Assembly: GCF_004681125.1 (NCBI RefSeq)
Contig: NZ_SIHO01000001.1
Span: 372,001-436,000 of the forward strand
Length of the DNA: 64,000 nucleotides
Reading direction: 5' to 3'
Source of the DNA: Glacieibacterium arshaanense
Lineage (GTDB): Bacteria; Pseudomonadota; Alphaproteobacteria; Sphingomonadales; Sphingomonadaceae
Shown here: piece by piece, positions 1 to 64,000 of the stretch
How positions within the stretch are numbered: position 1 is the stretch's first letter
Layout: each line of letters opens with the position of its first letter
The notes under the pieces: model-generated
Database searches by the model: none
Told to the model about the DNA's origin: nothing
What the model saw: the letters and a program-made list of their open reading frames with translations, nothing else
Program-made: the position numbers and the translations under genes

Positions 1-2
1 TG

Positions 3-389
3 ACGGGTGGCGTCGACCCGAGCGATTGGAGCTTCACCCAGTCGGTCACCAGCGTTGTCGCGCCAGCTGCGGCGGTGATGCCGATGTCGGTCTTGGCGCT
101 CGACACGCAGGGAGTCGATCTGACGTCGGTGGCAGCGACCGAAACCGATCTGGTGCTCGCCACCAGCGACACGCCCGACCTGTCCAGTGTGCTCGATGAT
201 AGTGTCGATCAGACCGACATGTTCCCCGATGATAGTGCACAGGCAGCGCAGCAGGTCACCGAGGACGCTGGCACTTTTGATCCCGCCGTCCCCGAAGCAG
301 CCGCTGCGCAGGGCCATGACGGTGGACGGGACGGAGTGTGGCTTCCGTTCGCCAACGCCGACCACCACGTGCCGTACCACCACGCTTGA
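3..389 (+). CDS. C-terminal part of an unknown protein (5' end outside window)
   Basis: The frame is open from the first bases of the window and closes at a TGA at 387-389, so this is the last about 128 residues of a gene that starts upstream. The visible tail is acidic and rich in Ala, Asp, Thr and Val (it contains LDDSVDQTDMFPDDSAQ) and ends with a His-rich stretch, ADHHVPYHHA. I see no domain that I recognise, no membrane span and no catalytic motif. The composition suggests a secreted or surface protein, but that is only an impression. A strong hairpin 12 bases after the stop fits a real gene end. Confidence 0.5.
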   Translation, partial: TGGVDPSDWSFTQSVTSVVAPAAAVMPMSVLALDTQGVDLTSVAATETDLVLATSDTPDLSSVLDDSVDQTDMFPDDSAQAAQQVTEDAGTFDPAVPEAAAAQGHDGGRDGVWLPFANADHHVPYHHA

Positions 390-400
390 CCTGACGCAGG

Positions 401-450
401 GCCGCGCGCCACCGGTGCACCCACCGGTGCACCCACCGGTGGCGCGCGGC
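401..450 (+). terminator. Perfect 17-bp hairpin after the first gene
   Basis: Bases 401-417 (GCCGCGCGCCACCGGTG) are exactly complementary to 434-450, with a 16-base loop that itself holds a second copy of the CACCGGTG motif. There is no T run, so it is a terminator-like or mRNA-stabilising hairpin rather than a textbook intrinsic terminator. Confidence 0.55.
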
Positions 451-519
451 TTGCGCTGCACGCGCCGGACTGCCATTCATTCGCGTATGACATCCGTCAC
501 CAAGCGCAAGGGAGCCCGC

Positions 520-576
520 GTGCCAAAGGCCAATTGCAACACCTATCGCCGCATTGGCGGCCAGGGCGCCGCATGA
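520..576 (+). CDS. Candidate 18-residue leader peptide upstream of aguA
   Basis: A GTG at 520 is preceded by AAGGGAG at good spacing and opens an 18-codon frame (MPKANCNTYRRIGGQGAA) that ends TGA at 574-576. The stop overlaps the ATG of the agmatine deiminase gene in an ATGA arrangement, as in translational coupling. No homologue is known to me. It could equally be chance, or the ribosome site could serve the downstream gene indirectly. Confidence 0.3.
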   Translation: MPKANCNTYRRIGGQGAA

Positions 577-1547
577 CCGCGCGCCAGTCTGCCGAATGGG
601 CGCTCCACGCCGCTTGCTGGACAGCGTTCCCCAGCGCCGCCGACCTGTGGGAGGACAATCTGGCCCCCGCACAGGCAGAAGTCGCGGCGATGGTCCGCGT
701 CATCGCGGAGAGTGAACGCGTCGAGCTGCTGGTCAACGGACTGGCGGCCGAACTCGCTGCGCGCGACCTGCTGGGCGCGGCCAATGTCGGCTTCCACCAG
801 TTCGGTTTCGGCGACATCTGGCTGCGCGATACCGGTCCGTTGTTCCTGTCATCGCCGGTCGGCCATGCCGCCGCGGCGTTCCGCTTCAATGGCTGGGGCG
901 GCAAGTACGACTTGCCGGGCGATGATGCGGTCGCCGCGTTCGTCGCGTCGACCGCCGGCGTGCCGCTGGCGCGACATGACTGGGTGCTGGAGGGCGGCGC
1001 GATCGACGTCGACGGTACGGGCCTCGCGGTAACTACCGAACAATGCCTGCTCAACCCCAACCGCAACCCGCGCATGGACGCCAATGAAATCGCCTCGCAC
1101 CTGCGCCGCGACCTCGGCATCGACCGTCTGCTCTGGCTCGGTGACGGGTTGGAGGGCGACCACACAGACGGCCATGTCGACAATCTCGCGCGCTTCGTCG
1201 CGCCCGGCGTGCTCGCCGTGCCGGCGCCGAGCGGTGCCGACGACCCCAACGCTGAAATCTACGAAGACGCGCACCAACGCGCCCGCGATTTCGGGCTAGA
1301 TGTCGTGACGATTCCCTCGCCGGGGCGCGTCGTCGTCGATGGCGACGTCGTGCCGGCCAGCCACATGAATTTCTACATCGCCAATGGCGCCGTCGTCGTG
1401 CCGACCTATGGCAGCCCCTACGGCGACGCTGCGGTCGCGGCGGTCGCCGCGCTGTTCCCGACGCGCAAGGTCGTCGGGCTGCAGGCATTGCATGTGTTGA
1501 GTGGCGGTGGCAGCTTCCACTGCATCACCCAGCAACAGCCGCTTTGA
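573..1547 (+). CDS. aguA: Agmatine deiminase (agmatine iminohydrolase)
   Basis: The 324-residue protein belongs to the agmatine deiminase / porphyromonas-type peptidylarginine deiminase family, which converts agmatine to N-carbamoylputrescine and ammonia in the cytoplasm. Family motifs are present in order: FGDIWLRDTGP, NGWGGKYD, LEGGAIDVDG, HTDGHVDN, and the C-terminal GGGSFHCITQQ carrying the catalytic Cys at about residue 317. The ATG at 573 gives a family-sized protein; the longer frame from 534 adds residues that look non-native. The gene overlaps the next one (TGATG) and lies 366 bases before the gene for the following enzyme of the same pathway, so arginine-derived putrescine synthesis is the likely job. 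Confidence 0.93.
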   Translation: MTARQSAEWALHAACWTAFPSAADLWEDNLAPAQAEVAAMVRVIAESERVELLVNGLAAELAARDLLGAANVGFHQFGFGDIWLRDTGPLFLSSPVGHAAAAFRFNGWGGKYDLPGDDAVAAFVASTAGVPLARHDWVLEGGAIDVDGTGLAVTTEQCLLNPNRNPRMDANEIASHLRRDLGIDRLLWLGDGLEGDHTDGHVDNLARFVAPGVLAVPAPSGADDPNAEIYEDAHQRARDFGLDVVTIPSPGRVVVDGDVVPASHMNFYIANGAVVVPTYGSPYGDAAVAAVAALFPTRKVVGLQALHVLSGGGSFHCITQQQPL

Positions 1548-1897
1548 TGCTCTACCTAGCGGTCAAGGCGTTGGTATCGGGCATCATCGTTGCGGCAGTG
1601 TCGGAAATTGCGCGGCGCAGCCCGGCCGGCGGCGCGCTGCTGGCGTCGCTGCCACTGGTGTCGGTACTCGGCATGATCTGGCTGTGGCGCGACACGCATG
1701 ACCCGGTACGGATGGCGTCGCATGTCGGCGCGACATTCTGGTATGTGCTGCCGTCGCTGCCGATGTTTCTGGTCATCCCGCTGCTGCTTCGCGCTGGCGT
1801 CGGCTTCGCGCCGGCGTTGGTCGCGGGTTGCGTGCTGACGATGGTGCTGTATCTGGCGATGGTAGTGGTGCTGGCGCGCTTCGGCATCACGCTTTAA
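1547..1897 (+). CDS. DUF3147 small membrane protein
   Basis: This 116-residue protein is nearly all hydrophobic, with about four transmembrane helices, and matches the DUF3147 family (motifs VSEIARRSP, GALLASLPLVSVL, VLPSLPMF). Its function is unknown. The ATG overlaps the aguA stop as TGATG, so it is probably co-translated with the putrescine genes, and aguB follows 16 bases later. A role in polyamine or agmatine movement is possible from context alone. A TTG three bases upstream is an alternative start. Confidence 0.8.
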   Translation: MLYLAVKALVSGIIVAAVSEIARRSPAGGALLASLPLVSVLGMIWLWRDTHDPVRMASHVGATFWYVLPSLPMFLVIPLLLRAGVGFAPALVAGCVLTMVLYLAMVVVLARFGITL

Positions 1898-1913
1898 CTG
1901 CAGGAGTCGGGCG

Positions 1914-2777
1914 ATGCGCCAAGTCACCGTAGCCGGATTGCAACTGGCGTTCAGCGACAACCGCGACAAGGATATCGCTATGACTGCCGCTGCGGTGCGC
2001 GCAGCCGCCGCTGCCGGCGCGCAGGTTATCCTGCCGCCCGAACTGTTCGAAGGCCATTACTTCTGCCGACATGAAGACGAGAGCCTGTTCGCGCGCGCGC
2101 TGCCGGTCGACAAGCATCCTGCGGTCGCGGCGATGCGCGAGGTCGCGCGGACGACCCGCACCTTCATCCCGACCAGCTTTTTCGAAAAGGACGGGCACCA
2201 CCACTACAACAGCCTCGCAATGATCGACGACGAAGGCCAGGTCATGGGCGTCTACCGTAAGAGCCACATCCCCGACGGCCCGGGCTATGAGGAGAAATTC
2301 TACTTCCGCCCCGGCAACACCGGCTTCAAGGTCTGGCCGACGAAGCACGGGGTCATCGGCGTCGGCATCTGCTGGGACCAATGGTACCCCGAAACCGCAC
2401 GCGCGATGATGCTGCAGGGCGCCGAAGTCCTGATGTTCCCCACCGCCATCGGCACCGAGCCGCACGACCCCAGCCTCGACACCCGCCGCATGTGGCGCCG
2501 CGCCATGGTCGGCCATGCCGTGTCGAACGTGGTGGGCGTCGTCGCCTGCAACCGCATCGGCACCGAAGAAGCCGGCACCCCGCACGCACAGACGTTTTAC
2601 GGGACCAGCTTCATCGCCGACCAGCGCGGCGACATCGTCAGTGAACTCGATGACCACACGCCGGGCATGGTCATCGCGACCTTCGACCTAGACTTGCAGG
2701 CGAAGCATCGCGCCGCCTTCGGCTTCTTCCGTGACCGCCGGCCGGAGCTCTACGGGCGGATTTCGAGCGACATTTAG
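1914..2777 (+). CDS. aguB: N-carbamoylputrescine amidase
   Basis: This 287-residue nitrilase-superfamily enzyme hydrolyses N-carbamoylputrescine to putrescine, CO2 and ammonia. The Glu-Lys-Cys catalytic triad is visible: E43 in PPELFEG, K116 in YRKSHIPDGPGYEEKFYF and C153 in GVGICWDQWYPE. Those contexts are typical of the AguB branch rather than of general nitrilases. A purine-rich site (CAGGAG) sits just before the ATG. Together with aguA it completes the agmatine route to putrescine; no arginine decarboxylase is in the window. Confidence 0.94.
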   Translation: MRQVTVAGLQLAFSDNRDKDIAMTAAAVRAAAAAGAQVILPPELFEGHYFCRHEDESLFARALPVDKHPAVAAMREVARTTRTFIPTSFFEKDGHHHYNSLAMIDDEGQVMGVYRKSHIPDGPGYEEKFYFRPGNTGFKVWPTKHGVIGVGICWDQWYPETARAMMLQGAEVLMFPTAIGTEPHDPSLDTRRMWRRAMVGHAVSNVVGVVACNRIGTEEAGTPHAQTFYGTSFIADQRGDIVSELDDHTPGMVIATFDLDLQAKHRAAFGFFRDRRPELYGRISSDI

Positions 2778-2778
2778 G

Positions 2779-2813
2779 GGCCTCCGGCGGGCAGGGGTGA
2801 CCCCTGCACCCGA
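2779..2813. repeat. Palindromic repeat family 1, locus A (half element)
   Basis: The stretch carries the GGCCTCCGGCGGGCAGG core followed by a 7-bp hairpin (GCAGGGG TGA CCCCTGC, 2791-2807) and the CACCCGATT edge seen at other loci. It is the left half only; full elements occur at 21589, 25071, 38379 and 44909. It lies between the convergent aguB and catalase-like genes and may act as a transcript end. Confidence 0.75.
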
Positions 2814-2817
2814 TTGT

Positions 2818-3996
2818 CTAATCGAACGTCTCGCTGCCGTCGGGTTCGTAGTGGGCTACGTGGTTCATCGCCTGGCGGTACCGCGACAGTTCCTGGTACA
2901 TGCGGCGGCGTGCGCGGCTCTGGTTGCCGAGCGGGCGGTTGGCGATGTGGGCGTGCCACGGGTTGTACGACAGGCGCTTGGCGAATTCGAACTGCGCCGG
3001 CTGATCGAAATGCTGCGCCGGAATCTTCAGGATGGCGGCAGGGATCAGCGGTGATTTACGATACGACCAGCGCACCCCGGCGTTTTCGATCGGCATCGCG
3101 TGCGCATTGGTCTGTAATTGCAGGAACACATCAAATTCGACCGGCTGCGCATCCAGCGTGCGCTGCATGTTCTGCCGTAGGTAATTGTCATCGGGGTCGA
3201 ACGGCAGCCCGTCGATATGCATATCGACCTTCTGGCGCGGCCTGATTTCGTATTTCATCGCCTGGCCCGGCCCAAGCAGATACGGCACGCACGAGTAATA
3301 TGTGGCGCCGAGCGGGTTGCGCTGAGTTTCGTTCCACAGGCTCTGCATGATGAAGTCGCGGATGTGGCTGTTGCGCGGATCGAGGAAGTACCAGACCGGC
3401 ATTTCGCGCCGGCTCCAATATTGCAGGCGGGCGTTGTCACGGGTGTTGCAGGTGACGAACGTCGGGGTGACGACGGCGGTGAAGTCCTGCGTGAACTTCT
3501 CGTCGTCGAGCAGCTTCTCGCCGGGCACATCCATCGCCTTGATCGAGATGCTGCCGAAACCGACGTCGTTGATGTCGGGCTCGACATGCGGCCCCGGGCC
3601 CGAAAACCGCACCCACGCCGGAAAGCTGCGCGGCGTCGCGAAAATGCCGTGGCGGCAGTGCGCCGGCAGGTCGTCGCGGATGACCAGCTCGGCGCGGACG
3701 ATGCCGTGCGTCTTGGTATTGCCGCCGCGCTGCATGTCGCCAGGCGCGAAGTCCTGCGCCAGATGCCGGCGGATTTCGTCGATCATGCCCTGGCAACTCG
3801 CCTCCTCGTCAGGGTCGATGACTTCCTCGGCGAGCGCCAGATGTTGATCGGGGCGCGGCAGGTTGATCGCCAGCTGGGTCAGCGCCGCGACAGGCTCGCG
3901 CACCAGCGCATTGAGCGCCGGGCGGAAGAACGGTTCGAAGCGGCGCTCGAGGTGGAGCACCGAAGTCAACGCGTCGTGCAGCGGCTTGAGGATCAT
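2818..3996 (-). CDS. Catalase-family haem protein (y4iL-like)
   Basis: The 392-residue protein resembles the y4iL-like branch of the catalase superfamily, smaller than true catalases (about 480 or more). A distal-His candidate lies in NTKTHGIVRAEL (H97), and RLSYNPWHAH near residue 344 matches the proximal haem-ligand Tyr region of catalases. Members of this superfamily include catalases and hydroperoxide-converting enzymes such as allene oxide synthase, so the substrate cannot be read from sequence. No signal peptide is seen, so it is probably cytoplasmic. Its ATG overlaps the stop of the GMC oxidoreductase gene by four bases, so it is the last gene of a coupled three-gene operon. Confidence 0.8.
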   Translation of the reverse strand: MILKPLHDALTSVLHLERRFEPFFRPALNALVREPVAALTQLAINLPRPDQHLALAEEVIDPDEEASCQGMIDEIRRHLAQDFAPGDMQRGGNTKTHGIVRAELVIRDDLPAHCRHGIFATPRSFPAWVRFSGPGPHVEPDINDVGFGSISIKAMDVPGEKLLDDEKFTQDFTAVVTPTFVTCNTRDNARLQYWSRREMPVWYFLDPRNSHIRDFIMQSLWNETQRNPLGATYYSCVPYLLGPGQAMKYEIRPRQKVDMHIDGLPFDPDDNYLRQNMQRTLDAQPVEFDVFLQLQTNAHAMPIENAGVRWSYRKSPLIPAAILKIPAQHFDQPAQFEFAKRLSYNPWHAHIANRPLGNQSRARRRMYQELSRYRQAMNHVAHYEPDGSETFD

Positions 3997-5873
3997 TGCT
4001 GACCTCCTGCGGACTCCAATAGCACATCTGCGGCCTTTTCGCCGATCATATAGATGGCCGAGACGATGAAATATCCGGGGATGCGCGGGAAGACGCTGGC
4101 ATCGACGACGCGCAGGCCCTGAACGCCATGCACACGGAAGTCGCTGCCCAGCACGCCGCCGGCATCACGCGGTCCGATGGCGGCGCTGCACGAGGCATGG
4201 TGCCCCCAGGCGTTGTCGCGCACCCAGTCGGCGAGCGCGGCGCCGCGCACGTCACGTCCCGGCACCAGTTCCTCGGCGATGCGGCCGCGCTTGCGCATCG
4301 GTGCGGTGATCTGGCGCGCCAGTTCGACGCCGCGCACCGCGGCAGCGAGATCGCGGCCGCCGGGGTCGCTGGTTTCGGTGAAGTAGTTGAACTGGATCTG
4401 TGGGGTCGCGCGCGGGTCGCTCGACGCCAGCCGTACGGTGCCGGCGCGGTTGGCGGTGTGCGCGAGCAGCACCGCCCAGGTCAGGCAATCATGCTCGGTC
4501 GCCACCAGCCGCGAATAGCCGGGAAAATAGCCCTGAAACCGTGCCAGCAGCCCCATCATGAAGATATCGGGGACGGGCCGGTCAGGGTGCGAGCGCCGCG
4601 TCACCGCCAGCGACACGCCGTTCGAGCCATACATGCCGCGACCGTGGCGCCGCCATTCGGCGAACAGCGGGTCATCGCGCGTGAACGTCGCGCCCTTGAG
4701 CGCCGTCCAGGGCTTCGCCATGCGGTTGACGACGCCGACTTCGTAGCGGTCCTGCAGGTTGCGCCCGACGCCCGGCAGATCGACGCGGCAGGCAATGCCG
4801 TGCGCCGCCAACTCGCCCGCCGGGCCGATGCCCGACAGCATCAGCAGTTGCGGCGTGTTGAAGGCGCCGCCCGCCAGGATGACCTCGCGCGCCGCAAACG
4901 CCTGCCGGGTTTCGGCTGCTTCGCCATGCGGTGCGGGATGTGCGGCGTACAGCCGTTGCCCCTTGAGATATTCGACGCCGATGGCGCGGTCTTCGGCATC
5001 GAACAGCACGCGCGTCACCAGCGCGTCGAGTTCGATGTGCAGCCGGTCGGGGAAGCGTCGCTGGATGTCGAGCAGGTGTTCGCGGGTGCCGCGCCGGCTA
5101 TTCGACTTTGCCGAGATCGGCCCGTACCAGATGCCTTCGCGGGCGTTGACGCGGACGTCGTTGGGGTCGCCCTTGCCGATCAGCAGCCGCCACAGTCCGG
5201 CGATGATCGCCTTGATGCGGAACCGCGACAGCTCGTCGAACGCGGCGCGCGCGCTGAGCAGCATGGCCGACAGCATCGCGCGGTCGCGCAGCGCTTCGGT
5301 CGGCATCGCGACCTGCGTGTCGAGCCAGCCGTCGAAGCCGTGGCCGGTCGGGTTCCAGCCGGTACGGCGGTAGATCCAGCGCCAGACGTTGCGGTGCTGG
5401 CAGCGTTCGACGCGCTGCCAATAGCGCGCCATGTGCGCGGCCGACCAAGACGCATCGCCGGTCACCTTGGCGATCGCGTCCCAGTCCTGCGCGTTGGGCG
5501 CCATGAAGATCATCGCGTTGTGCGCGGTGCAGCCGCCAAGTGCGGCGGCGCGCGGATAGAGGATATGGCCGTCGGCCATGCGCTTGGGGTCGCGCGCGGC
5601 TTCCACCGCGTCGGCGTGATGGTCGACGCCGAAGTTCCAAGCCATCGCAGCGTTTTCGGACGACTGCGCGTGGAACGCCGGTACCTGATAGTCTTCGGGC
5701 ATGCCCGGCGTGCCGCTGTTAACGGGGTCGCTGCCCGCTTCGATGACCAGCACGCGCATGCCCGACTGTGCCAGTCGCGCCGCCACCGTGCCACCGCCGG
5801 CACCCGAGCCGACGACGATATAGTCCGGCCGAAAACCTTTAGAGTCCAAGGTGTCGGCGGAAGTGTCGGTCAC
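3993..5873 (-). CDS. GMC-family FAD-dependent oxidoreductase
   Basis: This 626-residue flavoprotein has the N-terminal dinucleotide-binding motif VVGSGAGGGTVAARL (about residues 20-35), a GMC-type middle region (GGCTAHNAMIFM, AGGAFNTPQLLMLSGIGP) and the C-terminal GMC motif around WGHHASCSAAIGP, where the catalytic His lies, followed by VDASVFPRIPG. The family oxidises alcohols, sterols or sugars, with FAD passing electrons to oxygen or a cytochrome. Start and stop each overlap the neighbours by four bases (ATGA). The upstream di-haem cytochrome is therefore a natural electron acceptor, and the catalase-like protein could handle a peroxide product; both links are inferred. Confidence 0.88.
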   Translation of the reverse strand: MTDTSADTLDSKGFRPDYIVVGSGAGGGTVAARLAQSGMRVLVIEAGSDPVNSGTPGMPEDYQVPAFHAQSSENAAMAWNFGVDHHADAVEAARDPKRMADGHILYPRAAALGGCTAHNAMIFMAPNAQDWDAIAKVTGDASWSAAHMARYWQRVERCQHRNVWRWIYRRTGWNPTGHGFDGWLDTQVAMPTEALRDRAMLSAMLLSARAAFDELSRFRIKAIIAGLWRLLIGKGDPNDVRVNAREGIWYGPISAKSNSRRGTREHLLDIQRRFPDRLHIELDALVTRVLFDAEDRAIGVEYLKGQRLYAAHPAPHGEAAETRQAFAAREVILAGGAFNTPQLLMLSGIGPAGELAAHGIACRVDLPGVGRNLQDRYEVGVVNRMAKPWTALKGATFTRDDPLFAEWRRHGRGMYGSNGVSLAVTRRSHPDRPVPDIFMMGLLARFQGYFPGYSRLVATEHDCLTWAVLLAHTANRAGTVRLASSDPRATPQIQFNYFTETSDPGGRDLAAAVRGVELARQITAPMRKRGRIAEELVPGRDVRGAALADWVRDNAWGHHASCSAAIGPRDAGGVLGSDFRVHGVQGLRVVDASVFPRIPGYFIVSAIYMIGEKAADVLLESAGGQQ

Positions 5874-8362
5874 AGCGTCTTCAGATACTCGACCAGCGCC
5901 AACTTGTCGGCTTCGGCGAGCACCGGCTCGGTCCCAAAGGCGCGTTCGTCGGCGGTCAGCCCGGCCTGGTCATTGAACTTCGCCGTGCCGAAATAGTGCC
6001 CGCGGTTGACGACGAAGTCGGGGCATTTGCTTAAGCGCAGCATCGGTGCCGCAAGGTTGGCAAAGTGCGCCCTCAGCTCGGCGTCGGTGGCGTTCTTCGG
6101 CTGCTTCGCCATGTCGACCTTGATGCGCACCAGCAGGTCGAGCAACCGGTCATAATGGCGCGCGATTTCCGCCGGGTTCTTCGATTCCGCCAGTGGCTGC
6201 AGGTTCGCCAGCAGGTTGACCGGCACACCGGCCGGGATCGGCCCGAGGTTGACGTCGCCATTGGCGTCGATCAGGTGCGGCGCGGCTTTGGCGGCGGCAG
6301 CGTCGTGCTTGCGGATGAACTCAGGAACATAACCGCGCGGGATGAAGATCCAGCTGCGTGTCGTCGTGCGGTCGATGGTGCCATCGACCTTGGCACCGAG
6401 CACGGCATCCATCTGCCGCGTTTCGGGCCACAACATCTGGCGGATCGCAGCGTCATACATCGCCATGCGGCCCTTGACCGACGGATCCTGGTTGAACGGC
6501 CCGACGCTGTTGTTGAGCAGATACGGCGCCGAGGTCCACAGCGACACGAGCGTCGGCGGCCGCGTATAGCCGCGCCCGCCGCCGGCCATCACATAGGCCG
6601 AGCGTGCACCGGTGAACGGATCGGCGATGGTGATCGACCCGACCGACGGCAGCGATTTGTAGGTCGACGCCGAAAAGTCGTTCCAGATGTTGCCGGCGAT
6701 GGCGTTCGATGCCAGTGGGCTGCAGGCGTTTGTACGTAGCAGCGTCGCGGGGATGCGGACTTCGGTCGAGAAGTAGTTGCCCTGCTTGAAGTCGGGCGCG
6801 GCGACGATGCTGCGCATCTGCGCCTTGTAGGCCGGCGTCTGCGTGAACGCCCACCATGCCTTGAAGCGGTTGAGATAGTCGGGGCCTCCGCCGCCAAGCC
6901 GCGCGTTGGCCGGCGGCACCACGCCCTTGCTCGAATGGCAGCGCGCACAGGTATCGGCAAAGGCGTTGCGACCGCGTTCGAGCGTTGCAGCGTCCGCCGT
7001 CAAGAAGGCCTTGCCACCGGGAGCTGCAGACAGGTCATCGGGTCGCCCGGCCTTGAGGAAGAACAGTGCGGTGTTGGGCGTGCTGTTCTGCGTCGCACGC
7101 CAGTACGCTGAATTGGCGTTGGCCGATGCTATGGTAATCGGCGTGATCGGCTTGCCGCCGACGACGGGGTTGAAGTGGCGCAGCCACTCCTCCGAGTACA
7201 GCCCGATGTTCAGATAGACACGGTTCAAGGCGCCCAGCGCGCCGACCGAGTCCGAGCCGTCCTTGAGCACGTGCGGCGAATAGACGGTGGCGGGCGGCTT
7301 GAAGAAATGCGTCAGCGGGCCGGTCTTGACGAAGTCGTTGAATTGCTTGTTGTTCAGCTCGCCGCCCTGGAGCGTTTCCTCGCCGACATGCAGCGCGTTG
7401 TCGAGACGTTCGGGCAGGTTGTAGATGGCGTTCATCGTTCGCGGGTTGTTGATGTTGTCGGTCGATACCAGCGAGGTATCCATCGCGCCCGGCCGGAACG
7501 TCATGACCAGCTGGTACATAAAGTTCTTCGGGTTGGCCTCGACCATGAACAGCCGGTCGACCCACATGTATTGCGCGCCGACCGTCGAATTGAGGTTCTC
7601 CCATTTCGGATGCGCAGGATCTGCGGGCGGATTGATCGGGCTCGGGCCGACATGGCAGAAACCGCAGCTCATGCCGACGCGGTAGGGGCGCACCAGCTTG
7701 GCATCGTTGTAATAGGTCGGGTCGTTGTAATAGCGGTTGGCGTCCCAGCGCGCTTTGGCCTTGGCGTCGAATTCGGGGTTGGGGAACAGCCGCAGCCCGA
7801 CGATGCCGGTGGGTTCGCCGTAATAGGAACCGACGGGCAGTTCGCTGCCATCGGCGAACTTGGTGCCGCGCGCGCCGATCTTGACGCCGGGGTATTTCTT
7901 TTCATCGGCGAACGGGTCGGGCGCGCAGTCGCTGCTGCGCTGATCCATGTACAGCCCGAAATGCTTGGGGTCGGGGCCGGCGGCGGGGGTGAAGCACGGC
8001 TCGTTGATCAGCCCGAGATATTGCCAGCGCTGCTCACGGCCATGCGGCGTGCCGGGGCGGCCGGCAACGATCTTCAGCAGGTCGAAGCCACCGAACGTCG
8101 GCTTCGACATGGTGTCCCAGAACCGGTCGTTGCCGCCGGTCCAGACGTTCCACATGTTGCGACCTTTGATTTCGGCGTCGTTCAGTTCGATGCCGTTATC
8201 CATCGCCTTGAAATAGTCTTCGTCGGCCTGTTTGAAATGTGCGTCGGACAACCCGGCCTGTGTCGCTTCGTCCTCGACCGCGCCCTTCTTGCACGCCGTA
8301 ACGCCGAGCCCGGTCGCGACGATCAGCGCTAGTGCAAGCGCCCCCTGTGAAATCCGCTGCAT
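5870..8362 (-). CDS. Di-haem cytochrome c-type lipoprotein, 830 residues
   Basis: The protein starts MQRISQGALALALIVATG and has a lipobox-like GVTAC, so it is predicted to be exported and anchored to a membrane. Two c-type haem sites are visible, CGFCH near residue 233 and CARCH near 472, about 239 residues apart. The spacing and size recall large di-haem proteins of the MauG/RoxA kind more than simple cytochromes, but I cannot assign it. I chose the ATG at 8362 because GGGAGG precedes it by nine bases; an upstream ATG at 8419 would hide the signal sequence. It is the first gene of the operon with the GMC oxidoreductase and catalase-like protein. Confidence 0.75.
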   Translation of the reverse strand: MQRISQGALALALIVATGLGVTACKKGAVEDEATQAGLSDAHFKQADEDYFKAMDNGIELNDAEIKGRNMWNVWTGGNDRFWDTMSKPTFGGFDLLKIVAGRPGTPHGREQRWQYLGLINEPCFTPAAGPDPKHFGLYMDQRSSDCAPDPFADEKKYPGVKIGARGTKFADGSELPVGSYYGEPTGIVGLRLFPNPEFDAKAKARWDANRYYNDPTYYNDAKLVRPYRVGMSCGFCHVGPSPINPPADPAHPKWENLNSTVGAQYMWVDRLFMVEANPKNFMYQLVMTFRPGAMDTSLVSTDNINNPRTMNAIYNLPERLDNALHVGEETLQGGELNNKQFNDFVKTGPLTHFFKPPATVYSPHVLKDGSDSVGALGALNRVYLNIGLYSEEWLRHFNPVVGGKPITPITIASANANSAYWRATQNSTPNTALFFLKAGRPDDLSAAPGGKAFLTADAATLERGRNAFADTCARCHSSKGVVPPANARLGGGGPDYLNRFKAWWAFTQTPAYKAQMRSIVAAPDFKQGNYFSTEVRIPATLLRTNACSPLASNAIAGNIWNDFSASTYKSLPSVGSITIADPFTGARSAYVMAGGGRGYTRPPTLVSLWTSAPYLLNNSVGPFNQDPSVKGRMAMYDAAIRQMLWPETRQMDAVLGAKVDGTIDRTTTRSWIFIPRGYVPEFIRKHDAAAAKAAPHLIDANGDVNLGPIPAGVPVNLLANLQPLAESKNPAEIARHYDRLLDLLVRIKVDMAKQPKNATDAELRAHFANLAAPMLRLSKCPDFVVNRGHYFGTAKFNDQAGLTADERAFGTEPVLAEADKLALVEYLKTL

Positions 8363-8443
8363 GACGCCGGTCCTCCCACCCAAGACAAGACAAAGCACGC
8401 GACCAACTGGCGTTTTCACGCCTTCGCAACAGGATTGCGCGCG

Positions 8444-8474
8444 GCACGCACAACGTCAAGGCCGCTGTGCGTGC
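8444..8474 (-). terminator. Hairpin between LLM oxidoreductase and cytochrome operon
   Basis: GCACGCACA at 8444-8452 pairs perfectly with 8466-8474 around a 13-base loop. It lies just after the stop of the minus-strand oxidoreductase gene and before the next minus-strand operon. There is no T run, so its role as a terminator is tentative. Confidence 0.35.
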
Positions 8475-8487
8475 GTGCTATGCGGTG

Positions 8488-9696
8488 TCAGGCTTGCTTG
8501 GCGGCTGCGGCGAGTGCCGCGAGGATTTCGGGGCTGATGTTATCGGTGCCCTTGGCGGCGATATGCCCGACAATGCGCGCCCCGACCGCGGCCTGCACCT
8601 GGCCGATAAACTCGGGCCGGTTCTTCGCTGCCCAGTCGATTGAGGCGATGCGGTTATCGTTGAGGTTCTGCAGCCGCGGCATGACATAGCGCGCCAGCAT
8701 CTCGTAGCTGCGGCGCTTGGCATCCCAACTCGCCCAGTTGTGGTCCATCAGCAGGAAGGCGCCGAAGCCGCCCGACTGCGCCTGCAGCCGCTCGATCTGC
8801 GCCACTGCGTCATCGGGTGTGCCGATCACCGCCATGCCGTTGGCGATCAGCGCATCGACGGGGTCCGTGCCGTCATCGGGCGCCAGCGGCAATGCCGCGA
8901 CGTCGCGGAAATAGTGCAGCCAGTTGTGCAGCCCGAACTGGACATCGGCTCGCGCCTGTTCGCGCGTCGCAGCGATATGCATCGGTCCGACCAGCCGCCA
9001 CTGATTGCGGTCCATCGTGTTGCCAGCGGCGCGTGCAGCCTCCTCGGCAATCGCCCAGTTCGACGCCAGCGCGTTGAAGCCGCCCGTCGAGGTGGCGCCG
9101 ATCGACAGCAGCCCCAGCCCGTGCAGCCCCGCCGCCTGCGCACCGGTAGGTGACACCTGCGAAGCGACGGTGATTTCGACCGAAGGCCGGCTGAACGGCG
9201 TCATCTGCAGCCGGGCATCCTTGAGCTCGAACCATTCGGTGCTGGCGCTGACGGTCTCGCCGCGCAGCAGCGGCACCAGCACCGCGAGCGCCTCGTCCAT
9301 GCGGTCGCGCTGCTTGGCGACGGGGATGCCCATCATGAACGCATCCGACGGCAGCGCGCCGGGGCCGACGCCGAACATGACGCGGCCGCGGGTGATGTGA
9401 TCGAGCTGGTTGATGCGGTCCGCCAGCATCAGCGGGTGATGATACGGCAGGCTCGATACGCCGGTGCCGAGGCGGATGTTGCGCGTGCGTTCGGCAACGG
9501 TGGCGATGAACAGTTCGGGGCTGGCGATGAGTTCGAAGCCCGCCGAGTGATGCTCGCCGATCCACGCTTCGTCAAAGCCGAGCTTGTCCATCCACTGGAC
9601 GAGCTCGAGATCGCGCTCGAGGCACAAGGTTGGATTTTCGTCCATGGCATGGAAGGGGGCGATAAAGGCGCCGAAACGCAGCTTGTTGCCGAGCAT
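8488..9696 (-). CDS. LLM-class (luciferase-like) flavin-dependent oxidoreductase
   Basis: This 402-residue protein has the bacterial-luciferase-like fold signature: LRFGAFIAPFH at the N-terminus, DEAWIGEHH, RIRLGTGVSSLPYHHP-like segments and GRVMFGVGPG. Such enzymes use reduced FMN to oxygenate terpenes, alkanes, amines or other small molecules; the substrate cannot be told here. The ATG at 9696 begins the conserved domain (MLGNKLRFG); the longer open frame upstream runs through the promoter region. A 16-base ACGT-cored palindrome lies at 9722-9737, 26 bases upstream of the start, and is probably the operator. Confidence 0.85.
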   Translation of the reverse strand: MLGNKLRFGAFIAPFHAMDENPTLCLERDLELVQWMDKLGFDEAWIGEHHSAGFELIASPELFIATVAERTRNIRLGTGVSSLPYHHPLMLADRINQLDHITRGRVMFGVGPGALPSDAFMMGIPVAKQRDRMDEALAVLVPLLRGETVSASTEWFELKDARLQMTPFSRPSVEITVASQVSPTGAQAAGLHGLGLLSIGATSTGGFNALASNWAIAEEAARAAGNTMDRNQWRLVGPMHIAATREQARADVQFGLHNWLHYFRDVAALPLAPDDGTDPVDALIANGMAVIGTPDDAVAQIERLQAQSGGFGAFLLMDHNWASWDAKRRSYEMLARYVMPRLQNLNDNRIASIDWAAKNRPEFIGQVQAAVGARIVGHIAAKGTDNISPEILAALAAAAKQA

Positions 9697-9721
9697 GTCG
9701 AGTGTCCCAAGGTTATGATTG

Positions 9722-9737
9722 TTGACGTTTACGTTAA
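9722..9737. promoter_or_regulatory. ACGT-cored palindromic operator candidate 1
   Basis: TTGACGTTTACGTTAA is an inverted repeat with one mismatch, lying between the divergent LLM oxidoreductase and PAP2 genes, closer to the former. Related sites occur at 11799-11812 and 40467-40480, each before a redox or lipid catabolism gene. No regulator gene that could own the site is adjacent. Confidence 0.5.
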
Positions 9738-9865
9738 CCGCCACTGCTACCGATGCAACATCAAAGTGCGCAGCTGCTGCAGACCTTCCTCGACAAACGC
9801 CGGCATTTGCGCAAAAGCGTCCCGGCGACTCCCGACCGGCGGCCGCATCCGGAGGAGTATAGTCC

Positions 9866-10411
9866 ATGCAATTTGCCAAGCTTGCCATCGCCGCCGCCAC
9901 GCTGTCACTGGTCAGCGTGCCCGCAGCCGCCGTCACCAACGACCAATGGGACAACGCCGGCACCGCCGTCACCATCGGCCTGATGGCGACCGGCTACGGC
10001 CTGAGCATCGCCAAGGAAGATAATTGGCAGGGTGCCAAGCAGCTGACCTTCGCGCTGGTGGGTTCGGGCGCGACGACCGAATTGCTCAAGCAGCTCGTCC
10101 ACGAAGAACGCCCCAACGGCGAAAACGACCAGTCGTTCCCGAGCGGCCACACCACCATCGCCTTCGCCTCGGCGGGCTTCATGCAGAAGCGCTACGGCTG
10201 GCAGATCGGCCTGCCGGCAACGCTGGCGGCGGCGTTCGTCGGCTTCACGCGCGTGCAGTCGAACAACCACTACATCCAGGATGTCGTTGCCGGCGCGGTG
10301 ATCGGCGAAGTCTGGGCCTGGGTCGTCACCAAGCCGCTCAACGACAATGTCCAGGTGATGCCATGGGGCGACTCGAAGGGCGGCGGCGTTTCGGTCGCGG
10401 CGAAGTTCTGA
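9866..10411 (+). CDS. PAP2-superfamily phosphatase, exported
   Basis: The 181-residue protein opens with a signal peptide (MQFAKLAIAAATLSLVSVPAAA) and carries all three PAP2 phosphatase motifs: KQLVHEERP, FPSGHTT and TRVQSNNHYIQD. It probably dephosphorylates a lipid or lipid pyrophosphate on the periplasmic side. GGAGGAG sits nine bases before the ATG. The gene is convergent with dgkA, whose stop is one base away; a phosphatidate phosphatase next to a diacylglycerol kinase makes phospholipid turnover a sensible setting, though the two are not co-transcribed. Confidence 0.85.
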   Translation: MQFAKLAIAAATLSLVSVPAAAVTNDQWDNAGTAVTIGLMATGYGLSIAKEDNWQGAKQLTFALVGSGATTELLKQLVHEERPNGENDQSFPSGHTTIAFASAGFMQKRYGWQIGLPATLAAAFVGFTRVQSNNHYIQDVVAGAVIGEVWAWVVTKPLNDNVQVMPWGDSKGGGVSVAAKF

Positions 10412-10412
10412 G

Positions 10413-10781
10413 CTAGAATAAACGTCCCTGCATCCACAGGTCGACCGCCAGCGCCAGCGCTACCAGCAGTGCCGTGCCGCTGAGCACCAGCACCGCGCCC
10501 GCGACCATGTCTTTGATGATCTTGATCTCCGGGTGATGCTCGGGGTGCAGGTGGTCGATGACGCCCTCCAGCGCCGAATTGACCAGTTCGAGCGCGAGGA
10601 TCAGCGCCACCACCAGCAGGATCACCGCCCACCACACCGGCGCCGGGCGCAGCAACGCCAGCGCCGCGACCGCGAGCAGCCCCATCACGCAATGCGTGCG
10701 GAAGCTGGCTTCGCGCTGCCACGCTGCCTTCAGCCCCGCCAATGCGAAGCCCATGCGTTCGATGAACGGGCGGTTCTTCAT
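10413..10781 (-). CDS. dgkA: Diacylglycerol kinase
   Basis: This 122-residue integral membrane protein has three transmembrane helices and the prokaryotic DAGK signature ELVNSALEGVIDHL followed by IKDMVAGAV. It phosphorylates diacylglycerol to phosphatidic acid, recycling diacylglycerol released when membrane-derived glycans are made. Length equals the family norm. It is followed upstream by a quinone oxidoreductase gene that ends just before its start (10784), so the two may share a transcript. Confidence 0.92.
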   Translation of the reverse strand: MKNRPFIERMGFALAGLKAAWQREASFRTHCVMGLLAVAALALLRPAPVWWAVILLVVALILALELVNSALEGVIDHLHPEHHPEIKIIKDMVAGAVLVLSGTALLVALALAVDLWMQGRLF

Positions 10782-10783
10782 GC

Positions 10784-11746
10784 TCAGGGGATCAACAGTA
10801 CGCGGCCGACGGCGGCGCGGCTTTCAATATAGGCGTGTGCGGCAGCCGCTTCCGATAGCGGGAAGGTCTTGTCGATGACCAGCTTGATGCTTCCGGCGGC
10901 GGCCTGCGTGAACAGCCCGGCGATCATGTCATGGACGCGGTCAGTCATGATTTCGGCGCCGAGGAACACGCCGCGCAAGGTGCGGTTGCCGCCCATCAAC
11001 GACCCGACATCGACCTTCATCGGCTCGCGCCCGGCGGCACCCACCGAGGCGAGGCGGCCGCGGTAGCCAAGCGAATCGACGCTGCCCTGCAAGGTGCTGC
11101 CGCCGACCGAATCGACGACCACCGCAGCGCCCTTGTTGTCGGTCAGCCGCATGACTTCGGCGGGCACGGCGTGGGTCTTGTAGTTGATGCCGTGGTCGAG
11201 CCCGTAGGCCTTGAGCTTGGCGAGCCGGTCATCGGACGAGGCGGTGGCGATGACGGTGGCGCCGGCGGCCTTCGCCAGCTGGATCGCCGCAATGCCGACG
11301 CCGCTGGCGCCCGCCTGCACCAGCACGGTGTCGCCGGCCTTGAGCTGCCCGGCGTCGAACAGGCATTCATGCGCGGTGCCGAAGGTGACGGGGATGATCG
11401 ACGCCGCAGCAAGGTCCAATCCATCGGGCACAGCCCAAGCATTGCGCGCCGGCACTTCGCGCAATTCGGCGTGGCTGCCCCATCCGTTGACGGTGGCGAC
11501 GCGGTCGCCGAGCTTGTGCGTGGTGACCTCGCTGCCGACTTGCACGACGGTGCCCGATGCCTGATAGCCGACGATGTGCGGACGTGTGACCAGTGGCCCG
11601 CCGAAGCGGTTGAGCGTGTCGCCGCCTTCGATGCTGACGGCTGCGACCTTGATGACGACATTGCGCGGGCCGCATGTGGGATCGGCGACGTCCTCGTAGC
11701 GCAACACCTCGGGACCACCATTTTCGTAATAGACTGCTGCCTTCAT
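10784..11746 (-). CDS. Zinc-independent quinone oxidoreductase (MDR family)
   Basis: The 320-residue protein is a medium-chain dehydrogenase/reductase of the quinone oxidoreductase type: N-terminal GroES-like domain (MKAAVYYENGGPEVL), nucleotide-binding segment VLVQAGASGVGIAAIQLAK at about 145-165, and no structural-zinc Cys cluster. It should use NADPH to reduce quinones or enones in the cytoplasm. It is divergent from a second MDR gene at 11846; a perfect 14-bp palindrome at 11799-11812 lies between them and probably controls one or both. Confidence 0.87.
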   Translation of the reverse strand: MKAAVYYENGGPEVLRYEDVADPTCGPRNVVIKVAAVSIEGGDTLNRFGGPLVTRPHIVGYQASGTVVQVGSEVTTHKLGDRVATVNGWGSHAELREVPARNAWAVPDGLDLAAASIIPVTFGTAHECLFDAGQLKAGDTVLVQAGASGVGIAAIQLAKAAGATVIATASSDDRLAKLKAYGLDHGINYKTHAVPAEVMRLTDNKGAAVVVDSVGGSTLQGSVDSLGYRGRLASVGAAGREPMKVDVGSLMGGNRTLRGVFLGAEIMTDRVHDMIAGLFTQAAAGSIKLVIDKTFPLSEAAAAHAYIESRAAVGRVLLIP

Positions 11747-11798
11747 CGTCGCATCTCCCCATTTGACTGTTGCGCAAAACCCGCGCTTGGTTAAGGCA

Positions 11799-11812
11799 TG
11801 ACGTATACGTCA
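11799..11812. promoter_or_regulatory. ACGT-cored palindromic operator candidate 2
   Basis: TGACGTATACGTCA is a perfect 14-bp palindrome in the 99-base gap between two divergent MDR-family reductase genes, 33 bases before the plus-strand ATG. It shares the TGACGT/ACGTCA half-sites with the candidate at 9722. Confidence 0.55.
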
Positions 11813-11845
11813 ACCAATCAACGAGCAATGCCGGGGAGTCGAACA

Positions 11846-12850
11846 ATGAAGGTCATGCGTCTGCGCAAGCCAGGTGGGCTGGAAAATCTGTACCTTGAAG
11901 ACATCGCGCCGCGCGAACCCGGCGCCGGTGAAATCCGCGTCCGCGTTCACGCCACCTCGCTCAACTATCACGACTATATCGTCGTCAAGGGCGGCATCCC
12001 GACCCCCGATGGCCGCGTCCCGATGAGCGACGGTGCCGGTGTCGTCGAAGCCGTCGGCGAAGGCGTCAGCGAATTCAAGGTCGGCGACTCGGTGGTCAGC
12101 ACCTTCTTCCCGCTATGGTGGACCGGCGAGGCAACGCCCGAATGGATTTCGCAGGTCCCCGGCGACCGCAGCGACGGTTTCGCCAGCCAGACGGTGACGA
12201 TGGCCGCCAAGGCCTTCACGCATCCGCCCAAGGGCTACAGCCATGCCGAAGCGGCGACGCTGACCTGCGCCGGGCTGACGGCGTGGCGCGCGCTGGTCGT
12301 CGACGGCCAGATCAAGCCCGGCGCGACGGTGCTGGTGCAGGGCACCGGCGGCGTGTCGATCTTCGCGTTGCAGTTCGCCAAGGCGCTCGGTGCGACGGTC
12401 ATCGCCACTTCGTCGTCGGATGAAAAGCTCGAACGCCTCAAGAAGATGGGCGCTGACCACCTGATCAACTACAAGTCGACGCCCGATTGGGGCGTGGCGG
12501 CACGCGCCTTCACCGGCGGTCGCGGTGTCGACCATGTCGTCGAAATCGGCGGCGCCGGCACAATGAACCAGTCGATCATGGCCACGCGCATGGGTGGCCA
12601 CATCGCGCTGATCGGCGTTCTTGCTGGCTTCGCGGGGCCGGTGAACACCGCCGCAATAATGGGCAACCAGCTCCGCGTGCAGGGGCTGTTCGTCGGCAAC
12701 CGCGAACATCAGCAGGACATGATCCGTTCGATCGACGTGTCGGGCATCAAGCCGGTGATCGACTGCTCGTTCCCATTGGAAGGTCTCGCCGACGCGTTCC
12801 GCAAGCAGGAATCGGGCACGCACTTCGGCAAGATCTGCGTCGAGTATTAA
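11846..12850 (+). CDS. NAD(P)-dependent alcohol dehydrogenase / enone reductase (MDR family)
   Basis: This 334-residue MDR protein begins MKVMRLRKPGGLENL, has the cofactor motif VLVQGTGGVSIFALQFAK near residue 165 and ends KICVEY. The zinc-binding Cys cluster of classical alcohol dehydrogenases is not apparent, so it is nearer to the quinone/enone reductase side. I chose ATG 11846, preceded by GGGGAG; the open frame from 11798 would read through the operator. Acyl-CoA dehydrogenases follow on the same strand, 45 bases later, so a role in a degradative pathway is likely. Confidence 0.85.
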   Translation: MKVMRLRKPGGLENLYLEDIAPREPGAGEIRVRVHATSLNYHDYIVVKGGIPTPDGRVPMSDGAGVVEAVGEGVSEFKVGDSVVSTFFPLWWTGEATPEWISQVPGDRSDGFASQTVTMAAKAFTHPPKGYSHAEAATLTCAGLTAWRALVVDGQIKPGATVLVQGTGGVSIFALQFAKALGATVIATSSSDEKLERLKKMGADHLINYKSTPDWGVAARAFTGGRGVDHVVEIGGAGTMNQSIMATRMGGHIALIGVLAGFAGPVNTAAIMGNQLRVQGLFVGNREHQQDMIRSIDVSGIKPVIDCSFPLEGLADAFRKQESGTHFGKICVEY

Positions 12851-12895
12851 GCGTGACGTCGTTGCGCGCACGCGCATTGGGGCTATCGTAGCAGC

Positions 12896-14032
12896 ATGTC
12901 GATCTTCGCCGCCCCGTTACCCGTTTTGCCCGATGTCGGGGACCTGCGCGACCGCGTGCGAGCGCTGGTCGCCGCGACGGTTCCGGGCAACCCCGCAGCG
13001 CACCGCGCCAATTGCTGGGCGGTTGCCGACGAAGGCTTCAGCCGCGCCGCCGGTGCCGCCGGGCTGATCGGCATGATCTGGCCCGAACGCTACGGTGGCC
13101 ACGCCCGCGCGCCGCTCGAACGCTATGTCGTGCTCGAGGAGTTGCTGGCGGCGGGCGCGCCGGTCGCGGCACACTGGATTGCCGACCGCCAGACCGGCCC
13201 GCTGCTGCTGCGCCATGGCACCGAGGAACAGAAGCTCAAGCTGCTGCCGGCGATGGCGCGCGGCGAGCTTTATGCCTGCATCGGCATGAGCGAGCCCGGC
13301 GCCGGCTCCGACCTTGCATCGGTGCGGACGCGGGCGGAGCGCACCAAGGACGGCTGGCGCGTCAACGGCCAGAAGCTGTGGACCAGCGGCGCGCACCGCG
13401 CCCACATCATGATCGCGCTGGTGCGGACCGATCCTGAATCGACGCGCAATGCCGGGCTGAGCCAGTTGCTGGTGACTATGGACACGCCGGGCATCACCGT
13501 GCGGCCGGTCATCGACCTGACCGGCGCGCACGACTTCAACGAGGTGTTCTTCGACGACGTGTTGCTGCCGCATGATGCGCTGATCGGCAAGGAGGGCGAG
13601 GGCTGGAAACAGGTCACCGCCGAACTGTCGCTCGAACGCTCGGGTCCCGAACGCTATCTGTCGAGCTATGCGCTGTTCGTCGAACTTATGCGCTGGGCCG
13701 GTCCCGAACCCGATGCGGCGGTCGCTGCACTGATCGGGCGCACCGCAGCCGAGCTGTGGACGCTGCGCCGCATGTCATGGGCGGTCGCGGCGAAGCTGGC
13801 GGGCGGCGAGGATCCGGCGCTTGAGGCGGCGATGGTCAAGGACCTCGGCAACAGTTTCGAGCAGGCGCTGCCGCCGGCGGTGCAGGCGCTGGCTGAAATC
13901 GATCCGGCGGGCGCGCCCGAACTGGCGGCGGTGTTGGCGCAACTGTTGATGGTGTCTCCGAGCTTCTCGCTGCGCGGCGGCACGCGCGAGATCTTGCGTG
14001 GCATCATTGCGCGGGGATTGGGCCTGAGATGA
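12896..14032 (+). CDS. Acyl-CoA dehydrogenase (large partner of a pair)
   Basis: The 378-residue flavoprotein has the acyl-CoA dehydrogenase layout: alpha-helical N-terminus, central YACIGMSEPGAGSDLASV and GQKLWTSGAH segments that bind FAD, and the C-terminal GGTREILRGIIARGLG. It would introduce a trans-2 double bond into an acyl-CoA. A second, shorter acyl-CoA dehydrogenase follows after ten bases, an arrangement typical of heteromeric enzymes acting on steroid or terpenoid side chains; that substrate class is inferred from family habit only. No clear ribosome site precedes the ATG. Confidence 0.88.
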   Translation: MSIFAAPLPVLPDVGDLRDRVRALVAATVPGNPAAHRANCWAVADEGFSRAAGAAGLIGMIWPERYGGHARAPLERYVVLEELLAAGAPVAAHWIADRQTGPLLLRHGTEEQKLKLLPAMARGELYACIGMSEPGAGSDLASVRTRAERTKDGWRVNGQKLWTSGAHRAHIMIALVRTDPESTRNAGLSQLLVTMDTPGITVRPVIDLTGAHDFNEVFFDDVLLPHDALIGKEGEGWKQVTAELSLERSGPERYLSSYALFVELMRWAGPEPDAAVAALIGRTAAELWTLRRMSWAVAAKLAGGEDPALEAAMVKDLGNSFEQALPPAVQALAEIDPAGAPELAAVLAQLLMVSPSFSLRGGTREILRGIIARGLGLR

Positions 14033-14042
14033 GCAAGACGCG

Positions 14043-15038
14043 ATGAGCGACAATCGTGACATGGTGGTCGATACCGCGGCGCGGCTGTTTGCGGCGCTCG
14101 GCAGTGATTATGCGACCAACATTGCCGAGGTTGAGGCTGCCGGGTTGACCGACCTGCTGCTGCCCGCCGATGACGGCGGGTTCGGCGGTGACTGGGGCGA
14201 TGCTGCGGCGGTGCTGGCGCTGGCCGGCGCGCATGCCGTGGCGCTGCCGCTCGGCGAGGTTATGCTGGCACGACGGCTGGCGGCGGCTGGCGGGCTTTCG
14301 CTCAATGGCCGACTGACGATTGCCGGTGCGACACAGGGCCGGCTGACCGGCGACAGCTTCACCGGGACATTGTCGCAAGTGCCCTGGGGCCTCGAAGCCG
14401 ATGCAGTGCTCGCCGAGGCCGATGGCCGCTTGCTGCGGCTGGCGGTGGCCGACGCGCGCGCGGCCCGCGCCATCAACCCGGCGGGCGAGCCGCGCGACAC
14501 GCTGGTTTTCGAGCGTGCCCCGGCAACAAGCGCCTCCGAGGCCGGCCTGTTCGCGCAAGGCGCCTTGCTGCGCGTGCTGCAATCGGCAGGCGCGCTCGAT
14601 GCGGCGCTCAAGCTGTCGGTCGACTACGTCAACGGCCGCCAGCAGTTCGGTCGCGCGCTCGCCGCATTCCAGGCGGTGCAGCAGCTGCTCAGCCAGTTCG
14701 CCGTCGAGGTGGCTGCCGTGCGTGCCGCTGCGGCCGGAGCGTGCGAAGCTGCCGATGCCGGCGATGCAGCGTTTGAGATTGGTGCGGCCAAGCTGCGTAC
14801 CAACATCGCCATCGGCGTCGGCACCGCGGCGGCGCATCAGGTCCATGGCGCCATCGGCTTCACGCAGGACTATAGCCTGCACCCGCTGACGCGACGGCTG
14901 TGGAGCTGGCGCAGCGAGTTCGGCAACGACGCCTATTGGGCGGTGCGGCTCGGGCATGAAATCACTGCCCAGGGCGCCGATGCCTTCTGGCCGCAAGTTG
15001 TGGCGCGTACCGACAGGCTCAACCGGCGCGCTTCGTGA
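14043..15038 (+). CDS. Acyl-CoA dehydrogenase, divergent partner subunit
   Basis: This 331-residue member lacks the strong central EPGAGSD-type motif of its neighbour but keeps the C-terminal acyl-CoA dehydrogenase region (DYVNGRQQFGRALAAFQAVQ, HQVHGAIGFTQDYSLHPLTRRLW). Proteins like this commonly form alpha2-beta2 complexes with a canonical partner that binds FAD. It starts ten bases after the preceding acyl-CoA dehydrogenase and is very likely its second subunit. Cytoplasmic; substrate unknown. Confidence 0.85.
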   Translation: MSDNRDMVVDTAARLFAALGSDYATNIAEVEAAGLTDLLLPADDGGFGGDWGDAAAVLALAGAHAVALPLGEVMLARRLAAAGGLSLNGRLTIAGATQGRLTGDSFTGTLSQVPWGLEADAVLAEADGRLLRLAVADARAARAINPAGEPRDTLVFERAPATSASEAGLFAQGALLRVLQSAGALDAALKLSVDYVNGRQQFGRALAAFQAVQQLLSQFAVEVAAVRAAAAGACEAADAGDAAFEIGAAKLRTNIAIGVGTAAAHQVHGAIGFTQDYSLHPLTRRLWSWRSEFGNDAYWAVRLGHEITAQGADAFWPQVVARTDRLNRRAS

Positions 15039-15085
15039 GTCACAGCGCGGCGGCAAGGTTCGACATCGACTGACGGAGGCGGGGC

Positions 15086-15898
15086 ATGGAGGTCGGCACC
15101 TATTTCGGCGTTGGCGAGGAATGGTTGGCGCTCGCCGCCATCGCGCTGTTCTTCCTGGCGATGATCCTCTGCCTCGAGTTCGGGCGCCGGCTCGGCCAGC
15201 GCGCGCGCGGCCGTCAGGATGACGGCCCGGTCGGCGTCGCGACGATCGATGCCGCTTTGTTTGCCCTGCTCGGCCTGCTGATCGCCTTCACCTTTTCGGG
15301 CGCCGCGGCGCGTTTCGAAGGGCGCCGCGAGCTCATCCGCGACGAAGCCAACGCCATCGGCACCGCCTATTTGCGCGTCGATCTGGTCAACGCGGGCGCG
15401 CAGCCGGTGCTGCGGCAGAACTTCCGCGACTATGTCGATGCGCGGCTGAGCGTCTATGCGCACGTCACCGATCCAGTCTCGACACGCGCGGCCGTCGCGA
15501 AGGTCGGGCAGTTGCAAGCCACGCTGTGGCGCAACGCGGTCGCGGCCGCGGGCGCGACACCGGGGCCGCAAGCGTCAACGGTGCTGCTGCCGGCGATCAA
15601 CGCGATGTTCGACATGGCGACGACGCGCATGGTCGCAGCCCAGGCGCACCCGCCCAGGGTGATCTATTTCATGCTCGGCTTCCTCGCGCTGGCCTGCTCG
15701 ATGACCGCGGGGTTCGGCATGGCCAACGGCAACCGCAAGCGCGAGTGGCTGCACGTGATGGCGTTCTCGACGTCGATTGCGATGACACTCTACGTCATCA
15801 TCGACCTCGAATATCCGCGCGTCGGCCTGTTCACCATCAGCCACGCTGACCAGATTCTGATCGACGTCCGCAACAGCATGGGTACTGCGCCGCGCTGA
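15086..15898 (+). CDS. Integral membrane protein, DUF4239/bestrophin-like
   Basis: The 270-residue protein has two N-terminal transmembrane segments (about residues 14-32 and 55-72) and two near the C-terminus (about 195-215 and 222-240), with a soluble helical middle containing RRELIRDEANAIGTAYLR. That conserved phrase and the arrangement match the DUF4239 (bestrophin-like) membrane proteins, whose function is unknown; an ion-channel role has been suggested for the family by resemblance only. GGAGGCGGGGC precedes the ATG. It ends three bases from the convergent OmpA-like gene. Confidence 0.7.
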   Translation: MEVGTYFGVGEEWLALAAIALFFLAMILCLEFGRRLGQRARGRQDDGPVGVATIDAALFALLGLLIAFTFSGAAARFEGRRELIRDEANAIGTAYLRVDLVNAGAQPVLRQNFRDYVDARLSVYAHVTDPVSTRAAVAKVGQLQATLWRNAVAAAGATPGPQASTVLLPAINAMFDMATTRMVAAQAHPPRVIYFMLGFLALACSMTAGFGMANGNRKREWLHVMAFSTSIAMTLYVIIDLEYPRVGLFTISHADQILIDVRNSMGTAPR

Positions 15899-15901
15899 GC
15901 G

Positions 15902-16477
15902 CTACTTCATGCGCAGGATGATCTCGATGCGGCGGTTGGCCTGGCGCCCGGCGGCGGTCGTGTTGGGCTTGACCGGCTGGTATTGCGAATAGCCCGTCGC
16001 CGCGAGGTTGACCGGCGGCACGCCCTTGTCCTGCAGATATTTGACGACCGAGGTGGCGCGCGCCGTCGACAGGTCCCAGTTGGTCGGGAAGCGCGCGATG
16101 ATGCTCGGGCCGATTGGCTGATCGTCGGTATGGCCTTCGATGATGATCCACTTGCCGGTCTGCGCGGCCAGCGTCGGGATGGCCTTGTCGAGCACCGCGC
16201 GGCCCTTGGGGTGGAGTTCGGCGCTGCCCGAGGCGAACAACACCTGGTCGACCAGTGTAACCACCAGCCGATCGTTGAGTTGCTGGATGGTGACCTGCTT
16301 GTCGGCGATTTCGGCCGCCAGTTGCTTGTTGAGTTCGGCATTCTGGGCGCTGAGGTTCTGCGCCGCAGCAGTTGCGGCGACCTGGCTGTTGTATCTTGTC
16401 TGGCTGACACAGCCGCCGAGCAGCGCGAACGCGACAAGAGGCACAATGGCAGCAGTATGCGTGAGGGCAGGGCGCAT
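15902..16477 (-). CDS. OmpA-family peptidoglycan-binding lipoprotein
   Basis: This 191-residue protein has a lipoprotein signal ending in FALLGGC (Cys about 23), a short coiled-coil-like region (AAAQNLSAQNAELNKQLAAEI) and a C-terminal OmpA/MotB domain with the VLFASGSAELHPKGRAVLD and EGHTDDQPIG motifs and the closing ANRRIEIILR. It probably links the outer membrane to peptidoglycan. I used ATG 16477, with GAAGGAGT nine bases upstream, rather than the longer open frame to 16606, which lacks a signal peptide at its start. Confidence 0.88.
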   Translation of the reverse strand: MRPALTHTAAIVPLVAFALLGGCVSQTRYNSQVAATAAAQNLSAQNAELNKQLAAEIADKQVTIQQLNDRLVVTLVDQVLFASGSAELHPKGRAVLDKAIPTLAAQTGKWIIIEGHTDDQPIGPSIIARFPTNWDLSTARATSVVKYLQDKGVPPVNLAATGYSQYQPVKPNTTAAGRQANRRIEIILRMK

Positions 16478-16729
16478 GGCAGGGACTCCTTCGGCACTGT
16501 TGGTCAGGGCGGTAGCGTATCGGTGGCGGTAAGGGCGGCAAGCTGTTGGCGGCAGCACGGGCGCCGGGCGCGGCAGACTGTTGCGGTAATGTCGCTTTTG
16601 GCGCAAAATACCTGTGTCCCTGCGAGTTTTGCTTGAGTTGGCAATGGTCGCCGTGGGATAGGCAGTCCTGACATTGCGCCGCTACATGCTGGCGCATGGA
16701 CAGTTGAACTCAGGGCGAAGGAATATTTG

Positions 16730-17572
16730 ATGACTGTGGGTTTTTCGAAGCGTGCGTTCGCCGGGCTTGCCGGCCTTGGCATGGCGATGGCTGCACAGGC
16801 CGCCCACGCCGAAGTTGATCCGAGCTACGGCGGTCAGGGTACCGACAAGTTCACGCTGAGCGCCGGCTGGGTGTTCACCGATCTCGGCGGCAGCATCGGC
16901 CTCAACGGCACGACAACCGATGGCACCGATGTCGGTTTCAATCCTGATGGTAGCGGCGCCAGCACCAGCTCGTTCCTGGCTTCGGCCAACTGGCGCGTCG
17001 CCAACCGTCACCGCGTTTCGCTGCTGTGGTATCAGACCAAGCGCGACACCAGCTACACGACGCAGAACGACATCCAGATCGGCAATGAGTTCATCCCGGC
17101 CGGTGCATCGGCGTCGATCGAACTGAAGAACAACTATTTCTTCGGCACGTATCGCTACTCGTTCATCAAGAAGGACAATCTCGAACTCGCCGGCTTGCTC
17201 GGCCTTTATGGTTCGAACGTGAAGTTCAACTTCGCGGCGTCGGCCTATCCGGGCAACCCGACGCGCAGCTTCTCGACCAGCGAAGGCACCACGCTGCCGC
17301 TGCCGGTCGTCGGTGGTTCGTTCGACTGGTATCTCAGCCCGCGCTGGACGGCAGGCACCAGCCTGTCGGGCATGAAGGCCAAGATTGGCGACATCGACGG
17401 CTCGATCTGGGTGCTGACCGCCTCGACCGATTATATGCTGTTCCACAACTTCGGCGTCGGTCTGTCCTATCTGCACACCAACATCGACGTTGGCGTCACC
17501 AAGACCAGCTTTGACGGCAACGTCAACATCAAGACCAACAGCTTCCTGATCTACGGCGTCGTCAAGTTCTGA
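16730..17572 (+). CDS. Outer-membrane beta-barrel protein
   Basis: The 280-residue protein has a signal peptide (MTVGFSKRAFAGLAGLGMAM, cleavage after AAHA) and alternating amphipathic strands rich in Tyr, Phe, Gly and Asn, and it ends in Phe (YGVVKF), the usual C-terminal signature for outer-membrane assembly. I see no resemblance strong enough to name a transported substrate. GAAGGAA precedes the ATG. An intrinsic terminator follows 28 bases after the stop, so this is probably a single-gene transcript. Confidence 0.75.
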   Translation: MTVGFSKRAFAGLAGLGMAMAAQAAHAEVDPSYGGQGTDKFTLSAGWVFTDLGGSIGLNGTTTDGTDVGFNPDGSGASTSSFLASANWRVANRHRVSLLWYQTKRDTSYTTQNDIQIGNEFIPAGASASIELKNNYFFGTYRYSFIKKDNLELAGLLGLYGSNVKFNFAASAYPGNPTRSFSTSEGTTLPLPVVGGSFDWYLSPRWTAGTSLSGMKAKIGDIDGSIWVLTASTDYMLFHNFGVGLSYLHTNIDVGVTKTSFDGNVNIKTNSFLIYGVVKF

Positions 17573-17600
17573 CGACAGCGTAGCAGGGTTGAAAGGCACG

Positions 17601-17631
17601 ACGCCGGTCCAAGGATTTGGGCCGGCGTTTT
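17601..17631 (+). terminator. Intrinsic terminator of the beta-barrel gene
   Basis: ACGCCGGTCC pairs with GGGCCGGCGT (one wobble) around the loop AAGGATTT and is followed by TTTT. Position and orientation fit the end of the plus-strand gene. Confidence 0.75.
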
Positions 17632-17721
17632 GCTGTCGACAGCGTGCAAACCCGTCGCAGCCACGACGAATTTCCGGCCAGCGGATATCCCCGCCCCGGT
17701 CCATCGTCCTGGTACTGACCC

Positions 17722-18062
17722 CCACCGCCACGGTGGAGATTTATCCTCTTCCCGATGACGGCGTCCTTGGGAGGGTTGCTGGATCATCGGGAAGAGGCAG
17801 GCTTTGTGACGCTGATCGGGATAGCCGGGTTGCGGAGGACGGGCGGTTTCTTACGCCGCTAGTACTGTTTCAGTACTGTATGTCAGCACTAGGCTTCGTA
17901 CAGGGTAGAAAGTGTCCTCCTGGAAACACTTGGAGCTGAAGTTCCCGATCTAACAGAGCGCGGGGCTAAAAAGCGCGGCGGTGAGACGTCACGCCCGGGA
18001 ACGCAAGTGGCGATCGTGAGCCCGGACAGGTTGGACGAGGAACTCCCATTCCCCGTCGCCTT
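17722..18062 (+). ncRNA. Candidate structured RNA region in a 600-base gene-free gap
   Basis: The gap from 17573 to 18174 has no convincing gene after the terminator at 17601-17631. It contains several perfect hairpins in a row: 17722-17736 (6 bp), 17745-17758 with 17784-17797 (14 bp), 17861-17877 (7 bp) and 17910-17931 (6 bp), the last with the loop CCTCCTGGAA, an anti-Shine-Dalgarno-like sequence. A weaker stem-loop with CTCCC in its loop lies near 18034-18058. I do not recognise 6S, RNase P, tmRNA or SRP RNA on either strand. Strand and ends are uncertain. Confidence 0.3.
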
Positions 18063-18123
18063 GAGAGCATCACTAACCGATTCGGTTCGTTATGTCAAGT
18101 GAAATCGCGCATTCGGCGCGCAC

Positions 18124-18155
18124 AAAAAACCGGCCGCGGTTGCCCGCGGCCGGTT
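18124..18155 (-). terminator. Intrinsic terminator of the glycine-rich protein operon
   Basis: A perfect 12-bp stem (AACCGGCCGCGG at 18128-18139 with 18144-18155, loop TTGC) is followed on the minus strand by six T. It lies 20 bases after the stop of the glycine-rich gene. Confidence 0.85.
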
Positions 18156-18174
18156 GATGGTCACGCCGGGCGCC

Positions 18175-18771
18175 TTAGTACGGCGCGTTGACCACCACAT
18201 ATTGCGTGCTCGAACCCTGCGCCATCGGCTGGTACCAGGTGCCGTTGCAATACAGGTAGACATAGCCGTTGTAGGGCTGGTTGGTGCAACCCGACGGCTG
18301 GGTGTTGACGATCGAGCCGACCACTGCCGCCGTCGTCACCACCGCAGCGGTGGTGACCATGGCGCGGCCGACATAGCCGATGCCGTCATTGTAGCAGCAG
18401 CCACCGTGGTAGCCATTGTTGTAATAGCCACCGCCACCGTAGCGGTTGTTGCCGCTGACGTTGACGTTGGTGTTATGGTTGACGTTGACGTTGTTGTAAT
18501 TGTTGCCGTTGTTGTGGGCGCCGCCACCATTGGGACGGTTGCCGTTGCCGCCACCGTTGTAGCCGCCCTTGTTGTAGTTGCCGGCATTGCCACGATTGAC
18601 GCTGGTCTGCGCGCTGGCGCGGTTGCCGCCACCGCCGCCGCGGTCAAAACCGCCGCCGCCACCGCCGCCGCGACCACCGCCGCCACCGCCGCCGCCGCGT
18701 GCGAGGACCGGGGACGCCGCCATGAAGGCTGCGCCGACGAGCAGGATAATCGACTTCTGTTTCATGTTCAT
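18175..18771 (-). CDS. Secreted glycine/asparagine-rich low-complexity protein
   Basis: The 198-residue protein has a signal peptide (MKQKSIILLVGAAFMAASPVLA), then a run of Gly broken by Arg, then Gly/Asn-rich and Asn-Val repeats (NNVNVNHNTNVNVSGNN), and a C-terminal part with a Cys pair (HGGCCYNDG) and the ending YLYCNGTWYQPM. The function is unknown; such proteins sit in the periplasm or on the surface. Start 18771 is preceded by GAGGAG. It follows the DUF2092 gene by eleven bases in the same direction and shares its transcript, closed by the terminator at 18124-18155. Confidence 0.75.
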   Translation of the reverse strand: MNMKQKSIILLVGAAFMAASPVLARGGGGGGGGRGGGGGGGFDRGGGGGNRASAQTSVNRGNAGNYNKGGYNGGGNGNRPNGGGAHNNGNNYNNVNVNHNTNVNVSGNNRYGGGGYYNNGYHGGCCYNDGIGYVGRAMVTTAAVVTTAAVVGSIVNTQPSGCTNQPYNGYVYLYCNGTWYQPMAQGSSTQYVVVNAPY

Positions 18772-18782
18772 GGTTCTGCTCC

Positions 18783-19586
18783 TCACTTCGCCGGCTTCTT
18801 GGCCGCAGTTGCTGCGGCAAGCGCTTCGGGCGTCATGAACGGGATACGCTTGGCATTGGCGTCGGGCGTGAAGGTGAACACCGCCGGATCAATTTTGGGA
18901 TCCAGGTTCCAGTTCATCACTGCCGTGTATTGCGGCTGCGCCGGATCGGCGAGGTTGTTGATGACCAGCTTGCGCGGCAACGGCTTGTCACCCTTTTCGA
19001 TCCAGACCTGGAAGTCGACGTCGCCCTGACGGAAGGCGTAATGATCGGTATCCCAGTCGACGACCTTCGAGTCGCCGATGGCGATGCCCTCGGTCGGCTT
19101 GCCGGTTACCGCCGTAGGGTCGCCCCAGCGGAACAGATCCTGCAGCGGCAGGTCGACGCCGTACTTTTCGACTTCGGTGAGCAACTGCGCGATGGTGCCG
19201 GTGAACGGCACCTGCGCGTAGAAATCATTCTGGTTGTTGCGCACGGTGAAGGTCTTGCCGTCATAATAATAATGACGCTTGATCTTGTCGCCGCTGACCG
19301 TCGCCGCCAGCATGTTCGGCGCCTTCAGGACATAATGGACCTGGTTGTTGGTCATGATTTTCTGGCCCGAATCGAGCACGTCCTCGGTCGTGCTGTAGAC
19401 GGTGACGTCGAATTCCTTGAGCGTCCGCAGATAGGCACCCATGCGGTTGAGCGCCGCGGTTGCTGCCGGATCAACGGCGGGTGCTGCGACGGTCTTCGCC
19501 GGCGCTGCGGCCGTTGCTGCCTGTACCGGTAATGCCAACATGACCAGCGACAGGCTGCCCAGAAGGGCGGCATGCATTCGCTTCAT
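18783..19586 (-). CDS. DUF2092 periplasmic protein
   Basis: This 267-residue protein has a signal peptide (cleavage after PVQAA) and an outer-membrane-lipoprotein-carrier-like beta fold typical of DUF2092: MGAYLRTLKEFDVTVYST, the YYYDGKTFTV strand, and VDWDTDHYAFRQGDVDFQVWIEKG-like segments. The family has no established function; LolA-like folds suggest binding of a lipid or lipoprotein in the periplasm. It is the first gene of a two-gene operon with the glycine-rich protein, a pairing that suggests joint action at the cell surface. Confidence 0.8.
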   Translation of the reverse strand: MKRMHAALLGSLSLVMLALPVQAATAAAPAKTVAAPAVDPAATAALNRMGAYLRTLKEFDVTVYSTTEDVLDSGQKIMTNNQVHYVLKAPNMLAATVSGDKIKRHYYYDGKTFTVRNNQNDFYAQVPFTGTIAQLLTEVEKYGVDLPLQDLFRWGDPTAVTGKPTEGIAIGDSKVVDWDTDHYAFRQGDVDFQVWIEKGDKPLPRKLVINNLADPAQPQYTAVMNWNLDPKIDPAVFTFTPDANAKRIPFMTPEALAAATAAKKPAK

Positions 19587-19655
19587 AAATATCTCCCGTT
19601 ACGAGCCCATGGGTAGCCTGACCCAACACAGGCCGTGTTGCAAGTCACAAACGCG

Positions 19656-20339
19656 TCAGGCCGGCACCGGAGGCTCGGCATACGACGCGCCGGCGGTAAT
19701 CATTTCGTCGGGCACTTTGAGCATCTTGAGATAGACATCGCGCGGATAGGCCATGTGCGGCTTCGCTGGGTCGAATTCGGGTTGCGGCAATGGCGACGGG
19801 CCGGTGTACGCCGGCGGCGCCGCATAGACCGCGGCCTCGGCGGCCGAAATGCCGGCCTTGGCGAGCGTCGTCGGGTCGATCCACTTCTTGGGATCGAGCG
19901 GCGATCCCGGTGCGGCGACCTCGAGCGTCATCTGGTCGGGGCCGGCGAAATAGATCGACTTGCACATGCCATGGTCGATCGGGCCGATGACGTTGACGCC
20001 GTGGCTGCGGATGCGGTCGCGCATGGCGATCAGCCCGGCATCATCGGGGACGCGGAACGCCAGATGCTGCAGCGTGCCCGCAGCGCTCGGCAAGGCGCCG
20101 CTGCCGGCGTGGGTGACGCCGAGCTCGGCGGGGATCTTGTCGACGTCGGGGAGCTGGACGATCGAGAAAAAGCTGTGGTCGTTCATGCGCAGGAAGGCGT
20201 GCAGCCCGCCCGGCACGCCGTGCATGTCGAACAGCGCCACCAGCGGACAGCCCATGACCTGCGAGAAGAATTCGATGTGTTTCTTGATGTCGCCCGCCAT
20301 GAAGGCGAGGTGGTGGATACCATCCGGTTGCTGTGTCAT
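19656..20339 (-). CDS. VOC-family protein (glyoxalase/dioxygenase fold)
   Basis: The 227-residue protein contains one vicinal-oxygen-chelate domain, beginning GIHHLAFMAGDIKKHIEFF and with a second module around LQHLAFRVPDD, DQMTLEVA. Candidate metal ligands are the His in IHHLAF and LQHLAF and the Glu in LTLEVA-like context (TLEVAAPG). The family includes glyoxalases, extradiol dioxygenases and epimerases; the long C-terminal tail (about residues 150-227) is not typical of any I can name. ATG 20339 follows GGGGAG. It is divergent from the hydrolase at 20432. Confidence 0.75.
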   Translation of the reverse strand: MTQQPDGIHHLAFMAGDIKKHIEFFSQVMGCPLVALFDMHGVPGGLHAFLRMNDHSFFSIVQLPDVDKIPAELGVTHAGSGALPSAAGTLQHLAFRVPDDAGLIAMRDRIRSHGVNVIGPIDHGMCKSIYFAGPDQMTLEVAAPGSPLDPKKWIDPTTLAKAGISAAEAAVYAAPPAYTGPSPLPQPEFDPAKPHMAYPRDVYLKMLKVPDEMITAGASYAEPPVPA

Positions 20340-20431
20340 GTCGTTCTCCCCAGCGTCTTTGCCCATTCGGCATTGAAGTTGACAATATGCAGCGCCGCGA
20401 AGAACGTCCAGCACGCAACGAGGAGCAGTCG

Positions 20432-21583
20432 ATGAACGTGGTACGCGAACCCTATGGCTATCAGAGCAAGGATCCGAGCAAGCTCAAGGAGGTCTATGGC
20501 GGCGCAGCGGGGGCGGTGTTCGTCGAATGCATGCGGATCCGGCCCGAAACCGGCGCGTCCAAATCGGTCATCCTGTTCAGCCACCCGATCGGCGGCGGGT
20601 CATTCCTGCCGCTGGTGACGGCGCTCGCCGCGGCGGGGCACCACGTCATCTATTGCAACACGCGCTACCGCGGCAACGACACCGCGCTGATCCTGGAAAA
20701 GTGCGTGCTCGATCTCGGCGCCTGCATCGCCGATCTCAAGCGCCGCTTCGGCTATGAAAAGGTCGTGCTCGGCGGCTGGTCGGGCGGCGGCTCGCTGTCG
20801 CTGTTCTATCAGGACCAGGCCGAAAATCCGTCGATCACCACGACGCCGGCGGGTGACGAAGTCGACCTGGTCGCCGCCAAACTGCAGCCCGCCGACGGCA
20901 TCATGCTGCTCGCCGCGCACATCAGCCGTTCGGTGACGATGACCGAATGGCTCGACCCCTCGGTGACCGACGAGGACAAGCCCTATGAGCGCGACGTCAC
21001 GCTCAACATCTATGACCCGAAATGCCCCGACCAGCCGCCGTACAGCGCGGCGTTCGTCGAACGCTTCCGCGCCGCGCAGATCGCCCGCAACCGCCGCATC
21101 ACCGCGCGTGTCGAGGCGACGCTGGCGGCATTGAAAGCGTCCGGCGAACCCGATGCCGAGCGGCCGTTCATCGTCGCCGGCACAATGGCCGATGTGCGCT
21201 GGACCGACCCGACGCAGGACCCGTCCGACCGCAAGCCCTACACCTGCTATCTCGGCGAGCCGCGCATCGCCAATGACGGCCCCGTCGGGCTCGGGCGCTT
21301 CACCACGCTGCGCTCATGGCTGTCGCAGTGGAGCTATGACCGCAGCCGCGCCAACGGCATCGTCAATGCCGGGCATATCTCGTGCCCGGTGCTGGTCATC
21401 AACAACACCGCCGACCTCGCGTGCACGCCGAGCCATGCGGCGCGGCTGTTCGAAGCGGTGGCGTCGCCCGACAAGAGCTATGTCGATATCAAGGGCGCCG
21501 ACCATTATTACATCGAGCGCCATGATTTGCTGCCCGAAGCGGTTGCGGCGGTGAGCGGCTGGATGAGTGCGCACGGGTTTTAG
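20432..21583 (+). CDS. Alpha/beta hydrolase
   Basis: This 383-residue cytoplasmic hydrolase has the nucleophile elbow GGWSGGGS near residue 143, an oxyanion-hole phrase SHPIGGGSF, the acid candidate in INNTADLACTPSH, and the catalytic His in GADHYYIERH near the C-terminus. No signal peptide is present. An insert of about 130 residues between nucleophile and acid probably forms a cap. GAGGAGCAGTCG precedes the ATG. The substrate is unknown; neighbours suggest ester or ring-cleavage product hydrolysis. Confidence 0.82.
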   Translation: MNVVREPYGYQSKDPSKLKEVYGGAAGAVFVECMRIRPETGASKSVILFSHPIGGGSFLPLVTALAAAGHHVIYCNTRYRGNDTALILEKCVLDLGACIADLKRRFGYEKVVLGGWSGGGSLSLFYQDQAENPSITTTPAGDEVDLVAAKLQPADGIMLLAAHISRSVTMTEWLDPSVTDEDKPYERDVTLNIYDPKCPDQPPYSAAFVERFRAAQIARNRRITARVEATLAALKASGEPDAERPFIVAGTMADVRWTDPTQDPSDRKPYTCYLGEPRIANDGPVGLGRFTTLRSWLSQWSYDRSRANGIVNAGHISCPVLVINNTADLACTPSHAARLFEAVASPDKSYVDIKGADHYYIERHDLLPEAVAAVSGWMSAHGF

Positions 21584-21588
21584 TAGCA

Positions 21589-21680
21589 GGGCCTCCGGCG
21601 GGCAGGGGCTAGCCCCTGCACCCGATTGTTATGCGCTCTTCAAATGGGTGCAGGCCTCAGGCCTGCCCGCCGGAGGCTCT
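21589..21680. repeat. Palindromic repeat family 1, locus B (full element)
   Basis: Two inverted halves, GGGCCTCCGGCGGGCAGGGG at the left and its complement near 21649-21677, flank about 25 variable bases. Each half contains its own small hairpin (GCAGGGG..CCCCTGC; GCAGGCC..GGCCTGC). The element fills the gap between the convergent hydrolase and TetR genes and touches the TetR stop. Confidence 0.85.
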
Positions 21681-22324
21681 TAACCCTTGCCCTGCGGCAG
21701 CAATGTCCGTCCCTTGACCACCGCATCGATCAGCGCATCATCTGCAGGCAGTTGGCCGTCGAGGATCAGCATGGCCAGCCCGTGCACCTGCGCCCAGGAC
21801 CGTGCCGCGATGACGCGTACTTCTTCGGCGCTGGTGCCGGGCGGGGCGAGGGCGGCGATGGCGTCGCGCAGCTGGCGCATGGCGCCGGAGACGCGTTCGG
21901 GGGCGGCGGCGGTCTGGTCGATGACGTCACCGTTGGCGACGGCGATGTTCGACATGATCATGCGGAACAGCTGTGGGCGCGCGACGGCGAAGCGCACATA
22001 GGCGGCGCCTGACGCGTCGAGGCCGGCCGCACCGCCGCCGGCGTGCATCATCGCGTTGCGCTGGTTCTGCGCGAGCTGGTCGAGGCCTTCGCGGGCGAGT
22101 GCGCGCAGCAGTGCGGCCTTGTCGGCGAAGTGGCGGTAGACGGCGGTGGCGCTGACGCCGGCTTCGCGGGCGACGGCGCGCAGGCTCAGGCTCTCGGCGT
22201 CGCCGCTTTCGAGCAGCCGCATGCCGCAATCGACCAGCGCAGCGCCGAGGTCGCCGTGGTGGTAGCCGCGCGCTTTGACGGCGGCGTCGGATTCAATGTT
22301 GACAGTGTTAGCATCGCTCGCCAT
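21680..22324 (-). CDS. TetR-family transcriptional regulator
   Basis: The 214-residue protein has the TetR helix-turn-helix near residues 40-65 ([31 protein letters not shown], written here in two parts) and a C-terminal ligand domain. The ATG at 22324 begins [15 protein letters not shown]; the much longer open frame upstream runs against the divergent gene. A perfect inverted repeat at 22302-22338 overlaps the first codons and the upstream region, as expected for an autorepressor that also controls the divergent carotenoid oxygenase gene. The effector is probably a substrate of that enzyme. Confidence 0.88.
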
Positions 22325-22338
22325 GATGCTAACACTGT
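22302..22338. promoter_or_regulatory. TetR-type operator
   Basis: ACAGTGTTAGCAT (22302-22314) and its exact complement (22326-22338) form a 13-bp perfect inverted repeat with an 11-base spacer. It covers the start of the tetR gene and lies 53 bases before the carotenoid oxygenase ATG. Confidence 0.75.
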
Positions 22339-22390
22339 AAACATTCCTGAGTCGTTTTGCCAAATCATATTCAGAACAGGGGAGCCGATC

Positions 22391-23797
22391 ATGGCCAGCA
22401 CCATTGACGATCTGACCACCCGCGCCGGGCCGGCCAAGCCGCTGTTCGCGGCCGACCAGCCGCATCCGTATCTGTCGGGCATTCATGCGCCGCTGGCGCG
22501 TGAAGTCACCGTCACCGACTTGCAGGTGACCGGCACCATCCCGGCTGCGCTCGACGGTCGCTACCTGCGCATCGGGCCCAATCCGGTTTCGCCGCCCGAT
22601 CCGGCAAAATACCATTGGTTCGTCGGCGACGGCATGGTGCACGGCATCTGCCTGTCGGACGGCAAGGCGCAATGGTATCGCAACCGCTGGGTGCGCTCGA
22701 AGGCGGTCAGCGCGGCGCTCGGCGAGGCGCCGGCGCCCGGGCCGCGCAACGGCATGAGCGACACCGCCAACACCAATGTGCTCGGCCACGCCGGCAAGAC
22801 CTGGGCGCTGGTCGAGGCCGTCGGCTTTCCGGTCGAGATGTCCGACACGCTCGACACGGTGGCGCATAATCCGTTCGGCGGCACGCTGACCGGCACGTTC
22901 AGCGCGCATCCGCATCTCGATCCGCTGACCGGCGAATTGCACGCGATCTGCTACGCTGGCACCGATCCGACGACGATCCGCCACGTTGTCGTCGGCAAGG
23001 ACGGCAAGGTGACGCGCGAGGAGCCGATTGCGGTGCAGGATGGCCCCAGCATCCATGACTGCATGATCACGCAGCGCTTCGTGCTGATCTTCGACCTGCC
23101 GCTTACCTTCTCGATGAAGACGCTGCTCGCCGGCCATGCCTTTCCCTATGCTTGGAACCCCGCGCATGAAGCGCGCGTCGGGCTGCTGCCGCGTAACGGC
23201 AAGGGCAGCGACACCATCTGGTGCCCGGTTTCGCCGTGCCATGTGTTCCATCCCTGCAACGCCTATGACACGCCCGACGGCAAGGTCATCGTCGATCTGG
23301 CGGTGCACGACCGCATGTTCGCCGAAAGCACGCAGGGCCCGGATTCGCAGACGGTGACGTTCGAGCGCTGGACGATCGATCCGGTGGCGCGCACTGTGGA
23401 TCGCAAGGTCCTCGACGCCGATCCGCAGGAGTTCCCGCGCCCCGATGAACGTCGCCTCGGCCAGCCGTATCGCTACGCCTATACGATGCCGCTGCCGGCG
23501 GGCTCGTCGGACTTTGTCTCGCTGCCGCATTACTACAAGCACGACCTGCAAGCCGGCACGCGCGAGACGCACGAGTTCGGCGCCGGCCGCTATCCGGGCG
23601 AGTTCGTCTTCGTGCCGCGCAGCGCCGATAGTGCCGAGGACGACGGCTGGCTGCTCGGCTATGTCATCGATACCAATGACGCGACGACCGATCTCGTCAT
23701 CCTCGATGCCGCCAGCTTCACCGCGCCGCCGGTCGCGACGGTGAAGATCCCGCACCGCGTCCCGCCGGGCTTCCACGGCAACTGGATCGCGGCCTGA
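22391..23797 (+). CDS. Carotenoid oxygenase family protein (carotenoid/lignostilbene cleavage)
   Basis: This 468-residue non-haem iron dioxygenase has the family landmarks: [10 protein letters not shown] near the N-terminus, [10 protein letters not shown], and the four iron-binding His in [30 protein letters not shown] and the C-terminal [10 protein letters not shown]. The family cleaves double bonds in carotenoids, apocarotenoids or stilbenes such as lignostilbene. The sequence is closer to the bacterial lignostilbene/isoeugenol-type group in length, but the substrate is not decidable. GGGGAGCC precedes the ATG, and the divergent TetR with its operator suggests inducible expression. Confidence 0.9.
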
Positions 23798-23805
23798 CGC
23801 CGGTT

Positions 23806-23859
23806 GCCCTTCCCGTCGCCCGCAGGCTATGCGTGCGGGCATAACAAGACGGGGAGGGC
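23806..23859 (+). promoter_or_regulatory. 5' leader stem that buries the ribosome-binding site
   Basis: GCCCTTCCCGTC (23806-23817) pairs with 23848-23859 through 12 positions, one a G-U pair, and encloses a 7-bp hairpin (23818-23840). The right arm contains the GGGGAGG site of the gene starting at 23867, so translation may depend on opening the stem. Confidence 0.45.
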
Positions 23860-23866
23860 GCCGACC

Positions 23867-25045
23867 ATGCGCAAGACAACGATAGCTCTGACGGCGCTCG
23901 GCGTGGTGCTGCTCGCGGGCGGCGCCTGGTACGCCAGCCTCGACCGCGAAGCGCGCGATGTCATCGCCTCGATGCCGACCACCGCCGATGTGCTGTCGTG
24001 GTCGATACCGCAGCGTGACGCGGCGTTCCGCGCCATGGACCGGCTGCCGATGCTGGCGGCGTTCAACGAAATCGCGCCGTCGGCGACGCCGCTGCCACTG
24101 CCCGCGGGCAAACCGCTCGACATTCCCGGCGTCGACAAATTCCTCGCCGACCAGCGCTCGGCCGGCATCGTCATCCTGCAGGACGGCAAGCTGCGCTTCG
24201 AACGCTACGGCCTCGGCTTCGATGCCAAGGGCCGCTGGACGAGCTTCTCGGTCGCCAAGTCGTTCACCTCGACGCTCGTCGGCGCCGCCATCCGCGACGG
24301 CTATATCAAGAGCCTCGACGACAAGGTCAGCCAGTACATCCCCGACCTGCGCGGCTCGGCGTATGACGATGTCAGCATCCGCCAGTTGCTGACGATGAGC
24401 TCGGGCGTGCGCTGGAACGAGGATTACGAGGACCCCAAGGCCGATGTTGCGCAGTTCAATGTCGTGAAGCCCGACCCCGGCGTCGATGCCACCGTCAGCT
24501 ACATGCGCAAGCTGCCGCGCGCCCACCCGCCGGGCGAGGTCTGGCACTACAACACCGGTGAAACCAACCTGATCGGCGTGCTGGTGTCATCCGCCACCGG
24601 CAAACCGCTGGCCCAATACATGCAGGAAAAAATCTGGCAGCCCGCGGGCATGGAAGCCAAGGCAACCTGGCTCAAAGGCAGCACCGGCCACGAAATCGCC
24701 GGCTGCTGCATCCAGGCGGCAACGCGCGACTTCGCCCGCTTCGGTCAGTTCGTGCTCACCGACGCCGGCGGCAAGACCGTCCCCGCCGACTGGTTCGCCC
24801 AAGCCACGCACAAGCAGAAAGACATCGGCACGCCGGGCATGGGTTACGGCTTCCAGTGGTGGACCTATGATGACGGCTCGGTCGCCGCGATGGGTATCTT
24901 CGGCCAAGGCATCTTCATCGATCCCAAACGCCACCTCGTCATCGCCAGCAACTCGAACTGGCCACGCGCCGACGCCGGCCCGCAACCCGAAGCGCGCGAG
25001 AAGTTCTACAAGCAGGTGCAGGCGCTGATCGACGCGGGTGGCTGA
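23867..25045 (+). CDS. Serine hydrolase, beta-lactamase/PBP-fold, membrane-anchored
   Basis: The 392-residue protein has an N-terminal membrane anchor or uncleaved signal (TTIALTALGVVLLAGGAWYA) and a class C beta-lactamase-like domain with SVAKS (SxxK, nucleophile Ser about residue 136), the YNTGE motif (Y-x-N position) and FGQGIF in place of the KTG box. Such proteins are esterases or D-amino-peptidases in the periplasm; a true beta-lactamase is unlikely without KTG. It starts 70 bases after the carotenoid oxygenase stop, so the two may form one transcript. The ribosome site is paired in a leader stem (23806-23859). Confidence 0.85.
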   Translation: MRKTTIALTALGVVLLAGGAWYASLDREARDVIASMPTTADVLSWSIPQRDAAFRAMDRLPMLAAFNEIAPSATPLPLPAGKPLDIPGVDKFLADQRSAGIVILQDGKLRFERYGLGFDAKGRWTSFSVAKSFTSTLVGAAIRDGYIKSLDDKVSQYIPDLRGSAYDDVSIRQLLTMSSGVRWNEDYEDPKADVAQFNVVKPDPGVDATVSYMRKLPRAHPPGEVWHYNTGETNLIGVLVSSATGKPLAQYMQEKIWQPAGMEAKATWLKGSTGHEIAGCCIQAATRDFARFGQFVLTDAGGKTVPADWFAQATHKQKDIGTPGMGYGFQWWTYDDGSVAAMGIFGQGIFIDPKRHLVIASNSNWPRADAGPQPEAREKFYKQVQALIDAGG

Positions 25046-25070
25046 GGCTAGGACGGGGAAGGGGCAGAAA

Positions 25071-25200
25071 GGGCCTCCGGCGGGCAGGCCTCAGGCCTGC
25101 ACCAATTGATTTGGAACCGTGCCACTGTCGGCTGCCGCTGACTATTGAAGCGCGCCACAAAACTATTGGTGCAGGCCTGAGGCCTGCCCGCCGGAGGCCC
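25071..25200. repeat. Palindromic repeat family 1, locus C (perfect 36-bp arms)
   Basis: Bases 25071-25106 are exactly complementary to 25165-25200, with 58 bases between. Each arm carries an inner hairpin, GCAGGCC TCA GGCCTGC. It lies between the convergent serine hydrolase and DUF389 genes. Confidence 0.9.
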
Positions 25201-25206
25201 TTCAAT

Positions 25207-26760
25207 TCACTCGGCGACCGCCACCGCTGACGCCGACCGCGGCGGTGGCGGCAGCGCGAGGATTTCGGTTTCCGCCTGCAGTTCGGCGCCTGCGACGAAG
25301 TTTGTGGTGATGCCTTCGAGGGCCAGCCGTGATGCCAGCGTGGTCGCGGGGGCGGTGTTTGACCGCTCGGCAAAGTCATCGCCGGCGGGTAGCCGGATGC
25401 TGACGCCGCGCAGGCCCCAGGCCTTGAGCGCCCAGATTGCCGCGTCGGTATCGGCGGCGGCGCGTGCCGGGTCGCCGGCAATGCGGATGACCGCTTGCGG
25501 CGGTGGGACGACGCGCAGCGTCCAGCTGCCGAAGCTGCGGCCGCCGGCACCGTCGAGGCTGCGATAGTCGGCGAGAGTCCAGCCGGGGGCGACGGCGAGT
25601 TGGGCATGGACGATGTGTGACGTCGGGTCGTGCCACAGCGCGGTCACCGGCAGTTCGAATGCAGCGCGGATTTCGGCAATGGGCGGTTCGTCGCGGACAT
25701 TACCTTCGGCGCTGCGCGCGAGGGCGGCGGCGATCATCGCTTCGGAGCGCGCGATGCCGCTGCCGATTTCGATCTGCTGGAGGTGCAGGTCGGGCTTCTG
25801 GCCGATCTGGGTGGCGATTTCCTTGAGCACTTCGCTTTGCGCGTCGGGGGCAAAGCGCGGGGTGATGACCACGGCCGAGATTTCGGGGCTACCGCGCAAG
25901 GGCCAGCTGACGTTGAGTTGCGAGATATCGGTGGTGGGCACGTCGAAGGTCGCGGCGAGCACGCGCTGGCTGACGCGCCGCACCTCGACTTCGCGCTGCA
26001 GGCGGAACAGCGTGGCCGCCAACGGCGTCAATAGCGCCACTGTGAGCACCGCACCGATCAGGAAGATGCCGGGGTTGACGCGCAGGCCGGCGCGCGGCGC
26101 CGCTGCACCGGTCAGCCGCGCGACGCCGGCAATGGCAATCGCGATAGCGGTCAAGTTGGTCAGGAACAGCAGCATCGCGCCGCCGGCTATGTCGGGGCGC
26201 AGCGACGCGATGCCGTAGCCGACGGTGGCGAGCGGCGGCATCAGCGCCGTGGCGATGGCGACGCCGATCGCGGTCTCGCCCTGCTGGCGGACGATGGCAT
26301 AGCCGCCGGCGATGCCCGACAGCAAAGCCACCGCAAGGTCGAGCAGCGTCGGCTGCGTACGCGCGATGATTTCGGGGGTGATGTCGTCGATTGGACTGAT
26401 CCAGGTGACAAGCAGCCCGGTGGTGATGCCGATCAGCGCACCGACGGTGACGACGCCCGCGCCTTCGCGCAGCCGTTTGGCATCGAAGGTGGCGAGCCCG
26501 AAGCCGAGCGCGGCAATCGGCGTCATCAGCGGCGACACGAGCATGGCGCCGATGACCACCGCGACCGACGATTGCAACAGGCCGAGCGTCGCGATGCCCG
26601 CCGACAACACGCACATCAGCACATAGCCGGGGGTCAGCGAGCCGCGTTCGAAGACGCTGCGGCGCAACTCGCGGCCGCGCTCGCCGTCGAGGTCATGGAG
26701 CTGGAGCAGCTCGACCAGCCGCCGGCGCCAGCGCGGACCCAAGGCGCGCGGGTCAGCCAC
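25207..26760 (-). CDS. DUF389 membrane protein
   Basis: The 517-residue protein matches the DUF389 (TIGR00341-like) family: a set of about six transmembrane helices in residues 40-270, with VVIGAMLVSPLMTPIAALGFG, GETAIGVAIATALMPPLATVG and LFLTNLTAIAIA as family phrases, then a long soluble C-terminal half. The function is unknown. The GTG at 26760 overlaps the amtB stop by eight bases, so it is translationally coupled to the ammonium transporter; upstream in-frame sequence lies antisense to no domain and inside amtB and is not used. A repeat element follows the stop. Confidence 0.85.
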   Translation of the reverse strand: MADPRALGPRWRRRLVELLQLHDLDGERGRELRRSVFERGSLTPGYVLMCVLSAGIATLGLLQSSVAVVIGAMLVSPLMTPIAALGFGLATFDAKRLREGAGVVTVGALIGITTGLLVTWISPIDDITPEIIARTQPTLLDLAVALLSGIAGGYAIVRQQGETAIGVAIATALMPPLATVGYGIASLRPDIAGGAMLLFLTNLTAIAIAIAGVARLTGAAAPRAGLRVNPGIFLIGAVLTVALLTPLAATLFRLQREVEVRRVSQRVLAATFDVPTTDISQLNVSWPLRGSPEISAVVITPRFAPDAQSEVLKEIATQIGQKPDLHLQQIEIGSGIARSEAMIAAALARSAEGNVRDEPPIAEIRAAFELPVTALWHDPTSHIVHAQLAVAPGWTLADYRSLDGAGGRSFGSWTLRVVPPPQAVIRIAGDPARAAADTDAAIWALKAWGLRGVSIRLPAGDDFAERSNTAPATTLASRLALEGITTNFVAGAELQAETEILALPPPPRSASAVAVAE

Positions 26761-28048
26761 CCTGGTTGAAGTCCCAGCCGCGTTCGCCGTGGCTCGACAG
26801 GTCGAGGCCGTCGTGTTCGGCCTCCTCGTCAACGCGCAGGCCGAGCACGCGTGCCACCAGCCAGCCGATGGCGATCGTGGCGACGCCGGTCCATAGCGCG
26901 ACGACGCCGACGCCGAGCGCTTGTGCGCCGAACTGCGTCGCCATGCTGTTGCCCGCAGCAAAGCCGATACCGCCGAGCGCCGGCAGCATGAACAGCGGCA
27001 GCAGCAGCGAGCCGAGGATGCCGCCGACGCCGTGGACGGCGAAGACATCGAGCGAATCGTCGATGCGGAACTTGTGCTTGACCAGCATAACCGCGCCGAA
27101 ACACACCAGCCCGCCGAGCGTGCCGAGAGCGATGGCGCCCGCCGGGCCGATGTAACCCGCCGCCGGGGTCACCGTTGCCAGCCCCGCGACAGCGCCGGTG
27201 ACGATGCCGATCGAGGTCGGCTTGCGGATTTTGAGATATTCGCCGGCAATCCAGACGAGCGCTGCAGCGCATGCCGCGAGATGCGTGTTGAGGATGGCAC
27301 TGGCGGCGAGCGCGTTGGCACCGAGCGCCGAACCGCCGTTGAAGCCGTACCAACCGAACCACAGCAGGCCGGCGCCGGTCATGGTGAGCGCCGGGCTGTG
27401 CGGCACCATCGCTATGCGCGGGAAGCCCTTGCGCGCGCCGATCATCATCGCGACGATCAACGCTGCGACGCCGGCAGTGGTGTGAACGACAATGCCGCCG
27501 GCGAAATCGAGCGTGCCGCGTGCGGCCAGCCAGCCGCCGCCCCACACCCAGTGCGCGACGGGCACGTAAACAATCAGCGACCACAGCAACGTGAAGGCGA
27601 CGACCCAGCCGAAACGCACGCGCTCGACAAAGGCGCCGATGATCAGCGCCGGGGTGATGATCGCGAAGGTCATCTGGAACAGCGCGAAGGCGTTTTCGGG
27701 AATGGTTGTGCCGGCGCGGACGGCGGCGAGATTGGCGAGCAGCAGGTTGGCGGTGCCGCCAAGCCACGGCGAGCCGGTGCCGAACGCGAAGCTGTAGCCG
27801 CACACCGCCCAGAGCAGCGAGATCGCGCAGGCGATGACGAAGCAGTGCATCAGCACCGACAGGATGTTGCGGACGCGGACGAGGCCACCATAGAAAAGCG
27901 CGAGGCCGGGCAACGTCATAAGCAGCACCAGCGCGCTCGCCATCAGCACCCAGGCGGTATCGCCGGTGTTGGCCGTCGCATCTTGTGCGAACACCGGCGT
28001 TGATGTCGCCAATGCCAGCAGCATGGCCCCCATGCGCCGAACGTTCAT
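26753..28048 (-). CDS. amtB: Ammonium transporter
   Basis: This 431-residue Amt/MEP/Rh protein has a cleavable signal peptide (MNVRRMGAMLLALATSTPVFA) and eleven predicted helices. The twin pore histidines are in GGIVVHTTAGVAAL and VFAVHGVGGILGS, with the conserved Asp in LDFAGG. It conducts ammonium/ammonia across the inner membrane. No PII gene (glnB/glnK) is adjacent, unlike the common arrangement; DUF389 follows instead by overlapping translation. The ATG at 28048 follows GGGGAGG at a short four-base spacing; 28051 is an alternative. Confidence 0.93.
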   Translation of the reverse strand: MNVRRMGAMLLALATSTPVFAQDATANTGDTAWVLMASALVLLMTLPGLALFYGGLVRVRNILSVLMHCFVIACAISLLWAVCGYSFAFGTGSPWLGGTANLLLANLAAVRAGTTIPENAFALFQMTFAIITPALIIGAFVERVRFGWVVAFTLLWSLIVYVPVAHWVWGGGWLAARGTLDFAGGIVVHTTAGVAALIVAMMIGARKGFPRIAMVPHSPALTMTGAGLLWFGWYGFNGGSALGANALAASAILNTHLAACAAALVWIAGEYLKIRKPTSIGIVTGAVAGLATVTPAAGYIGPAGAIALGTLGGLVCFGAVMLVKHKFRIDDSLDVFAVHGVGGILGSLLLPLFMLPALGGIGFAAGNSMATQFGAQALGVGVVALWTGVATIAIGWLVARVLGLRVDEEAEHDGLDLSSHGERGWDFNQGG

Positions 28049-28125
28049 CATGCCTCCCCGCAAACGCTTTTGTTGCAGCGTCCTATCCGGGAAAGCAGCG
28101 CGGCTGTCTATTCAAAAGCCGCGTT

Positions 28126-29382
28126 TCAGACGCGCGTAGGAATGACCACGCGCATCGATTCATAGCCCTTCACGAACGTCGAGAACACGCGCTTGGGTTC
28201 GGCGACGACTTCGATGGTCGGGAAGCGCTTGAGGATTTCCTGCCAGATGATCGTCAGCTGCAGTTCGGCGAGGCGGTTGCCGACGCAGCGGTGGATGCCG
28301 AAGCCGAAGCTCAGGTGCTGGCGCGGGCGGGCGCGGTCGATGATATAGTCGTTGGGGCGTTCGATGACGGTGTCGTCGCGGTTGCCCGACACGTACCACA
28401 TGACGACCTTGTCGCCCTTGCGGATCTGCTTGCCCTGGAACTCGATGTCCTGCGTTGCGATGCGGCGCATGTGCGGCAGCGGCGTTTGCCAGCGGATGGT
28501 TTCGGAGACCATCGAGGTGATGAGATCGGGGTTGGCGCGCAGCTTGGCGTATTGGTCGGGGTTCTGGTTGAGCGCCAGCACCGAGCCGCTGATCGTGTTG
28601 CGCGTCGTGTCGTTGCCGCCCACCGTCAGCAGCACGATGTTGCCGAAATATTCGCGCGGCGACATGTTGCGCGTCGCCGGCCCGTGCGCGAGCATCGAAA
28701 TCAGGTCGTTGCCCGGCTCGGCGTTGACGCGCTGGTTCCACAGCTCGGTGAAATAGGCGTGGTATTCGGTGAAGATCGCGAACTTCTGCTCGAGCGTATC
28801 GATCAGGCCCTGGCCGGGCACCGCGGTGACGACGTCGGACCAATAGGTCAGCTTGCGGCGGTCTTCCTGCGGCATGTCGAACAGCGTCGCCAGCGTCATT
28901 GCGGTCAACTCCATCGACACTTTGTCGACCCAGTCGAACTCCTCGCCGATCGGTAGCGAGTCGAGGATCTTCGCCGCACGTTCGCGGATCAGCGGTTCGA
29001 GCCGCGCGAGGTTGAACGGCGACACCGCCGGGTTGACGGTCTTGCGCTGTTCATCGTGCTTGGGCGGGTCCATCGCGATGAACATCGGCAGCGGGCCCTG
29101 CTCGCCGTCCTGCGAGGCGATGGTGATGCCGCCCTCGGACGAGAACACCGCATGGTTGGTGTCGACCGCCATGATGTCGTTGTATTTGGTGATTGACCAA
29201 TACGGGCCGTAGTTGCTTTCGGCGGTGTAGTGCACCGGGTCTTCGGCGCGCAGGCGCTCGAAATACGGCCACATCGTATCGTTCTGGAACTGCTCGGGGC
29301 GCGCCGGATTGAGCTCGGCGAGCGGCAGCGCATAGGCCTGTGCGCGTGCGGCGGCGAGGCGCTCTGCGTGAGTGGCAATCAT
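28126..29382 (-). CDS. Cytochrome P450, CYP153-like alkane/fatty acid hydroxylase
   Basis: The 418-residue soluble P450 has VGGNDTTRNTISGSVLALNQ in the I helix, ETIRWQTPLPHMRR (ExxR), DRARPRQHLSFGFGIH and RCVGNRLAE with the haem Cys near residue 366. These phrases are characteristic of the CYP153 family, which hydroxylates the terminal carbon of medium-chain alkanes and related compounds. CYP153 enzymes need a ferredoxin and ferredoxin reductase; none is in the window. It is divergent from an MFS transporter 191 bases away. Confidence 0.88.
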   Translation of the reverse strand: MIATHAERLAAARAQAYALPLAELNPARPEQFQNDTMWPYFERLRAEDPVHYTAESNYGPYWSITKYNDIMAVDTNHAVFSSEGGITIASQDGEQGPLPMFIAMDPPKHDEQRKTVNPAVSPFNLARLEPLIRERAAKILDSLPIGEEFDWVDKVSMELTAMTLATLFDMPQEDRRKLTYWSDVVTAVPGQGLIDTLEQKFAIFTEYHAYFTELWNQRVNAEPGNDLISMLAHGPATRNMSPREYFGNIVLLTVGGNDTTRNTISGSVLALNQNPDQYAKLRANPDLITSMVSETIRWQTPLPHMRRIATQDIEFQGKQIRKGDKVVMWYVSGNRDDTVIERPNDYIIDRARPRQHLSFGFGIHRCVGNRLAELQLTIIWQEILKRFPTIEVVAEPKRVFSTFVKGYESMRVVIPTRV

Positions 29383-29573
29383 GGGGCGGCACCTTTTTGC
29401 GTAGTGTTAGTTCGCATCTTCTGTGCAACGCGGCCCGGCAAATGTCCAGACGGTGCGAAGCCATGTCGCAGGCCGCGGTGCCCGTCCATCCATTCGCCGC
29501 TTGTTTGCCGCCCGCGACCTCGCCTACCAAGGTCGCCGGAGCGGGCGCGTGAGACCTGCGGGGATGGTTCGGC

Positions 29574-30893
29574 ATGGCGAGTGAGCAGGCAGTGGCGCGA
29601 ACAGGCCGCGCGGAGTGGCGGCGCGGCTGGCGCGTTGTTGCGGCGTCGGCGGCCGCCATCGGCACCGGTGCAGCGCTGTATCAATATGTGTCGAGCCTGT
29701 TCGTGGTGCCGGTGCAGCACGCGTTTGGCTGGAGCCGCGGCGAGATCGCCACCGGCGCCGCGCTCGGGCTGATCGGCTCGCTGACGGCGCCGCTCGTTGG
29801 CTATCTGGCCGACCGCTGGGGCGTGCGCCGCGTCACGCCAGTCAGCATCGTCGCGCTGGCGCTGGCGTTCGTCGGCATGTCGCTGATGAACGGCAGCTAC
29901 TGGCAGTTCGTGCTGTATTCGTTCGCCATCGGGCTGGCGGCACCCGGCACCACGGGGCTGGTCTATACGCGCATCGTCAACGGCTGGTTCGACCATGCCA
30001 AGGGCCAGGCGCTCGGCGTCATGGCGTCGGGGGTGTCGCTCGGCGCATTGCTACTGACGCCGGTGGTCGGCTGGGCGATTGAAAACTGGGGGTTTCGCGG
30101 CGGCTATCTGGCGCTGGCGGTGCTGACGCTGGGCATCGGCTTGCCCGCGGTGCTGATCGGCGTGCGGCCGGCACCGACCGATGTCGTGCCCGCCGATCTC
30201 GAAGCCGCCGAAGATGCTGCGGTCGAGTCGGTGACCGAAGGTGTGCCGGCAGGACTGGCCACACCTGAACTCGTTGAAACGACCAAGGCGCTGTCGGCGG
30301 TCGCCCGGACGAGCGTGACCTGGCGTGCAGCGCTGCGCACGCGTGGCTTCTGGCTGCTGGCGCTGGCGATGGTGTTGATCAATGCGCCGACGACCGGCAT
30401 CCTGACGCAGCTTGATCCGCTGCTGTCGGGCAAAGGCATCGAAGCCGGGTCGATTGCGCTCTATATCGCACTGTATTCGGTGTCGGTGCTGTTCGGTCGC
30501 ATCGGCGTCGGCATGCTGTTCGACCGGATCAGCGCCAAGCACGTTGCGGCGGTGGTGGCGCTCGGCGGCGCCGGGGGCGCGCTGCTGTTGACCGCGCCTG
30601 CACCCAACGCGTTCATCCCGTTGGCAATCGTGCTGGTCGGGTTGCTGCAGGGCTCCGAAACCGACGTGCTGGCGTGGTTCGTGTCGCGGCTGTTCGGCCA
30701 GGCCCATTACAGCGCCATCTACGGCGCGCTGGTGCTCGCCTCATTGCTCGGCACGGCAGGCGGCGTCGTCGGTTTCGGACGGCTGTATGACTATAGCCAA
30801 AACTATGACATCGCCCTTGTCGGCGCTGCGGCGATGCTGGCCGGTTCGGCCTTCACCTACTTGCTGTTGCCCAGGATACGCCTGCCTGATTGA
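29574..30893 (+). CDS. MFS transporter, monocarboxylate/oxalate-formate-antiporter-like
   Basis: The 439-residue protein has twelve transmembrane helices in two halves, with the MFS motif GYLADRWGVRRVTP after helix 2 and the related GMLFDRISAKHVA after helix 8. The central loop (about residues 205-255) is long, acidic and Ala-rich. The overall look is of the monocarboxylate/OFA branch, so a carboxylic acid is the likeliest cargo, but that is not certain. It lies between the CYP153 gene and a convergent crotonase gene, so uptake of an alkane-derived or aromatic acid is a reasonable guess. Confidence 0.82.
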   Translation: MASEQAVARTGRAEWRRGWRVVAASAAAIGTGAALYQYVSSLFVVPVQHAFGWSRGEIATGAALGLIGSLTAPLVGYLADRWGVRRVTPVSIVALALAFVGMSLMNGSYWQFVLYSFAIGLAAPGTTGLVYTRIVNGWFDHAKGQALGVMASGVSLGALLLTPVVGWAIENWGFRGGYLALAVLTLGIGLPAVLIGVRPAPTDVVPADLEAAEDAAVESVTEGVPAGLATPELVETTKALSAVARTSVTWRAALRTRGFWLLALAMVLINAPTTGILTQLDPLLSGKGIEAGSIALYIALYSVSVLFGRIGVGMLFDRISAKHVAAVVALGGAGGALLLTAPAPNAFIPLAIVLVGLLQGSETDVLAWFVSRLFGQAHYSAIYGALVLASLLGTAGGVVGFGRLYDYSQNYDIALVGAAAMLAGSAFTYLLLPRIRLPD

Positions 30894-30898
30894 AGCCC

Positions 30899-31687
30899 TT
30901 ATTTGCCGGTAAAGCGCGCCGGGCGGCGTTCGAGGAACGCTGCGACGCCCTCCTTGTGGTCGGCCGATTTGAAGCAGGCGCTCATCGCCGCGACGTGTTC
31001 GGCCATGTGCTCGGCGACATCGCGTTCGAGGCCTTTCCAGACCAGCTGCTTGATGCGGCGCAGCGACATCGGCGAGGCCGTCAGGTAGCGCTCGGCCTCG
31101 GTGCGGGTTGCCGCCGCCAGTTCTTCGGGGGCGACGATGCGGTGGGCATAGCCGAAGGTCAGTGCTTCCTCGGCCTCGAGGAAATCGGTCGAATAGAGCA
31201 GCCGCAGCGCGCGTGACGGCCCGATGATGCGCGGCAGCAGCCAACTGCCGGCACCGGTGTCGGGCACCAGTCCGCGCTGCGCGAAGTTCCAGGCAAAGCG
31301 CGTGCGCGGCGTGATGAAGCGCACGTCGCACTGGCTGGAGAACTCTGCGCCCATGCCGACCGCGTAGCCGTCGATGGCGCCGATGACCGGCACCGGGCAT
31401 TGCACCAGCGGCCACCATTTGCCGACTTCGTGCTGGCCGCCGCGTACGCCGCGCGTTTCGCCCGGAATGGTCGCCAGATCGGCGAGGTCGGTGCCGGCGC
31501 AGAAACTGCCGCCGCTGCCCGTCACGATCAGCACGCGGACTCGGTCATCGTCCGCGATTGCGGCGACCTTGGCGGTGAATTCCATCAGCATCGCATAGGT
31601 CATCGCGCCGCGCTTTTCGGGGCGGTCGATGGTCAGTGTGGCGATGCCGTCGCTGTCGAGTTCATAGCGGATGTGGTGCGCGGTCAT
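30899..31687 (-). CDS. Enoyl-CoA hydratase/isomerase (crotonase family)
   Basis: This 262-residue crotonase has the oxyanion-hole segments GSGGSFCAGTDLADL and DGYAVGMGAEFSSQCDVR, the latter with the first catalytic-position Glu (GAE). The second position falls in VPDTGAGSWLLPR, where a Gly or Asp replaces the usual Glu, so isomerase or other crotonase chemistry is possible. ATG 31687 gives the normal family start; an ATG 30 bases upstream is an alternative. It follows the DsbA-like gene on the same strand by 63 bases. Confidence 0.85.
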   Translation of the reverse strand: MTAHHIRYELDSDGIATLTIDRPEKRGAMTYAMLMEFTAKVAAIADDDRVRVLIVTGSGGSFCAGTDLADLATIPGETRGVRGGQHEVGKWWPLVQCPVPVIGAIDGYAVGMGAEFSSQCDVRFITPRTRFAWNFAQRGLVPDTGAGSWLLPRIIGPSRALRLLYSTDFLEAEEALTFGYAHRIVAPEELAAATRTEAERYLTASPMSLRRIKQLVWKGLERDVAEHMAEHVAAMSACFKSADHKEGVAAFLERRPARFTGK

Positions 31688-31750
31688 GTGTGAATCCCCA
31701 AGGCTGTTTGGGGCCACTTCGCATCGTTCAGCGCGCTGCTGTCAAGCGCC

Positions 31751-32425
31751 TCAGCACCAACTGGCCTGATCGGGGTCGGGGGCGCGCAGCAATTCCTCGA
31801 TATTGGCTTCGAGAATGCGGTAGCCGATGTTGCCGAACAGCTTCTGGCGGCCATCGTTGAGGATGAACGTCGGGCTGCCCTGCACGCCGAGCGCGTCGGC
31901 ATCCTTATAGTCGCTGGCCAGCGCAGCATGCGCCGCGCCCGACGCCAAGGCCGCGTCGATGGCGGCAAGGTCGACACCTGCATCAGCCAGTACTTCGCGT
32001 TGCACAGCGGCATCGGCGATGTCGCGCGCGTCGACAAAGAAGGCATGGCGCAGCGCCAGCGCCGCAGCGTCGGTCACCGTCGCACCCCAAGCGCCACCGG
32101 CAGCGCCGAGCTCAACCGCCTTGAGCATCAGATGCGGCGATAGCGATGACGCCGGCCGCACGCTGCGCCAGATTTGCGCGTTTACGGTCAGTTCGGGGAA
32201 GCCTGCGGCGGCGTGCAGCAGATGCGCGTTGAAGCCGTCGTAGCCGCCCTTGTCAGCCCATTGTGCCGGGATCTTGCGCGCCGTGTCGCCGAACACCGAG
32301 CAGTAGCGCGGCACGAAGCTCACGCGGTCACCGAAATTGGCGCGCACCTCGTCGATGCGCGGCTGCGCGAACCATGCCCAGACGCACAGCAGGTCGGAGA
32401 AGTAGGTGATGTCGATACGCTTCAT
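31751..32425 (-). CDS. DsbA-family/HCCA-isomerase-like protein without CxxC
   Basis: The 224-residue protein belongs to the thioredoxin-fold group that holds FrnE, 2-hydroxychromene-2-carboxylate isomerase and kappa-class GST. It starts with ITYFSDLLCVWAW, where the usual CPWC is reduced to C-V-W-A, and has the cis-Pro loop GVQGSPTFILNDG. Loss of the second Cys argues against a disulfide oxidoreductase and for a glutathione-dependent isomerase or transferase. There is no signal peptide. It is the first gene of a probable pair with the crotonase gene. Confidence 0.78.
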   Translation of the reverse strand: MKRIDITYFSDLLCVWAWFAQPRIDEVRANFGDRVSFVPRYCSVFGDTARKIPAQWADKGGYDGFNAHLLHAAAGFPELTVNAQIWRSVRPASSLSPHLMLKAVELGAAGGAWGATVTDAAALALRHAFFVDARDIADAAVQREVLADAGVDLAAIDAALASGAAHAALASDYKDADALGVQGSPTFILNDGRQKLFGNIGYRILEANIEELLRAPDPDQASWC

Positions 32426-32500
32426 GACGCGGCCCCGATGTGGTGGCGGATTGGAGTCATAGACCCCAATTGCGCCGCCGCGTCATCTCCGTAAAACCCC

Positions 32501-34384
32501 TCAGCCCGGCTGATACCAGATCGGCGAGCTCCACGCGCGCTCCTGGATGCTGACTGGCAGCTTGCCCGGGATCGGCACGCCGAGTTTTGCTGCAGCAATC
32601 GTGCTCCAGCGCGGCGTCGGAATTTCGAGCACGCGGGCATAGTAGAAGGCGCGCACCTTGGGATCGAAATCGGGGTCGGTCCAGGTGCTGGCGAGCGACG
32701 CGCTGCCGATGCTGTTGGTGTATTTGCCGGTCTTCAGATCGACAGTGTTGCCGACCGCAGGCAGCTTGCCGGCGGCGTCGGGCTTGCGGTCACCGCTCCA
32801 CACGACGTCGTAGATTTTCTCATGCTGCGCGCCCTTGGCATCGACCCAGCCCTTGACGATCTGGACGCGGTCGAGGTTGCCGCTCTTGGGGTCCTTGAGC
32901 GCTGTGACCATGAACGTAGGGGCCTTGCCCGTGCCCTTGAGGTCGCCGCCCATCGGCACGCCGCGCTTGTAGCCGCGCTGGACAAAATCGCTGGCGGTGA
33001 CATCGCCCGGCGCAAAGTCCCAGCCGCCGAAGAAGCGCACCTTGATCATCGTGCCCGAGGTGCCGAAGGTTTCCTTGCGCGCCATCGCGTCGTAGATCGC
33101 GCCGCGCGTGTTCTTTTCGGCCCAGACGCCGGCGAGACCGCCCGAGCTGAACTCGCGGATCTGCTGGATCTGGCCTTCGGGCATGCCGGGTGCGCCGCCC
33201 AGCGCAAAGCGCGGGTCGTTCTCGTGCGCGAACTTGCCGGTGTTGTTGAATTCCTCGTTGGTGCCGGCGGCGTTGTGCGTGTCGCTGTCGCCGATGAAGC
33301 CGTATTTGAACGGGTTGCCCTTGCCCGCCGCGTCCTGCGACAGGCCGTCGAGTAGTGCTTGCCGCGCGAAGCTGCCGCGGTGGTTGACCGGGCGCTGGAA
33401 GTCCGCCGACAGCGTGTAGTTCCACTGTTCGAAGCCGGCAAATTCGTCGTTCGGCGACAGGCCCGGCCAGGTTTCCGATGTGCCCTTGATCTGGCTGATT
33501 TCGTACAGCGGCTCGTTCTTGGCGCGCGTGGCATTGTACGCGGCATCGATCGGCTTGCCGTCGAACTTGGTCAGTTCGAACATGCGGCCGTCGCTGGCGT
33601 TGCCGTTGTGCGGAATCGCGAACAGCGTCGCGCCATTGTCGCGCTGCTTGGCCATCCACGCCCACAAAGTTTCGGGGTCATCCGATTCGAGCGACGACAA
33701 CACCAGATCGGGCAGGTGTGCAGTATCGCGGAACACCACGACGCGGTGCAGGTTGCGCTTCTGCGGGTTCGACGTCCATTCGAAGCCGGCAAAGGTGGTG
33801 AACTTGCCGGGCTTGTAGTTGGCGTCGGCGGCCTTGATGATTTCTTCCCAGACCGAATGCGCCAGCTTGGGATCGGTGAACGCCGGATCGATCTTGCCGG
33901 CGCTCATGTCGCGCAAAATGCCCGCGAACGTCTGCAGCGCGACATTGGCGTCGGGCGAGGTCACGCCGGCGGCGAGCGGGTGCTTGCTCAGCGGGCTGTC
34001 AGGGTTCGACATCTGGTTGAACACGCCCATGAACTCGGCGTGTTCGGACACCATGTAGAAATCGAGCGGGGTGACGATCTGGATCTTGCCGCCAACGCCG
34101 CTGTTGGTGATTTCCTTGCCCTGCGCCCAGGCATAGGCGTCTTCGGGCTTGGTCTTGCTGCCGTTGGTCAGCGCGTCGAACGAATAGCCGGTGTGGACAT
34201 GGACGTTGCCGAAATAGGCGTTGCGCTCGGGGTTCGACGGAATTGCCGCCTCGGCTTCGTTCTCACCGGCGATGGCGGTCGCGGCGACCTCGGTCTTGCC
34301 GGGCGTTTCGGCCTTTTTCGAACAGCCCGCGAGCGTCAAGACGCTGGCGCCGAGCAGCAGTGCCGTCATTGTCGATTTGATCAT
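32501..34384 (-). CDS. DUF3604 lipoprotein, PHP-like metallohydrolase candidate (paralogue 1)
   Basis: The 627-residue protein has a lipoprotein signal (LTLAGC, Cys21) and a DUF3604 domain over nearly all the rest. Its motifs look like a PHP-type metal site: VHVHTGYSFDA at 61-71 (HxH), YMVSEHAEF, AIPHNGNASDG, and GDSDTHNAA near the middle. The family has no proven reaction. It would act in the periplasm or on the outer membrane. A clear paralogue lies directly upstream (34464-36368), sharing for example NLDRVQ, FDPKVRAFYYARVLEIPTPR and the ending SSPIWYQPG. Confidence 0.82.
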   Translation of the reverse strand: MIKSTMTALLLGASVLTLAGCSKKAETPGKTEVAATAIAGENEAEAAIPSNPERNAYFGNVHVHTGYSFDALTNGSKTKPEDAYAWAQGKEITNSGVGGKIQIVTPLDFYMVSEHAEFMGVFNQMSNPDSPLSKHPLAAGVTSPDANVALQTFAGILRDMSAGKIDPAFTDPKLAHSVWEEIIKAADANYKPGKFTTFAGFEWTSNPQKRNLHRVVVFRDTAHLPDLVLSSLESDDPETLWAWMAKQRDNGATLFAIPHNGNASDGRMFELTKFDGKPIDAAYNATRAKNEPLYEISQIKGTSETWPGLSPNDEFAGFEQWNYTLSADFQRPVNHRGSFARQALLDGLSQDAAGKGNPFKYGFIGDSDTHNAAGTNEEFNNTGKFAHENDPRFALGGAPGMPEGQIQQIREFSSGGLAGVWAEKNTRGAIYDAMARKETFGTSGTMIKVRFFGGWDFAPGDVTASDFVQRGYKRGVPMGGDLKGTGKAPTFMVTALKDPKSGNLDRVQIVKGWVDAKGAQHEKIYDVVWSGDRKPDAAGKLPAVGNTVDLKTGKYTNSIGSASLASTWTDPDFDPKVRAFYYARVLEIPTPRWSTIAAAKLGVPIPGKLPVSIQERAWSSPIWYQPG

Positions 34385-34463
34385 GGCCTTCGTCCTTCGA
34401 TACGCTGGAAAGCTTGAACAATTTAGCAGACTGGTCCCCGATGGAAAGTCGCGGAATGCGCGG

Positions 34464-36368
34464 TCAGGCTGGCGTATACCAGATCGGTGACGAGACGGCG
34501 CGTTCCTGCAGCTTCATCGTCACCTCGGGCGCCATCTTCACCTTGAAGCGCTTGGCGTCATAGGCGGTCCAGCGCGGCGTCGGGATTTCGATGGCGCGGG
34601 CATAGTAGAATGCGCGCTGGCGCGGGTCGAAGCCGGGGTCGCGGAAGCTGCCGACGAGTTCGCTGGCGCCGATCGAGTTGCGGTAGCTGGCGTTGGCGAC
34701 ATCGACGGTATCGCCGACCGGCGGCAGCTTGCCGGCGACGGGCTTGCGCTTGGCCGGGCTGCTCCAGACGACATCGAAAATCGCCTCGCGCGGCTTGCCA
34801 TCGGCATCGAGCCAGCCCTTGATGACTTGCACGCGGTCGAGGTTGGCGCCGCGCGGGTCCTTCATTGCCGCGACGAGGAAGGTCGGCACCGCGCCTTGCG
34901 CCGGCTTGAGGTCGCCGCCCATCGGCACGCCCTTGGCATAGCCTGCAGCGACCAGCTTGTCGGCACGCGCGTCGGCGGCGTCGAAGCCGTAGCCGCCGAA
35001 GAAGCGCAAGGTGATGCGCGGCCCCGACGAGGCATAGGTTTCCTTGCGCATCATCGCGTCCCAGATGGCGTCGCGGGTGTTCGCGTTCGCCCAGACTCCG
35101 GTGACGCCCTGCGCCGCTTGCGTCCAGGTGCGGCGGACATAGCCGCTGTCTTCCTTGCGGTGGACGGCGTTCCAGGTGTCGGCGGCGGGCGCCCCCTTGG
35201 CCCAGTAATTGCTCTCGACCGGCGTGCTCAGGCCGGTGTGCGCGTCGGTACCGGCGGCGGCGCCGAACTTGAACGGATTGACCCCGACGCGCGCGCCGAT
35301 GACCATCCCGCGCTCCAAACCGGTGCGGGCATATTCGCCCGCGACCATGCCCGGTTGCTTGGTCTTGCCGTTGAGGTTGGCGGTGTCCCAGATTTCGAAG
35401 TTGGCGAACTCGTCGGTCGGTGACAGCGCCGGGTGCGCTTCGCTGGCGCCCTTGAACTGGTAATATTCGTACAGCGGTTCCCAGCGCGCGCGCATTTCGG
35501 CCCATTCGCGGGTGATGGGCTCGCCGTCGTACTGCTGGTCTTCGAACATGCGGCCGTTCGACAGATTGGCGTTGTGCGGGATCGCCAGAACGCGGCCGCC
35601 GGTCTTTTTCTCATAGCCCGCCATCCAGCGCCACAGCACGGCGGGGTCATCGGTTTCGAAGGTGGTCAGCGGGCGGACTTGCCCGGCCTTGTCGGCGGCG
35701 TCGCGGAAAATCAGGTTGCGGTGGAGGTTGTCGCCGTTGCCGCCGTTCGACGTCCATTCATAGCCGATCAGCGCGGTGAAGCGGCCGGGCTCGTTGTATT
35801 TGTCCATGATGGCGATCGATTTCGCCCAGGCCTGTTTCATCCATTTGGGGTCCATCATGATCTTGGGCAGCGTGCCGGTGGCCTGCGCGTTGATCGCCTC
35901 GAGCTGCGCCGCACGCGCCTGCGCGCCACCGGCGGCGGTCATCGCGGCCCAGCGCTTGGCGGTCGGGTCGGCGAGCATTTCGGGGTTGCCGGCGCGCAGT
36001 TCGCTGGCGGTGCCATAGCCGTCGCTGTGATCGGTGACCGCCAGCCAGTCGAGCGGCACGTCGAGCTTGGCGTCCTCGCCGGTGCTCGACTTGACGGTTT
36101 CGCCGCGTGCGAAGCGCACCGCGTCTTCGGGTGTCAGCGTCGTGCCGCCGAGCGAGGCGTCGCCCGACCAGCCGGTGTGGAGATGCTCGTCACCCCACAG
36201 CACGCGCGTCGGATATTTGCGGTCGGCATCGGGCAGATAGCTACCGCGCGCCAGCCCCGGCGCGGCGTTGGTCGCTGCCACCGGTGCGGTGACCGGCGGC
36301 AGCAACAGTGCCGTCACCCCGGCAACGCTGACACCCGCCAGCAATAGCATTCCAAACGAAACCCGCAT
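34464..36368 (-). CDS. DUF3604 exported protein, PHP-like metallohydrolase candidate (paralogue 2)
   Basis: The 634-residue protein starts with an N-terminal hydrophobic signal or anchor (SFGMLLLAGVSVAGVTALLL) but has no lipobox. The PHP-like motifs are intact: DEHLHTGWSGDAS at 60-72, WLAVTDHSDGYG, AIPHNANLSNG and AGTDAHTGLS. Like its neighbour it is a member of DUF3604 (function unknown). ATG 36368 follows GGGGGAG; the open frame to 36440 is not used. It is divergent from the parvulin-like isomerase gene across 165 bases, and the four genes 32501-38371 look like one functional group. Confidence 0.82.
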   Translation of the reverse strand: MRVSFGMLLLAGVSVAGVTALLLPPVTAPVAATNAAPGLARGSYLPDADRKYPTRVLWGDEHLHTGWSGDASLGGTTLTPEDAVRFARGETVKSSTGEDAKLDVPLDWLAVTDHSDGYGTASELRAGNPEMLADPTAKRWAAMTAAGGAQARAAQLEAINAQATGTLPKIMMDPKWMKQAWAKSIAIMDKYNEPGRFTALIGYEWTSNGGNGDNLHRNLIFRDAADKAGQVRPLTTFETDDPAVLWRWMAGYEKKTGGRVLAIPHNANLSNGRMFEDQQYDGEPITREWAEMRARWEPLYEYYQFKGASEAHPALSPTDEFANFEIWDTANLNGKTKQPGMVAGEYARTGLERGMVIGARVGVNPFKFGAAAGTDAHTGLSTPVESNYWAKGAPAADTWNAVHRKEDSGYVRRTWTQAAQGVTGVWANANTRDAIWDAMMRKETYASSGPRITLRFFGGYGFDAADARADKLVAAGYAKGVPMGGDLKPAQGAVPTFLVAAMKDPRGANLDRVQVIKGWLDADGKPREAIFDVVWSSPAKRKPVAGKLPPVGDTVDVANASYRNSIGASELVGSFRDPGFDPRQRAFYYARAIEIPTPRWTAYDAKRFKVKMAPEVTMKLQERAVSSPIWYTPA

Positions 36369-36533
36369 GTTCAAACTCCCCCGGCGTGACGCTTGCTGCG
36401 TCGTTGCTGCAACGGTGAAGCCTGGCGCGGCATGGGTCAAGGTGGCGCCCGCATCGACGCTTTATCTATCGGCGGGGCTCGCCTAGAACAGGCGCCGGCT
36501 CGGGGCTCAAACCGCCACCGCCGGGAGATTTTC

Positions 36534-37370
36534 TTGAGTATCCGAACGATTCTGCGCGAGCCGCTGTTGCACTTCCTGCTGATCGGACTCGGGCTGTTCG
36601 TGTTGTACGGGCAGGTGTCGCCCGGCGATGCCAACACCAAGCGCATTGTCGTCGGCCAGGCGCGCGTCGATGACATGGCGGCGCAGTACAAGGCGCTGTG
36701 GGGGCGGCCGCCGTCCGCCACTGAACTCAACGGACTGGTCGATGGCTTCGTGCGCGACGAGATCGTCTACCGCGAAGGGCTGTCGCTCGGGCTCGACAAG
36801 GATGACGCGGTCATCAAGCGCCGCGTGCGCCAAAAATATGATTTGATGGCGGAGGAGGAGACGGCGCGCACCACGCCGACCGATGCCGATCTGCAGGCGT
36901 GGCTCAAGGCGCATCCGCAGTCGTTCGTGCGCCCGGCGGTGGTCAGTTTCGACCAGATCCATTTCGACCCCGCCATCGCGACGCCGGCAAGCGTCGCCGC
37001 TGCGCAAGCCGAACTGGCACGCGGCGTTGATCCGGCAAAGCTCGGCCAGCCGTCGATGCTGCCCGGCCACGTCAACGCCACCGCGCTCGACCTGGTGGCG
37101 CGCGACTTCGGCGAGGATTTTGCGCAGCAAGTGGCCGCAGCGCCGATTGGCCGCTGGGTCGGGCCGTTCCAGTCGGGGATGGGGGTGCATCTGCTGCGCG
37201 TCAGCGCGCGTGCCGCGCCGCAACTGCCGCCACTCGCCGACATCCGCACCGAGGTGGCGCGCGAGTGGGAGAACGACCAGCGCATCCGCGCCCGTGCCGA
37301 TGTGCTGGCGCGGCTGCGCAAGGATTATGACGTCATCATCGAGGCCAAGCTGCCCGGAGCGACCAAGTGA
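36534..37370 (+). CDS. Membrane-anchored parvulin-like peptidyl-prolyl isomerase
   Basis: This 278-residue protein has one N-terminal membrane helix (LLHFLLIGLGLFVLYGQV), then a helical SurA/PpiC-type chaperone region (IVYREGLSLGLDKDDAVIKRR) and a C-terminal rotamase-like domain ending IGRWVGPFQSGMGVHLLRVSAR. It should fold exported proteins in the periplasm. The start is a TTG at 36534, preceded by GGGAG; no ATG fits. Its stop overlaps the next gene's ATG (TGATG), so isomerase and HupE/UreJ protein are made together. Confidence 0.82.
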   Translation: MSIRTILREPLLHFLLIGLGLFVLYGQVSPGDANTKRIVVGQARVDDMAAQYKALWGRPPSATELNGLVDGFVRDEIVYREGLSLGLDKDDAVIKRRVRQKYDLMAEEETARTTPTDADLQAWLKAHPQSFVRPAVVSFDQIHFDPAIATPASVAAAQAELARGVDPAKLGQPSMLPGHVNATALDLVARDFGEDFAQQVAAAPIGRWVGPFQSGMGVHLLRVSARAAPQLPPLADIRTEVAREWENDQRIRARADVLARLRKDYDVIIEAKLPGATK

Positions 37371-38371
37371 TGCGGCGGCTTCTGACGTTGTTGCTGTGGT
37401 TGCTCGCCATGCTGGCGGCGCCGGTTGCCGCCGACGAGTTTCGCCCGGCGTATCTGCAGATTACCCAGGCCGGGCCGACCAGCTATGACGTGCTGTGGAA
37501 GGTGCCGGCGCTTGACGAGAACACCACGCTCAAGGTCAAGCCGGTGTTCCCCGCGGGCACGACCGCGGCCACCCCCAAGCACACCAGCTATGCCAATGGC
37601 ATGGCGGTGCAGCGCTGGCGCGTCGAAGTGGCGGGCGGGCTCGACGGCAAGACCATCGGCTTTCCCGACCTGCCGAATTCACGCACCGATATCATCGTCC
37701 GGCTGGCGCGCGCCGACGGCACGGTGCAGCTCGACCGCATCCTCGCGGTCGATCCCAACTTCACCGTCAAGGCCAGCCCCGGCGCGTTCGAGGTCGTGCA
37801 GACCTACACCGTGCTCGGCATCGAACACATTCTGACCGGTTTCGATCACCTGTGCTTCGTGCTGGCGCTGGTGATGATCGTGCGCGGCACGCGGCGGCTG
37901 TTGTGGACGGTCACCGCGTTCACGCTGGCACATTCAATCACGCTGGCACTCGCCACGCTGGGCGTCATCCATGTCCCCGGCCCGCCGGTCGAGGCAACCA
38001 TCGCGCTATCGATCGTCTTCGTCGCCAGCGAAATCGTCCAGCAACTGCGCGGCCGCGAAGGACTGGCGGCGAAGAAGCCGTGGCTGGTGGCATTCAGCTT
38101 CGGGCTGCTGCACGGGCTGGGATTTGCCGGTGCGCTCGCCGAAATCGGCCTGCCGGCGAATTCGATTCCGCTGGCGCTGCTGTTCTTCAACGTCGGCGTC
38201 GAAATCGGGCAATTGCTGTTTATCGCTGTCGTGCTGGCGACGACGCGCTTGCTGTGGCGGCTGGTCGGCGACCGTTTCGATCTGCACCGCGCGGCGATTG
38301 TCCCGGCTTATCTGATCGGCGGGATCGCCAGCTATTGGGTGATCGAACGCATCGTCAAATTTTGGCTCTGA
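37370..38371 (+). CDS. HupE/UreJ-family membrane protein
   Basis: The 333-residue protein has a signal peptide (cleavage near PVAADE), an exported beta-rich domain of about 120 residues, and then about six transmembrane helices with the HupE/UreJ signature GIEHILTGFDHLCFVLAL, plus AHSITLALATLG and FGLLHGLGFAGAL. HupE/UreJ proteins are linked to nickel or other metal supply for hydrogenase and urease; neither enzyme is encoded here. Coupling to a parvulin-like isomerase and proximity to two DUF3604 genes suggest metal supply to those proteins; this is inference. Confidence 0.85.
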   Translation: MRRLLTLLLWLLAMLAAPVAADEFRPAYLQITQAGPTSYDVLWKVPALDENTTLKVKPVFPAGTTAATPKHTSYANGMAVQRWRVEVAGGLDGKTIGFPDLPNSRTDIIVRLARADGTVQLDRILAVDPNFTVKASPGAFEVVQTYTVLGIEHILTGFDHLCFVLALVMIVRGTRRLLWTVTAFTLAHSITLALATLGVIHVPGPPVEATIALSIVFVASEIVQQLRGREGLAAKKPWLVAFSFGLLHGLGFAGALAEIGLPANSIPLALLFFNVGVEIGQLLFIAVVLATTRLLWRLVGDRFDLHRAAIVPAYLIGGIASYWVIERIVKFWL

Positions 38372-38378
38372 AGAGTAA

Positions 38379-38469
38379 GGGCCTCCGGCGGGCAGGGCCT
38401 AGGCCCTGAACCCGATTGAAGAGCGCCAAACAAATGGGTGCAGGCCTCAGGCCTGCCCGCCGGAGGCCC
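38379..38469. repeat. Palindromic repeat family 1, locus D (full element)
   Basis: Left half GGGCCTCCGGCGGGCAGGGC and its inverted partner near 38437-38469 flank a variable spacer. Inner hairpins are CAGGGCCTAGGCCCTG and GCAGGCC TCA GGCCTGC. It follows the HupE/UreJ stop by seven bases. Confidence 0.85.
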
Positions 38470-38606
38470 TTAAATCCGTTCATTTATCATTCAACCTTTA
38501 TGCATCCACTGCATAGCTGCCCGTACTTATGCTGCGGTGCACAATAGTCCCTTCAGTTCCTATCTCGCGTTTGTCCGGCAGATCCGGACTTAGAATGGAG
38601 ATGGAA

Positions 38607-38753
38607 ATGAAACTCGCGACGATGGGCTTGATGCCCAAAATTGCCCCAGCAAAGGCCAATCCGGCTGCGAAGCGTAACGTTACGCCGCGCCGTCCGGTTT
38701 CGACCACGCCGGGCAATGCCGAATTCCGGCTGTTTCACGCCTGGCGCGCCTGA
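38607..38753 (+). CDS. Possible small basic protein, 48 residues
   Basis: In the 395-base gap between the HupE/UreJ and prmA genes (38372-38766), repeat locus D takes the first part, and a small frame beginning MKLATMGLMPKIAPAKANPA follows an AATGGAGATGGAA purine-rich site. It is rich in Ala, Pro and Arg and ends FRLFHAWRA. ATGs at 38595 and 38601 are alternative starts. I know no homologue, and the frame may be chance. Confidence 0.3.
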   Translation: MKLATMGLMPKIAPAKANPAAKRNVTPRRPVSTTPGNAEFRLFHAWRA

Positions 38754-38766
38754 GCGCCAATGTTGA

Positions 38767-39681
38767 CTAGCCCTTGACCAGCACCAGGGTCGGCCATTCG
38801 CCGACCTTGGGCTGGATAAGCGGCACCAGTCCCCGCCCGCGATAGGCGGCGACGACGCGCTGGCGCTGCCCGTTGAGCAGCCCTGCCAGCACCAATACAC
38901 CGCCCGGCGCCAGCGCCGCGCTGATATCGCCCGCCATGCCGACCAGCGGCGCGGCCAGAATATTTGCCAGAATCAGATCGTAGCGTGCGCGTTGACGCAG
39001 CCGCGGCGCATCCATGCCCTTGGCGGTGACGAATTCGAGCCGCCCCGCGGTGCGCCCCAACCGTTCGCGGTTGAGCCGCGTATTGGCCTTGGCGACATCC
39101 ACCGACACCGGATCGATATCGCTGCCGATGATGCGGGCGCGGCGAAAGCGCTTTGCCGCGCCGAGCGCCAGCACGGCGGTGCCGGTGCCGAGATCGAGGA
39201 TATTGTCGAAGCGCCGCGCGCGCTTCGCCAGCCGGTCAATGACTTTGAGGCAACCGTGCGTTGTCGCGTGCTGGCCGGTGCCGAACGCGAGGCCGGCGTC
39301 GATGCGGATGCCGATCTGCCCCGGCCGGCGGCGGTGCGCGTGATCGCCGGTGTGGACGTGGAAGCGCCCGGCGACGACCGGCTCGATGCCGGCCTGCGAC
39401 AGCGTCAGCCAATCCTGCGGCGGCAGATATTCGACCGACGCGCTGCCCGGCGCGGCGCTGGCGACGGCGTTTTCAAGCCGCGCCACCTGTTCAGTTGTCG
39501 GCTCGCTGGCGAAATAGGCGTGCAGCAGCCAGTCGTCGGGCTTGTCGGGGTCGGGCTCGTCGGTCAGCAGCGTCGGCTGCACGGCCATGTCGGCGAACAG
39601 GTCCTCGGCATAGGCGAGCAGTTCGGCCTCGATGCGGTTGCAGGCTAGCGTGACGCGCCAAGCTTCGGCATCAGCGGACAT
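38767..39681 (-). CDS. prmA: Ribosomal protein L11 methyltransferase
   Basis: This 304-residue SAM-dependent methyltransferase has the PrmA pattern: FGTGQHATTHGCLKVID, the SAM-binding LDLGTGTAVLALGAAKR, GSDIDPVSV, and ILANILAAPL (the NILA catalytic-type segment). It trimethylates L11 on the ribosome. The ATG at 39681 overlaps the stop of the upstream SDR gene by eleven bases, so the two are co-expressed. The N-terminal L11-binding domain is present. Confidence 0.92.
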   Translation of the reverse strand: MSADAEAWRVTLACNRIEAELLAYAEDLFADMAVQPTLLTDEPDPDKPDDWLLHAYFASEPTTEQVARLENAVASAAPGSASVEYLPPQDWLTLSQAGIEPVVAGRFHVHTGDHAHRRRPGQIGIRIDAGLAFGTGQHATTHGCLKVIDRLAKRARRFDNILDLGTGTAVLALGAAKRFRRARIIGSDIDPVSVDVAKANTRLNRERLGRTAGRLEFVTAKGMDAPRLRQRARYDLILANILAAPLVGMAGDISAALAPGGVLVLAGLLNGQRQRVVAAYRGRGLVPLIQPKVGEWPTLVLVKG

Positions 39682-40375
39682 AGCTGGCGCCATTTATGTC
39701 GAGCGTCGCACCAGTCAGCGACGGCGGTGCGTCGAGCGCCAGCCAGCGGATAGTTTCGCCGACTTCCTCCGCACTGGCGACGCGGCCCAGCGGGATGTCG
39801 GCGAGCAGCTTTTCGCCGCCGCGGCTCGACAGATATTCCTCCGCCATGCCGGTCATCGTGAAGCCCGGCGCGACCGCAAACGCCAGGATGTTTTCGTGGG
39901 CATAGGCGCGGGCGATCGTCTTGGTCATGCCGATCAGGCCGGCCTTGGCGGCGGCATAGTGCCAATGCTGCGGGCTGTCGCCGCGGTGGCCGGCGCGGCT
40001 GGCGACGTTGACGATGCGGCCACCGCCGTTTTCACGGAAATGCTTGACCGCCAGCCGGCACAGGTTCGCCGGCGCGCGCAGGTTGATGGCGTTCGACCGC
40101 GCCCAGGTCGACGCCCACTCACTGTCGGTCGCATCAAGGTCGACGCTTTCGAACACGCCGGCGTTGTTGACCAGCACGTCGATGCGGCCACCCAGCGCAT
40201 CGAGCGCGCGGCCCCAGAGCTGTTCGGCAGCGCCCGGAATCGCGAGGTCGGCGCCGATGGCGCCGTCGCGCGGCCGCATGCCGTGACCGACCACGCTTGC
40301 ACCGCTCGCGGTGAGTGCTGCGAGCGCAGCTGCGCCGATGCCGCGCGTGCTGCCGGTAATCAGGATGTTGGTCAT
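39671..40375 (-). CDS. Short-chain dehydrogenase/reductase
   Basis: The 234-residue SDR has the cofactor motif TGSTRGIGAAALAAL at residues 6-20, LVNNAGVFE near 80, the catalytic Ser region IVNVASRAGH and the YxxxK motif HYAAAKAG, with the typical PGFTMTGMAE after it. It is an oxidoreductase of unknown substrate, FabG-like. Start 40375 follows GGAAAT; the frame further upstream lacks a ribosome site. It overlaps prmA, which is unusual company for an SDR. Confidence 0.84.
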   Translation of the reverse strand: MTNILITGSTRGIGAAALAALTASGASVVGHGMRPRDGAIGADLAIPGAAEQLWGRALDALGGRIDVLVNNAGVFESVDLDATDSEWASTWARSNAINLRAPANLCRLAVKHFRENGGGRIVNVASRAGHRGDSPQHWHYAAAKAGLIGMTKTIARAYAHENILAFAVAPGFTMTGMAEEYLSSRGGEKLLADIPLGRVASAEEVGETIRWLALDAPPSLTGATLDINGASYVR

Positions 40376-40466
40376 TGGGATATTTCCTGCAGGTGTCGCG
40401 CTGCGATGCCATGATCGCCGCCGCGTCACAAGCATAAGGGATGATTAGCCATTGACGTGGTTGCCG

Positions 40467-40480
40467 TTAACGTAAACTAT
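40467..40480. promoter_or_regulatory. ACGT-cored operator candidate 3
   Basis: TTAACGTAAACTAT, with a further TTGACGT half-site at 40452-40458, lies 30-60 bases before the acyl-CoA dehydrogenase ATG at 40511. The GTTAACGTAAAC core is shared with the minus-strand reading of the site at 9722-9737. Confidence 0.4.
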
Positions 40481-40510
40481 CATCGGCAAAACACCTTGGG
40501 AGAGACGCCG

Positions 40511-41824
40511 ATGACTGCCACCAACTATGATCTCGAACCCGCACTGGTCGCCTATCTGGCCGAGCTTGACGACTTCATCGAGAAGGAAATCAAGCCGCTG
40601 CAGGCCAAGGACGACAACGAGCGCTTCTTCGATCACCGCCGCGAATGGGCGCGTACCGATTTCGAAAATGGCGGCCTGCCGCGCCATGAATGGGAAGACC
40701 TGCTGCGTCAGGCGACACGGCTTGCCGACAAGGCCGGCCACTGGCGTTTTTCGGCGCCGAAGAAGTACGGCGGCAAGGACGGCAGCAATTTGTGGATGGC
40801 GGTGATTCGCGACCATTTCGCCGCCAAGGGCCTCGGCCTGCACAATGACCTGCAGAACGAAATGTCGATTGTCGGCAACTTCCCGTTTGTCGCGATGTTC
40901 GAAACCTTCGGCACGCCGGCGCAGCAGGAGGAGTTCATCCTCGGCGGCTTCAACGGCACCCGCCGCACCGCGTTCGGCCTGACCGAGCCCGACCATGGCT
41001 CCGACGCGACGTTCATGGAAACCCGCGCAGTGCCCGAAACGCGGAACGGCGTCGAAGGCTGGCTGATCAACGGCGAGAAGATGTGGACGACGGGCATGCA
41101 CGTCGCGACGCATTGCGCGACGTTCTGCCGGACCAGCGGTGCCGACGGCGCTGCCAAGGGCATCACCTGCCTGCTGGTGCCGACCGAAACGCCGGGATTG
41201 AAGATCGAGGAATATCTGTGGACGTTCAACATGCCCACCGATCACCCGCGCGTCAGCTTCACCGACGTCTGGGTGCCGGCGACGGCCATGCTCGGCCAGC
41301 TCGATAACGGCCTCGCGCTGGCGCAGAGCTTCGTCCACCAGAACCGTATTCGCCAAGCCGCGAGCTCGCTCGGTGCGGCAACCTATTGCGTCGAGGAAAG
41401 CGTTAGATACGCGCGTGAACGCAAGCCGTTCGGCGAAGAGCTGGCGCGCAACCAGGCGATCCAGTTCCCGCTGGTCGAGCTGGCGACGCAGTGCGAAATG
41501 CTGCGCCTGCTGATCCGCAAGACGGCATGGGAAATGGACCGCATGCCGCACGAAGCAATCGAGAAGGAACTCTCCGACAAGATCAGCATGTGCAACTATT
41601 GGGCGAACCGCCTCGTCGGCCAGGCCGCCGACCGCGCGATGCAGGTCCATGGTGGCATTGGCTATTCGCGCCACAAGCAGTTCGAGCACATCTATCGCCA
41701 CCACCGCCGTTACCGCATCACCGAGGGTTCCGAAGAAATCCAGATGCGCAAGGTCGGCGCCTATCTGTTCGGCTATCTCGGGCCGCGCCGCGCGATGTTC
41801 CCGAAGAGCACCAAGAAGGGCTGA
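40511..41824 (+). CDS. Acyl-CoA dehydrogenase
   Basis: The 437-residue enzyme carries the acyl-CoA dehydrogenase motifs FGLTEPDHGSDATFMETRA and INGEKMWTTGMHV (FAD site), QVHGGIGYSRHKQFEHIYR and the closing RITEGSEEIQMRKVGAYLFG. It is larger than the average member (about 380), with an extended N-terminus. ATG 40511 follows GGGAGAG. Two SDR genes follow closely on the same strand, one a dienoyl-CoA reductase homologue, so the operon is likely to degrade an unsaturated or branched acyl-CoA. Confidence 0.9.
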   Translation: MTATNYDLEPALVAYLAELDDFIEKEIKPLQAKDDNERFFDHRREWARTDFENGGLPRHEWEDLLRQATRLADKAGHWRFSAPKKYGGKDGSNLWMAVIRDHFAAKGLGLHNDLQNEMSIVGNFPFVAMFETFGTPAQQEEFILGGFNGTRRTAFGLTEPDHGSDATFMETRAVPETRNGVEGWLINGEKMWTTGMHVATHCATFCRTSGADGAAKGITCLLVPTETPGLKIEEYLWTFNMPTDHPRVSFTDVWVPATAMLGQLDNGLALAQSFVHQNRIRQAASSLGAATYCVEESVRYARERKPFGEELARNQAIQFPLVELATQCEMLRLLIRKTAWEMDRMPHEAIEKELSDKISMCNYWANRLVGQAADRAMQVHGGIGYSRHKQFEHIYRHHRRYRITEGSEEIQMRKVGAYLFGYLGPRRAMFPKSTKKG

Positions 41825-41851
41825 CGGCCGCACAACACAGGAGCCAGTGCC

Positions 41852-42661
41852 ATGACCATGCTCGGTAAAGTCGCAATCGTCACCGGAGGCGGCACCGGGC
41901 TTGGCGCGGCGGTGGCGCTCGGCCTGGCCGCGCGCGGCGCCAATGTGTTGGTCAATTACTCGCGCAGCAGCGCCGACGCCGAAGCCACCGCGGCTGCTTG
42001 CCGGGCGCTCGGCGTCGATGCGGCGGCGGCACGCGGCGATGTCGGCGACGATGCGGATTGCCGCGCGCTGGTGGCAGATGCCGTCGCGCGCTGGGGCCGC
42101 CTCGATATCCTGATCAACAACGCCGGCATCACCAAGATGGTCGGGCATGATGATCTGGACGGGCTCAGCGCCGAGGACTTCCTGTCGATCTACCGCATCA
42201 ACGTCGTCGGCGCCTTCCAGATGATACGCGCGGCCGCGCCGGCGATGGCGGCCAGCGGATCGCAGGGTGTCGTGGTCAACGTCGCGTCGATCGCCGGTAT
42301 CATGGCGATCGGATCGTCGGTCGCTTATGCGGCCTCGAAGGCCGCGCTGATCAACATGACAAAGTCGCTGGCGCGCGCGCTGGGGCCTGGGTTGCGGATC
42401 AACGCGGTTTGTCCGGGCTTCATCGGGACGCGCTGGTTTGCCGACCCGATGGGCGAAGCCGGGCTGGCCAAGATGATCGCCCAGCAGGAGCAATCGACAC
42501 CGCTGGCGCATGCCGGAACCGCCGAGGATATTGCCCATACGGTGCTGTTTCTCGCCGGCAGCGAGTCGGGCAATATTACCGGCGAAAGCATCATCACCGA
42601 TGCCGGCGCGCATCTGGGGCCAAGGACCGGCCCGCCCAGAAAGCCGGCGCCAGACCAGTAA
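41852..42661 (+). CDS. SDR-family oxidoreductase (FabG-like 3-oxoacyl reductase)
   Basis: The 269-residue protein has TGGGTGLGAAVALGL, ILINNAGITK, VNVASIAGIMA and the catalytic YAASKAALINMTKSLAR, with INAVCPGFIGT after it. These place it among the classical SDRs near beta-ketoacyl reductases and 3-hydroxyacyl-CoA dehydrogenases. CAGGAG precedes the ATG. It starts 27 bases after the acyl-CoA dehydrogenase stop and ends 17 bases before the next SDR, in one operon. Confidence 0.85.
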   Translation: MTMLGKVAIVTGGGTGLGAAVALGLAARGANVLVNYSRSSADAEATAAACRALGVDAAAARGDVGDDADCRALVADAVARWGRLDILINNAGITKMVGHDDLDGLSAEDFLSIYRINVVGAFQMIRAAAPAMAASGSQGVVVNVASIAGIMAIGSSVAYAASKAALINMTKSLARALGPGLRINAVCPGFIGTRWFADPMGEAGLAKMIAQQEQSTPLAHAGTAEDIAHTVLFLAGSESGNITGESIITDAGAHLGPRTGPPRKPAPDQ

Positions 42662-42678
42662 CAAAAGGAGCCCAGACG

Positions 42679-43470
42679 ATGAATGATGCTTTCAAGGACG
42701 GCGTCCTGGCCGGCAAGACCGTGTTCGTCGCCGGTGGCTCGAGCGGCATCAACCTCGGAATCGCCGAACACTTCGCGCGCCACGGTGCGAAGATCGGCCT
42801 GATCAGCCGTAGCGCGGACAAGATCGAGGTGGCCGCTGCGGGCATTCGCGCCGCCGGTGGGACCGCGATGGGCATTGCCGCCGATGTCCGTGACTATGCC
42901 GCGGTCGAGGCAGCGCTTGCAGCGACGCAGGCGGCGTACGGCGACATCGACATCGTCATTTCGGGTGCGGCGGGCAATTTCGTCGCGCCGGCGCTCGGCA
43001 TGTCGGCGAACGGCTTCAAGACCGTCATCGATATCGACCTGATCGGCACGTTCAACGTGCTGCGCGCTTGCTATGCGTTCCTGCGCCGGCCGGGCGCCTC
43101 GCTGATTTCGATCACCGCCGGGCAGGCGGTCAACCCGACGATGATGCAGTCGCATGTCTGCGCGGCAAAGGCCGGCATCAATATGCTGACCAAGTGCCTG
43201 GCAATGGAGTGGGGTCCCGAAGGCGTCCGCGTCAACGCCGTCACGCCGGGGCCGATTGCCGATACCGAAGGCATGCGGCGGCTGGGTTCGACCCCCGAAA
43301 TCGAAAAGCGCATCAAGGCCAGCGTGCCGCTGCGCGACTATGGCACAAAGCGCGACATTGCCGATGTGGCGCTGTTCCTGTGCACCGACAACGCCAAGTA
43401 TATCACCGGCGCGATCATCGATTGCGACGGCGGCTCGGGGCTCGGCGATTCGTCGGCACGGCTGGGTTAA
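42679..43470 (+). CDS. 2,4-dienoyl-CoA reductase-like SDR
   Basis: This 263-residue SDR has FVAGGSSGINLGIAEHFAR and lacks the usual catalytic Tyr: the position reads QSHVCAAKAGINMLTKCLA, as in peroxisomal-type 2,4-dienoyl-CoA reductases, followed by MEWGPEGVRVNAVTPGPI with the ADTEG tail typical of that group. It would reduce 2,4-dienoyl-CoA with NADPH, an auxiliary step in degrading unsaturated acyl chains. ATG 42679 follows AAAGGAG; the longer upstream frame overlaps the previous gene and is not used. Confidence 0.85.
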   Translation: MNDAFKDGVLAGKTVFVAGGSSGINLGIAEHFARHGAKIGLISRSADKIEVAAAGIRAAGGTAMGIAADVRDYAAVEAALAATQAAYGDIDIVISGAAGNFVAPALGMSANGFKTVIDIDLIGTFNVLRACYAFLRRPGASLISITAGQAVNPTMMQSHVCAAKAGINMLTKCLAMEWGPEGVRVNAVTPGPIADTEGMRRLGSTPEIEKRIKASVPLRDYGTKRDIADVALFLCTDNAKYITGAIIDCDGGSGLGDSSARLG

Positions 43471-43501
43471 GGTTCACAACGACGCTTCTGGGGAGGGGCA
43501 T

Positions 43502-44908
43502 ATGGGCAACGAACTCTGGCGCAATTCCGCAACCGAACTTGCTGCGATGATCGCGCGCCGCGATACCTCGTCGCGCGCGGTGGTCGAGGCGCATCTGGCG
43601 CGCATCGCGGCGGTGAATCCTGCCGTCAACGCGGTGGTGAGTACCGACGCCGCCGGCGCGCTTGCCGCCGCTGACGCCGCCGACAAGGCGGTCGCCGCGG
43701 GCGCCGCGCTCGGGCCGTTCCACGGCGTGCCGTTCAGCGTCAAGGCCAACATCGACCAGGTCGGCGTGCCGACCACGCACGGCGTCCCGGCGTTTGCGAA
43801 CGCCATGCCGAGCCTCGATGACCCGACGGTCGAGCGCATGAAGGCGGCGGGTGGCATCCCGTTTGCGCGCACCAACCTGCCCGACATGGGGCTGCGCATC
43901 CACACCGACAGCGCGCTGTACGGGCTGACGCGCAACCCCTGGGACGCCGGCCGCACCGTCGGCGGTTCGAGCGGCGGCGAGGGTGCGGCACTCGCCACCG
44001 GCATGACGCCGATCGGGCTGGGCAACGACATCGGCGGCTCGCTTCGCAACCCGGCGTTCGCTTGCGGCATCGCCAGTCTGAAGCCGAGCTTCGGGCGCAT
44101 CCCCTATGCCCAGTCGATCGAGCTGCGCAGCCCGATGCTCGTGTTCCAGATGATGGCGGTCTATGGCCCGATGGCACGCAGCGTCGGCGATTTACGCACC
44201 GCTTTGTCGGTGCTGGCCGGGCCGCATCCGCGCGATCCGTTCTCGTTCCCGGCGCCGCTGGTGGGGCCCAAACCTGCCGGCCGCATCAAGGTCGCGGTCG
44301 TTGCCGATCCGCCCGGCGGCACCACTGCGCCCGAAATCAGCGCCGGTGTGCGCGCGGCTGCCGCCGCACTCAAGGACGCTGGCTATGATGTCGTCGAGGT
44401 CAATCCGCCGATGGTCGAGGACGCCATCGACGTCTGGGCGAAATGGCTGGTGTGGGAATATGGCACGATGACCGACGTGCTGCGCCAGATCATGTCGCCC
44501 GACGCGGTCGGCTTTTTCGAAGCCTTTGCCGCGACGCAGCCGCTGCCGAGCTATGCCGACGGCGTCATGCTGCAGGCGCGGCGCCACGAAATCGCCCGTG
44601 CCTGGTCCGAATTCTTCGCCGACTATCCGCTGATCCTCGGGCCGACGTGGTGCACGCCGCAGTTCGTCCATGGCTATGATGTGGCCGGCCCCGAAAGTAC
44701 CGCGAACATCCTCAACGTCATGCGCTTTGTCGTGCCGATGAACTTGCTCGGGCTGCCGGTGGTGTGCGTGCCGACGGGTACCGCCAACGGCCTGCCGCTC
44801 GGCGTGCAGATCACCGGCGACCGCTTCCGCGAGGACCTGTGCGTCGACGCCGGCGCGGCGATCGAGGCGCGGCTGGGTCGGCTGACGCCGATTGATCCGA
44901 AGAAGTAA
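43502..44908 (+). CDS. Amidase (amidase-signature family)
   Basis: The 468-residue hydrolase has the amidase-signature Ser-cisSer-Lys triad: Lys in VPFSVKANIDQVG, cis-Ser in TVGGSSGGEGAALATG, and nucleophile Ser in GNDIGGSLRNPAFACG. No signal peptide is present. Substrates of the family range from fatty amides to indole-acetamide and polyamide oligomers. CTGGGGAGGGG precedes the ATG. It follows the dienoyl-CoA reductase gene by 31 bases and may be in the same operon; repeat locus E follows its stop at once. Confidence 0.88.
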   Translation: MGNELWRNSATELAAMIARRDTSSRAVVEAHLARIAAVNPAVNAVVSTDAAGALAAADAADKAVAAGAALGPFHGVPFSVKANIDQVGVPTTHGVPAFANAMPSLDDPTVERMKAAGGIPFARTNLPDMGLRIHTDSALYGLTRNPWDAGRTVGGSSGGEGAALATGMTPIGLGNDIGGSLRNPAFACGIASLKPSFGRIPYAQSIELRSPMLVFQMMAVYGPMARSVGDLRTALSVLAGPHPRDPFSFPAPLVGPKPAGRIKVAVVADPPGGTTAPEISAGVRAAAAALKDAGYDVVEVNPPMVEDAIDVWAKWLVWEYGTMTDVLRQIMSPDAVGFFEAFAATQPLPSYADGVMLQARRHEIARAWSEFFADYPLILGPTWCTPQFVHGYDVAGPESTANILNVMRFVVPMNLLGLPVVCVPTGTANGLPLGVQITGDRFREDLCVDAGAAIEARLGRLTPIDPKK

Positions 44909-44986
44909 GAGCCTCCGGCGGGCAGGGGCTAGCCCCTGCACCCGATTATTGGGTGCAGGGCCCGAGGCCTTGCCCGCCGGAGGCCC
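44909..44986. repeat. Palindromic repeat family 1, locus E (full, short spacer)
   Basis: Left half GAGCCTCCGGCGGGCAGGGG and its inverted partner ending at 44986 are separated only by CACCCGATTATTGGGTG, so the two halves can form one long cruciform. It is the only locus between co-directional genes (amidase and prfB). Confidence 0.85.
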
Positions 44987-45043
44987 TTCACTTCACGGTC
45001 ACTTCCCCCTATGTAGCCCGCTCACTTTACGGGAAATCACACA

Positions 45044-46172
45044 ATGCGTGCCGAGGGCCAGGCCCATGTCGATAAAATCCAGCAGGCGCTCGACCTGCTG
45101 AGGAGGTTTCTTTGACTGGGATCGCGCCCTCCGCCGTCTCGACGAACTGAACAATCGCGTCGAAGACCCGACGCTGTGGAATGACCCCAAGGCCGCGCAG
45201 GCGGTGATGCAGGAACGCCGCCGCCTCGACGAGGCGATCGGCGCGACGCGGCGCATCGAGCGCGAGCTGTCGGACAATGTCGAACTGATCGAAATGGCCG
45301 AGGAAGAGGGCGATACGGCCATGGCCGACGAAGGCGTCGCCGCACTCGCCGACCTGGCGAAGCGCGCCGATACCGACAAGGTCGCAGCACTGCTGTCGGG
45401 CGAAGCCGATTCCAATGACTGTTACCTCGAAGTCAATTCGGGCGCCGGTGGCACCGAGTCGCAGGACTGGGCCGAAATGCTGCAGCGCATGTACACGCGC
45501 TGGGCCGAACGCCATGGCTACAAGGTCGAACTGATCGACTATCACGCCGGCGAGCAGGCGGGCATCAAGAACGCCACGCTGCTGATCAAGGGGCTCAACG
45601 CCTATGGCTGGGCGAAGACCGAAAGCGGCGTGCACCGGCTGGTCCGCATCAGCCCGTACGACAGCGCGGCACGGCGGCACACCAGCTTTTCGAGCATCTG
45701 GGTCTATCCGGTCATCGATGACGAAATCGACATCGACATCAAGGAATCGGACCTGAAGATCGACACCTACCGCGCGTCGGGCGCCGGCGGGCAGCACGTC
45801 AACACCACCGATTCCGCCGTCCGCATCACGCATATGCCGACCGGCGTCATTGTCGCGTGCCAGAACGAACGTTCGCAGCACAAGAACCGCGCCACCGCGA
45901 TGAAGATGCTCAAGGCGCGGCTGTACGAACGCGAGCTGGCGATCCGCGAGGCCGCATCGGCCGACGTCGAAGCGGGCAAGACCGACATCGGCTGGGGCCA
46001 CCAGATCCGCAGCTACGTCCTGCAGCCGTACCAGCAGGTCAAGGACCTGCGCACCGGCACCAAGACCAGCGCGACGGGCGATGTCCTCGACGGCGACCTC
46101 GACGCGTTCATGGCGGCGGCACTCGCGCAGCGCGTGACCGGTGAGACGGTTGATGTGGAGGATGACGACTAA
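45044..46172 (+). CDS. prfB: Peptide chain release factor 2, with programmed +1 frameshift
   Basis: Translation starts at ATG 45044 ([19 protein letters not shown]) and meets an in-frame TGA at 45113-45115. The site reads AGGAGG TTT CTT TGA C: an internal Shine-Dalgarno then CTTTGAC, the classical self-regulating frameshift of prfB. After slipping at CTT the frame continues [13 protein letters not shown] from 45114 to the stop at 46172, about 375 residues. Domain landmarks are [13 protein letters not shown] near 203 (stop-codon recognition; SPF in E. coli RF2) and GAGGQHVN near 250 (peptide release). It ends UGA and UAA codons. Confidence 0.95.
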
Positions 46173-46306
46173 GCGCGGCTGGCGCGTAAGACGAAATTTG
46201 CCCTTCGCGAATTTCGCCTTACGCGCGGACTCGCGCGCAGTCCGGCCGGCGGGGCAGCGGCGCTCTCGCCGCTGAACCCGTCCGACACGCGGGCTTTGCC
46301 CGCGCC
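46173..46306 (+). repeat. Structured repeat family 2, copy 1 (after prfB)
   Basis: The element starts at the prfB stop and contains three hairpins: GCGCGTAAG..CTTACGCGC, extended inside by CGAAATT..AATTTCG; CAGCGGC..GCCGCTG; and CGCGGGC TTT GCCCGCG. The second copy is at 63228-63357 in the same position relative to gcrA. Stem differences between copies are mostly paired. Confidence 0.8.
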
Positions 46307-46424
46307 TGCTTCCGCTCCCGATCTGCGCCCGTTGGCGCGCGCATATCACCCACCCCTGATATCTGTTACAGTCTTGCACCGAGGCCGGTGCATCCACCGT
46401 CGCTTCGCTGTCGGGGAGGCAGAT

Positions 46425-46985
46425 ATGGGCGCGCTGTTTTGGGTGCTGCTGGCGGTCATTCTGGCCGGGCTGTATTTCTGGTACGCGGCGATTGTCACGC
46501 GGCGCAACCGCGTTGCCGAGGCGCTGGCGGGCATCGATGTCCAGCTCAACCAACGCCATGACCTGATCCCCAACCTGCTCGCCGTGGCGCGGCGCTTCAT
46601 GGAGCATGAACGCGGGTTGATCGAAGAAGTGACCGCGCTGCGTACAGCCGCTGTCGCACTGCCGCCCGGCACCAGCGCGCGCTTTGCCGCTGAAAACCAG
46701 CTCGAGGCCGGCGTCGGCAAACTGCTCGCGGTGGCGGAGAACTACCCGGCGCTCAAATCCGACGGCCCGATGATCGAGGCGCAGCGCGGCATGACCGAAG
46801 TCGAAACCAACATTTCCGCTGCACGCCGTTTCTACAACAGCGCCGTCGGCGACCTGCGCAACGCGACGCAAATCTTCCCGGGCCAGTTGCTCGCGGGACT
46901 GGCCGGCGCATCGGCGCCGCTGCCGTTCTTCGAAGCGCCGGCGGACGCCCGCGCCCCCGTCGACGCCGCAGCGCTGCTGCGGTGA
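46425..46985 (+). CDS. LemA-family protein
   Basis: This 186-residue protein has one N-terminal transmembrane helix (MGALFWVLLAVILAGLYFWY) and a helical-bundle domain with LemA motifs: RNRVAEALAGIDVQLNQRHD, LIPNLLAVARRFMEHE, LEAGVGKLLAVAENYPALK, and FYNSAVGDLRNATQIFPG. The cytoplasmic or periplasmic role of LemA proteins is unknown. GGGGAGG precedes the ATG. Its TGA overlaps the GTG of the DUF3137 gene by four bases, a pairing seen in other bacteria. Confidence 0.88.
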   Translation: MGALFWVLLAVILAGLYFWYAAIVTRRNRVAEALAGIDVQLNQRHDLIPNLLAVARRFMEHERGLIEEVTALRTAAVALPPGTSARFAAENQLEAGVGKLLAVAENYPALKSDGPMIEAQRGMTEVETNISAARRFYNSAVGDLRNATQIFPGQLLAGLAGASAPLPFFEAPADARAPVDAAALLR

Positions 46986-48199
46986 CCGACCCCCGCCCAG
47001 CCCCTGATCGCAGCGGGCTGGCGCGGCTGGCGATTTTTGGCGGGCTAGGCGCGGGTGCGCTGGTGTTCTTCATGGTGCTGACCGCGTCGGTCCGCCAGAC
47101 GCCGGGTGCTTCGGGGGTCATGTCGGGGATAGCCGTCGGGCTGTTTGCCGGGCTGTTGGTGGCGATGGCGGGCGCCTGGGCGGCGATGCGGCTTATGGCA
47201 AAACCCGAGCCCGCGCCCGACACGGCGGTCGGCGGCGAACTTGCCGAAAGCCTCGCGCCGGTGCTGCGCGAAATTGAGACGACGCGGGTTGACCTGCTGC
47301 GGCAGGCGAAGGCGCGCGGGCGGTGGCGGATACCGTTATGCACACTGGGCGGCATCGCGCTGTGGGCCACCGGCTTTTGGAGCGACGATCCGATCGACTA
47401 TTTCGACCTGCTGACAATGGCCGCCACGGGTGCGCTGGTTGGCTGGGGCTGGGCGGAGTTCGCGCTCAGCGACCGCTATGACCGGCTTTACCGCGACAAG
47501 ATGCTGCCGCTGATCGCCGCACGCTTCGGCGACATCACCTACACGCGCGCGGTGGACGCCGACCTTTCGGCGCTCACTGCCGAGCATGTCTTTGGCGACT
47601 ATGACTCCGCTGGCGCACAGAACCGGCTGGCAGGCACGCATGGCGGGCTGCCGATCGACATTTGCGAATTGGCGCTGACCAAAGGCAGCGGTGATAACCG
47701 GCAGACGGTGTTTTCGGGGCTGCTCGCCAGCGTCGAGCTGCCGCGTAGCTTGCGCGGCACGACCGCTGTGATCGCCGAAGGCGACGTGTTCGCACCGGCG
47801 CGCGACTGGATGAGTGGCCGCGGCCGGCTGCGCGTGCGCATCGAGGATCCCGAATTCGAAAAGGCCTATCAAGTTTACGGCACCGACCAGATCGCAGCGC
47901 GCGCGCTGCTGACGCCGGCATTCATCGAACGATTCCGCGCCATGGCGACGCACAGCTGGGCGGGGCGGCCGTTGGCGCTGGTGCAGGACAACCGCCTGAC
48001 CTTGGCCATTCCGCGCATCGGCAACAGCCTGTTCGCACCGCCGAGTTTCCGCGCTCCCGCCGCCAGTCGCGAGGCGCTGGCGCGGTTGTATCGCGACATC
48101 ACCGAAGTGCTCGCTACGGTCGATACGGTCATCGACCTCGACCAGGCAGCGCGCGGCATTGCGGCCGGTCATGCGGCCAAAGGCGATGCCCGCGACTAG
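46982..48199 (+). CDS. DUF3137 membrane protein
   Basis: The 405-residue protein has two hydrophobic hairpins (about residues 15-70 and 120-150) and a soluble C-terminal domain with FGDITYTRAVDAD and IAEGDVFAPARDWMSGRG of the DUF3137 type. Its function is unknown. The start is GTG 46982, coupled to lemA by GTGA overlap, so LemA and DUF3137 probably form a complex. Its 3' end overlaps the convergent zntB-like gene by four bases. Confidence 0.8.
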   Translation: MTDPRPAPDRSGLARLAIFGGLGAGALVFFMVLTASVRQTPGASGVMSGIAVGLFAGLLVAMAGAWAAMRLMAKPEPAPDTAVGGELAESLAPVLREIETTRVDLLRQAKARGRWRIPLCTLGGIALWATGFWSDDPIDYFDLLTMAATGALVGWGWAEFALSDRYDRLYRDKMLPLIAARFGDITYTRAVDADLSALTAEHVFGDYDSAGAQNRLAGTHGGLPIDICELALTKGSGDNRQTVFSGLLASVELPRSLRGTTAVIAEGDVFAPARDWMSGRGRLRVRIEDPEFEKAYQVYGTDQIAARALLTPAFIERFRAMATHSWAGRPLALVQDNRLTLAIPRIGNSLFAPPSFRAPAASREALARLYRDITEVLATVDTVIDLDQAARGIAAGHAAKGDARD

Positions 48200-49212
48200 C
48201 GCTTGAAGAAGCCGCGCGACTGCAACCAGATGAACACCGCAATCGCCGCGCCTGCCATCAGCGCGAAAGCCAGCGCCGTGCCATGTTCTTCGGCCGCGAA
48301 CGGCAGCCCGCCGGTGTTCATCCCGAAAAATCCGGTGACCAGCGTCGGCGGCAGCAGCAGTGCGGTGAGCAGCGACAGAATGTACAGGTTGGCGTTGGTG
48401 CGATTGGCGGTCTGCATGTCGACTTCCTCGCGCAGCAGCCGCAGGTTGCCCTGAATCTGCAGGACATCGGTGTCGAGCGCCGCGACGCGCTGCGTCAGCT
48501 TGGTGAACGTCGGGTGCAGCGCTTCGGGCACATCCTCGTCGGTCTCGAGCCGGTGCAGCACGGCGCGCAGGCCGGTGAGCTGGCGGTGCAGCAGCACGGC
48601 GCGGCGCCGGACCTCGACCAGCGCCCGCGGGTCGGGGGCATGGCCGTAGTCGATCAGCGCGTCCTCGGCCGCCTGGACGATGGTGGTCAGCTGGTTCGAC
48701 ACGCGTGTCGCGACTTCGGTGACCGAACCAATGAGCAATTCGGTGGCGGCAGCTGCGTCGGCCGGGCGCGCGCCAAGATCGATGCGGCGGCGCATTTCGT
48801 CGGCGGCGCTCATCGGATGGTGGCGCGCCGACACCATCAGCCCCGGCGTCACCGCGAACACCAGCAAGCCAGTGCGCGTCGGCTCGGGGACATCGAAGTC
48901 GCGTTCGAAGTCGAGCAAAGCGCATGCCACCGTATCGCCGTCGACCAGCGCACGTTGGTGGCGTTCGGTGGCGACCAGCAGGTCACGGACAAGCGGCGAC
49001 AGCATGCTGTGACCACCCAGCCAGCGCTGCGTCCATTGGTCGGCGAGGTTGAGATGCAGCCAGCGAAACACGCCTGCTGGTGGGGTGCGCAGCGCTGTCG
49101 CTGCACTGAGCGGCGCGGCTTTGGTGCGCGTGAAATCAAAGCCCCAGATCAAGCCCAGACGCGCGCTGTCATCGGCGCCGGGCAGGTCTCCAGAGGCAAA
49201 GGGCAGGTTCAT
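48196..49212 (-). CDS. CorA/ZntB-family metal ion transporter
   Basis: The 338-residue protein has a long N-terminal cytoplasmic domain, an extended helix (about 190-270) and two C-terminal transmembrane helices. The first ends with GFFGMNTGGLPF, the GMN selectivity motif of CorA/ZntB channels; the second is followed by the basic tail QSRGFFKR. The GLPF after GMN and overall length favour ZntB (zinc) over CorA (magnesium). It ends by overlapping the DUF3137 gene and stands alone on its strand. Confidence 0.87.
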   Translation of the reverse strand: MNLPFASGDLPGADDSARLGLIWGFDFTRTKAAPLSAATALRTPPAGVFRWLHLNLADQWTQRWLGGHSMLSPLVRDLLVATERHQRALVDGDTVACALLDFERDFDVPEPTRTGLLVFAVTPGLMVSARHHPMSAADEMRRRIDLGARPADAAAATELLIGSVTEVATRVSNQLTTIVQAAEDALIDYGHAPDPRALVEVRRRAVLLHRQLTGLRAVLHRLETDEDVPEALHPTFTKLTQRVAALDTDVLQIQGNLRLLREEVDMQTANRTNANLYILSLLTALLLPPTLVTGFFGMNTGGLPFAAEEHGTALAFALMAGAAIAVFIWLQSRGFFKR

Positions 49213-49319
49213 GGGGTAGCCTTATAGCGCGTCCGGCGTGGCATGGCAGTCGAATCGGACGTCATTGACTTGGGCGCGCCGGCGTCCATGATGCCCCAAA
49301 ATACTTGGGAGGAACTGCC

Positions 49320-50519
49320 ATGCCTTATGCCCCCGCCGACCGGCTGTATTATGACGCCGACAGCCATATCATGGAGCTGCCCGATTTCCTGAAGCGCTAC
49401 GCCGATCCGGCGCTGCGCGATGCCATTCCGGAGGTCAGCTATTCGGCGTCGATCGTCACCGACGAGGAGGTCGCGGTGATCATGGCGCAGGGTGGGCGTC
49501 ACAGCCCCGAACATGTTGCGGCACAGGTCGCGATGGGCGATGCGCTGATCGAAAAGTCGAAGGAAATCCAGGGTCTTGGCGCGTTCAACCGCGATGACCG
49601 CACCGTCGCGATGGACCTGCTGGGGTTTGCCAAGCAGCTGGTGTTTGCGACCCACAGCGTCGCCATGCCGTTCTCGCCGAGCAGCAAACTTGACCCGGCG
49701 CTGCGCTACGGTGCAGCACGCGCGCACAACCGCCACATGGCCGATTTCTGCAGTGTCGATGAGCGGCTGATGGGCGTCGCGGTGGTGCCGCTCGATGATC
49801 CGGCGCTGGCGATGGCGGAACTCGACAACGCGCTGCGGCTTGGGCTGCAGGCGGTGTGGGTGCCGCACCGGCCGTGCGGCGACCGCTCGCCAGGCCATGT
49901 CGATCTCGACCCGTTCTGGGCGCGGCTGGCCGAAAGCGGTACGCCGTTCGTGCTGCATGTCGGCGGCGCGCCGCTGCAGGCCGCGAAGGCATGGATGAAC
50001 AATGGCCGGCCGCCGACGAAGGACTGGCTCGGCGGCGGCGAGAATCTGCGCACCAAGGATATTGCGCTGGCGCATGCCGCGCCCGAGGCATTCGTGTCGA
50101 TGTTGGTGCTCGACGGGGTGTTCGAACGGCATCCGGGGCTGCGCGGCGCCGCCGTCGAACTCGGCGCCGGCTGGGTGCCCGAACTGCTGCGCCGGCTCGA
50201 CTGGGTGGTCAAGCACTGGAGCCGCAACGACGCCAATCTGCAGGGGCTGAGCCGCACGCCGTCCGAGCAGCTGACGCAGCAAATGGCGTTCACGCCGTTC
50301 GTGTTCGAGGAGGTCGGCGTCTTCATCGACGCGTCGAACCCCGACCTTTACCTGTTCAGCAGCGACTATCCTCACATCGAAGGCGGGCGGAACCCGATTG
50401 CGCGGTTTGAAGCCGCGCTCGGCGACCGCAGCGCGGCGGTGCGCGACAAGTTCTACACCGAGAACTTCCTGCGCATCTTCCCCGGTGCAAGGGTCGAGGC
50501 GCGGCGCGCCGCTAGCTGA
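49320..50519 (+). CDS. Amidohydrolase-2 family metal-dependent hydrolase/decarboxylase
   Basis: The 399-residue protein has the amidohydrolase-2 (ACMSD-like) features YYDADSHIMELP (DxH), the metal-ligand His in PFVLHVGGAP, and the terminal SSDYPHIEGG Asp. The family decarboxylates or hydrolyses aromatic and other carboxylates in the cytoplasm. ATG 49320 follows GGGAGGA at good spacing; a TTG at 49305 is not needed. Its end overlaps the convergent amidase by eight bases. Confidence 0.85.
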   Translation: MPYAPADRLYYDADSHIMELPDFLKRYADPALRDAIPEVSYSASIVTDEEVAVIMAQGGRHSPEHVAAQVAMGDALIEKSKEIQGLGAFNRDDRTVAMDLLGFAKQLVFATHSVAMPFSPSSKLDPALRYGAARAHNRHMADFCSVDERLMGVAVVPLDDPALAMAELDNALRLGLQAVWVPHRPCGDRSPGHVDLDPFWARLAESGTPFVLHVGGAPLQAAKAWMNNGRPPTKDWLGGGENLRTKDIALAHAAPEAFVSMLVLDGVFERHPGLRGAAVELGAGWVPELLRRLDWVVKHWSRNDANLQGLSRTPSEQLTQQMAFTPFVFEEVGVFIDASNPDLYLFSSDYPHIEGGRNPIARFEAALGDRSAAVRDKFYTENFLRIFPGARVEARRAAS

Positions 50520-51924
50520 GCTGCGGCCGCGTCTCGGCCCAGGGCGCCGCTTGCTCAAGTTGCGCCGCAAGGCTGTAGAGCAACGCCTCGTCGCCGTAGC
50601 GCCCGGCGAACATCATGCCTATGGGGAGGCCGGTGCTGCTTGCGGCCAGCGGCACCGACATCGCCGGCTGGCCGGTCTGGTTGTAGAGCGAGGTGAACGG
50701 GCTGAACGTCGTGATTTCGGCGGTCCAGCGCGCGTTGTCGGCGGGCGCGAGGTCGATCAGCCCGAGCTTGATCGGCGGCTTGCCCATCACCGGCGACAAC
50801 ACCACGTCATATTTGGCCATGAACTGCGCCATGATGATCGCGGTCTTCTGGAACATGTCGTTCGCGGCGATGATTTCGGTGCCGCTGGTCTTGCGGCCGA
50901 TGTGCGCGAACATCGCGGTGACGGGTTCGATCTCGCCCTCGCGGATCGCGCGGCCCAGTTGTGCGGCGCGGCTGTCGACATCATGCGCGGTGCAGACGCC
51001 GAGCACCGCAACGAACGCCGCGGCAATCGCGGCGCCGTCGAGCGGCGGCTGGGCTTCCTCGACATGGTGGCCGAGGCCTTCGAGCAGCTTGGCGGTGGCG
51101 CGCGTCGCGGCGATGACTTCGGGATCGACGGGCACGCCGGTCGGCGGCGACAGCATTATCGCGATGCGCAACTTGCCGGGCGCGCGCTGGGTGGCCGCGA
51201 GGAAGCTGCCTTCGGGGGCAGGGGCGCTGTAGCGCGCGCCGGGCTCGACCCCGTGCGTCGCATCGAGCAGCGCGGCGCTATCGCGTACCGAGCGTGTCAC
51301 GGCGTGGGCGATCGACATGCCGAGCCAGCCTTCGGTCTTGTGCGGGCCGTTCGGCATGCGACCGCGCGACGGCTTCATGCCGAACACGCCGCAGCACGAC
51401 GCGGGTGCGCGGATCGAGCCGCCGCCGTCCGAAGCCGACGCCATCGGCACGATGCCCGCCGCCACCGCGACCGCCGAGCCGCCCGAGGAGCCGCCGCTGG
51501 TGCGCGACGGGTCCCAGGGGTTGCGCGTCAGGCCGTAGGCGGCGCTCTCGGTGGTCACCGTCAGCCCGAGTTCGGGCGAGGTGGTCTTGCCGAAGGTCAC
51601 GAGGCCCGCGGCTTCGTAGCGGTCGAACAGCGTGCTGTTGACGGTTGGCACATAGCCGTCCCACAAATGGCTGCCTTCGCCAGAGCGCGCGCCAACGATA
51701 TCGACGTGGAGGTCCTTCACCAGAAACGGCACGCCGGCGAACGGCCCGCTGCCGACGGGTGCGCTACGGGCGCGGTCGTAGAGCTTCTGCGCCATGAAAT
51801 TGAGCTGCGGGTTGACCGCCTCGGCGCGCGCGATGGCGCTTTCGAGCAGCTCGGCCGGCTTGACCTGCTTCGAGGCGACCAGCGCTGCCTGCGCCAAGCC
51901 GTCGAGATGGCTGAAATCGTCCAT
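50512..51924 (-). CDS. Amidase (6-aminohexanoate-cyclic-dimer-hydrolase-like)
   Basis: The 470-residue amidase-signature enzyme has the catalytic Lys in VPFLVKDLHVD, cis-Ser in RTSGGSSGGSAVAVAAG and nucleophile Ser in SDGGGSIRAPASCCG. The SDGGGSIRAPA form and the GYVPTVNSTLF region resemble NylA-type amidases, but the substrate is open. It is cytoplasmic. It lies 20 bases downstream of metC on the same strand, so it may be the last gene of the sseA-metC transcript. Confidence 0.86.
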   Translation of the reverse strand: MDDFSHLDGLAQAALVASKQVKPAELLESAIARAEAVNPQLNFMAQKLYDRARSAPVGSGPFAGVPFLVKDLHVDIVGARSGEGSHLWDGYVPTVNSTLFDRYEAAGLVTFGKTTSPELGLTVTTESAAYGLTRNPWDPSRTSGGSSGGSAVAVAAGIVPMASASDGGGSIRAPASCCGVFGMKPSRGRMPNGPHKTEGWLGMSIAHAVTRSVRDSAALLDATHGVEPGARYSAPAPEGSFLAATQRAPGKLRIAIMLSPPTGVPVDPEVIAATRATAKLLEGLGHHVEEAQPPLDGAAIAAAFVAVLGVCTAHDVDSRAAQLGRAIREGEIEPVTAMFAHIGRKTSGTEIIAANDMFQKTAIIMAQFMAKYDVVLSPVMGKPPIKLGLIDLAPADNARWTAEITTFSPFTSLYNQTGQPAMSVPLAASSTGLPIGMMFAGRYGDEALLYSLAAQLEQAAPWAETRPQLS

Positions 51925-51944
51925 AAGTCCCTCCCCAGGGTTGT

Positions 51945-53156
51945 CTAGAATTGTGCCTGATAGCGCTCCAATCCGGCGGCCAGATCGGCGATCAGATCGT
52001 CAGGGTCTTCGAGCCCTATCGATAGACGCAACAGTGGCCCGGGCGCTTCGAACTGCGTCGCGGTGCGGATCGGCGCGACGTTCGACGGCAGGATCAGGCT
52101 TTCGAAGCCGCCCCAGCTGAAGCCGATGCCGAAATGGTCGAGGTCGTCGATCAGCGCCGCGGTCTGGCTGCGCTTGCCTTGCTTGAGCACGAAGCCGAAC
52201 AGCCCCGAGGCGCCGGTGAAGTCGCGCGCCCACAGGTCATGGCCGGGGCAGCCGGGCAGCGCCGGATGCAGCACGCGCTCGACCGCCGGATGCGCGGCGA
52301 GCCAGTGCGCGATCTTCAGCGCCGACTTGCCCTGCTGCGCCAGCCGAACGCCGAGCGTACGCAGGCCGCGCAAGGTCAGGTAAGCGTCATCGGGCCCGAC
52401 GCAGTAGCCGAGCCGGTAGCTTGCGCTGCGCAGCTTCGGATAGTGCGCGGCGGTGGTGGTGACCGCGCCCATCATCACGTCGCTATGGCCGGCAACATAC
52501 TTCGTCAGCGCCTGTACGCTCATGTCGATGCCGTGGCCGATGGCCGGAAACAGCAGCGGCGTCGCCCAGGTGTTGTCGAGCACGGTGACGATGTCGCGCG
52601 CGCGGGCGACCGCGACGATGGCGGGCACGTCCTGTACGTCGAAGCTCAGCGAGCCGGGGCTTTCGAGCAGGATGGCGCGGGTGTTGGGCCGGACCAGCGC
52701 AGCGATGCCGGCGCCGATCAGCGGGTCATAGTAGGTGGTTTCGATGCCGAGGTCGCGCAGCGTGCGGTCGGCGAAGCTGCGCGTCGGTTCATAGGCGCTG
52801 TCGGTCACCAGCAGATGGTCGCCGGCCTTGAGTAGGCTGAGCAATGCGGCGGCAATCGCCGCGACGCCGCTCGGGTAGAGGCAGGTGCCCGCGGCACCGG
52901 GTTCGAGCTCGGTCAGCGCGGTCTCGAGCGCCCAGCTCGTCGGCGTGCCGCGGCGGCCGTAGTAAAGTCCGGCGTCGGGCGCCGCGATGCCGGCGTCGAG
53001 CGCCGCGAGGTTATCGAACAGGATCGTCGAGGCATGCCAGACCGGCGGGTTGACGATACCCGCGCGGGCACCCGGTGGCCGCGTCCAGTCGGCACGGCGG
53101 CCGGCCTCGGCGAGGCGGGTCGCCGGTGCCTTGTCCTTGCCGTTGTCGACGGCCAA
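51945..53156 (-). CDS. metC: Cystathionine beta-lyase
   Basis: This 403-residue PLP enzyme of the Cys/Met-metabolism family has YPSGVAAIAAALLSLL, LDNTWATPLLFPAIGHGID and the PLP-Lys in VQALTKYVAGHSDVMMG. The IDMSVQALTKY-type context matches cystathionine beta-lyases rather than gamma-synthases. It cleaves cystathionine to homocysteine, pyruvate and ammonia. It starts four bases after sseA ends, joining two sulfur-metabolism genes in one operon. Confidence 0.88.
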   Translation of the reverse strand: MAVDNGKDKAPATRLAEAGRRADWTRPPGARAGIVNPPVWHASTILFDNLAALDAGIAAPDAGLYYGRRGTPTSWALETALTELEPGAAGTCLYPSGVAAIAAALLSLLKAGDHLLVTDSAYEPTRSFADRTLRDLGIETTYYDPLIGAGIAALVRPNTRAILLESPGSLSFDVQDVPAIVAVARARDIVTVLDNTWATPLLFPAIGHGIDMSVQALTKYVAGHSDVMMGAVTTTAAHYPKLRSASYRLGYCVGPDDAYLTLRGLRTLGVRLAQQGKSALKIAHWLAAHPAVERVLHPALPGCPGHDLWARDFTGASGLFGFVLKQGKRSQTAALIDDLDHFGIGFSWGGFESLILPSNVAPIRTATQFEAPGPLLRLSIGLEDPDDLIADLAAGLERYQAQF

Positions 53157-53160
53157 GCCC

Positions 53161-54003
53161 TTAGGCCGCGCCGGTGACCACGGGTGCGGTCGCCGAGCTG
53201 CCCCATTCCGACCAGGAGCCGTCGTAGATCGCGACCTTCTTCTCGCCGAGCACGGCGGCGCCGAACGCCAGCACGGCGGCGGTGATGCCCGAGCCGCAGG
53301 TGGCGACAGTCTGCTTCTTCAGGTCGACACCGGCGGCATCGAACTCGGCGCGCAGCGCGTCGCCCTGCTTCCAGGTGCCATCGGCATTGAACAGATTGGC
53401 GTAGAACAGGTTGCGCGATCCCGGGATGTGGCCGGCGCGCATGCCTTCGCGTGGCTCGGGTTCGGTGCCGGCGAAGCGGGCAGGCGAGCGCGCGTCGATG
53501 ACCTGTTCGGCCTTGGTCTTCAGATTTTCGGTCATCTGCGCCATGTTGCGGACGAGCGCCGGCTCTTCGAAGATCGTGAAATGGCGGTGGCGGATGACCG
53601 GCTTGCCCGATTCGAGGCTGCGACCTTCGGCCTGCCACTTGGCGAGACCGCCATCGAGGATCGCCACGTCATGCGCGCCGAACACATCGAGCATCCACCA
53701 CATGCGCGCGGCACTCTTGAACGGCGAATTGTCGTATACGACGATGCGGCTGCCATCGCCCAAGCCCAGCGCTTGCATGCGGCTGGCGAACTTTTCAGGG
53801 CGCGGCAACATGTTCGGCAGCGGGTTCGACGTGTCCGAAAGCTCTTCGATATCGACGAATACGGCACCCGGAATGTGCGCGGCTTCGAATTCGGCCTTGG
53901 CGTTGCGGCCCGAATCGGCGGGGAGCATCGTCGCATCGATGATGCGCAAGTCGCTCTTGCCAAGTTCGGCGGCCAGCCATTCGGTCGTTACCAACGGGGT
54001 CAT
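53161..54003 (-). CDS. sseA: 3-mercaptopyruvate sulfurtransferase
   Basis: The 280-residue protein has two rhodanese domains; only the second carries the active-site loop CGSGITAAV (Cys near 236), and the CGSG(I/V)TA form is typical of mercaptopyruvate sulfurtransferases. GAVFVDIEELSD and IVVYDNSPFKSAARMWWML mark the first domain. It moves sulfur from 3-mercaptopyruvate to an acceptor. ATG 54003 follows AAGGAA; it is divergent from queF. Confidence 0.9.
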   Translation of the reverse strand: MTPLVTTEWLAAELGKSDLRIIDATMLPADSGRNAKAEFEAAHIPGAVFVDIEELSDTSNPLPNMLPRPEKFASRMQALGLGDGSRIVVYDNSPFKSAARMWWMLDVFGAHDVAILDGGLAKWQAEGRSLESGKPVIRHRHFTIFEEPALVRNMAQMTENLKTKAEQVIDARSPARFAGTEPEPREGMRAGHIPGSRNLFYANLFNADGTWKQGDALRAEFDAAGVDLKKQTVATCGSGITAAVLAFGAAVLGEKKVAIYDGSWSEWGSSATAPVVTGAA

Positions 54004-54123
54004 GTGGGCGATTCCTTGAATCGATATTGGAGTTTTATTCTGTGCCCTGACATAGCGAGGCAAAGCGCCGCTGTCATGTTCGCAGTTTGACGAAAACGCC
54101 GCAGGTTACTACGGCCAAGCACC

Positions 54124-54588
54124 ATGAACGACGAAAACCCCAGCGGTCTGCAGCATTTGGGCCAGAACAGCCGCTTGCCGGCCTCGCCCGAGGCGGCACG
54201 GCTCGACTACCCGGCCAATCCGCGCGCCGGCACCGATTATCTGGTGCGCTTCGTCGCGCCCGAATTCACCTCGCTGTGCCCGGTCACCGGCCAGCCCGAC
54301 TTTGCGCACATCGTCATCGATTATGTGCCGGCGGCGACCATCGTCGAATCAAAGTCGCTCAAGCTGTTTCTCGGCGCGTTCCGCAACCATGCGGCGTTCC
54401 ACGAAGATTGCACCGTCGGCATCGGCCAGCGCCTGTTCGCCGAAATGGCGCCCAAGTGGCTGCGCATCGGCGGCTATTGGTATCCACGCGGCGGCATCCC
54501 GATCGATGTCTTCTGGCAGAGCGGCCCGCCGCCCGCGAACGTGTGGATTCCTGACCAGGGCGTGCCGGGCTACCGCGGCCGCGGATGA
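54124..54588 (+). CDS. queF: NADPH-dependent 7-cyano-7-deazaguanine reductase
   Basis: The 154-residue unimodular QueF has the catalytic Cys in [13 protein letters not shown], the substrate-binding [15 protein letters not shown] and the FHEDCTVGI segment. It reduces the nitrile of preQ0 to preQ1 in queuosine synthesis. queC and queE lie just downstream on the opposite strand. The stop overlaps the VOC gene's start (ATGA), so they are co-translated. Confidence 0.94.
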
Positions 54589-55001
54589 TGCGGAATAGCC
54601 AGCGCTGGGCCACGCTCGTCCCTGAGCTGACGGTTAGCAACCTTGAAACAAGTCTGGCGTTTTATTGCAATTTGATCGGGTGCTCGGTGCGCTTCACGCG
54701 CCTGAATTTCGCGTACCTTGAACTTGGCGCTGCCGAACTAATGCTTGACGCGACCAGCGAGGACTGGGCCACCGCCGAGCGACGCTATCCGTCCGGGCGT
54801 GGCATCAACCTGCAAATCGAAGTTGCCGACGTTACTGCAATTCGAGACCGGCTGGTTGCGGCACAGGTTGCGCTGTTCCGTCCGCTGGAAGATTGCGCTT
54901 ACGTGCAGGCGACGGCCATTCATCGTCAGCGCCAATTTCTGGTACAGGATCCCGACGGCTACTTGCTGCGGTTTTGCCAACCACTGCCAAGTTTAGCGTA
55001 G
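54585..55001 (+). CDS. VOC-family bleomycin-resistance/glyoxalase-like protein
   Basis: This 138-residue single VOC domain reads [35 protein letters not shown] and closes [17 protein letters not shown]. Glu in YLLRFC-type position is replaced, so metal binding is doubtful and a ligand-binding role is possible. Its codons use A and T more freely than the neighbours, which suggests later acquisition. It overlaps queF at the start and queE at the end. Confidence 0.78.
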
Positions 55002-55628
55002 TCCCGTCAGCTTGTGCGTTTGCAGCCCGAGCCGCCAGCGCGGGTGGGCGAGGCAATAGGCAATGGCCGCCTGCGTGTTGGCTGCTGCATCGGGGCCGTC
55101 CATCGGTTGCAGGAAGAAGTGGTCGAACGGCAGATCGGTGAAGGCTTCGGGTTGCGCTTCGGGTTCGGCCTGCGGATAGACCAGTTTGAGTTCTTGACCG
55201 CTGCGCTGGACCAGCGGGGCATTGGCCTTGGGGCTGACGCAGATCCAGTCGAGGCCCGGCGGCGCGGCGATGGTGCCGTTGGTTTCTACCGCAATGCGGA
55301 ACCCATGCGCGTGCAGCGCGTCGATCAGCGGTGCGTCGAGCTGGAGCAGCGGCTCGCCGCCGGTGCAGACAATCAGACTGTGTTCGCGCGCAGCGCCCCA
55401 GGAGGCGGCGGCGGCATCGGCGAGCGCTTGCGCAGTCTTGAACTTGCCGCCGTCGGGGCCTGTTCCGACGAAATCGGTGTCACAGAAGCGGCAGACGGCG
55501 GTGGCGCGATCGGCTTCGCGGCCGCTCCACAGGTTGCAGCCGGCAAAGCGCAGGAACACCGCGCGCCGCCCGGCCTGCGCGCCTTCGCCCTGCAGCGTCA
55601 GGAACAGTTCCTTGACCGCGTAGGTCAC
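54993..55628 (-). CDS. queE: 7-carboxy-7-deazaguanine synthase
   Basis: The 211-residue radical-SAM enzyme begins [20 protein letters not shown] and has the QueE-type cluster motif C-x14-C-x2-C ([15 protein letters not shown] then CRFCDTDF), then CTGGEPLLQ and AVETNGT. It converts CPH4 to CDG. The start is GTG 55628, overlapping the queC stop by three bases; upstream in-frame residues belong to the antisense reading of queC. It is the last gene of the argD operon. Confidence 0.92.
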
Positions 55629-56296
55629 AGCGCGGGGTCCGTCACCCCTGCGTCGGCGAAGCCCTTGGCGCGCAGCCGGCACGAATCGCATTGGCCGCAC
55701 GGGCGGCCTTCGGGGGTCGGGTCGTAGCAGCTCCAGGTGTGCGACAGGTCGACACCCAGTCGCACGGCTTCGCGGACGATATCGGCCTTGGTCATTGCTG
55801 CCAGCGGGGCGTGGACGGTGAAGTGGCCGGTGCCTTCGACGCCGGCCTTGGTCGCGGTGTTGGCGAGATTTTCGAACGCCGCGATGAATTCGGGGCGGCA
55901 GTCGGGATAGCCGGAGTAGTCGAGCGCATTGACGCCGATGAACAGGTCGAACGCGCCCGCAGCCTCGGCCCAGCCGAGCGCCACCGACAGGAAAATCGTG
56001 TTGCGCGCCGGCACATAGGTGACGGGGATGCCGGGTTCGACGCCGAGCTTGGGTACATCGATATCGGCGGTCAGCGCCGAGCCACCGAAACCGCGCAGGT
56101 CGAGCGGCAGCACGATGTGACGCTCGGCGCCGAGTGCGGCGGCAACACTGGCGGCGGCCTGCAATTCAATGCGGTGGCGCTGGTTATAGTCGATGGTCAA
56201 CGCCAGGATGCGGTAGCCGCGTTCGCGCGCGATGGCGGCCACGGTGGTGGAGTCGAGTCCGCCCGACAGCAGGACGACGGCGAGCGGGGCGGTCAT
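55625..56296 (-). CDS. queC: 7-cyano-7-deazaguanine synthase
   Basis: This 223-residue PP-loop ATPase starts [21 protein letters not shown] (the SGGLDST ATP-binding loop), has [15 protein letters not shown] and the C-terminal zinc site around TWSCYDP and [11 protein letters not shown]. It makes preQ0 from CDG and ammonia with ATP. It starts two bases after hslO ends and overlaps queE, so it belongs to the argD-argF-hslO-queC-queE operon. Confidence 0.94.
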
Positions 56297-56298
56297 GG

Positions 56299-57267
56299 TC
56301 AGGCGACCACCGCAAAGGTCTTGGCGCAAAACGCACAATCGACGCCGATGTGGCCGTCGGGCCTGCGCATCTGCACACGCTCGGCTTCGGGGAAGCGGCG
56401 CAGGACGTCGGTGATGTGCGCGATCGAGCAGCGGCAGCCGCGCACCGGTGTCGGGGCGGGGGTGACGCGGGTTTCGTCCTCGTTGAACAGCCGCCACAGC
56501 AGCGACTCTTCGGGCAGTGTGACGTCGGTCAGTTCGGCGTCGGTCGTGGTGCCGGCGAGGATTGCGACATGCTGCCAGTCTGGGTGCTGCGGCGCTACAT
56601 CGAGGCGTTCGGCGCCCGATTCGGCACGTGCCAGATGCTGGACGAGCAGCCCGCCGGCGATCCAGCCGCGGCCTGTGGCGGCATCGGGGGCGCTGATGCC
56701 GAGGCGGATCAGCGTCGGCAATTGTTCGGACTGGGCGAAATAGTTGATGGCAGCGTCGGTCAGCGACGCGCCTTCGAGCGCGACGATGCCCTGGTAGCGT
56801 TCGGCGGCAGCGGTCGGGTCGAGCGTGATTGCCAGATGGCCCTCGCCGAACAGCGCCGGCAGGTCGAGCGTCGCGCCCGAGGCTTCGAGCCCCGCGAAAC
56901 GTTCGGCATCGAAGCGCAGGTAACCGCGCAGCGCGCCGGCGTGATAGTCGCAGACCAGCAGGTCGACGGCGCCGCCGGTGCTTTGCGCCTGCAGCGTCAT
57001 CTGCCCGGCGTCGCCGGTGGCGCCCGACTTCGCGTCGGGACGCAGTGTCGCGCCGAGCAACGTCGTCAGCAGCAGCGCTTCGGCAAGCAGCGTCGCGAGT
57101 ACGGGCGGATAGTCATGCGCCGACAGTATGGCGTTGAGGCTGGTGTCGAGCCGCACGATCTGGCCGCGCGCGTTGCGACTGGTGACGCTGAAGCCCAGCG
57201 CGCGGTCGGCGCTGGGGGCGAGCGTGTCGGTCGGGTGCTTCACCGCGCTCAAATCTTGCCCAGACAC
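56299..57267 (-). CDS. hslO: Hsp33 redox-regulated chaperone
   Basis: The protein of about 322 residues has the Hsp33 core ([36 protein letters not shown]) and the C-terminal zinc switch GCRCS with DCAFCAK, whose four Cys bind zinc when reduced and release it on oxidation to activate the holdase. The start is GTG 57267, overlapping argF by 19 bases; GTG 57243, just after the argF stop, is an equally good alternative. Confidence 0.9.
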
Positions 57268-58175
57268 CAGAGCAGGATCGATTTCTGCACGTGCAGGCGG
57301 TTTTCGGCTTCGTCCCAGACCGCCGACTGCGGGCCGTCGATGACCGCGTCGAGCACTTCTTCGCCGCGGTGCGCGGGTAGGCAGTGCAGGAACACTGCGC
57401 TGGGGGCTGCGGCCGCCATCAGCAGCGGCGTCACCTGAAACGGCGTCATCGCGGCGATCTTGTCCTTGGTTTCGCTTTGCCCCATCGACACCCAGGTATC
57501 GGTGACGACGACCTGGGCGTTTTCGACAGCGGCCTTGGCGCTGCGCACCAGTTCGATGTGGCCGCCGCGCGCGCTAGCGGTGGCGACGACCGCCTGATCG
57601 GGGTCATAGCCGTGCGGGCAACCAAGGCGCAGTTCGAATCCCAGCACGCTGGCGGCTTCGATCAGCGAGTGCGCCATGTTGTTGCCATCGCCGACATAGG
57701 CCCAGCAGGTGTCTTCGACGGGGCGGCCAAGGCGTTCTTCGACCGTCATGATGTCGGCCATCGCCTGGCAAGGGTGCGACAGGTCGGTCAGCCCGTTGAT
57801 GACAGGGACCGTCGCGGCGCCCGCCATCGTTTCGATGACGGCGTGGTCGCCGGTGCGCAGCATGATGGCGTCGACCATCCGCGACAGCACGCGCGATGTG
57901 TCGGCGACGGTTTCGCCGCGGCCGAGCTGGGTGTCGCCGGACGCCGTGATGATCGTGCTGCCGCCGAGCTGGCGCATCGCGAGATCGAAGCTGAAGCGCG
58001 TGCGCGTCGACGGCTTTTCGAAGATCATCGCCAGCATGCTGCCGGTCAGCGGTGCATCGGCGTCGGGCAGTGCTTTGGGTTTCCCGCTACGTGCCGCCTT
58101 GCGGGCATGCGCGTCATCGAGAATCGCCCGCAGGCCGGCGCGACCGGCGCCGGCAAGGTCGAGAAAGTGGCGCAT
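57249..58175 (-). CDS. argF: Ornithine carbamoyltransferase
   Basis: The 308-residue enzyme has the carbamoyl-phosphate site [24 protein letters not shown] and the ornithine loop [13 protein letters not shown], which together identify ornithine (not aspartate) carbamoyltransferase. It forms citrulline in arginine synthesis. It starts four bases after argD ends in the same operon. Confidence 0.96.
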
Positions 58176-58179
58176 CGCC

Positions 58180-59379
58180 TTACGCTGCCGCCGGGCGCTG
58201 GTATGCCGACGCGGCTGCCGACAGCTTTTCGACGCATTCGCGGATGTGGCTTTCGTCGATAATCAGCGGCGGCAGGATGCGCACGACATTGTCGGCGGCC
58301 GCGACCGTCAGGACGCCATGGCTGCGTGCGTAGTTGACGAAGGCGCGGCTGTCGGACTTCATCTTGATGCCGAGCATCAGCCCGACGCCGCGGACGTCTT
58401 CGAACAGATCGTCATGGTTGGGGATCATCTGCTCGAGCGCCTGGCGCAGGCGGTCGCCCATGGTGCGGACGTTTTCGAGGAACGCCGGCTCGGCGACGAC
58501 ATCGAGCACCGCTTCGCACGCCGCCATGCCGAGCGGATTGCCACCATAGGTCGAACCATGCGTGCCGACGACCATGCCGCTCGCGGCCTTTTCGGTGGCG
58601 AGGCAGGCGCCGACGGGGAAGCCGCCGCCGATGCCCTTGGCGATTGTCATGATGTCGGGCGTGACGCCGAAATATTCATAGGCGAACAGGTGACCGGTAC
58701 GGCCGACGCCGCACTGGACTTCGTCGAAAATCAGCAGTGCGCCGTGCTTGTCGGCGAGGTCGCGCAGGCCCTGCAGGAAGGCCTTCGAGGCCGGACGCAC
58801 GCCGCCTTCGCCCTGGATCGGCTCGACCATGAAGCCGCCGACGCTATCGGCCAGCGGGCCGTTCATGAAGTCTTCGACCGCGGTCAAATCATCGAACGGC
58901 AGCACGGTGAACCAGTCGGGCAGCGGCTCGAAACCGCCGCGCATCTTTTCCTGGTTGGTCGCCGAAATCGCCGTCATCGTGCGGCCGTGGAAGGCGTTCG
59001 AGAAGGTGACGATGCGGTATTTTTCGGGGTGGCCTTCGACGAACTGGTGACGGCGGCAGGTCTTGACCGCGCATTCGATCGCCTCGACGCCCGAGTTGGT
59101 GAAGAACATCGTGTCGGCAAAGGTCAGCCCCACCAAACGTTCCGCCAGATGCGCCTGGGCCGGGACCTTGTAGAGGTTCGACACGTGCATCAGCGTCGCG
59201 GCCTGCTTCTGGATGGTGCCGATCAGGTGCGGGTGGCTGTGGCCCAATGCGTTGACGGCGATGCCGGCGGCCATGTCGAGCCATTTGTTGCCGTCGGCGT
59301 CGAACAGATAGCAGCCTTCGCCGCGGACGGGTTCGACTTCGCAACGACCGTAAACGGGCATCAGGGGGGTAATGGCCAT
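58180..59379 (-). CDS. argD: Acetylornithine aminotransferase
   Basis: This 399-residue class III PLP aminotransferase begins [20 protein letters not shown] and has [42 protein letters not shown] and the PLP-Lys in [16 protein letters not shown]. It makes N-acetylornithine (and perhaps also acts in lysine synthesis). ATG 59379 follows GGAG at eight bases. A terminator-like hairpin at 59411-59434 lies just upstream and may attenuate the whole five-gene operon. Confidence 0.95.
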
Positions 59380-59410
59380 GGCTTCAACTCCGGCGGGCTT
59401 GCACCAACGC

Positions 59411-59434
59411 AAAAAGGCGGCCCCATTGGCCGCC
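59411..59434 (-). terminator. Intrinsic terminator or attenuator just before argD
   Basis: On the minus strand GGCGGCC (59434-59428) pairs with 59422-59416 around a five-base loop and is followed by five T. It ends 32 bases before the argD ATG, too close to leave room for a full promoter downstream. Confidence 0.65.
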
Positions 59435-59493
59435 CGTCCATGATGCGCCTTTAGCGAGTCTGGGAAGGCTTCTCAACCCCTAGCGAACCCCCC

Positions 59494-59517
59494 GGCGCGT
59501 CGCGCGCCGGGGGAGGG
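59494..59517 (-). terminator. GC-rich hairpin after the GST gene
   Basis: CCCCCGGCGCG-type arms around a very short loop, seven bases after the GST stop on the minus strand. No T run follows, so it may be a stabilising 3' end. Confidence 0.45.
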
Positions 59518-59523
59518 GGAGGG

Positions 59524-60132
59524 TCAACGCAGCGCCAGTTCGTCGCCGAGCGCGCGAGCGACGGCGGGGCGGGCGCGGATGCGGTCGCGGAACGCCGCGA
59601 GCACCGGCCAGGCGCTGAGGTCGATGCCGGCGGGCTCGCACCAGCCGAGCATGGTGGTCAGGTAAATGTCGCCGATGCTGAAGCTGTCGATCAGATAGTC
59701 GCGGCCAGTGAGGTGGCGTTCGAGCAGGTCGAACTTGGGCTGCAGGCGGATTTTGGCGAACGCCTTGGCGTCGGGGGTCGAGGCGGGGTGGAACATCGGC
59801 ACGAACACCGCGCTGTGGACCTCCGAGCACAGCAGGTTGAGCCATTGCTCAAGCGCGGTGCGCTGCGCGCTGCCGCGCGGCGGTGCCAGACCGGCCTCGG
59901 GGCGCAGGTCGGCGAGATATTGCAGCACGACGGGGCTTTCGGTGATGACGCGGCCGTCATCGGTAGCGAGCGCCGGCACCTGGCCCTTGGGGTTGATAGC
60001 GAAAAAGTCGCTGCCGTCGGCGAGCGTCTTGGTCATCAGCGTGACCTGGCTATAGTCGGCGTCCAACCCAAGTTCATAAAGCGTGGCGCGCGAGGCGAAC
60101 GAGCAGGCGAGCGGGGCGAAATACAGGCGCAT
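59524..60132 (-). CDS. Glutathione S-transferase
   Basis: The 202-residue protein has an N-terminal thioredoxin-like domain (MRLYFAPLACSFASRATLYE, with the catalytic-position Ser/Cys near residue 10, NPKGQVPAL and the glutathione-contact ESPVVLQYLAD) and a C-terminal helical domain with DSFSIGDIYLTTML. It is of the bacterial beta-class type. It is divergent from a TetR gene across an AT-rich gap, so TetR-controlled induction is likely. Confidence 0.88.
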   Translation of the reverse strand: MRLYFAPLACSFASRATLYELGLDADYSQVTLMTKTLADGSDFFAINPKGQVPALATDDGRVITESPVVLQYLADLRPEAGLAPPRGSAQRTALEQWLNLLCSEVHSAVFVPMFHPASTPDAKAFAKIRLQPKFDLLERHLTGRDYLIDSFSIGDIYLTTMLGWCEPAGIDLSAWPVLAAFRDRIRARPAVARALGDELALR

Positions 60133-60153
60133 GGCGGGTCTCCCAAGGTGTTG

Positions 60154-60182
60154 TTGATATTTATACCATTTCGCATTAAATT
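60154..60182 (+). promoter_or_regulatory. Candidate sigma-70-type promoter for the TetR gene
   Basis: TTGATA (60154-60159), 17 bases, TAAATT (60177-60182), in an unusually AT-rich gap between divergent GST and tetR genes. It lies about 40 bases before the tetR ATG. Confidence 0.4.
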
Positions 60183-60221
60183 GAGTCGGTCAAGGAATTT
60201 CATGCAAATCAGTACACAAAT

Positions 60222-60833
60222 ATGTTGACCCCCGCAGCGCGCCCGCGTGGTCGCCCGCGCAGCTTCGATGCCGATGCGGCGATGGCGCAGCTGATCGATG
60301 CGTTCTGGCAGGGCGGCTACGGCGCGACGTCGGTCGATGATCTGGCGCGCGCCAGCGGACTGGCGCGGCCGAGCCTGTATGCGGCGTTCGGCGACAAGCA
60401 CGCGATCTACCTGTCGGCGCTCGACCGCGTCGGCCAGGGCATGGCGGCGCAGGTCGGCGCGTTGCTCGATGCCGAGCCCGATCTGTCTACGGCGCTGCGC
60501 GCGGTGCTGCGTGCTGCGACCGATGTCTATCTGGAAGGGCCGATTGGACCGCGCGGTTGCCTTATCGTCTGCACGGCGACCGCCGAGTCGGTGGAAGATC
60601 CGGTCATTCGTGCCAAGCTGGCGGAGGTGCTCGGTGCGATGGATGCGCTGGTCGCGGCGCGTTTCGAGCGTGCGCGGGTCGAGGGCAAGCTGGCACTGGG
60701 CATCGATCCGGCGCGGCGGGCGCCGCTTGTCGCGGCGACGATCCACAGCCTTGCCGTGCGCGCGCGTGCCGGCATGGACCGGGCGCTGCTCCAGACGATG
60801 GCCGACGAGGCGGCGGCGGTGCTGGCGCGCTAG
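60222..60833 (+). CDS. TetR-family transcriptional regulator
   Basis: This 203-residue protein has an N-terminal DNA-binding domain (RGRPRSFDADAAMAQLIDAFW then the helix-turn-helix GATSVDDLARASGLARPSLY, AAFGDKHAIYL) of the AcrR/YcdC-like type with a TetR C-terminal ligand domain containing GPRGCLIVCTATAE. It probably represses itself and the divergent GST gene. The ligand is unknown. It ends convergent with a hydrolase gene, overlapping it by four bases. Confidence 0.87.
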   Translation: MLTPAARPRGRPRSFDADAAMAQLIDAFWQGGYGATSVDDLARASGLARPSLYAAFGDKHAIYLSALDRVGQGMAAQVGALLDAEPDLSTALRAVLRAATDVYLEGPIGPRGCLIVCTATAESVEDPVIRAKLAEVLGAMDALVAARFERARVEGKLALGIDPARRAPLVAATIHSLAVRARAGMDRALLQTMADEAAAVLAR

Positions 60834-61765
60834 CGCGCCGCCTTGACCATGTTGGTGACGGCTTCGATGACCACGTCGGGTTGGTCGCGCATCAGCAGGT
60901 GGCCGCTGCCCAGCACCATTTCGTTGCTGCCGGCGCTCGATTTTGCCGCAAGCGCGTCATGCGCCGCCATCCACGCCGCCAGTTGCGCTTGCGCCTGTTC
61001 GGTGAGCGGGCCGGTACCGCCGGGCGTCAATATGACCAACGGCATTTTGCCGTAGCTTTGCCGGCCGCGGCGGAGCTGGTCGGTGGTCGCGCCGGCGATC
61101 GCGGCATATTCGCGCGCCAGCGTCTTCCAATACGCCGGCGTCAGCATCAGCGCCGCGACCTGCTTGTCGAACGCCGAAGGTGCCGCCTTGGCGGGCGAAT
61201 TGCAGCGTGACAGCTCGGGCAGCTTTGACGGCAGTTCGCGGCGCGCCGCTGCCGCCGCGCAGGCGTCATAGCGCGCCACGGTGGCGGCGACCTGCGCGCG
61301 CTGGCCATCGAACTGGCCCTCGACCGACGGGTCGAGCAGCACCATGCCGACGACGTTTTTTGGTTGCAGGTCGGCGAACAGCCGCGCCGTCATCGCCCCC
61401 GCCGAATGCGCGACGAGGATGTAGGGCGGGGCGATTTTGGCCGCCTTGAGCGTGGCGGCAAGATCGCGCGCCTGTGCCAGTCCGTCGCGCGGGCCCGGCG
61501 CCGGATCGCTGAGGCCCAGACCTGCGCGGTCATATGAACAGGTGCGGGTAAGTGTCGATAATGCCGGCTGGATCCTGTCCCAGGCGAAGCTCCACGCCTG
61601 GAAGCCGGCCTCCAATATGACGGTCGGGCTGCCGGTGCCGGTGCAGCGCAGGTTGATGTGGCGGCCGTCGGGTAGCGCCACCAGTCTGCCGGGCTGAACA
61701 TAGCTGTCGAGCGGCCCGGCGGCGCCGAGAAGCAGCAGCAGCGCCGCTGCCAGCGCGGGCTTCAC
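60830..61765 (-). CDS. Exported alpha/beta hydrolase
   Basis: The 311-residue protein has a signal peptide (MKPALAAALLLLLGAAGP) and an alpha/beta-hydrolase fold: ILEAGFQAW oxyanion region, CSYDRAGLGLSDP, nucleophile VAHSAGAMTARLFA and His in VLGSGHLLMRDQPD. The start is GTG 61765, overlapping the permease stop by four bases; ATG 61780 is an alternative. Substrate unknown. Co-translation with an ABC-2 permease is unusual. Confidence 0.82.
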   Translation of the reverse strand: MKPALAAALLLLLGAAGPLDSYVQPGRLVALPDGRHINLRCTGTGSPTVILEAGFQAWSFAWDRIQPALSTLTRTCSYDRAGLGLSDPAPGPRDGLAQARDLAATLKAAKIAPPYILVAHSAGAMTARLFADLQPKNVVGMVLLDPSVEGQFDGQRAQVAATVARYDACAAAAARRELPSKLPELSRCNSPAKAAPSAFDKQVAALMLTPAYWKTLAREYAAIAGATTDQLRRGRQSYGKMPLVILTPGGTGPLTEQAQAQLAAWMAAHDALAAKSSAGSNEMVLGSGHLLMRDQPDVVIEAVTNMVKAAR

Positions 61766-62625
61766 GCCTTGAGCCGCCATCCCGATTTGATGACGCGGTA
61801 GCTGGCCCACCACAGCACGATATTGACGCCGAGCAGCACCAGCGCGCCCTGCAGCAGCAGCCCGTCGGCGGCGCCGAGGAAGCCGAAGCGGAAGCCGTCG
61901 ATGACATAGAAGAACGGGTTGGCGTGGCTGAGGATGGCCATCGTCGGGTTGACGCGGTCGATGGCGTAGAAGGTGCCCGACAGCAGCGTCAGCGGCTGGA
62001 TGACGAAGTTGGTGATCGCGGCGCCGTGGTCGAACTTGTCGGCCCAGATGCCGGTCAACACGCCGATCAGCCCGAGCATGACGCAGCCCATCGTGCCGAA
62101 ATACAGCACCGCGAGCGGGTGCGCGACGCCGACATCGACGCCCGGCGCAATCGCCATCGCCAGCCACACCGCAATGCCGACCAGCCAGCCGCGGGTGACG
62201 GCGCCCGCCACCCAGGACACCAGCAGTTCGCCGGGTGACAGCGGCGGCATCAGCACGTCGATGATCGAGCCCTGGACCTTGGCGACGAGCAGCGACGACA
62301 TCGAATTGGCGAAGGCGTTCTGGATCATGCCCATGACGATCAGGCCGGGCGCGAGGAAGTCCGCATAGGGCACGCCGAGCACCTGGGTTTTGGCACGGCC
62401 CAACGCGATGGCAAAAATAACGAGGAATAACAGCGTGGTAATCGCCGGTGCCCAGATGGTTTGCAGCTGCACCTTGAAGAAACGCCTTACTTCCTTCAAA
62501 TAGAGGGTCTTCAGGCCTTGCCAGTTGACCGACGGGATGACCATCTCGCCCGGTTCGCGGTGGCGGAACTGGTGGCCGTCGGAAGTCGGGGCCAACGGGG
62601 GCGCAATCGGGGAAAGTTCGGACAT
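61762..62625 (-). CDS. ABC-2-type transporter permease
   Basis: The 287-residue protein has about six transmembrane helices of the ABC-2 type with the family phrases FRRFFKVQLQTIWAP-like, DFLAPGLIVMGMIQNAF and ISHANPFFYVIDGFRFGFLG-like. It resembles YadH/NodJ permeases that export lipids or polysaccharides. No ATPase gene is adjacent in the window, so its partner must lie elsewhere. ATG 62625 lacks a clear ribosome site; 62652 is an alternative. It is divergent from gcrA. Confidence 0.8.
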   Translation of the reverse strand: MSELSPIAPPLAPTSDGHQFRHREPGEMVIPSVNWQGLKTLYLKEVRRFFKVQLQTIWAPAITTLLFLVIFAIALGRAKTQVLGVPYADFLAPGLIVMGMIQNAFANSMSSLLVAKVQGSIIDVLMPPLSPGELLVSWVAGAVTRGWLVGIAVWLAMAIAPGVDVGVAHPLAVLYFGTMGCVMLGLIGVLTGIWADKFDHGAAITNFVIQPLTLLSGTFYAIDRVNPTMAILSHANPFFYVIDGFRFGFLGAADGLLLQGALVLLGVNIVLWWASYRVIKSGWRLKA

Positions 62626-62690
62626 GCAACTGCCATAGACCGGCAGATGCATGGCTCGCAAGCGCCGGTGAACAGAGAGAGACATAGAGA

Positions 62691-63227
62691 ATGGCGTGGA
62701 CCGACGAACGAATTGAGACGCTGCGCAAGGGCTGGGAAGGCGGCAAGACCGCCAGCCAGATCGCCGAGGAACTGGGCGAAGGCGTCAGCCGCAACGCCGT
62801 CATCGGCAAGGCACACCGGCTCGGGTTGCAGGCGCGGCCGTCGCCGGTCAAGGGCGGCGAGGGCGAAGCTGTCGAGGCCGTCGCGGCCGCACCCGCCGCC
62901 AAGTCGCCCGCCGCACCGCGTGCCAAGCCCGAAGCCGTCGAAGCGCCGGTCCTCGCCGCACCTGTCGAAAAGCCCGCGCCGCGCCGTGCCACGAAGGTGG
63001 TCGCCAACTCCAAGCCGGCGAAGACGACGCTGCTCGACCTGTCCGAACGCGTCTGCAAATGGCCGATCGGCCACCCGGGTGAGCCGGACTTCCACTTCTG
63101 CGGCCAGCCGAGCAAGCCGAGCTTCCCGTATTGCGAGGAGCATTGCCTGGTGGCGTATCAGGCGCAGCTGCCGCGGCGCGACCGTAGCAGGCCGCCGCCG
63201 CCGATGATGCCGGGGATGCGCCGCTAG
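62691..63227 (+). CDS. gcrA: GcrA cell-cycle regulator
   Basis: This 178-residue protein begins MAWTDERIETLRKGWEGGKT with ASQIAEELGEGVSRNAVIGK, the helix-turn-helix that defines GcrA, then a flexible Ala/Pro/Lys-rich linker (about 48-105), and a C-terminal sigma-70-contacting domain with CKWPIGHPGEPDFHFCG and PSFPYCEEHC. GcrA activates transcription at GANTC-methylated promoters and is confined to alphaproteobacteria, which supports the taxonomic call. Structured repeat copy 2 follows the stop directly. Confidence 0.96.
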   Translation: MAWTDERIETLRKGWEGGKTASQIAEELGEGVSRNAVIGKAHRLGLQARPSPVKGGEGEAVEAVAAAPAAKSPAAPRAKPEAVEAPVLAAPVEKPAPRRATKVVANSKPAKTTLLDLSERVCKWPIGHPGEPDFHFCGQPSKPSFPYCEEHCLVAYQAQLPRRDRSRPPPPMMPGMRR

Positions 63228-63357
63228 CGCGGCCAGCGCCTAAGCCGAAAATCGCGCAGCAATTTTCGGCTTAGGCGCGGACTCGCGCAAGGCCGGCCGG
63301 CGGGGCAGCGGCTTTCGAGCCGCTGAGCCCGTCCGACGTGCGGGCTTTGCCCGCGCC
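63228..63357 (+). repeat. Structured repeat family 2, copy 2 (after gcrA)
   Basis: Same plan as 46173-46306: GCGCCTAAG..CTTAGGCGC extended by CCGAAAAT..ATTTTCGG, then CAGCGGCT TTCG AGCCGCTG, then GCGGGC TTT GCCCGC. It starts at the gcrA stop codon. Confidence 0.8.
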
Positions 63358-63428
63358 CCTTACTTACTTGCCTTCTTCAACTTCGACCGCCGCATCCCCC
63401 TCACCCCGCCGCGCTGGAGCGCGAGTCG

Positions 63429-63451
63429 CCCTCTCCCTCAAGGGGAGAGGG
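63429..63451. repeat. Short palindrome in the gcrA-phaC gap
   Basis: CCCTCTCCC pairs with GGGAGAGGG around a five-base loop between the convergent gcrA and phaC genes, a common kind of intergenic hairpin in proteobacteria. A further CGCGGGCTTTGCCCG hairpin like the last stem of repeat family 2 follows at about 63460. Confidence 0.5.
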
Positions 63452-63493
63452 GAGAAGAGCGCGGGCTTTGCCCGTGCCGGGCATCCTAAGCCG

Positions 63494-64000
63494 TCAAATG
63501 CGCTCCTTGACGTAACTCCCCGGCGCATCCTCAATCACATTCACCGGCACGCGTGCGGCAACCTTGCCCCCCGACTGCGGCGCCAGCCAAGCGATCCAGT
63601 CCGGCCACCAGCTCCCCTTATGCTCGGTCGCCCCGGCAACAAACCCCTCCAAAGTCGCCGGCAACTTCTCATTCGTCCAATGGTTGTACTTCATCGCCGC
63701 CGGCGGATTGACCACCCCGGCGATATGCCCCGACCCCGCCAGCAGAAACCGCATCGGCCCGCTGAAATGCCGAGTGATTTCGTAAACCGACTTCGCCGGC
63801 GCGATATGGTCTTCCTTGCCGGCCTGAATGTAGCTCGGCGTTGTCACCGTATCGATGTCGATCGGCACGCCGGCCACGCTGATGCCACCGGGCTTCGCCA
63901 GCAGGTTGTCGCGGTACAGATCCTTCAAATAGGTCAGGTGCCATTTCGCTGGCACATTGGTCGCGTCGGAGTTCCAATAGAGCAGGTCGAACGGGAAATA
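63494..64000 (-). CDS. phaC: Class I poly(3-hydroxyalkanoate) synthase, C-terminal end (gene runs out of window)
   Basis: The last 168 residues of PHA polymerase are present and the frame is open past base 64000. Visible landmarks are FDLLYWNSDATNVPAKWH, AGKEDHIAPAKSVYEI (with the catalytic-triad Asp), GSGHIAGVVNPP (catalytic His) and KGSWWPDW near the C-terminus. The active-site Cys lies outside the window. The enzyme polymerises 3-hydroxyacyl-CoA into storage granules, fitting the beta-oxidation genes found elsewhere in the window. Confidence 0.93.
   Translation of the reverse strand, partial: YFPFDLLYWNSDATNVPAKWHLTYLKDLYRDNLLAKPGGISVAGVPIDIDTVTTPSYIQAGKEDHIAPAKSVYEITRHFSGPMRFLLAGSGHIAGVVNPPAAMKYNHWTNEKLPATLEGFVAGATEHKGSWWPDWIAWLAPQSGGKVAARVPVNVIEDAPGSYVKERI

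Follow-up and report, generated by a model that had tools for sequence, protein, structure and literature searches.

The window analysed here, a stretch of 64,000 nucleotides from Glacieibacterium arshaanense, contains two DUF3604 genes on the minus strand that diverge from genes for a parvulin-like protein and a HupE/UreJ-2 protein (HupE2). A sequence-only reading of this DNA had described this arrangement, and all four genes are indeed present in the orientations it gave. It had also seen that the stop codon of the parvulin gene (TGA, 37368–37370) overlaps the HupE2 start codon (ATG at 37370), which we confirm. The features are:

32501–34384, minus strand: DUF3604 protein b (627 aa), predicted to be a lipoprotein (open reading frame plus PF12228, 716 bits)
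34464–36368, minus strand: DUF3604 protein a, starting at ATG 36368 (634 aa) with a Sec-like signal (PF12228, 734 bits)
36369–36533, no strand: divergent intergenic region, 165 bp
36534–37370, plus strand: parvulin-like protein with a membrane anchor (Rotamase_2), starting at TTG 36534 and 278 aa long (PF13145, 55.8 bits)
37368–37372, plus strand: TGATG stop/start overlap, parvulin end and HupE2 start
37370–38371, plus strand: HupE2, 333 aa (PF13795, 163.5 bits)
37433–37435, plus strand: Asp22 codon, for the residue predicted to begin mature HupE2

The respective Pfam cut-offs are 20.4 bits for DUF3604 (PF12228), 27 bits for Rotamase_2 (PF13145) and 24.5 bits for HupE_UreJ_2 (PF13795); none of the four proteins matched an NCBIfam model. 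The most likely start of DUF3604 protein a is ATG 36368 and not position 36440 of the listed open reading frame, and that of the parvulin-like protein is most likely TTG 36534, with GGGAG ahead of it, and not 36393, where the listed frame begins too early. With these two corrections the divergent region measures 165 bp. The TGATG overlap is likely to reflect translational coupling. Among 103 parvulin-HupE2 pairs, a few loci of which came from two collections, 75 have a potential HupE2 start that overlaps the stop codon of parvulin by 1–4 nt, and in 100 such a start is no more than 10 nt away; these counts are biased toward overlap because the possible start nearest to the stop was used.

Spread and regulation of the cassette

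What the window contains is a rearranged version of a cassette of three genes that is widespread among bacteria. Where linked, the genes usually form one operon in the order DUF3604-parvulin-HupE2 (75 of the 97 loci with all three genes; parvulin-HupE2-DUF3604 in 16), of which the divergent arrangement in the window is a rare rearrangement. That the neighbourhood is conserved beyond close relatives, a point on which the sequence-only reading depended, was borne out: a DUF3604 gene lies within 5 kb of a HupE2 gene in 42 of the 48 DUF3604 genomes of the organism's own order and in 17 of 20 outside it, where a rough estimate of the chance expectation is about 0.5% of genomes. The 48 include G078, which has two weak fragments and is probably no DUF3604 genome, and 40 of the 46 own-order HupE2 places near DUF3604 were fetched. 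HupE2 itself occurs in 47 of the 48 genomes, compared with 32 of the 99 others (p 6.5e-16). In a sample across phyla it occurs in 26 of 28 DUF3604 genomes as against 70 of 370 (p 1.2e-15), both values ignoring ancestry; the 28, eight of them from the own order, are those over the cut-off, G273 falling below it and being omitted.

Across 103 loci, a number slightly inflated because some loci were taken from two collections (for example, L045 and L076 are seemingly the same contig), no third common partner was found. Next in frequency were a sulfatase-type cluster (14 loci) and a DUF1254/DUF1214-type cluster (six loci), each named from one member. Distances among the cassette proteins correlate with r 0.62 to 0.72 over 91 cassettes and 0.23 to 0.38 over the 37 named ones; because of the weakness of the latter values we do not lean on this correlation. 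No published description of the gene set was found, and DUF3604 is mentioned in a single paper of the library searched; the set looks undescribed so far.

Patterns for PhoB, Zur, NikR, Nur and CueR-like regulators were absent from 41 upstream regions, including that of the window (36369–36533), and one Fur-like hit was obtained. The commonest upstream 8-mer, CTCTCCCC (20 of 41 regions), looks like ribosome-binding context.

Properties of the three proteins

By eye, DUF3604 protein b carries a lipobox (LTLAGC) and protein a a plain Sec-like signal. The AlphaFold model of protein a (pLDDT 80.7) comprises a PHP domain followed by a C-terminal Ig-like domain, and the comparison with PHP folds that had been proposed as a check gave Z 17.5 both for TM0559 (2anu, over 210 residues) and for BVU_3505 (3e38, over 236 residues). 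The HxH, IPHN and DxH motifs noted earlier are present, as is DH, and the conserved set is larger than these: H64, H66, D72, H116, E206, H218, H267, D377 and H379 are invariant in 162 of 162 DUF3604 proteins. We take these nine positions to be the ligands of PHP proteins in their order H,H,D,H,E,H,H,D,H, a set that also occurs in three small PF02811 proteins of the compared genomes. The Pfam PHP model PF02811 itself did not match the window proteins, which matched PF12228 only, and neither sequence nor profile searches of DUF3604 against the PDB gave a match. Alignment with PHP sets by hhalign was weak (a short HxH/DH alignment with a probability of 11%, not counted as evidence) and gave nothing meaningful with the mixed set. 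The absence of a family from a list of fold matches is uninformative. Based on the model, DUF3604 would be a relative with a PHP fold that is not filed under PF02811.

Fold and ordered ligand set are shared with the PHP phosphoesterases TM0559, BVU_3505 and Sb-PDE of Sphingobium TCM1, the last being exported via a Sec-type signal and containing about two Zn (PMC5460133). DUF3604 differs from them in its Pfam family, the extra Ig-like domain and the accessory pair. A paralogue (L011) shows a weak match to CehA/McbA (NF038032) over residues 58–115 (E 1.4e-5), its 24.7 bits lying below the cut-off of 80; the window DUF3604 proteins did not match this model.

HupE2 is modelled (pLDDT 92.9) with a signal, a periplasmic beta domain at about residues 22–133 and a HupE permease domain at about 139–333. 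In the latter, H153, D159 and H160 are invariant in 30 of 30 proteins and represent the HX5DH motif. Sequence comparison of HupE2 with the PDB gave only chance-level rows (E 0.8 and 0.65), and no relatives were found in viral contigs. The best fold matches of the periplasmic domain are the periplasmic zinc-binding proteins ZrgA (Z 10.5) and PA4063 (Z 10.1), followed by Ang-1 (Z 8.3), with which chains of unrelated proteins tie. The domain would accordingly resemble, as modelled, ZrgA/PA4063 and less clearly the Cu/Ni-binding domain of Ang-1, so that the metal link drawn for HupE2 in the sequence-only reading would hold in the form of a metal-binding-type domain. ZrgA and PA4063, as excerpts of PMC11481552 describe them, are soluble proteins in their own right, encoded in transporter operons under Zur control, whereas no Zur pattern was found in the 41 upstream regions; a MacB-like gene is present in the Christiangramia cluster too.

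The 'anglerase' Ang-1 (RbAng-1a, PDB 9GCE; PMC12537917) likewise has a secreted beta domain preceding a HupE/UreJ-2 permease. Residues 22–136 of the HupE2 model align to 1–157 of 9gce (over 103 residues), which brings the predicted start of the mature protein onto residue 1 and Asp22 into the position of the metal-binding His1. By contrast to Ang-1, window HupE2 has this N-terminal Asp instead of the histidine after the signal peptide, shows no sequence match and has a coupled parvulin gene; it is not filed as Ang-1. Among the 65 proteins that have the N-terminal position, 43 carry His and 22 Asp (4 of 69 sequences lack it, three copies of the window gene were omitted, and de-duplication was rough). 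The main text of PMC12537917 contains neither 'DUF3604' nor 'isomerase'.

The parvulin-like protein has a PPIC-type domain, and sequence comparison with the PDB gave no match. Both histidines of what we take to be the catalytic pair are present in the window protein; across the 107 members of the family, the first position holds Y or F in 91 and H in two, whereas 105 have H at the second. At unlinked loci with an unbroken, full-length HupE2 match, parvulin is present in 8 of 8 (L183, where the HupE2 model is covered in two pieces and parvulin is lacking, was excluded). Among the matches listed, 40 other long HupE2 loci were fetched from DUF3604-negative genomes, leaving out short frames (about 235–304 aa), weak hits and roughly eight more of the long loci; parvulin is absent from 39 of them and present at the sole full-length match. 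To judge by these loci, parvulin marks this HupE2 subtype. Among known systems, NifM, on which NifH maturation depends (excerpts of PMC12691677), is also a protein with a PpiC domain; it serves a single metalloenzyme and has no permease. The NifM model had a single match, to the second parvulin of the G. arshaanense genome (E 0.003, far under the cut-off). This second DUF3604-parvulin pair is followed by TauE and Alph_Pro_TM genes, which might stand in for HupE2.

Candidate function of the parvulin-HupE2 pair

From the cassette and its spread, the overlapping genes, the modelled fold and the invariant ligands we infer a function, tentatively and with a probability of about 0.4: parvulin and HupE2 may be accessory factors that metallate and mature exported DUF3604 hydrolases of the PHP fold. 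DUF3604 would be a periplasmic or lipid-anchored metal-dependent hydrolase, its substrates probably being phosphoesters or similar esters. Right after export of the enzyme, the anchored parvulin-like protein would act as its chaperone and may itself lack isomerase activity. HupE2, probably translationally coupled to it as part of an accessory pair for exported metalloenzymes, would control a transition metal at the periplasmic face and so allow metallation. Because HupE/UreJ is a known importer and the enzyme is exported, HupE2 could hand over metal directly, as the sequence-only reading proposed, only by exporting it or by releasing it from its periplasmic domain; excerpts of PMC5557971 describe HupE/UreJ proteins as permeases for nickel and note Ni accumulation in E. 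coli that expresses them. The maturation model also draws on the five DUF3604 genes to one HupE2 in the G. arshaanense genome, on ZnuA within one extended cluster and on the arginase-family genes that adjoin the pair at two loci (below). Against it, the first parvulin histidine is lost in most family members, the pair at one of these arginase loci lies near a urease operon, 14 of 38 named, well-flanked loci have no pair within 5.5 kb, and three DUF3604 genes of the G. arshaanense genome have no HupE2 nearby. How exported metalloenzymes obtain the right metal outside the cytoplasm is a largely open question, for which the cassette offers a compact, widespread and genetically tractable case, in which a single enzyme family is joined by a coupled folding factor and by a metal permease that bears an external domain of metal-binding type. 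For DUF3604 itself, the analysis supplies a modelled fold, probable ligands and testable partners.

In a broader version, which we regard as rather unlikely, the coupled pair would be a portable, undescribed maturation system for exported metalloenzymes with clients of unrelated folds (PHP-type DUF3604 and arginase-family ureohydrolases), its N-terminal His or Asp tuning metal choice and the pair spreading with its client on plasmids and across phyla. At two loci the pair indeed lies beside arginase-family genes in place of DUF3604. One of these, in Novosphingobium sp. RL4, was found by a search with that arginase and is biased, the other being unbiased, and among the eight pair loci of DUF3604-negative genomes (L161, L162, L169, L174–L177, L278) one has an arginase gene. 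The RL4 pair and arginase genes lie near a urease operon, as would be expected if the pair simply imported nickel for an enzyme in the cytoplasm. Evidence for a client swap from DUF3604 to the arginase family is thin.

Metal might instead flow inward, an explanation we consider unlikely: DUF3604 would hydrolyse a metal-binding phosphoester or chelator in the periplasm, the HupE2 domain, folded by parvulin, would catch the ion and the permease would import it. This agrees with the direction known for HupE/UreJ proteins (excerpts of PMC5557971), with the proposal that Ang-1 feeds metal to its permease (PMC12537917), with the association of parvulin with a HupE2 subtype, and with the ZnuA (contained in one extended cluster) and extra HupE_UreJ genes that adjoin some cassettes. 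It accommodates less readily up to five DUF3604 genes per HupE2, loci without an evident metal gene and upstream regions that, one Fur-like hit apart, lack a metal-regulator pattern; a swap to arginase-family enzymes also fits poorly.

Equally improbable in our view is a nutrient operon in which the substrates of DUF3604, and of the enzymes that replace it, are organic phosphate, sulfate, ureido or carbamate compounds hydrolysed outside the cytoplasm. The pair would then only be co-regulated, its metal serving a downstream pathway, such as nickel for urease. The sulfatase-type cluster (one member identified), the RL4 arginase genes next to the urease operon and Sb-PDE as an exported Zn-containing PHP phosphodiesterase of Sphingobium (PMC5460133) would suit it, yet no single downstream pathway recurs, even the next commonest neighbour being confined to 14 of 103 loci.

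Least probable, and very much so, is a mobile accessory unit whose genes travel together without a direct biochemical link: of the first eight plasmid stretches viewed, six carry the annotated trio, one of them on a conjugative plasmid, and the closest relatives of window HupE2 and parvulin come from a Gammaproteobacteria MAG and a Burkholderiales MAG, but linkage persists across phyla with differing gene orders, and four own-order genomes keep both DUF3604 and the parvulin-HupE2 pair even though the two are unlinked.

Gene arrangement and linkage

All four genes were found in the layout claimed by the sequence-only reading, tandem DUF3604 genes, one for a lipoprotein, divergent from a parvulin–HupE/UreJ-2 (HupE2) pair with a stop/start overlap:

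32501–34384, minus strand: first DUF3604 gene, lipobox recognised by eye
34464–36368 (from its ATG), minus strand: second DUF3604 gene, plain signal recognised by eye
36534–37370, divergent from the DUF3604 pair: parvulin-like gene, start TTG 36534 behind GGGAG
37370–38371, divergent from the DUF3604 pair: HupE/UreJ-2 gene

The overlap reads TGATG, and the parvulin frame is open upstream of TTG 36534, reaching the start of the opposite-strand DUF3604 gene. On one side the outer neighbours are a cytochrome P450, an MFS transporter, an enoyl-CoA hydratase and a DsbA-like thioredoxin gene, on the other PrmA; none is among the recurrent neighbours of the other loci compared. A dispersed element with GGGCCTCCGGCGGGCAGG arms occurs at window positions 2778, 21589/21662, 25071/25183, 38379/38452 and 44909/44969, four copies being dyads; 10 matches at no more than three mismatches, including a 3-mismatch match at 29237, compare with 0.4 expected. 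The copy directly 3' of HupE2 could be a REP-like element or a terminator.

The genome holds five DUF3604 genes and a single HupE2 gene, that of the window. A second DUF3604–parvulin pair (C3:812341-814842) is followed by TauE and Alph_Pro_TM genes without HupE2; in the stretch compared (L011, 8183–12672) these two stand at the place expected for HupE2. Around the other two DUF3604 genes neither parvulin nor HupE2 was found within the 18-kb stretches examined. In both other genomes compared from the genus, two DUF3604 genes diverge from HupE2 in the manner of the window, one contig ending inside HupE2.

Within the order (147 genomes), DUF3604 was found in 48 genomes, HupE2 in 79 and both in 47, that is, HupE2 in 47/48 DUF3604 genomes versus 32/99 others (p 6.5e-16, shared ancestry ignored). 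In 42 of the 48 the two genes are no more than 5 kb apart. Where HupE2 lies within 20 kb of DUF3604, it is downstream on the same strand at 50 of 52 places, the two exceptions being the window's own. Of 46 linked loci 40 were examined, and in every one DUF3604, parvulin and HupE2 are present and point the same way, HupE2 preceding parvulin at L187 alone. Four of the six unlinked DUF3604 genomes (G059, G083, G117, G131) carry a parvulin–HupE2 pair elsewhere, G002 has HupE2 on a different contig, and G078 shows weak fragments only. A phylum sample of 398 genomes yielded 20 further DUF3604 genomes outside the order, over the cut-off, with HupE2 over the cut-off in 18 and within 5 kb in 17; across the sample HupE2 is present in 26/28 DUF3604 genomes versus 70/370 others (p 1.2e-15, shared ancestry again ignored). 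With 42/48 genomes in the order and 17/20 outside it linked within 5 kb, co-occurrence of the proposed set extends beyond close relatives.

Among the named loci (the best 80 of at least 593, hence biased toward close relatives of the query set), the pair lies within 5.5 kb at 42 of 80 and at 24 of the 38 that have sufficient flanking sequence; at L090 and L101, two of the 14 well-flanked loci without a near pair, parvulin or the pair is found at greater distance. Judged by title, with MAG contigs liable to misbinning, named trio loci come from many Pseudomonadota and from Pyrinomonadaceae (L078), Nitrospirales (L075), Sulfurovum (L084), Desulfobacterales (L082, L098, L139), Verrucomicrobia (Haloferula L116, Prosthecobacter L130) and the cyanobacterium Microseira (L128). 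The gene order at 97 loci with all three is DUF3604–parvulin–HupE2 in 75, parvulin–HupE2–DUF3604 in 16 and other in six; a Burkholderiales MAG (L136) has the divergent arrangement of the window. The annotated trio is present in six of the first eight plasmid stretches viewed, in one case on a conjugative plasmid; the remaining two are L294, with broken DUF3604 frames, and L287, the Novosphingobium sp. RL4 case.

On a conjugative Sinorhizobium medicae plasmid (L288, 1140–3253) a broken second DUF3604 gene lies upstream of an intact cassette. In genome G176 a short frame (L041, 1216–1815) fuses a DUF3604 start to a HupE2 end, seemingly what a deletion left of the cassette. Near DUF3604, a sulfatase-type cluster occurs in 14/103 loci and a DUF1254/DUF1214-type cluster in 6/103, each name being taken from one member.

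Fold and predicted metal site of DUF3604

The PHP-type fold suggested by the motifs was supported by modelling (19 sequences, pLDDT 80.7, pTM 0.84): the best matches are PHP phosphoesterases (3e38 and 2anu, both at Z 17.5, over 236 and 210 residues respectively), further ones PsfC (7rty, Z 14.3) and EndoQ (7k30, Z 14.0), and 3e38 is the single Foldseek match below 0.001. Residues 454–636 form a second, Ig-like domain. Invariant in 162 distinct DUF3604 proteins are H64, H66, D72, H116, E206, H218, H267, D377 and H379 (positions of alignment A1, which exceed those counted from the ATG by two); position 115 holds D in 159 proteins and E in the other three. The same ligand order recurs in three small PF02811 proteins of relatives (H6, H8, D13, H38, E63, H74, H189, D246, H248), and on the model the nine DUF3604 ligand residues are expected to form one site. 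An exported precedent in the PHP superfamily is the phosphodiesterase Sb-PDE of Sphingobium TCM1, which according to PMC5460133 carries a Sec-type signal and contains 2.1 equivalents of Zn. One DUF3604 paralogue weakly matches the NCBIfam family CehA/McbA, which includes carbamate hydrolases (PMC8292978, in part).

HupE2 and its parvulin partner

The HupE2 model (30 sequences, pLDDT 92.9) combines a periplasmic beta domain with a helical permease. The beta domain matches the periplasmic zinc-binding proteins ZrgA (zinc-bound, 8f1b, Z 10.5) and PA4063 (Z 10.1). It also matches copper-bound Ang-1 (9gce, Z 8.3), the 'anglerase' domain of another HupE/UreJ-2 protein, with model residue 22 on chain residue 1; taken alone this match is weak because unrelated chains reach equal Z. 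According to PMC12537917, the Ang-1 domain binds Cu/Ni, carries a conserved His at its N-terminus and is proposed to feed a HupE/UreJ-2 permease. Unlike Ang-1, HupE2 of the window has Asp as predicted first mature residue (codon 37433–37435). Among 65 HupE2 proteins having that position, it is His in 43 and Asp in 22, which suggests two versions of HupE2. Both residues are able to bind metal, and their variation is a putative natural two-state series for metal binding. At L058, L082, L098 and L139 two more genes lie 3' of HupE2 and cluster with HupE_UreJ (PF04955) permeases, named by Pfam for the L082 pair and by clustering for the others.

A parvulin gene goes with one subtype of HupE2. Eight of 39 HupE2 loci away from DUF3604 in the order match the cassette HupE2 model full length and unbroken, and all eight have a parvulin; the other 31 include four with a more distant parvulin (L174–L177). 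Among 40 long HupE2 loci from DUF3604-negative phylum genomes, only L278 matches the whole model, and no other of the 40 has the parvulin. The pair thus reaches beyond its link with DUF3604, while DUF3604 is seldom without HupE2 in the genome.

Proposed accessory pair and possible other clients

In the best account, to which we give a probability of about 0.4, DUF3604 would be an exported metallohydrolase of PHP type that has a coupled accessory pair. The mechanism put forward in the sequence-only reading, with the isomerase folding the exported DUF3604 enzymes and HupE supplying their metal, is possible. Two points speak against an accessory pair: the known transport direction of HupE/UreJ proteins is inward (a passage of PMC5557971), and the first histidine of the parvulin catalytic pair is lost in most family members. 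The component families of the trio are already known. The trio itself was not found described in the main text of open-licence literature, where 'UreJ' together with 'peptidylprolyl isomerase' has no occurrence, DUF3604 is named only in a Chlamydia mutant list, and papers that combine two or more of HupE, peptidyl-prolyl and PHP domain seem, by title, unrelated.

An arginase-family gene precedes the pair at L169, in a genome (G007) rated 100% complete and with no DUF3604 match; its product has a signal-like N-terminus (PF00491, E 5e-77), and the gene runs 8 nt into the start of the parvulin gene. Enzymes of the ureohydrolase superfamily can depend on Ni (PMC11271267). A plasmid search with this arginase, and hence a biased find, led to Novosphingobium sp. 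RL4 (L295, 1–20001), where the pair is set among three arginase-family genes (one encodes a signal-like N-terminus, another is truncated by the stretch end), next to a urease operon and with a TonB receptor alongside. DUF3604 was not found in this 20-kb stretch, and the gene group is possibly a pathway for ureido compounds. The urease neighbourhood fits simple nickel import, which also tells against an accessory pair. In a bias-free count, arginase stands at one of eight pair loci of DUF3604-negative genomes, and no comparable enzyme was found beside the other seven within the parts of the neighbourhood read. The swap of metalloenzyme fold beside the pair, at two loci of which one is biased, would be the strongest sign that the pair serves the enzyme and not a pathway. 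At the Christiangramia locus L101, a MacB-like permease, ZnuA and three DUF3604 genes (one reversed) follow the parvulin and a 708-aa HupE2 relative; this relative was recognised by the cassette model and is unmatched in Pfam.
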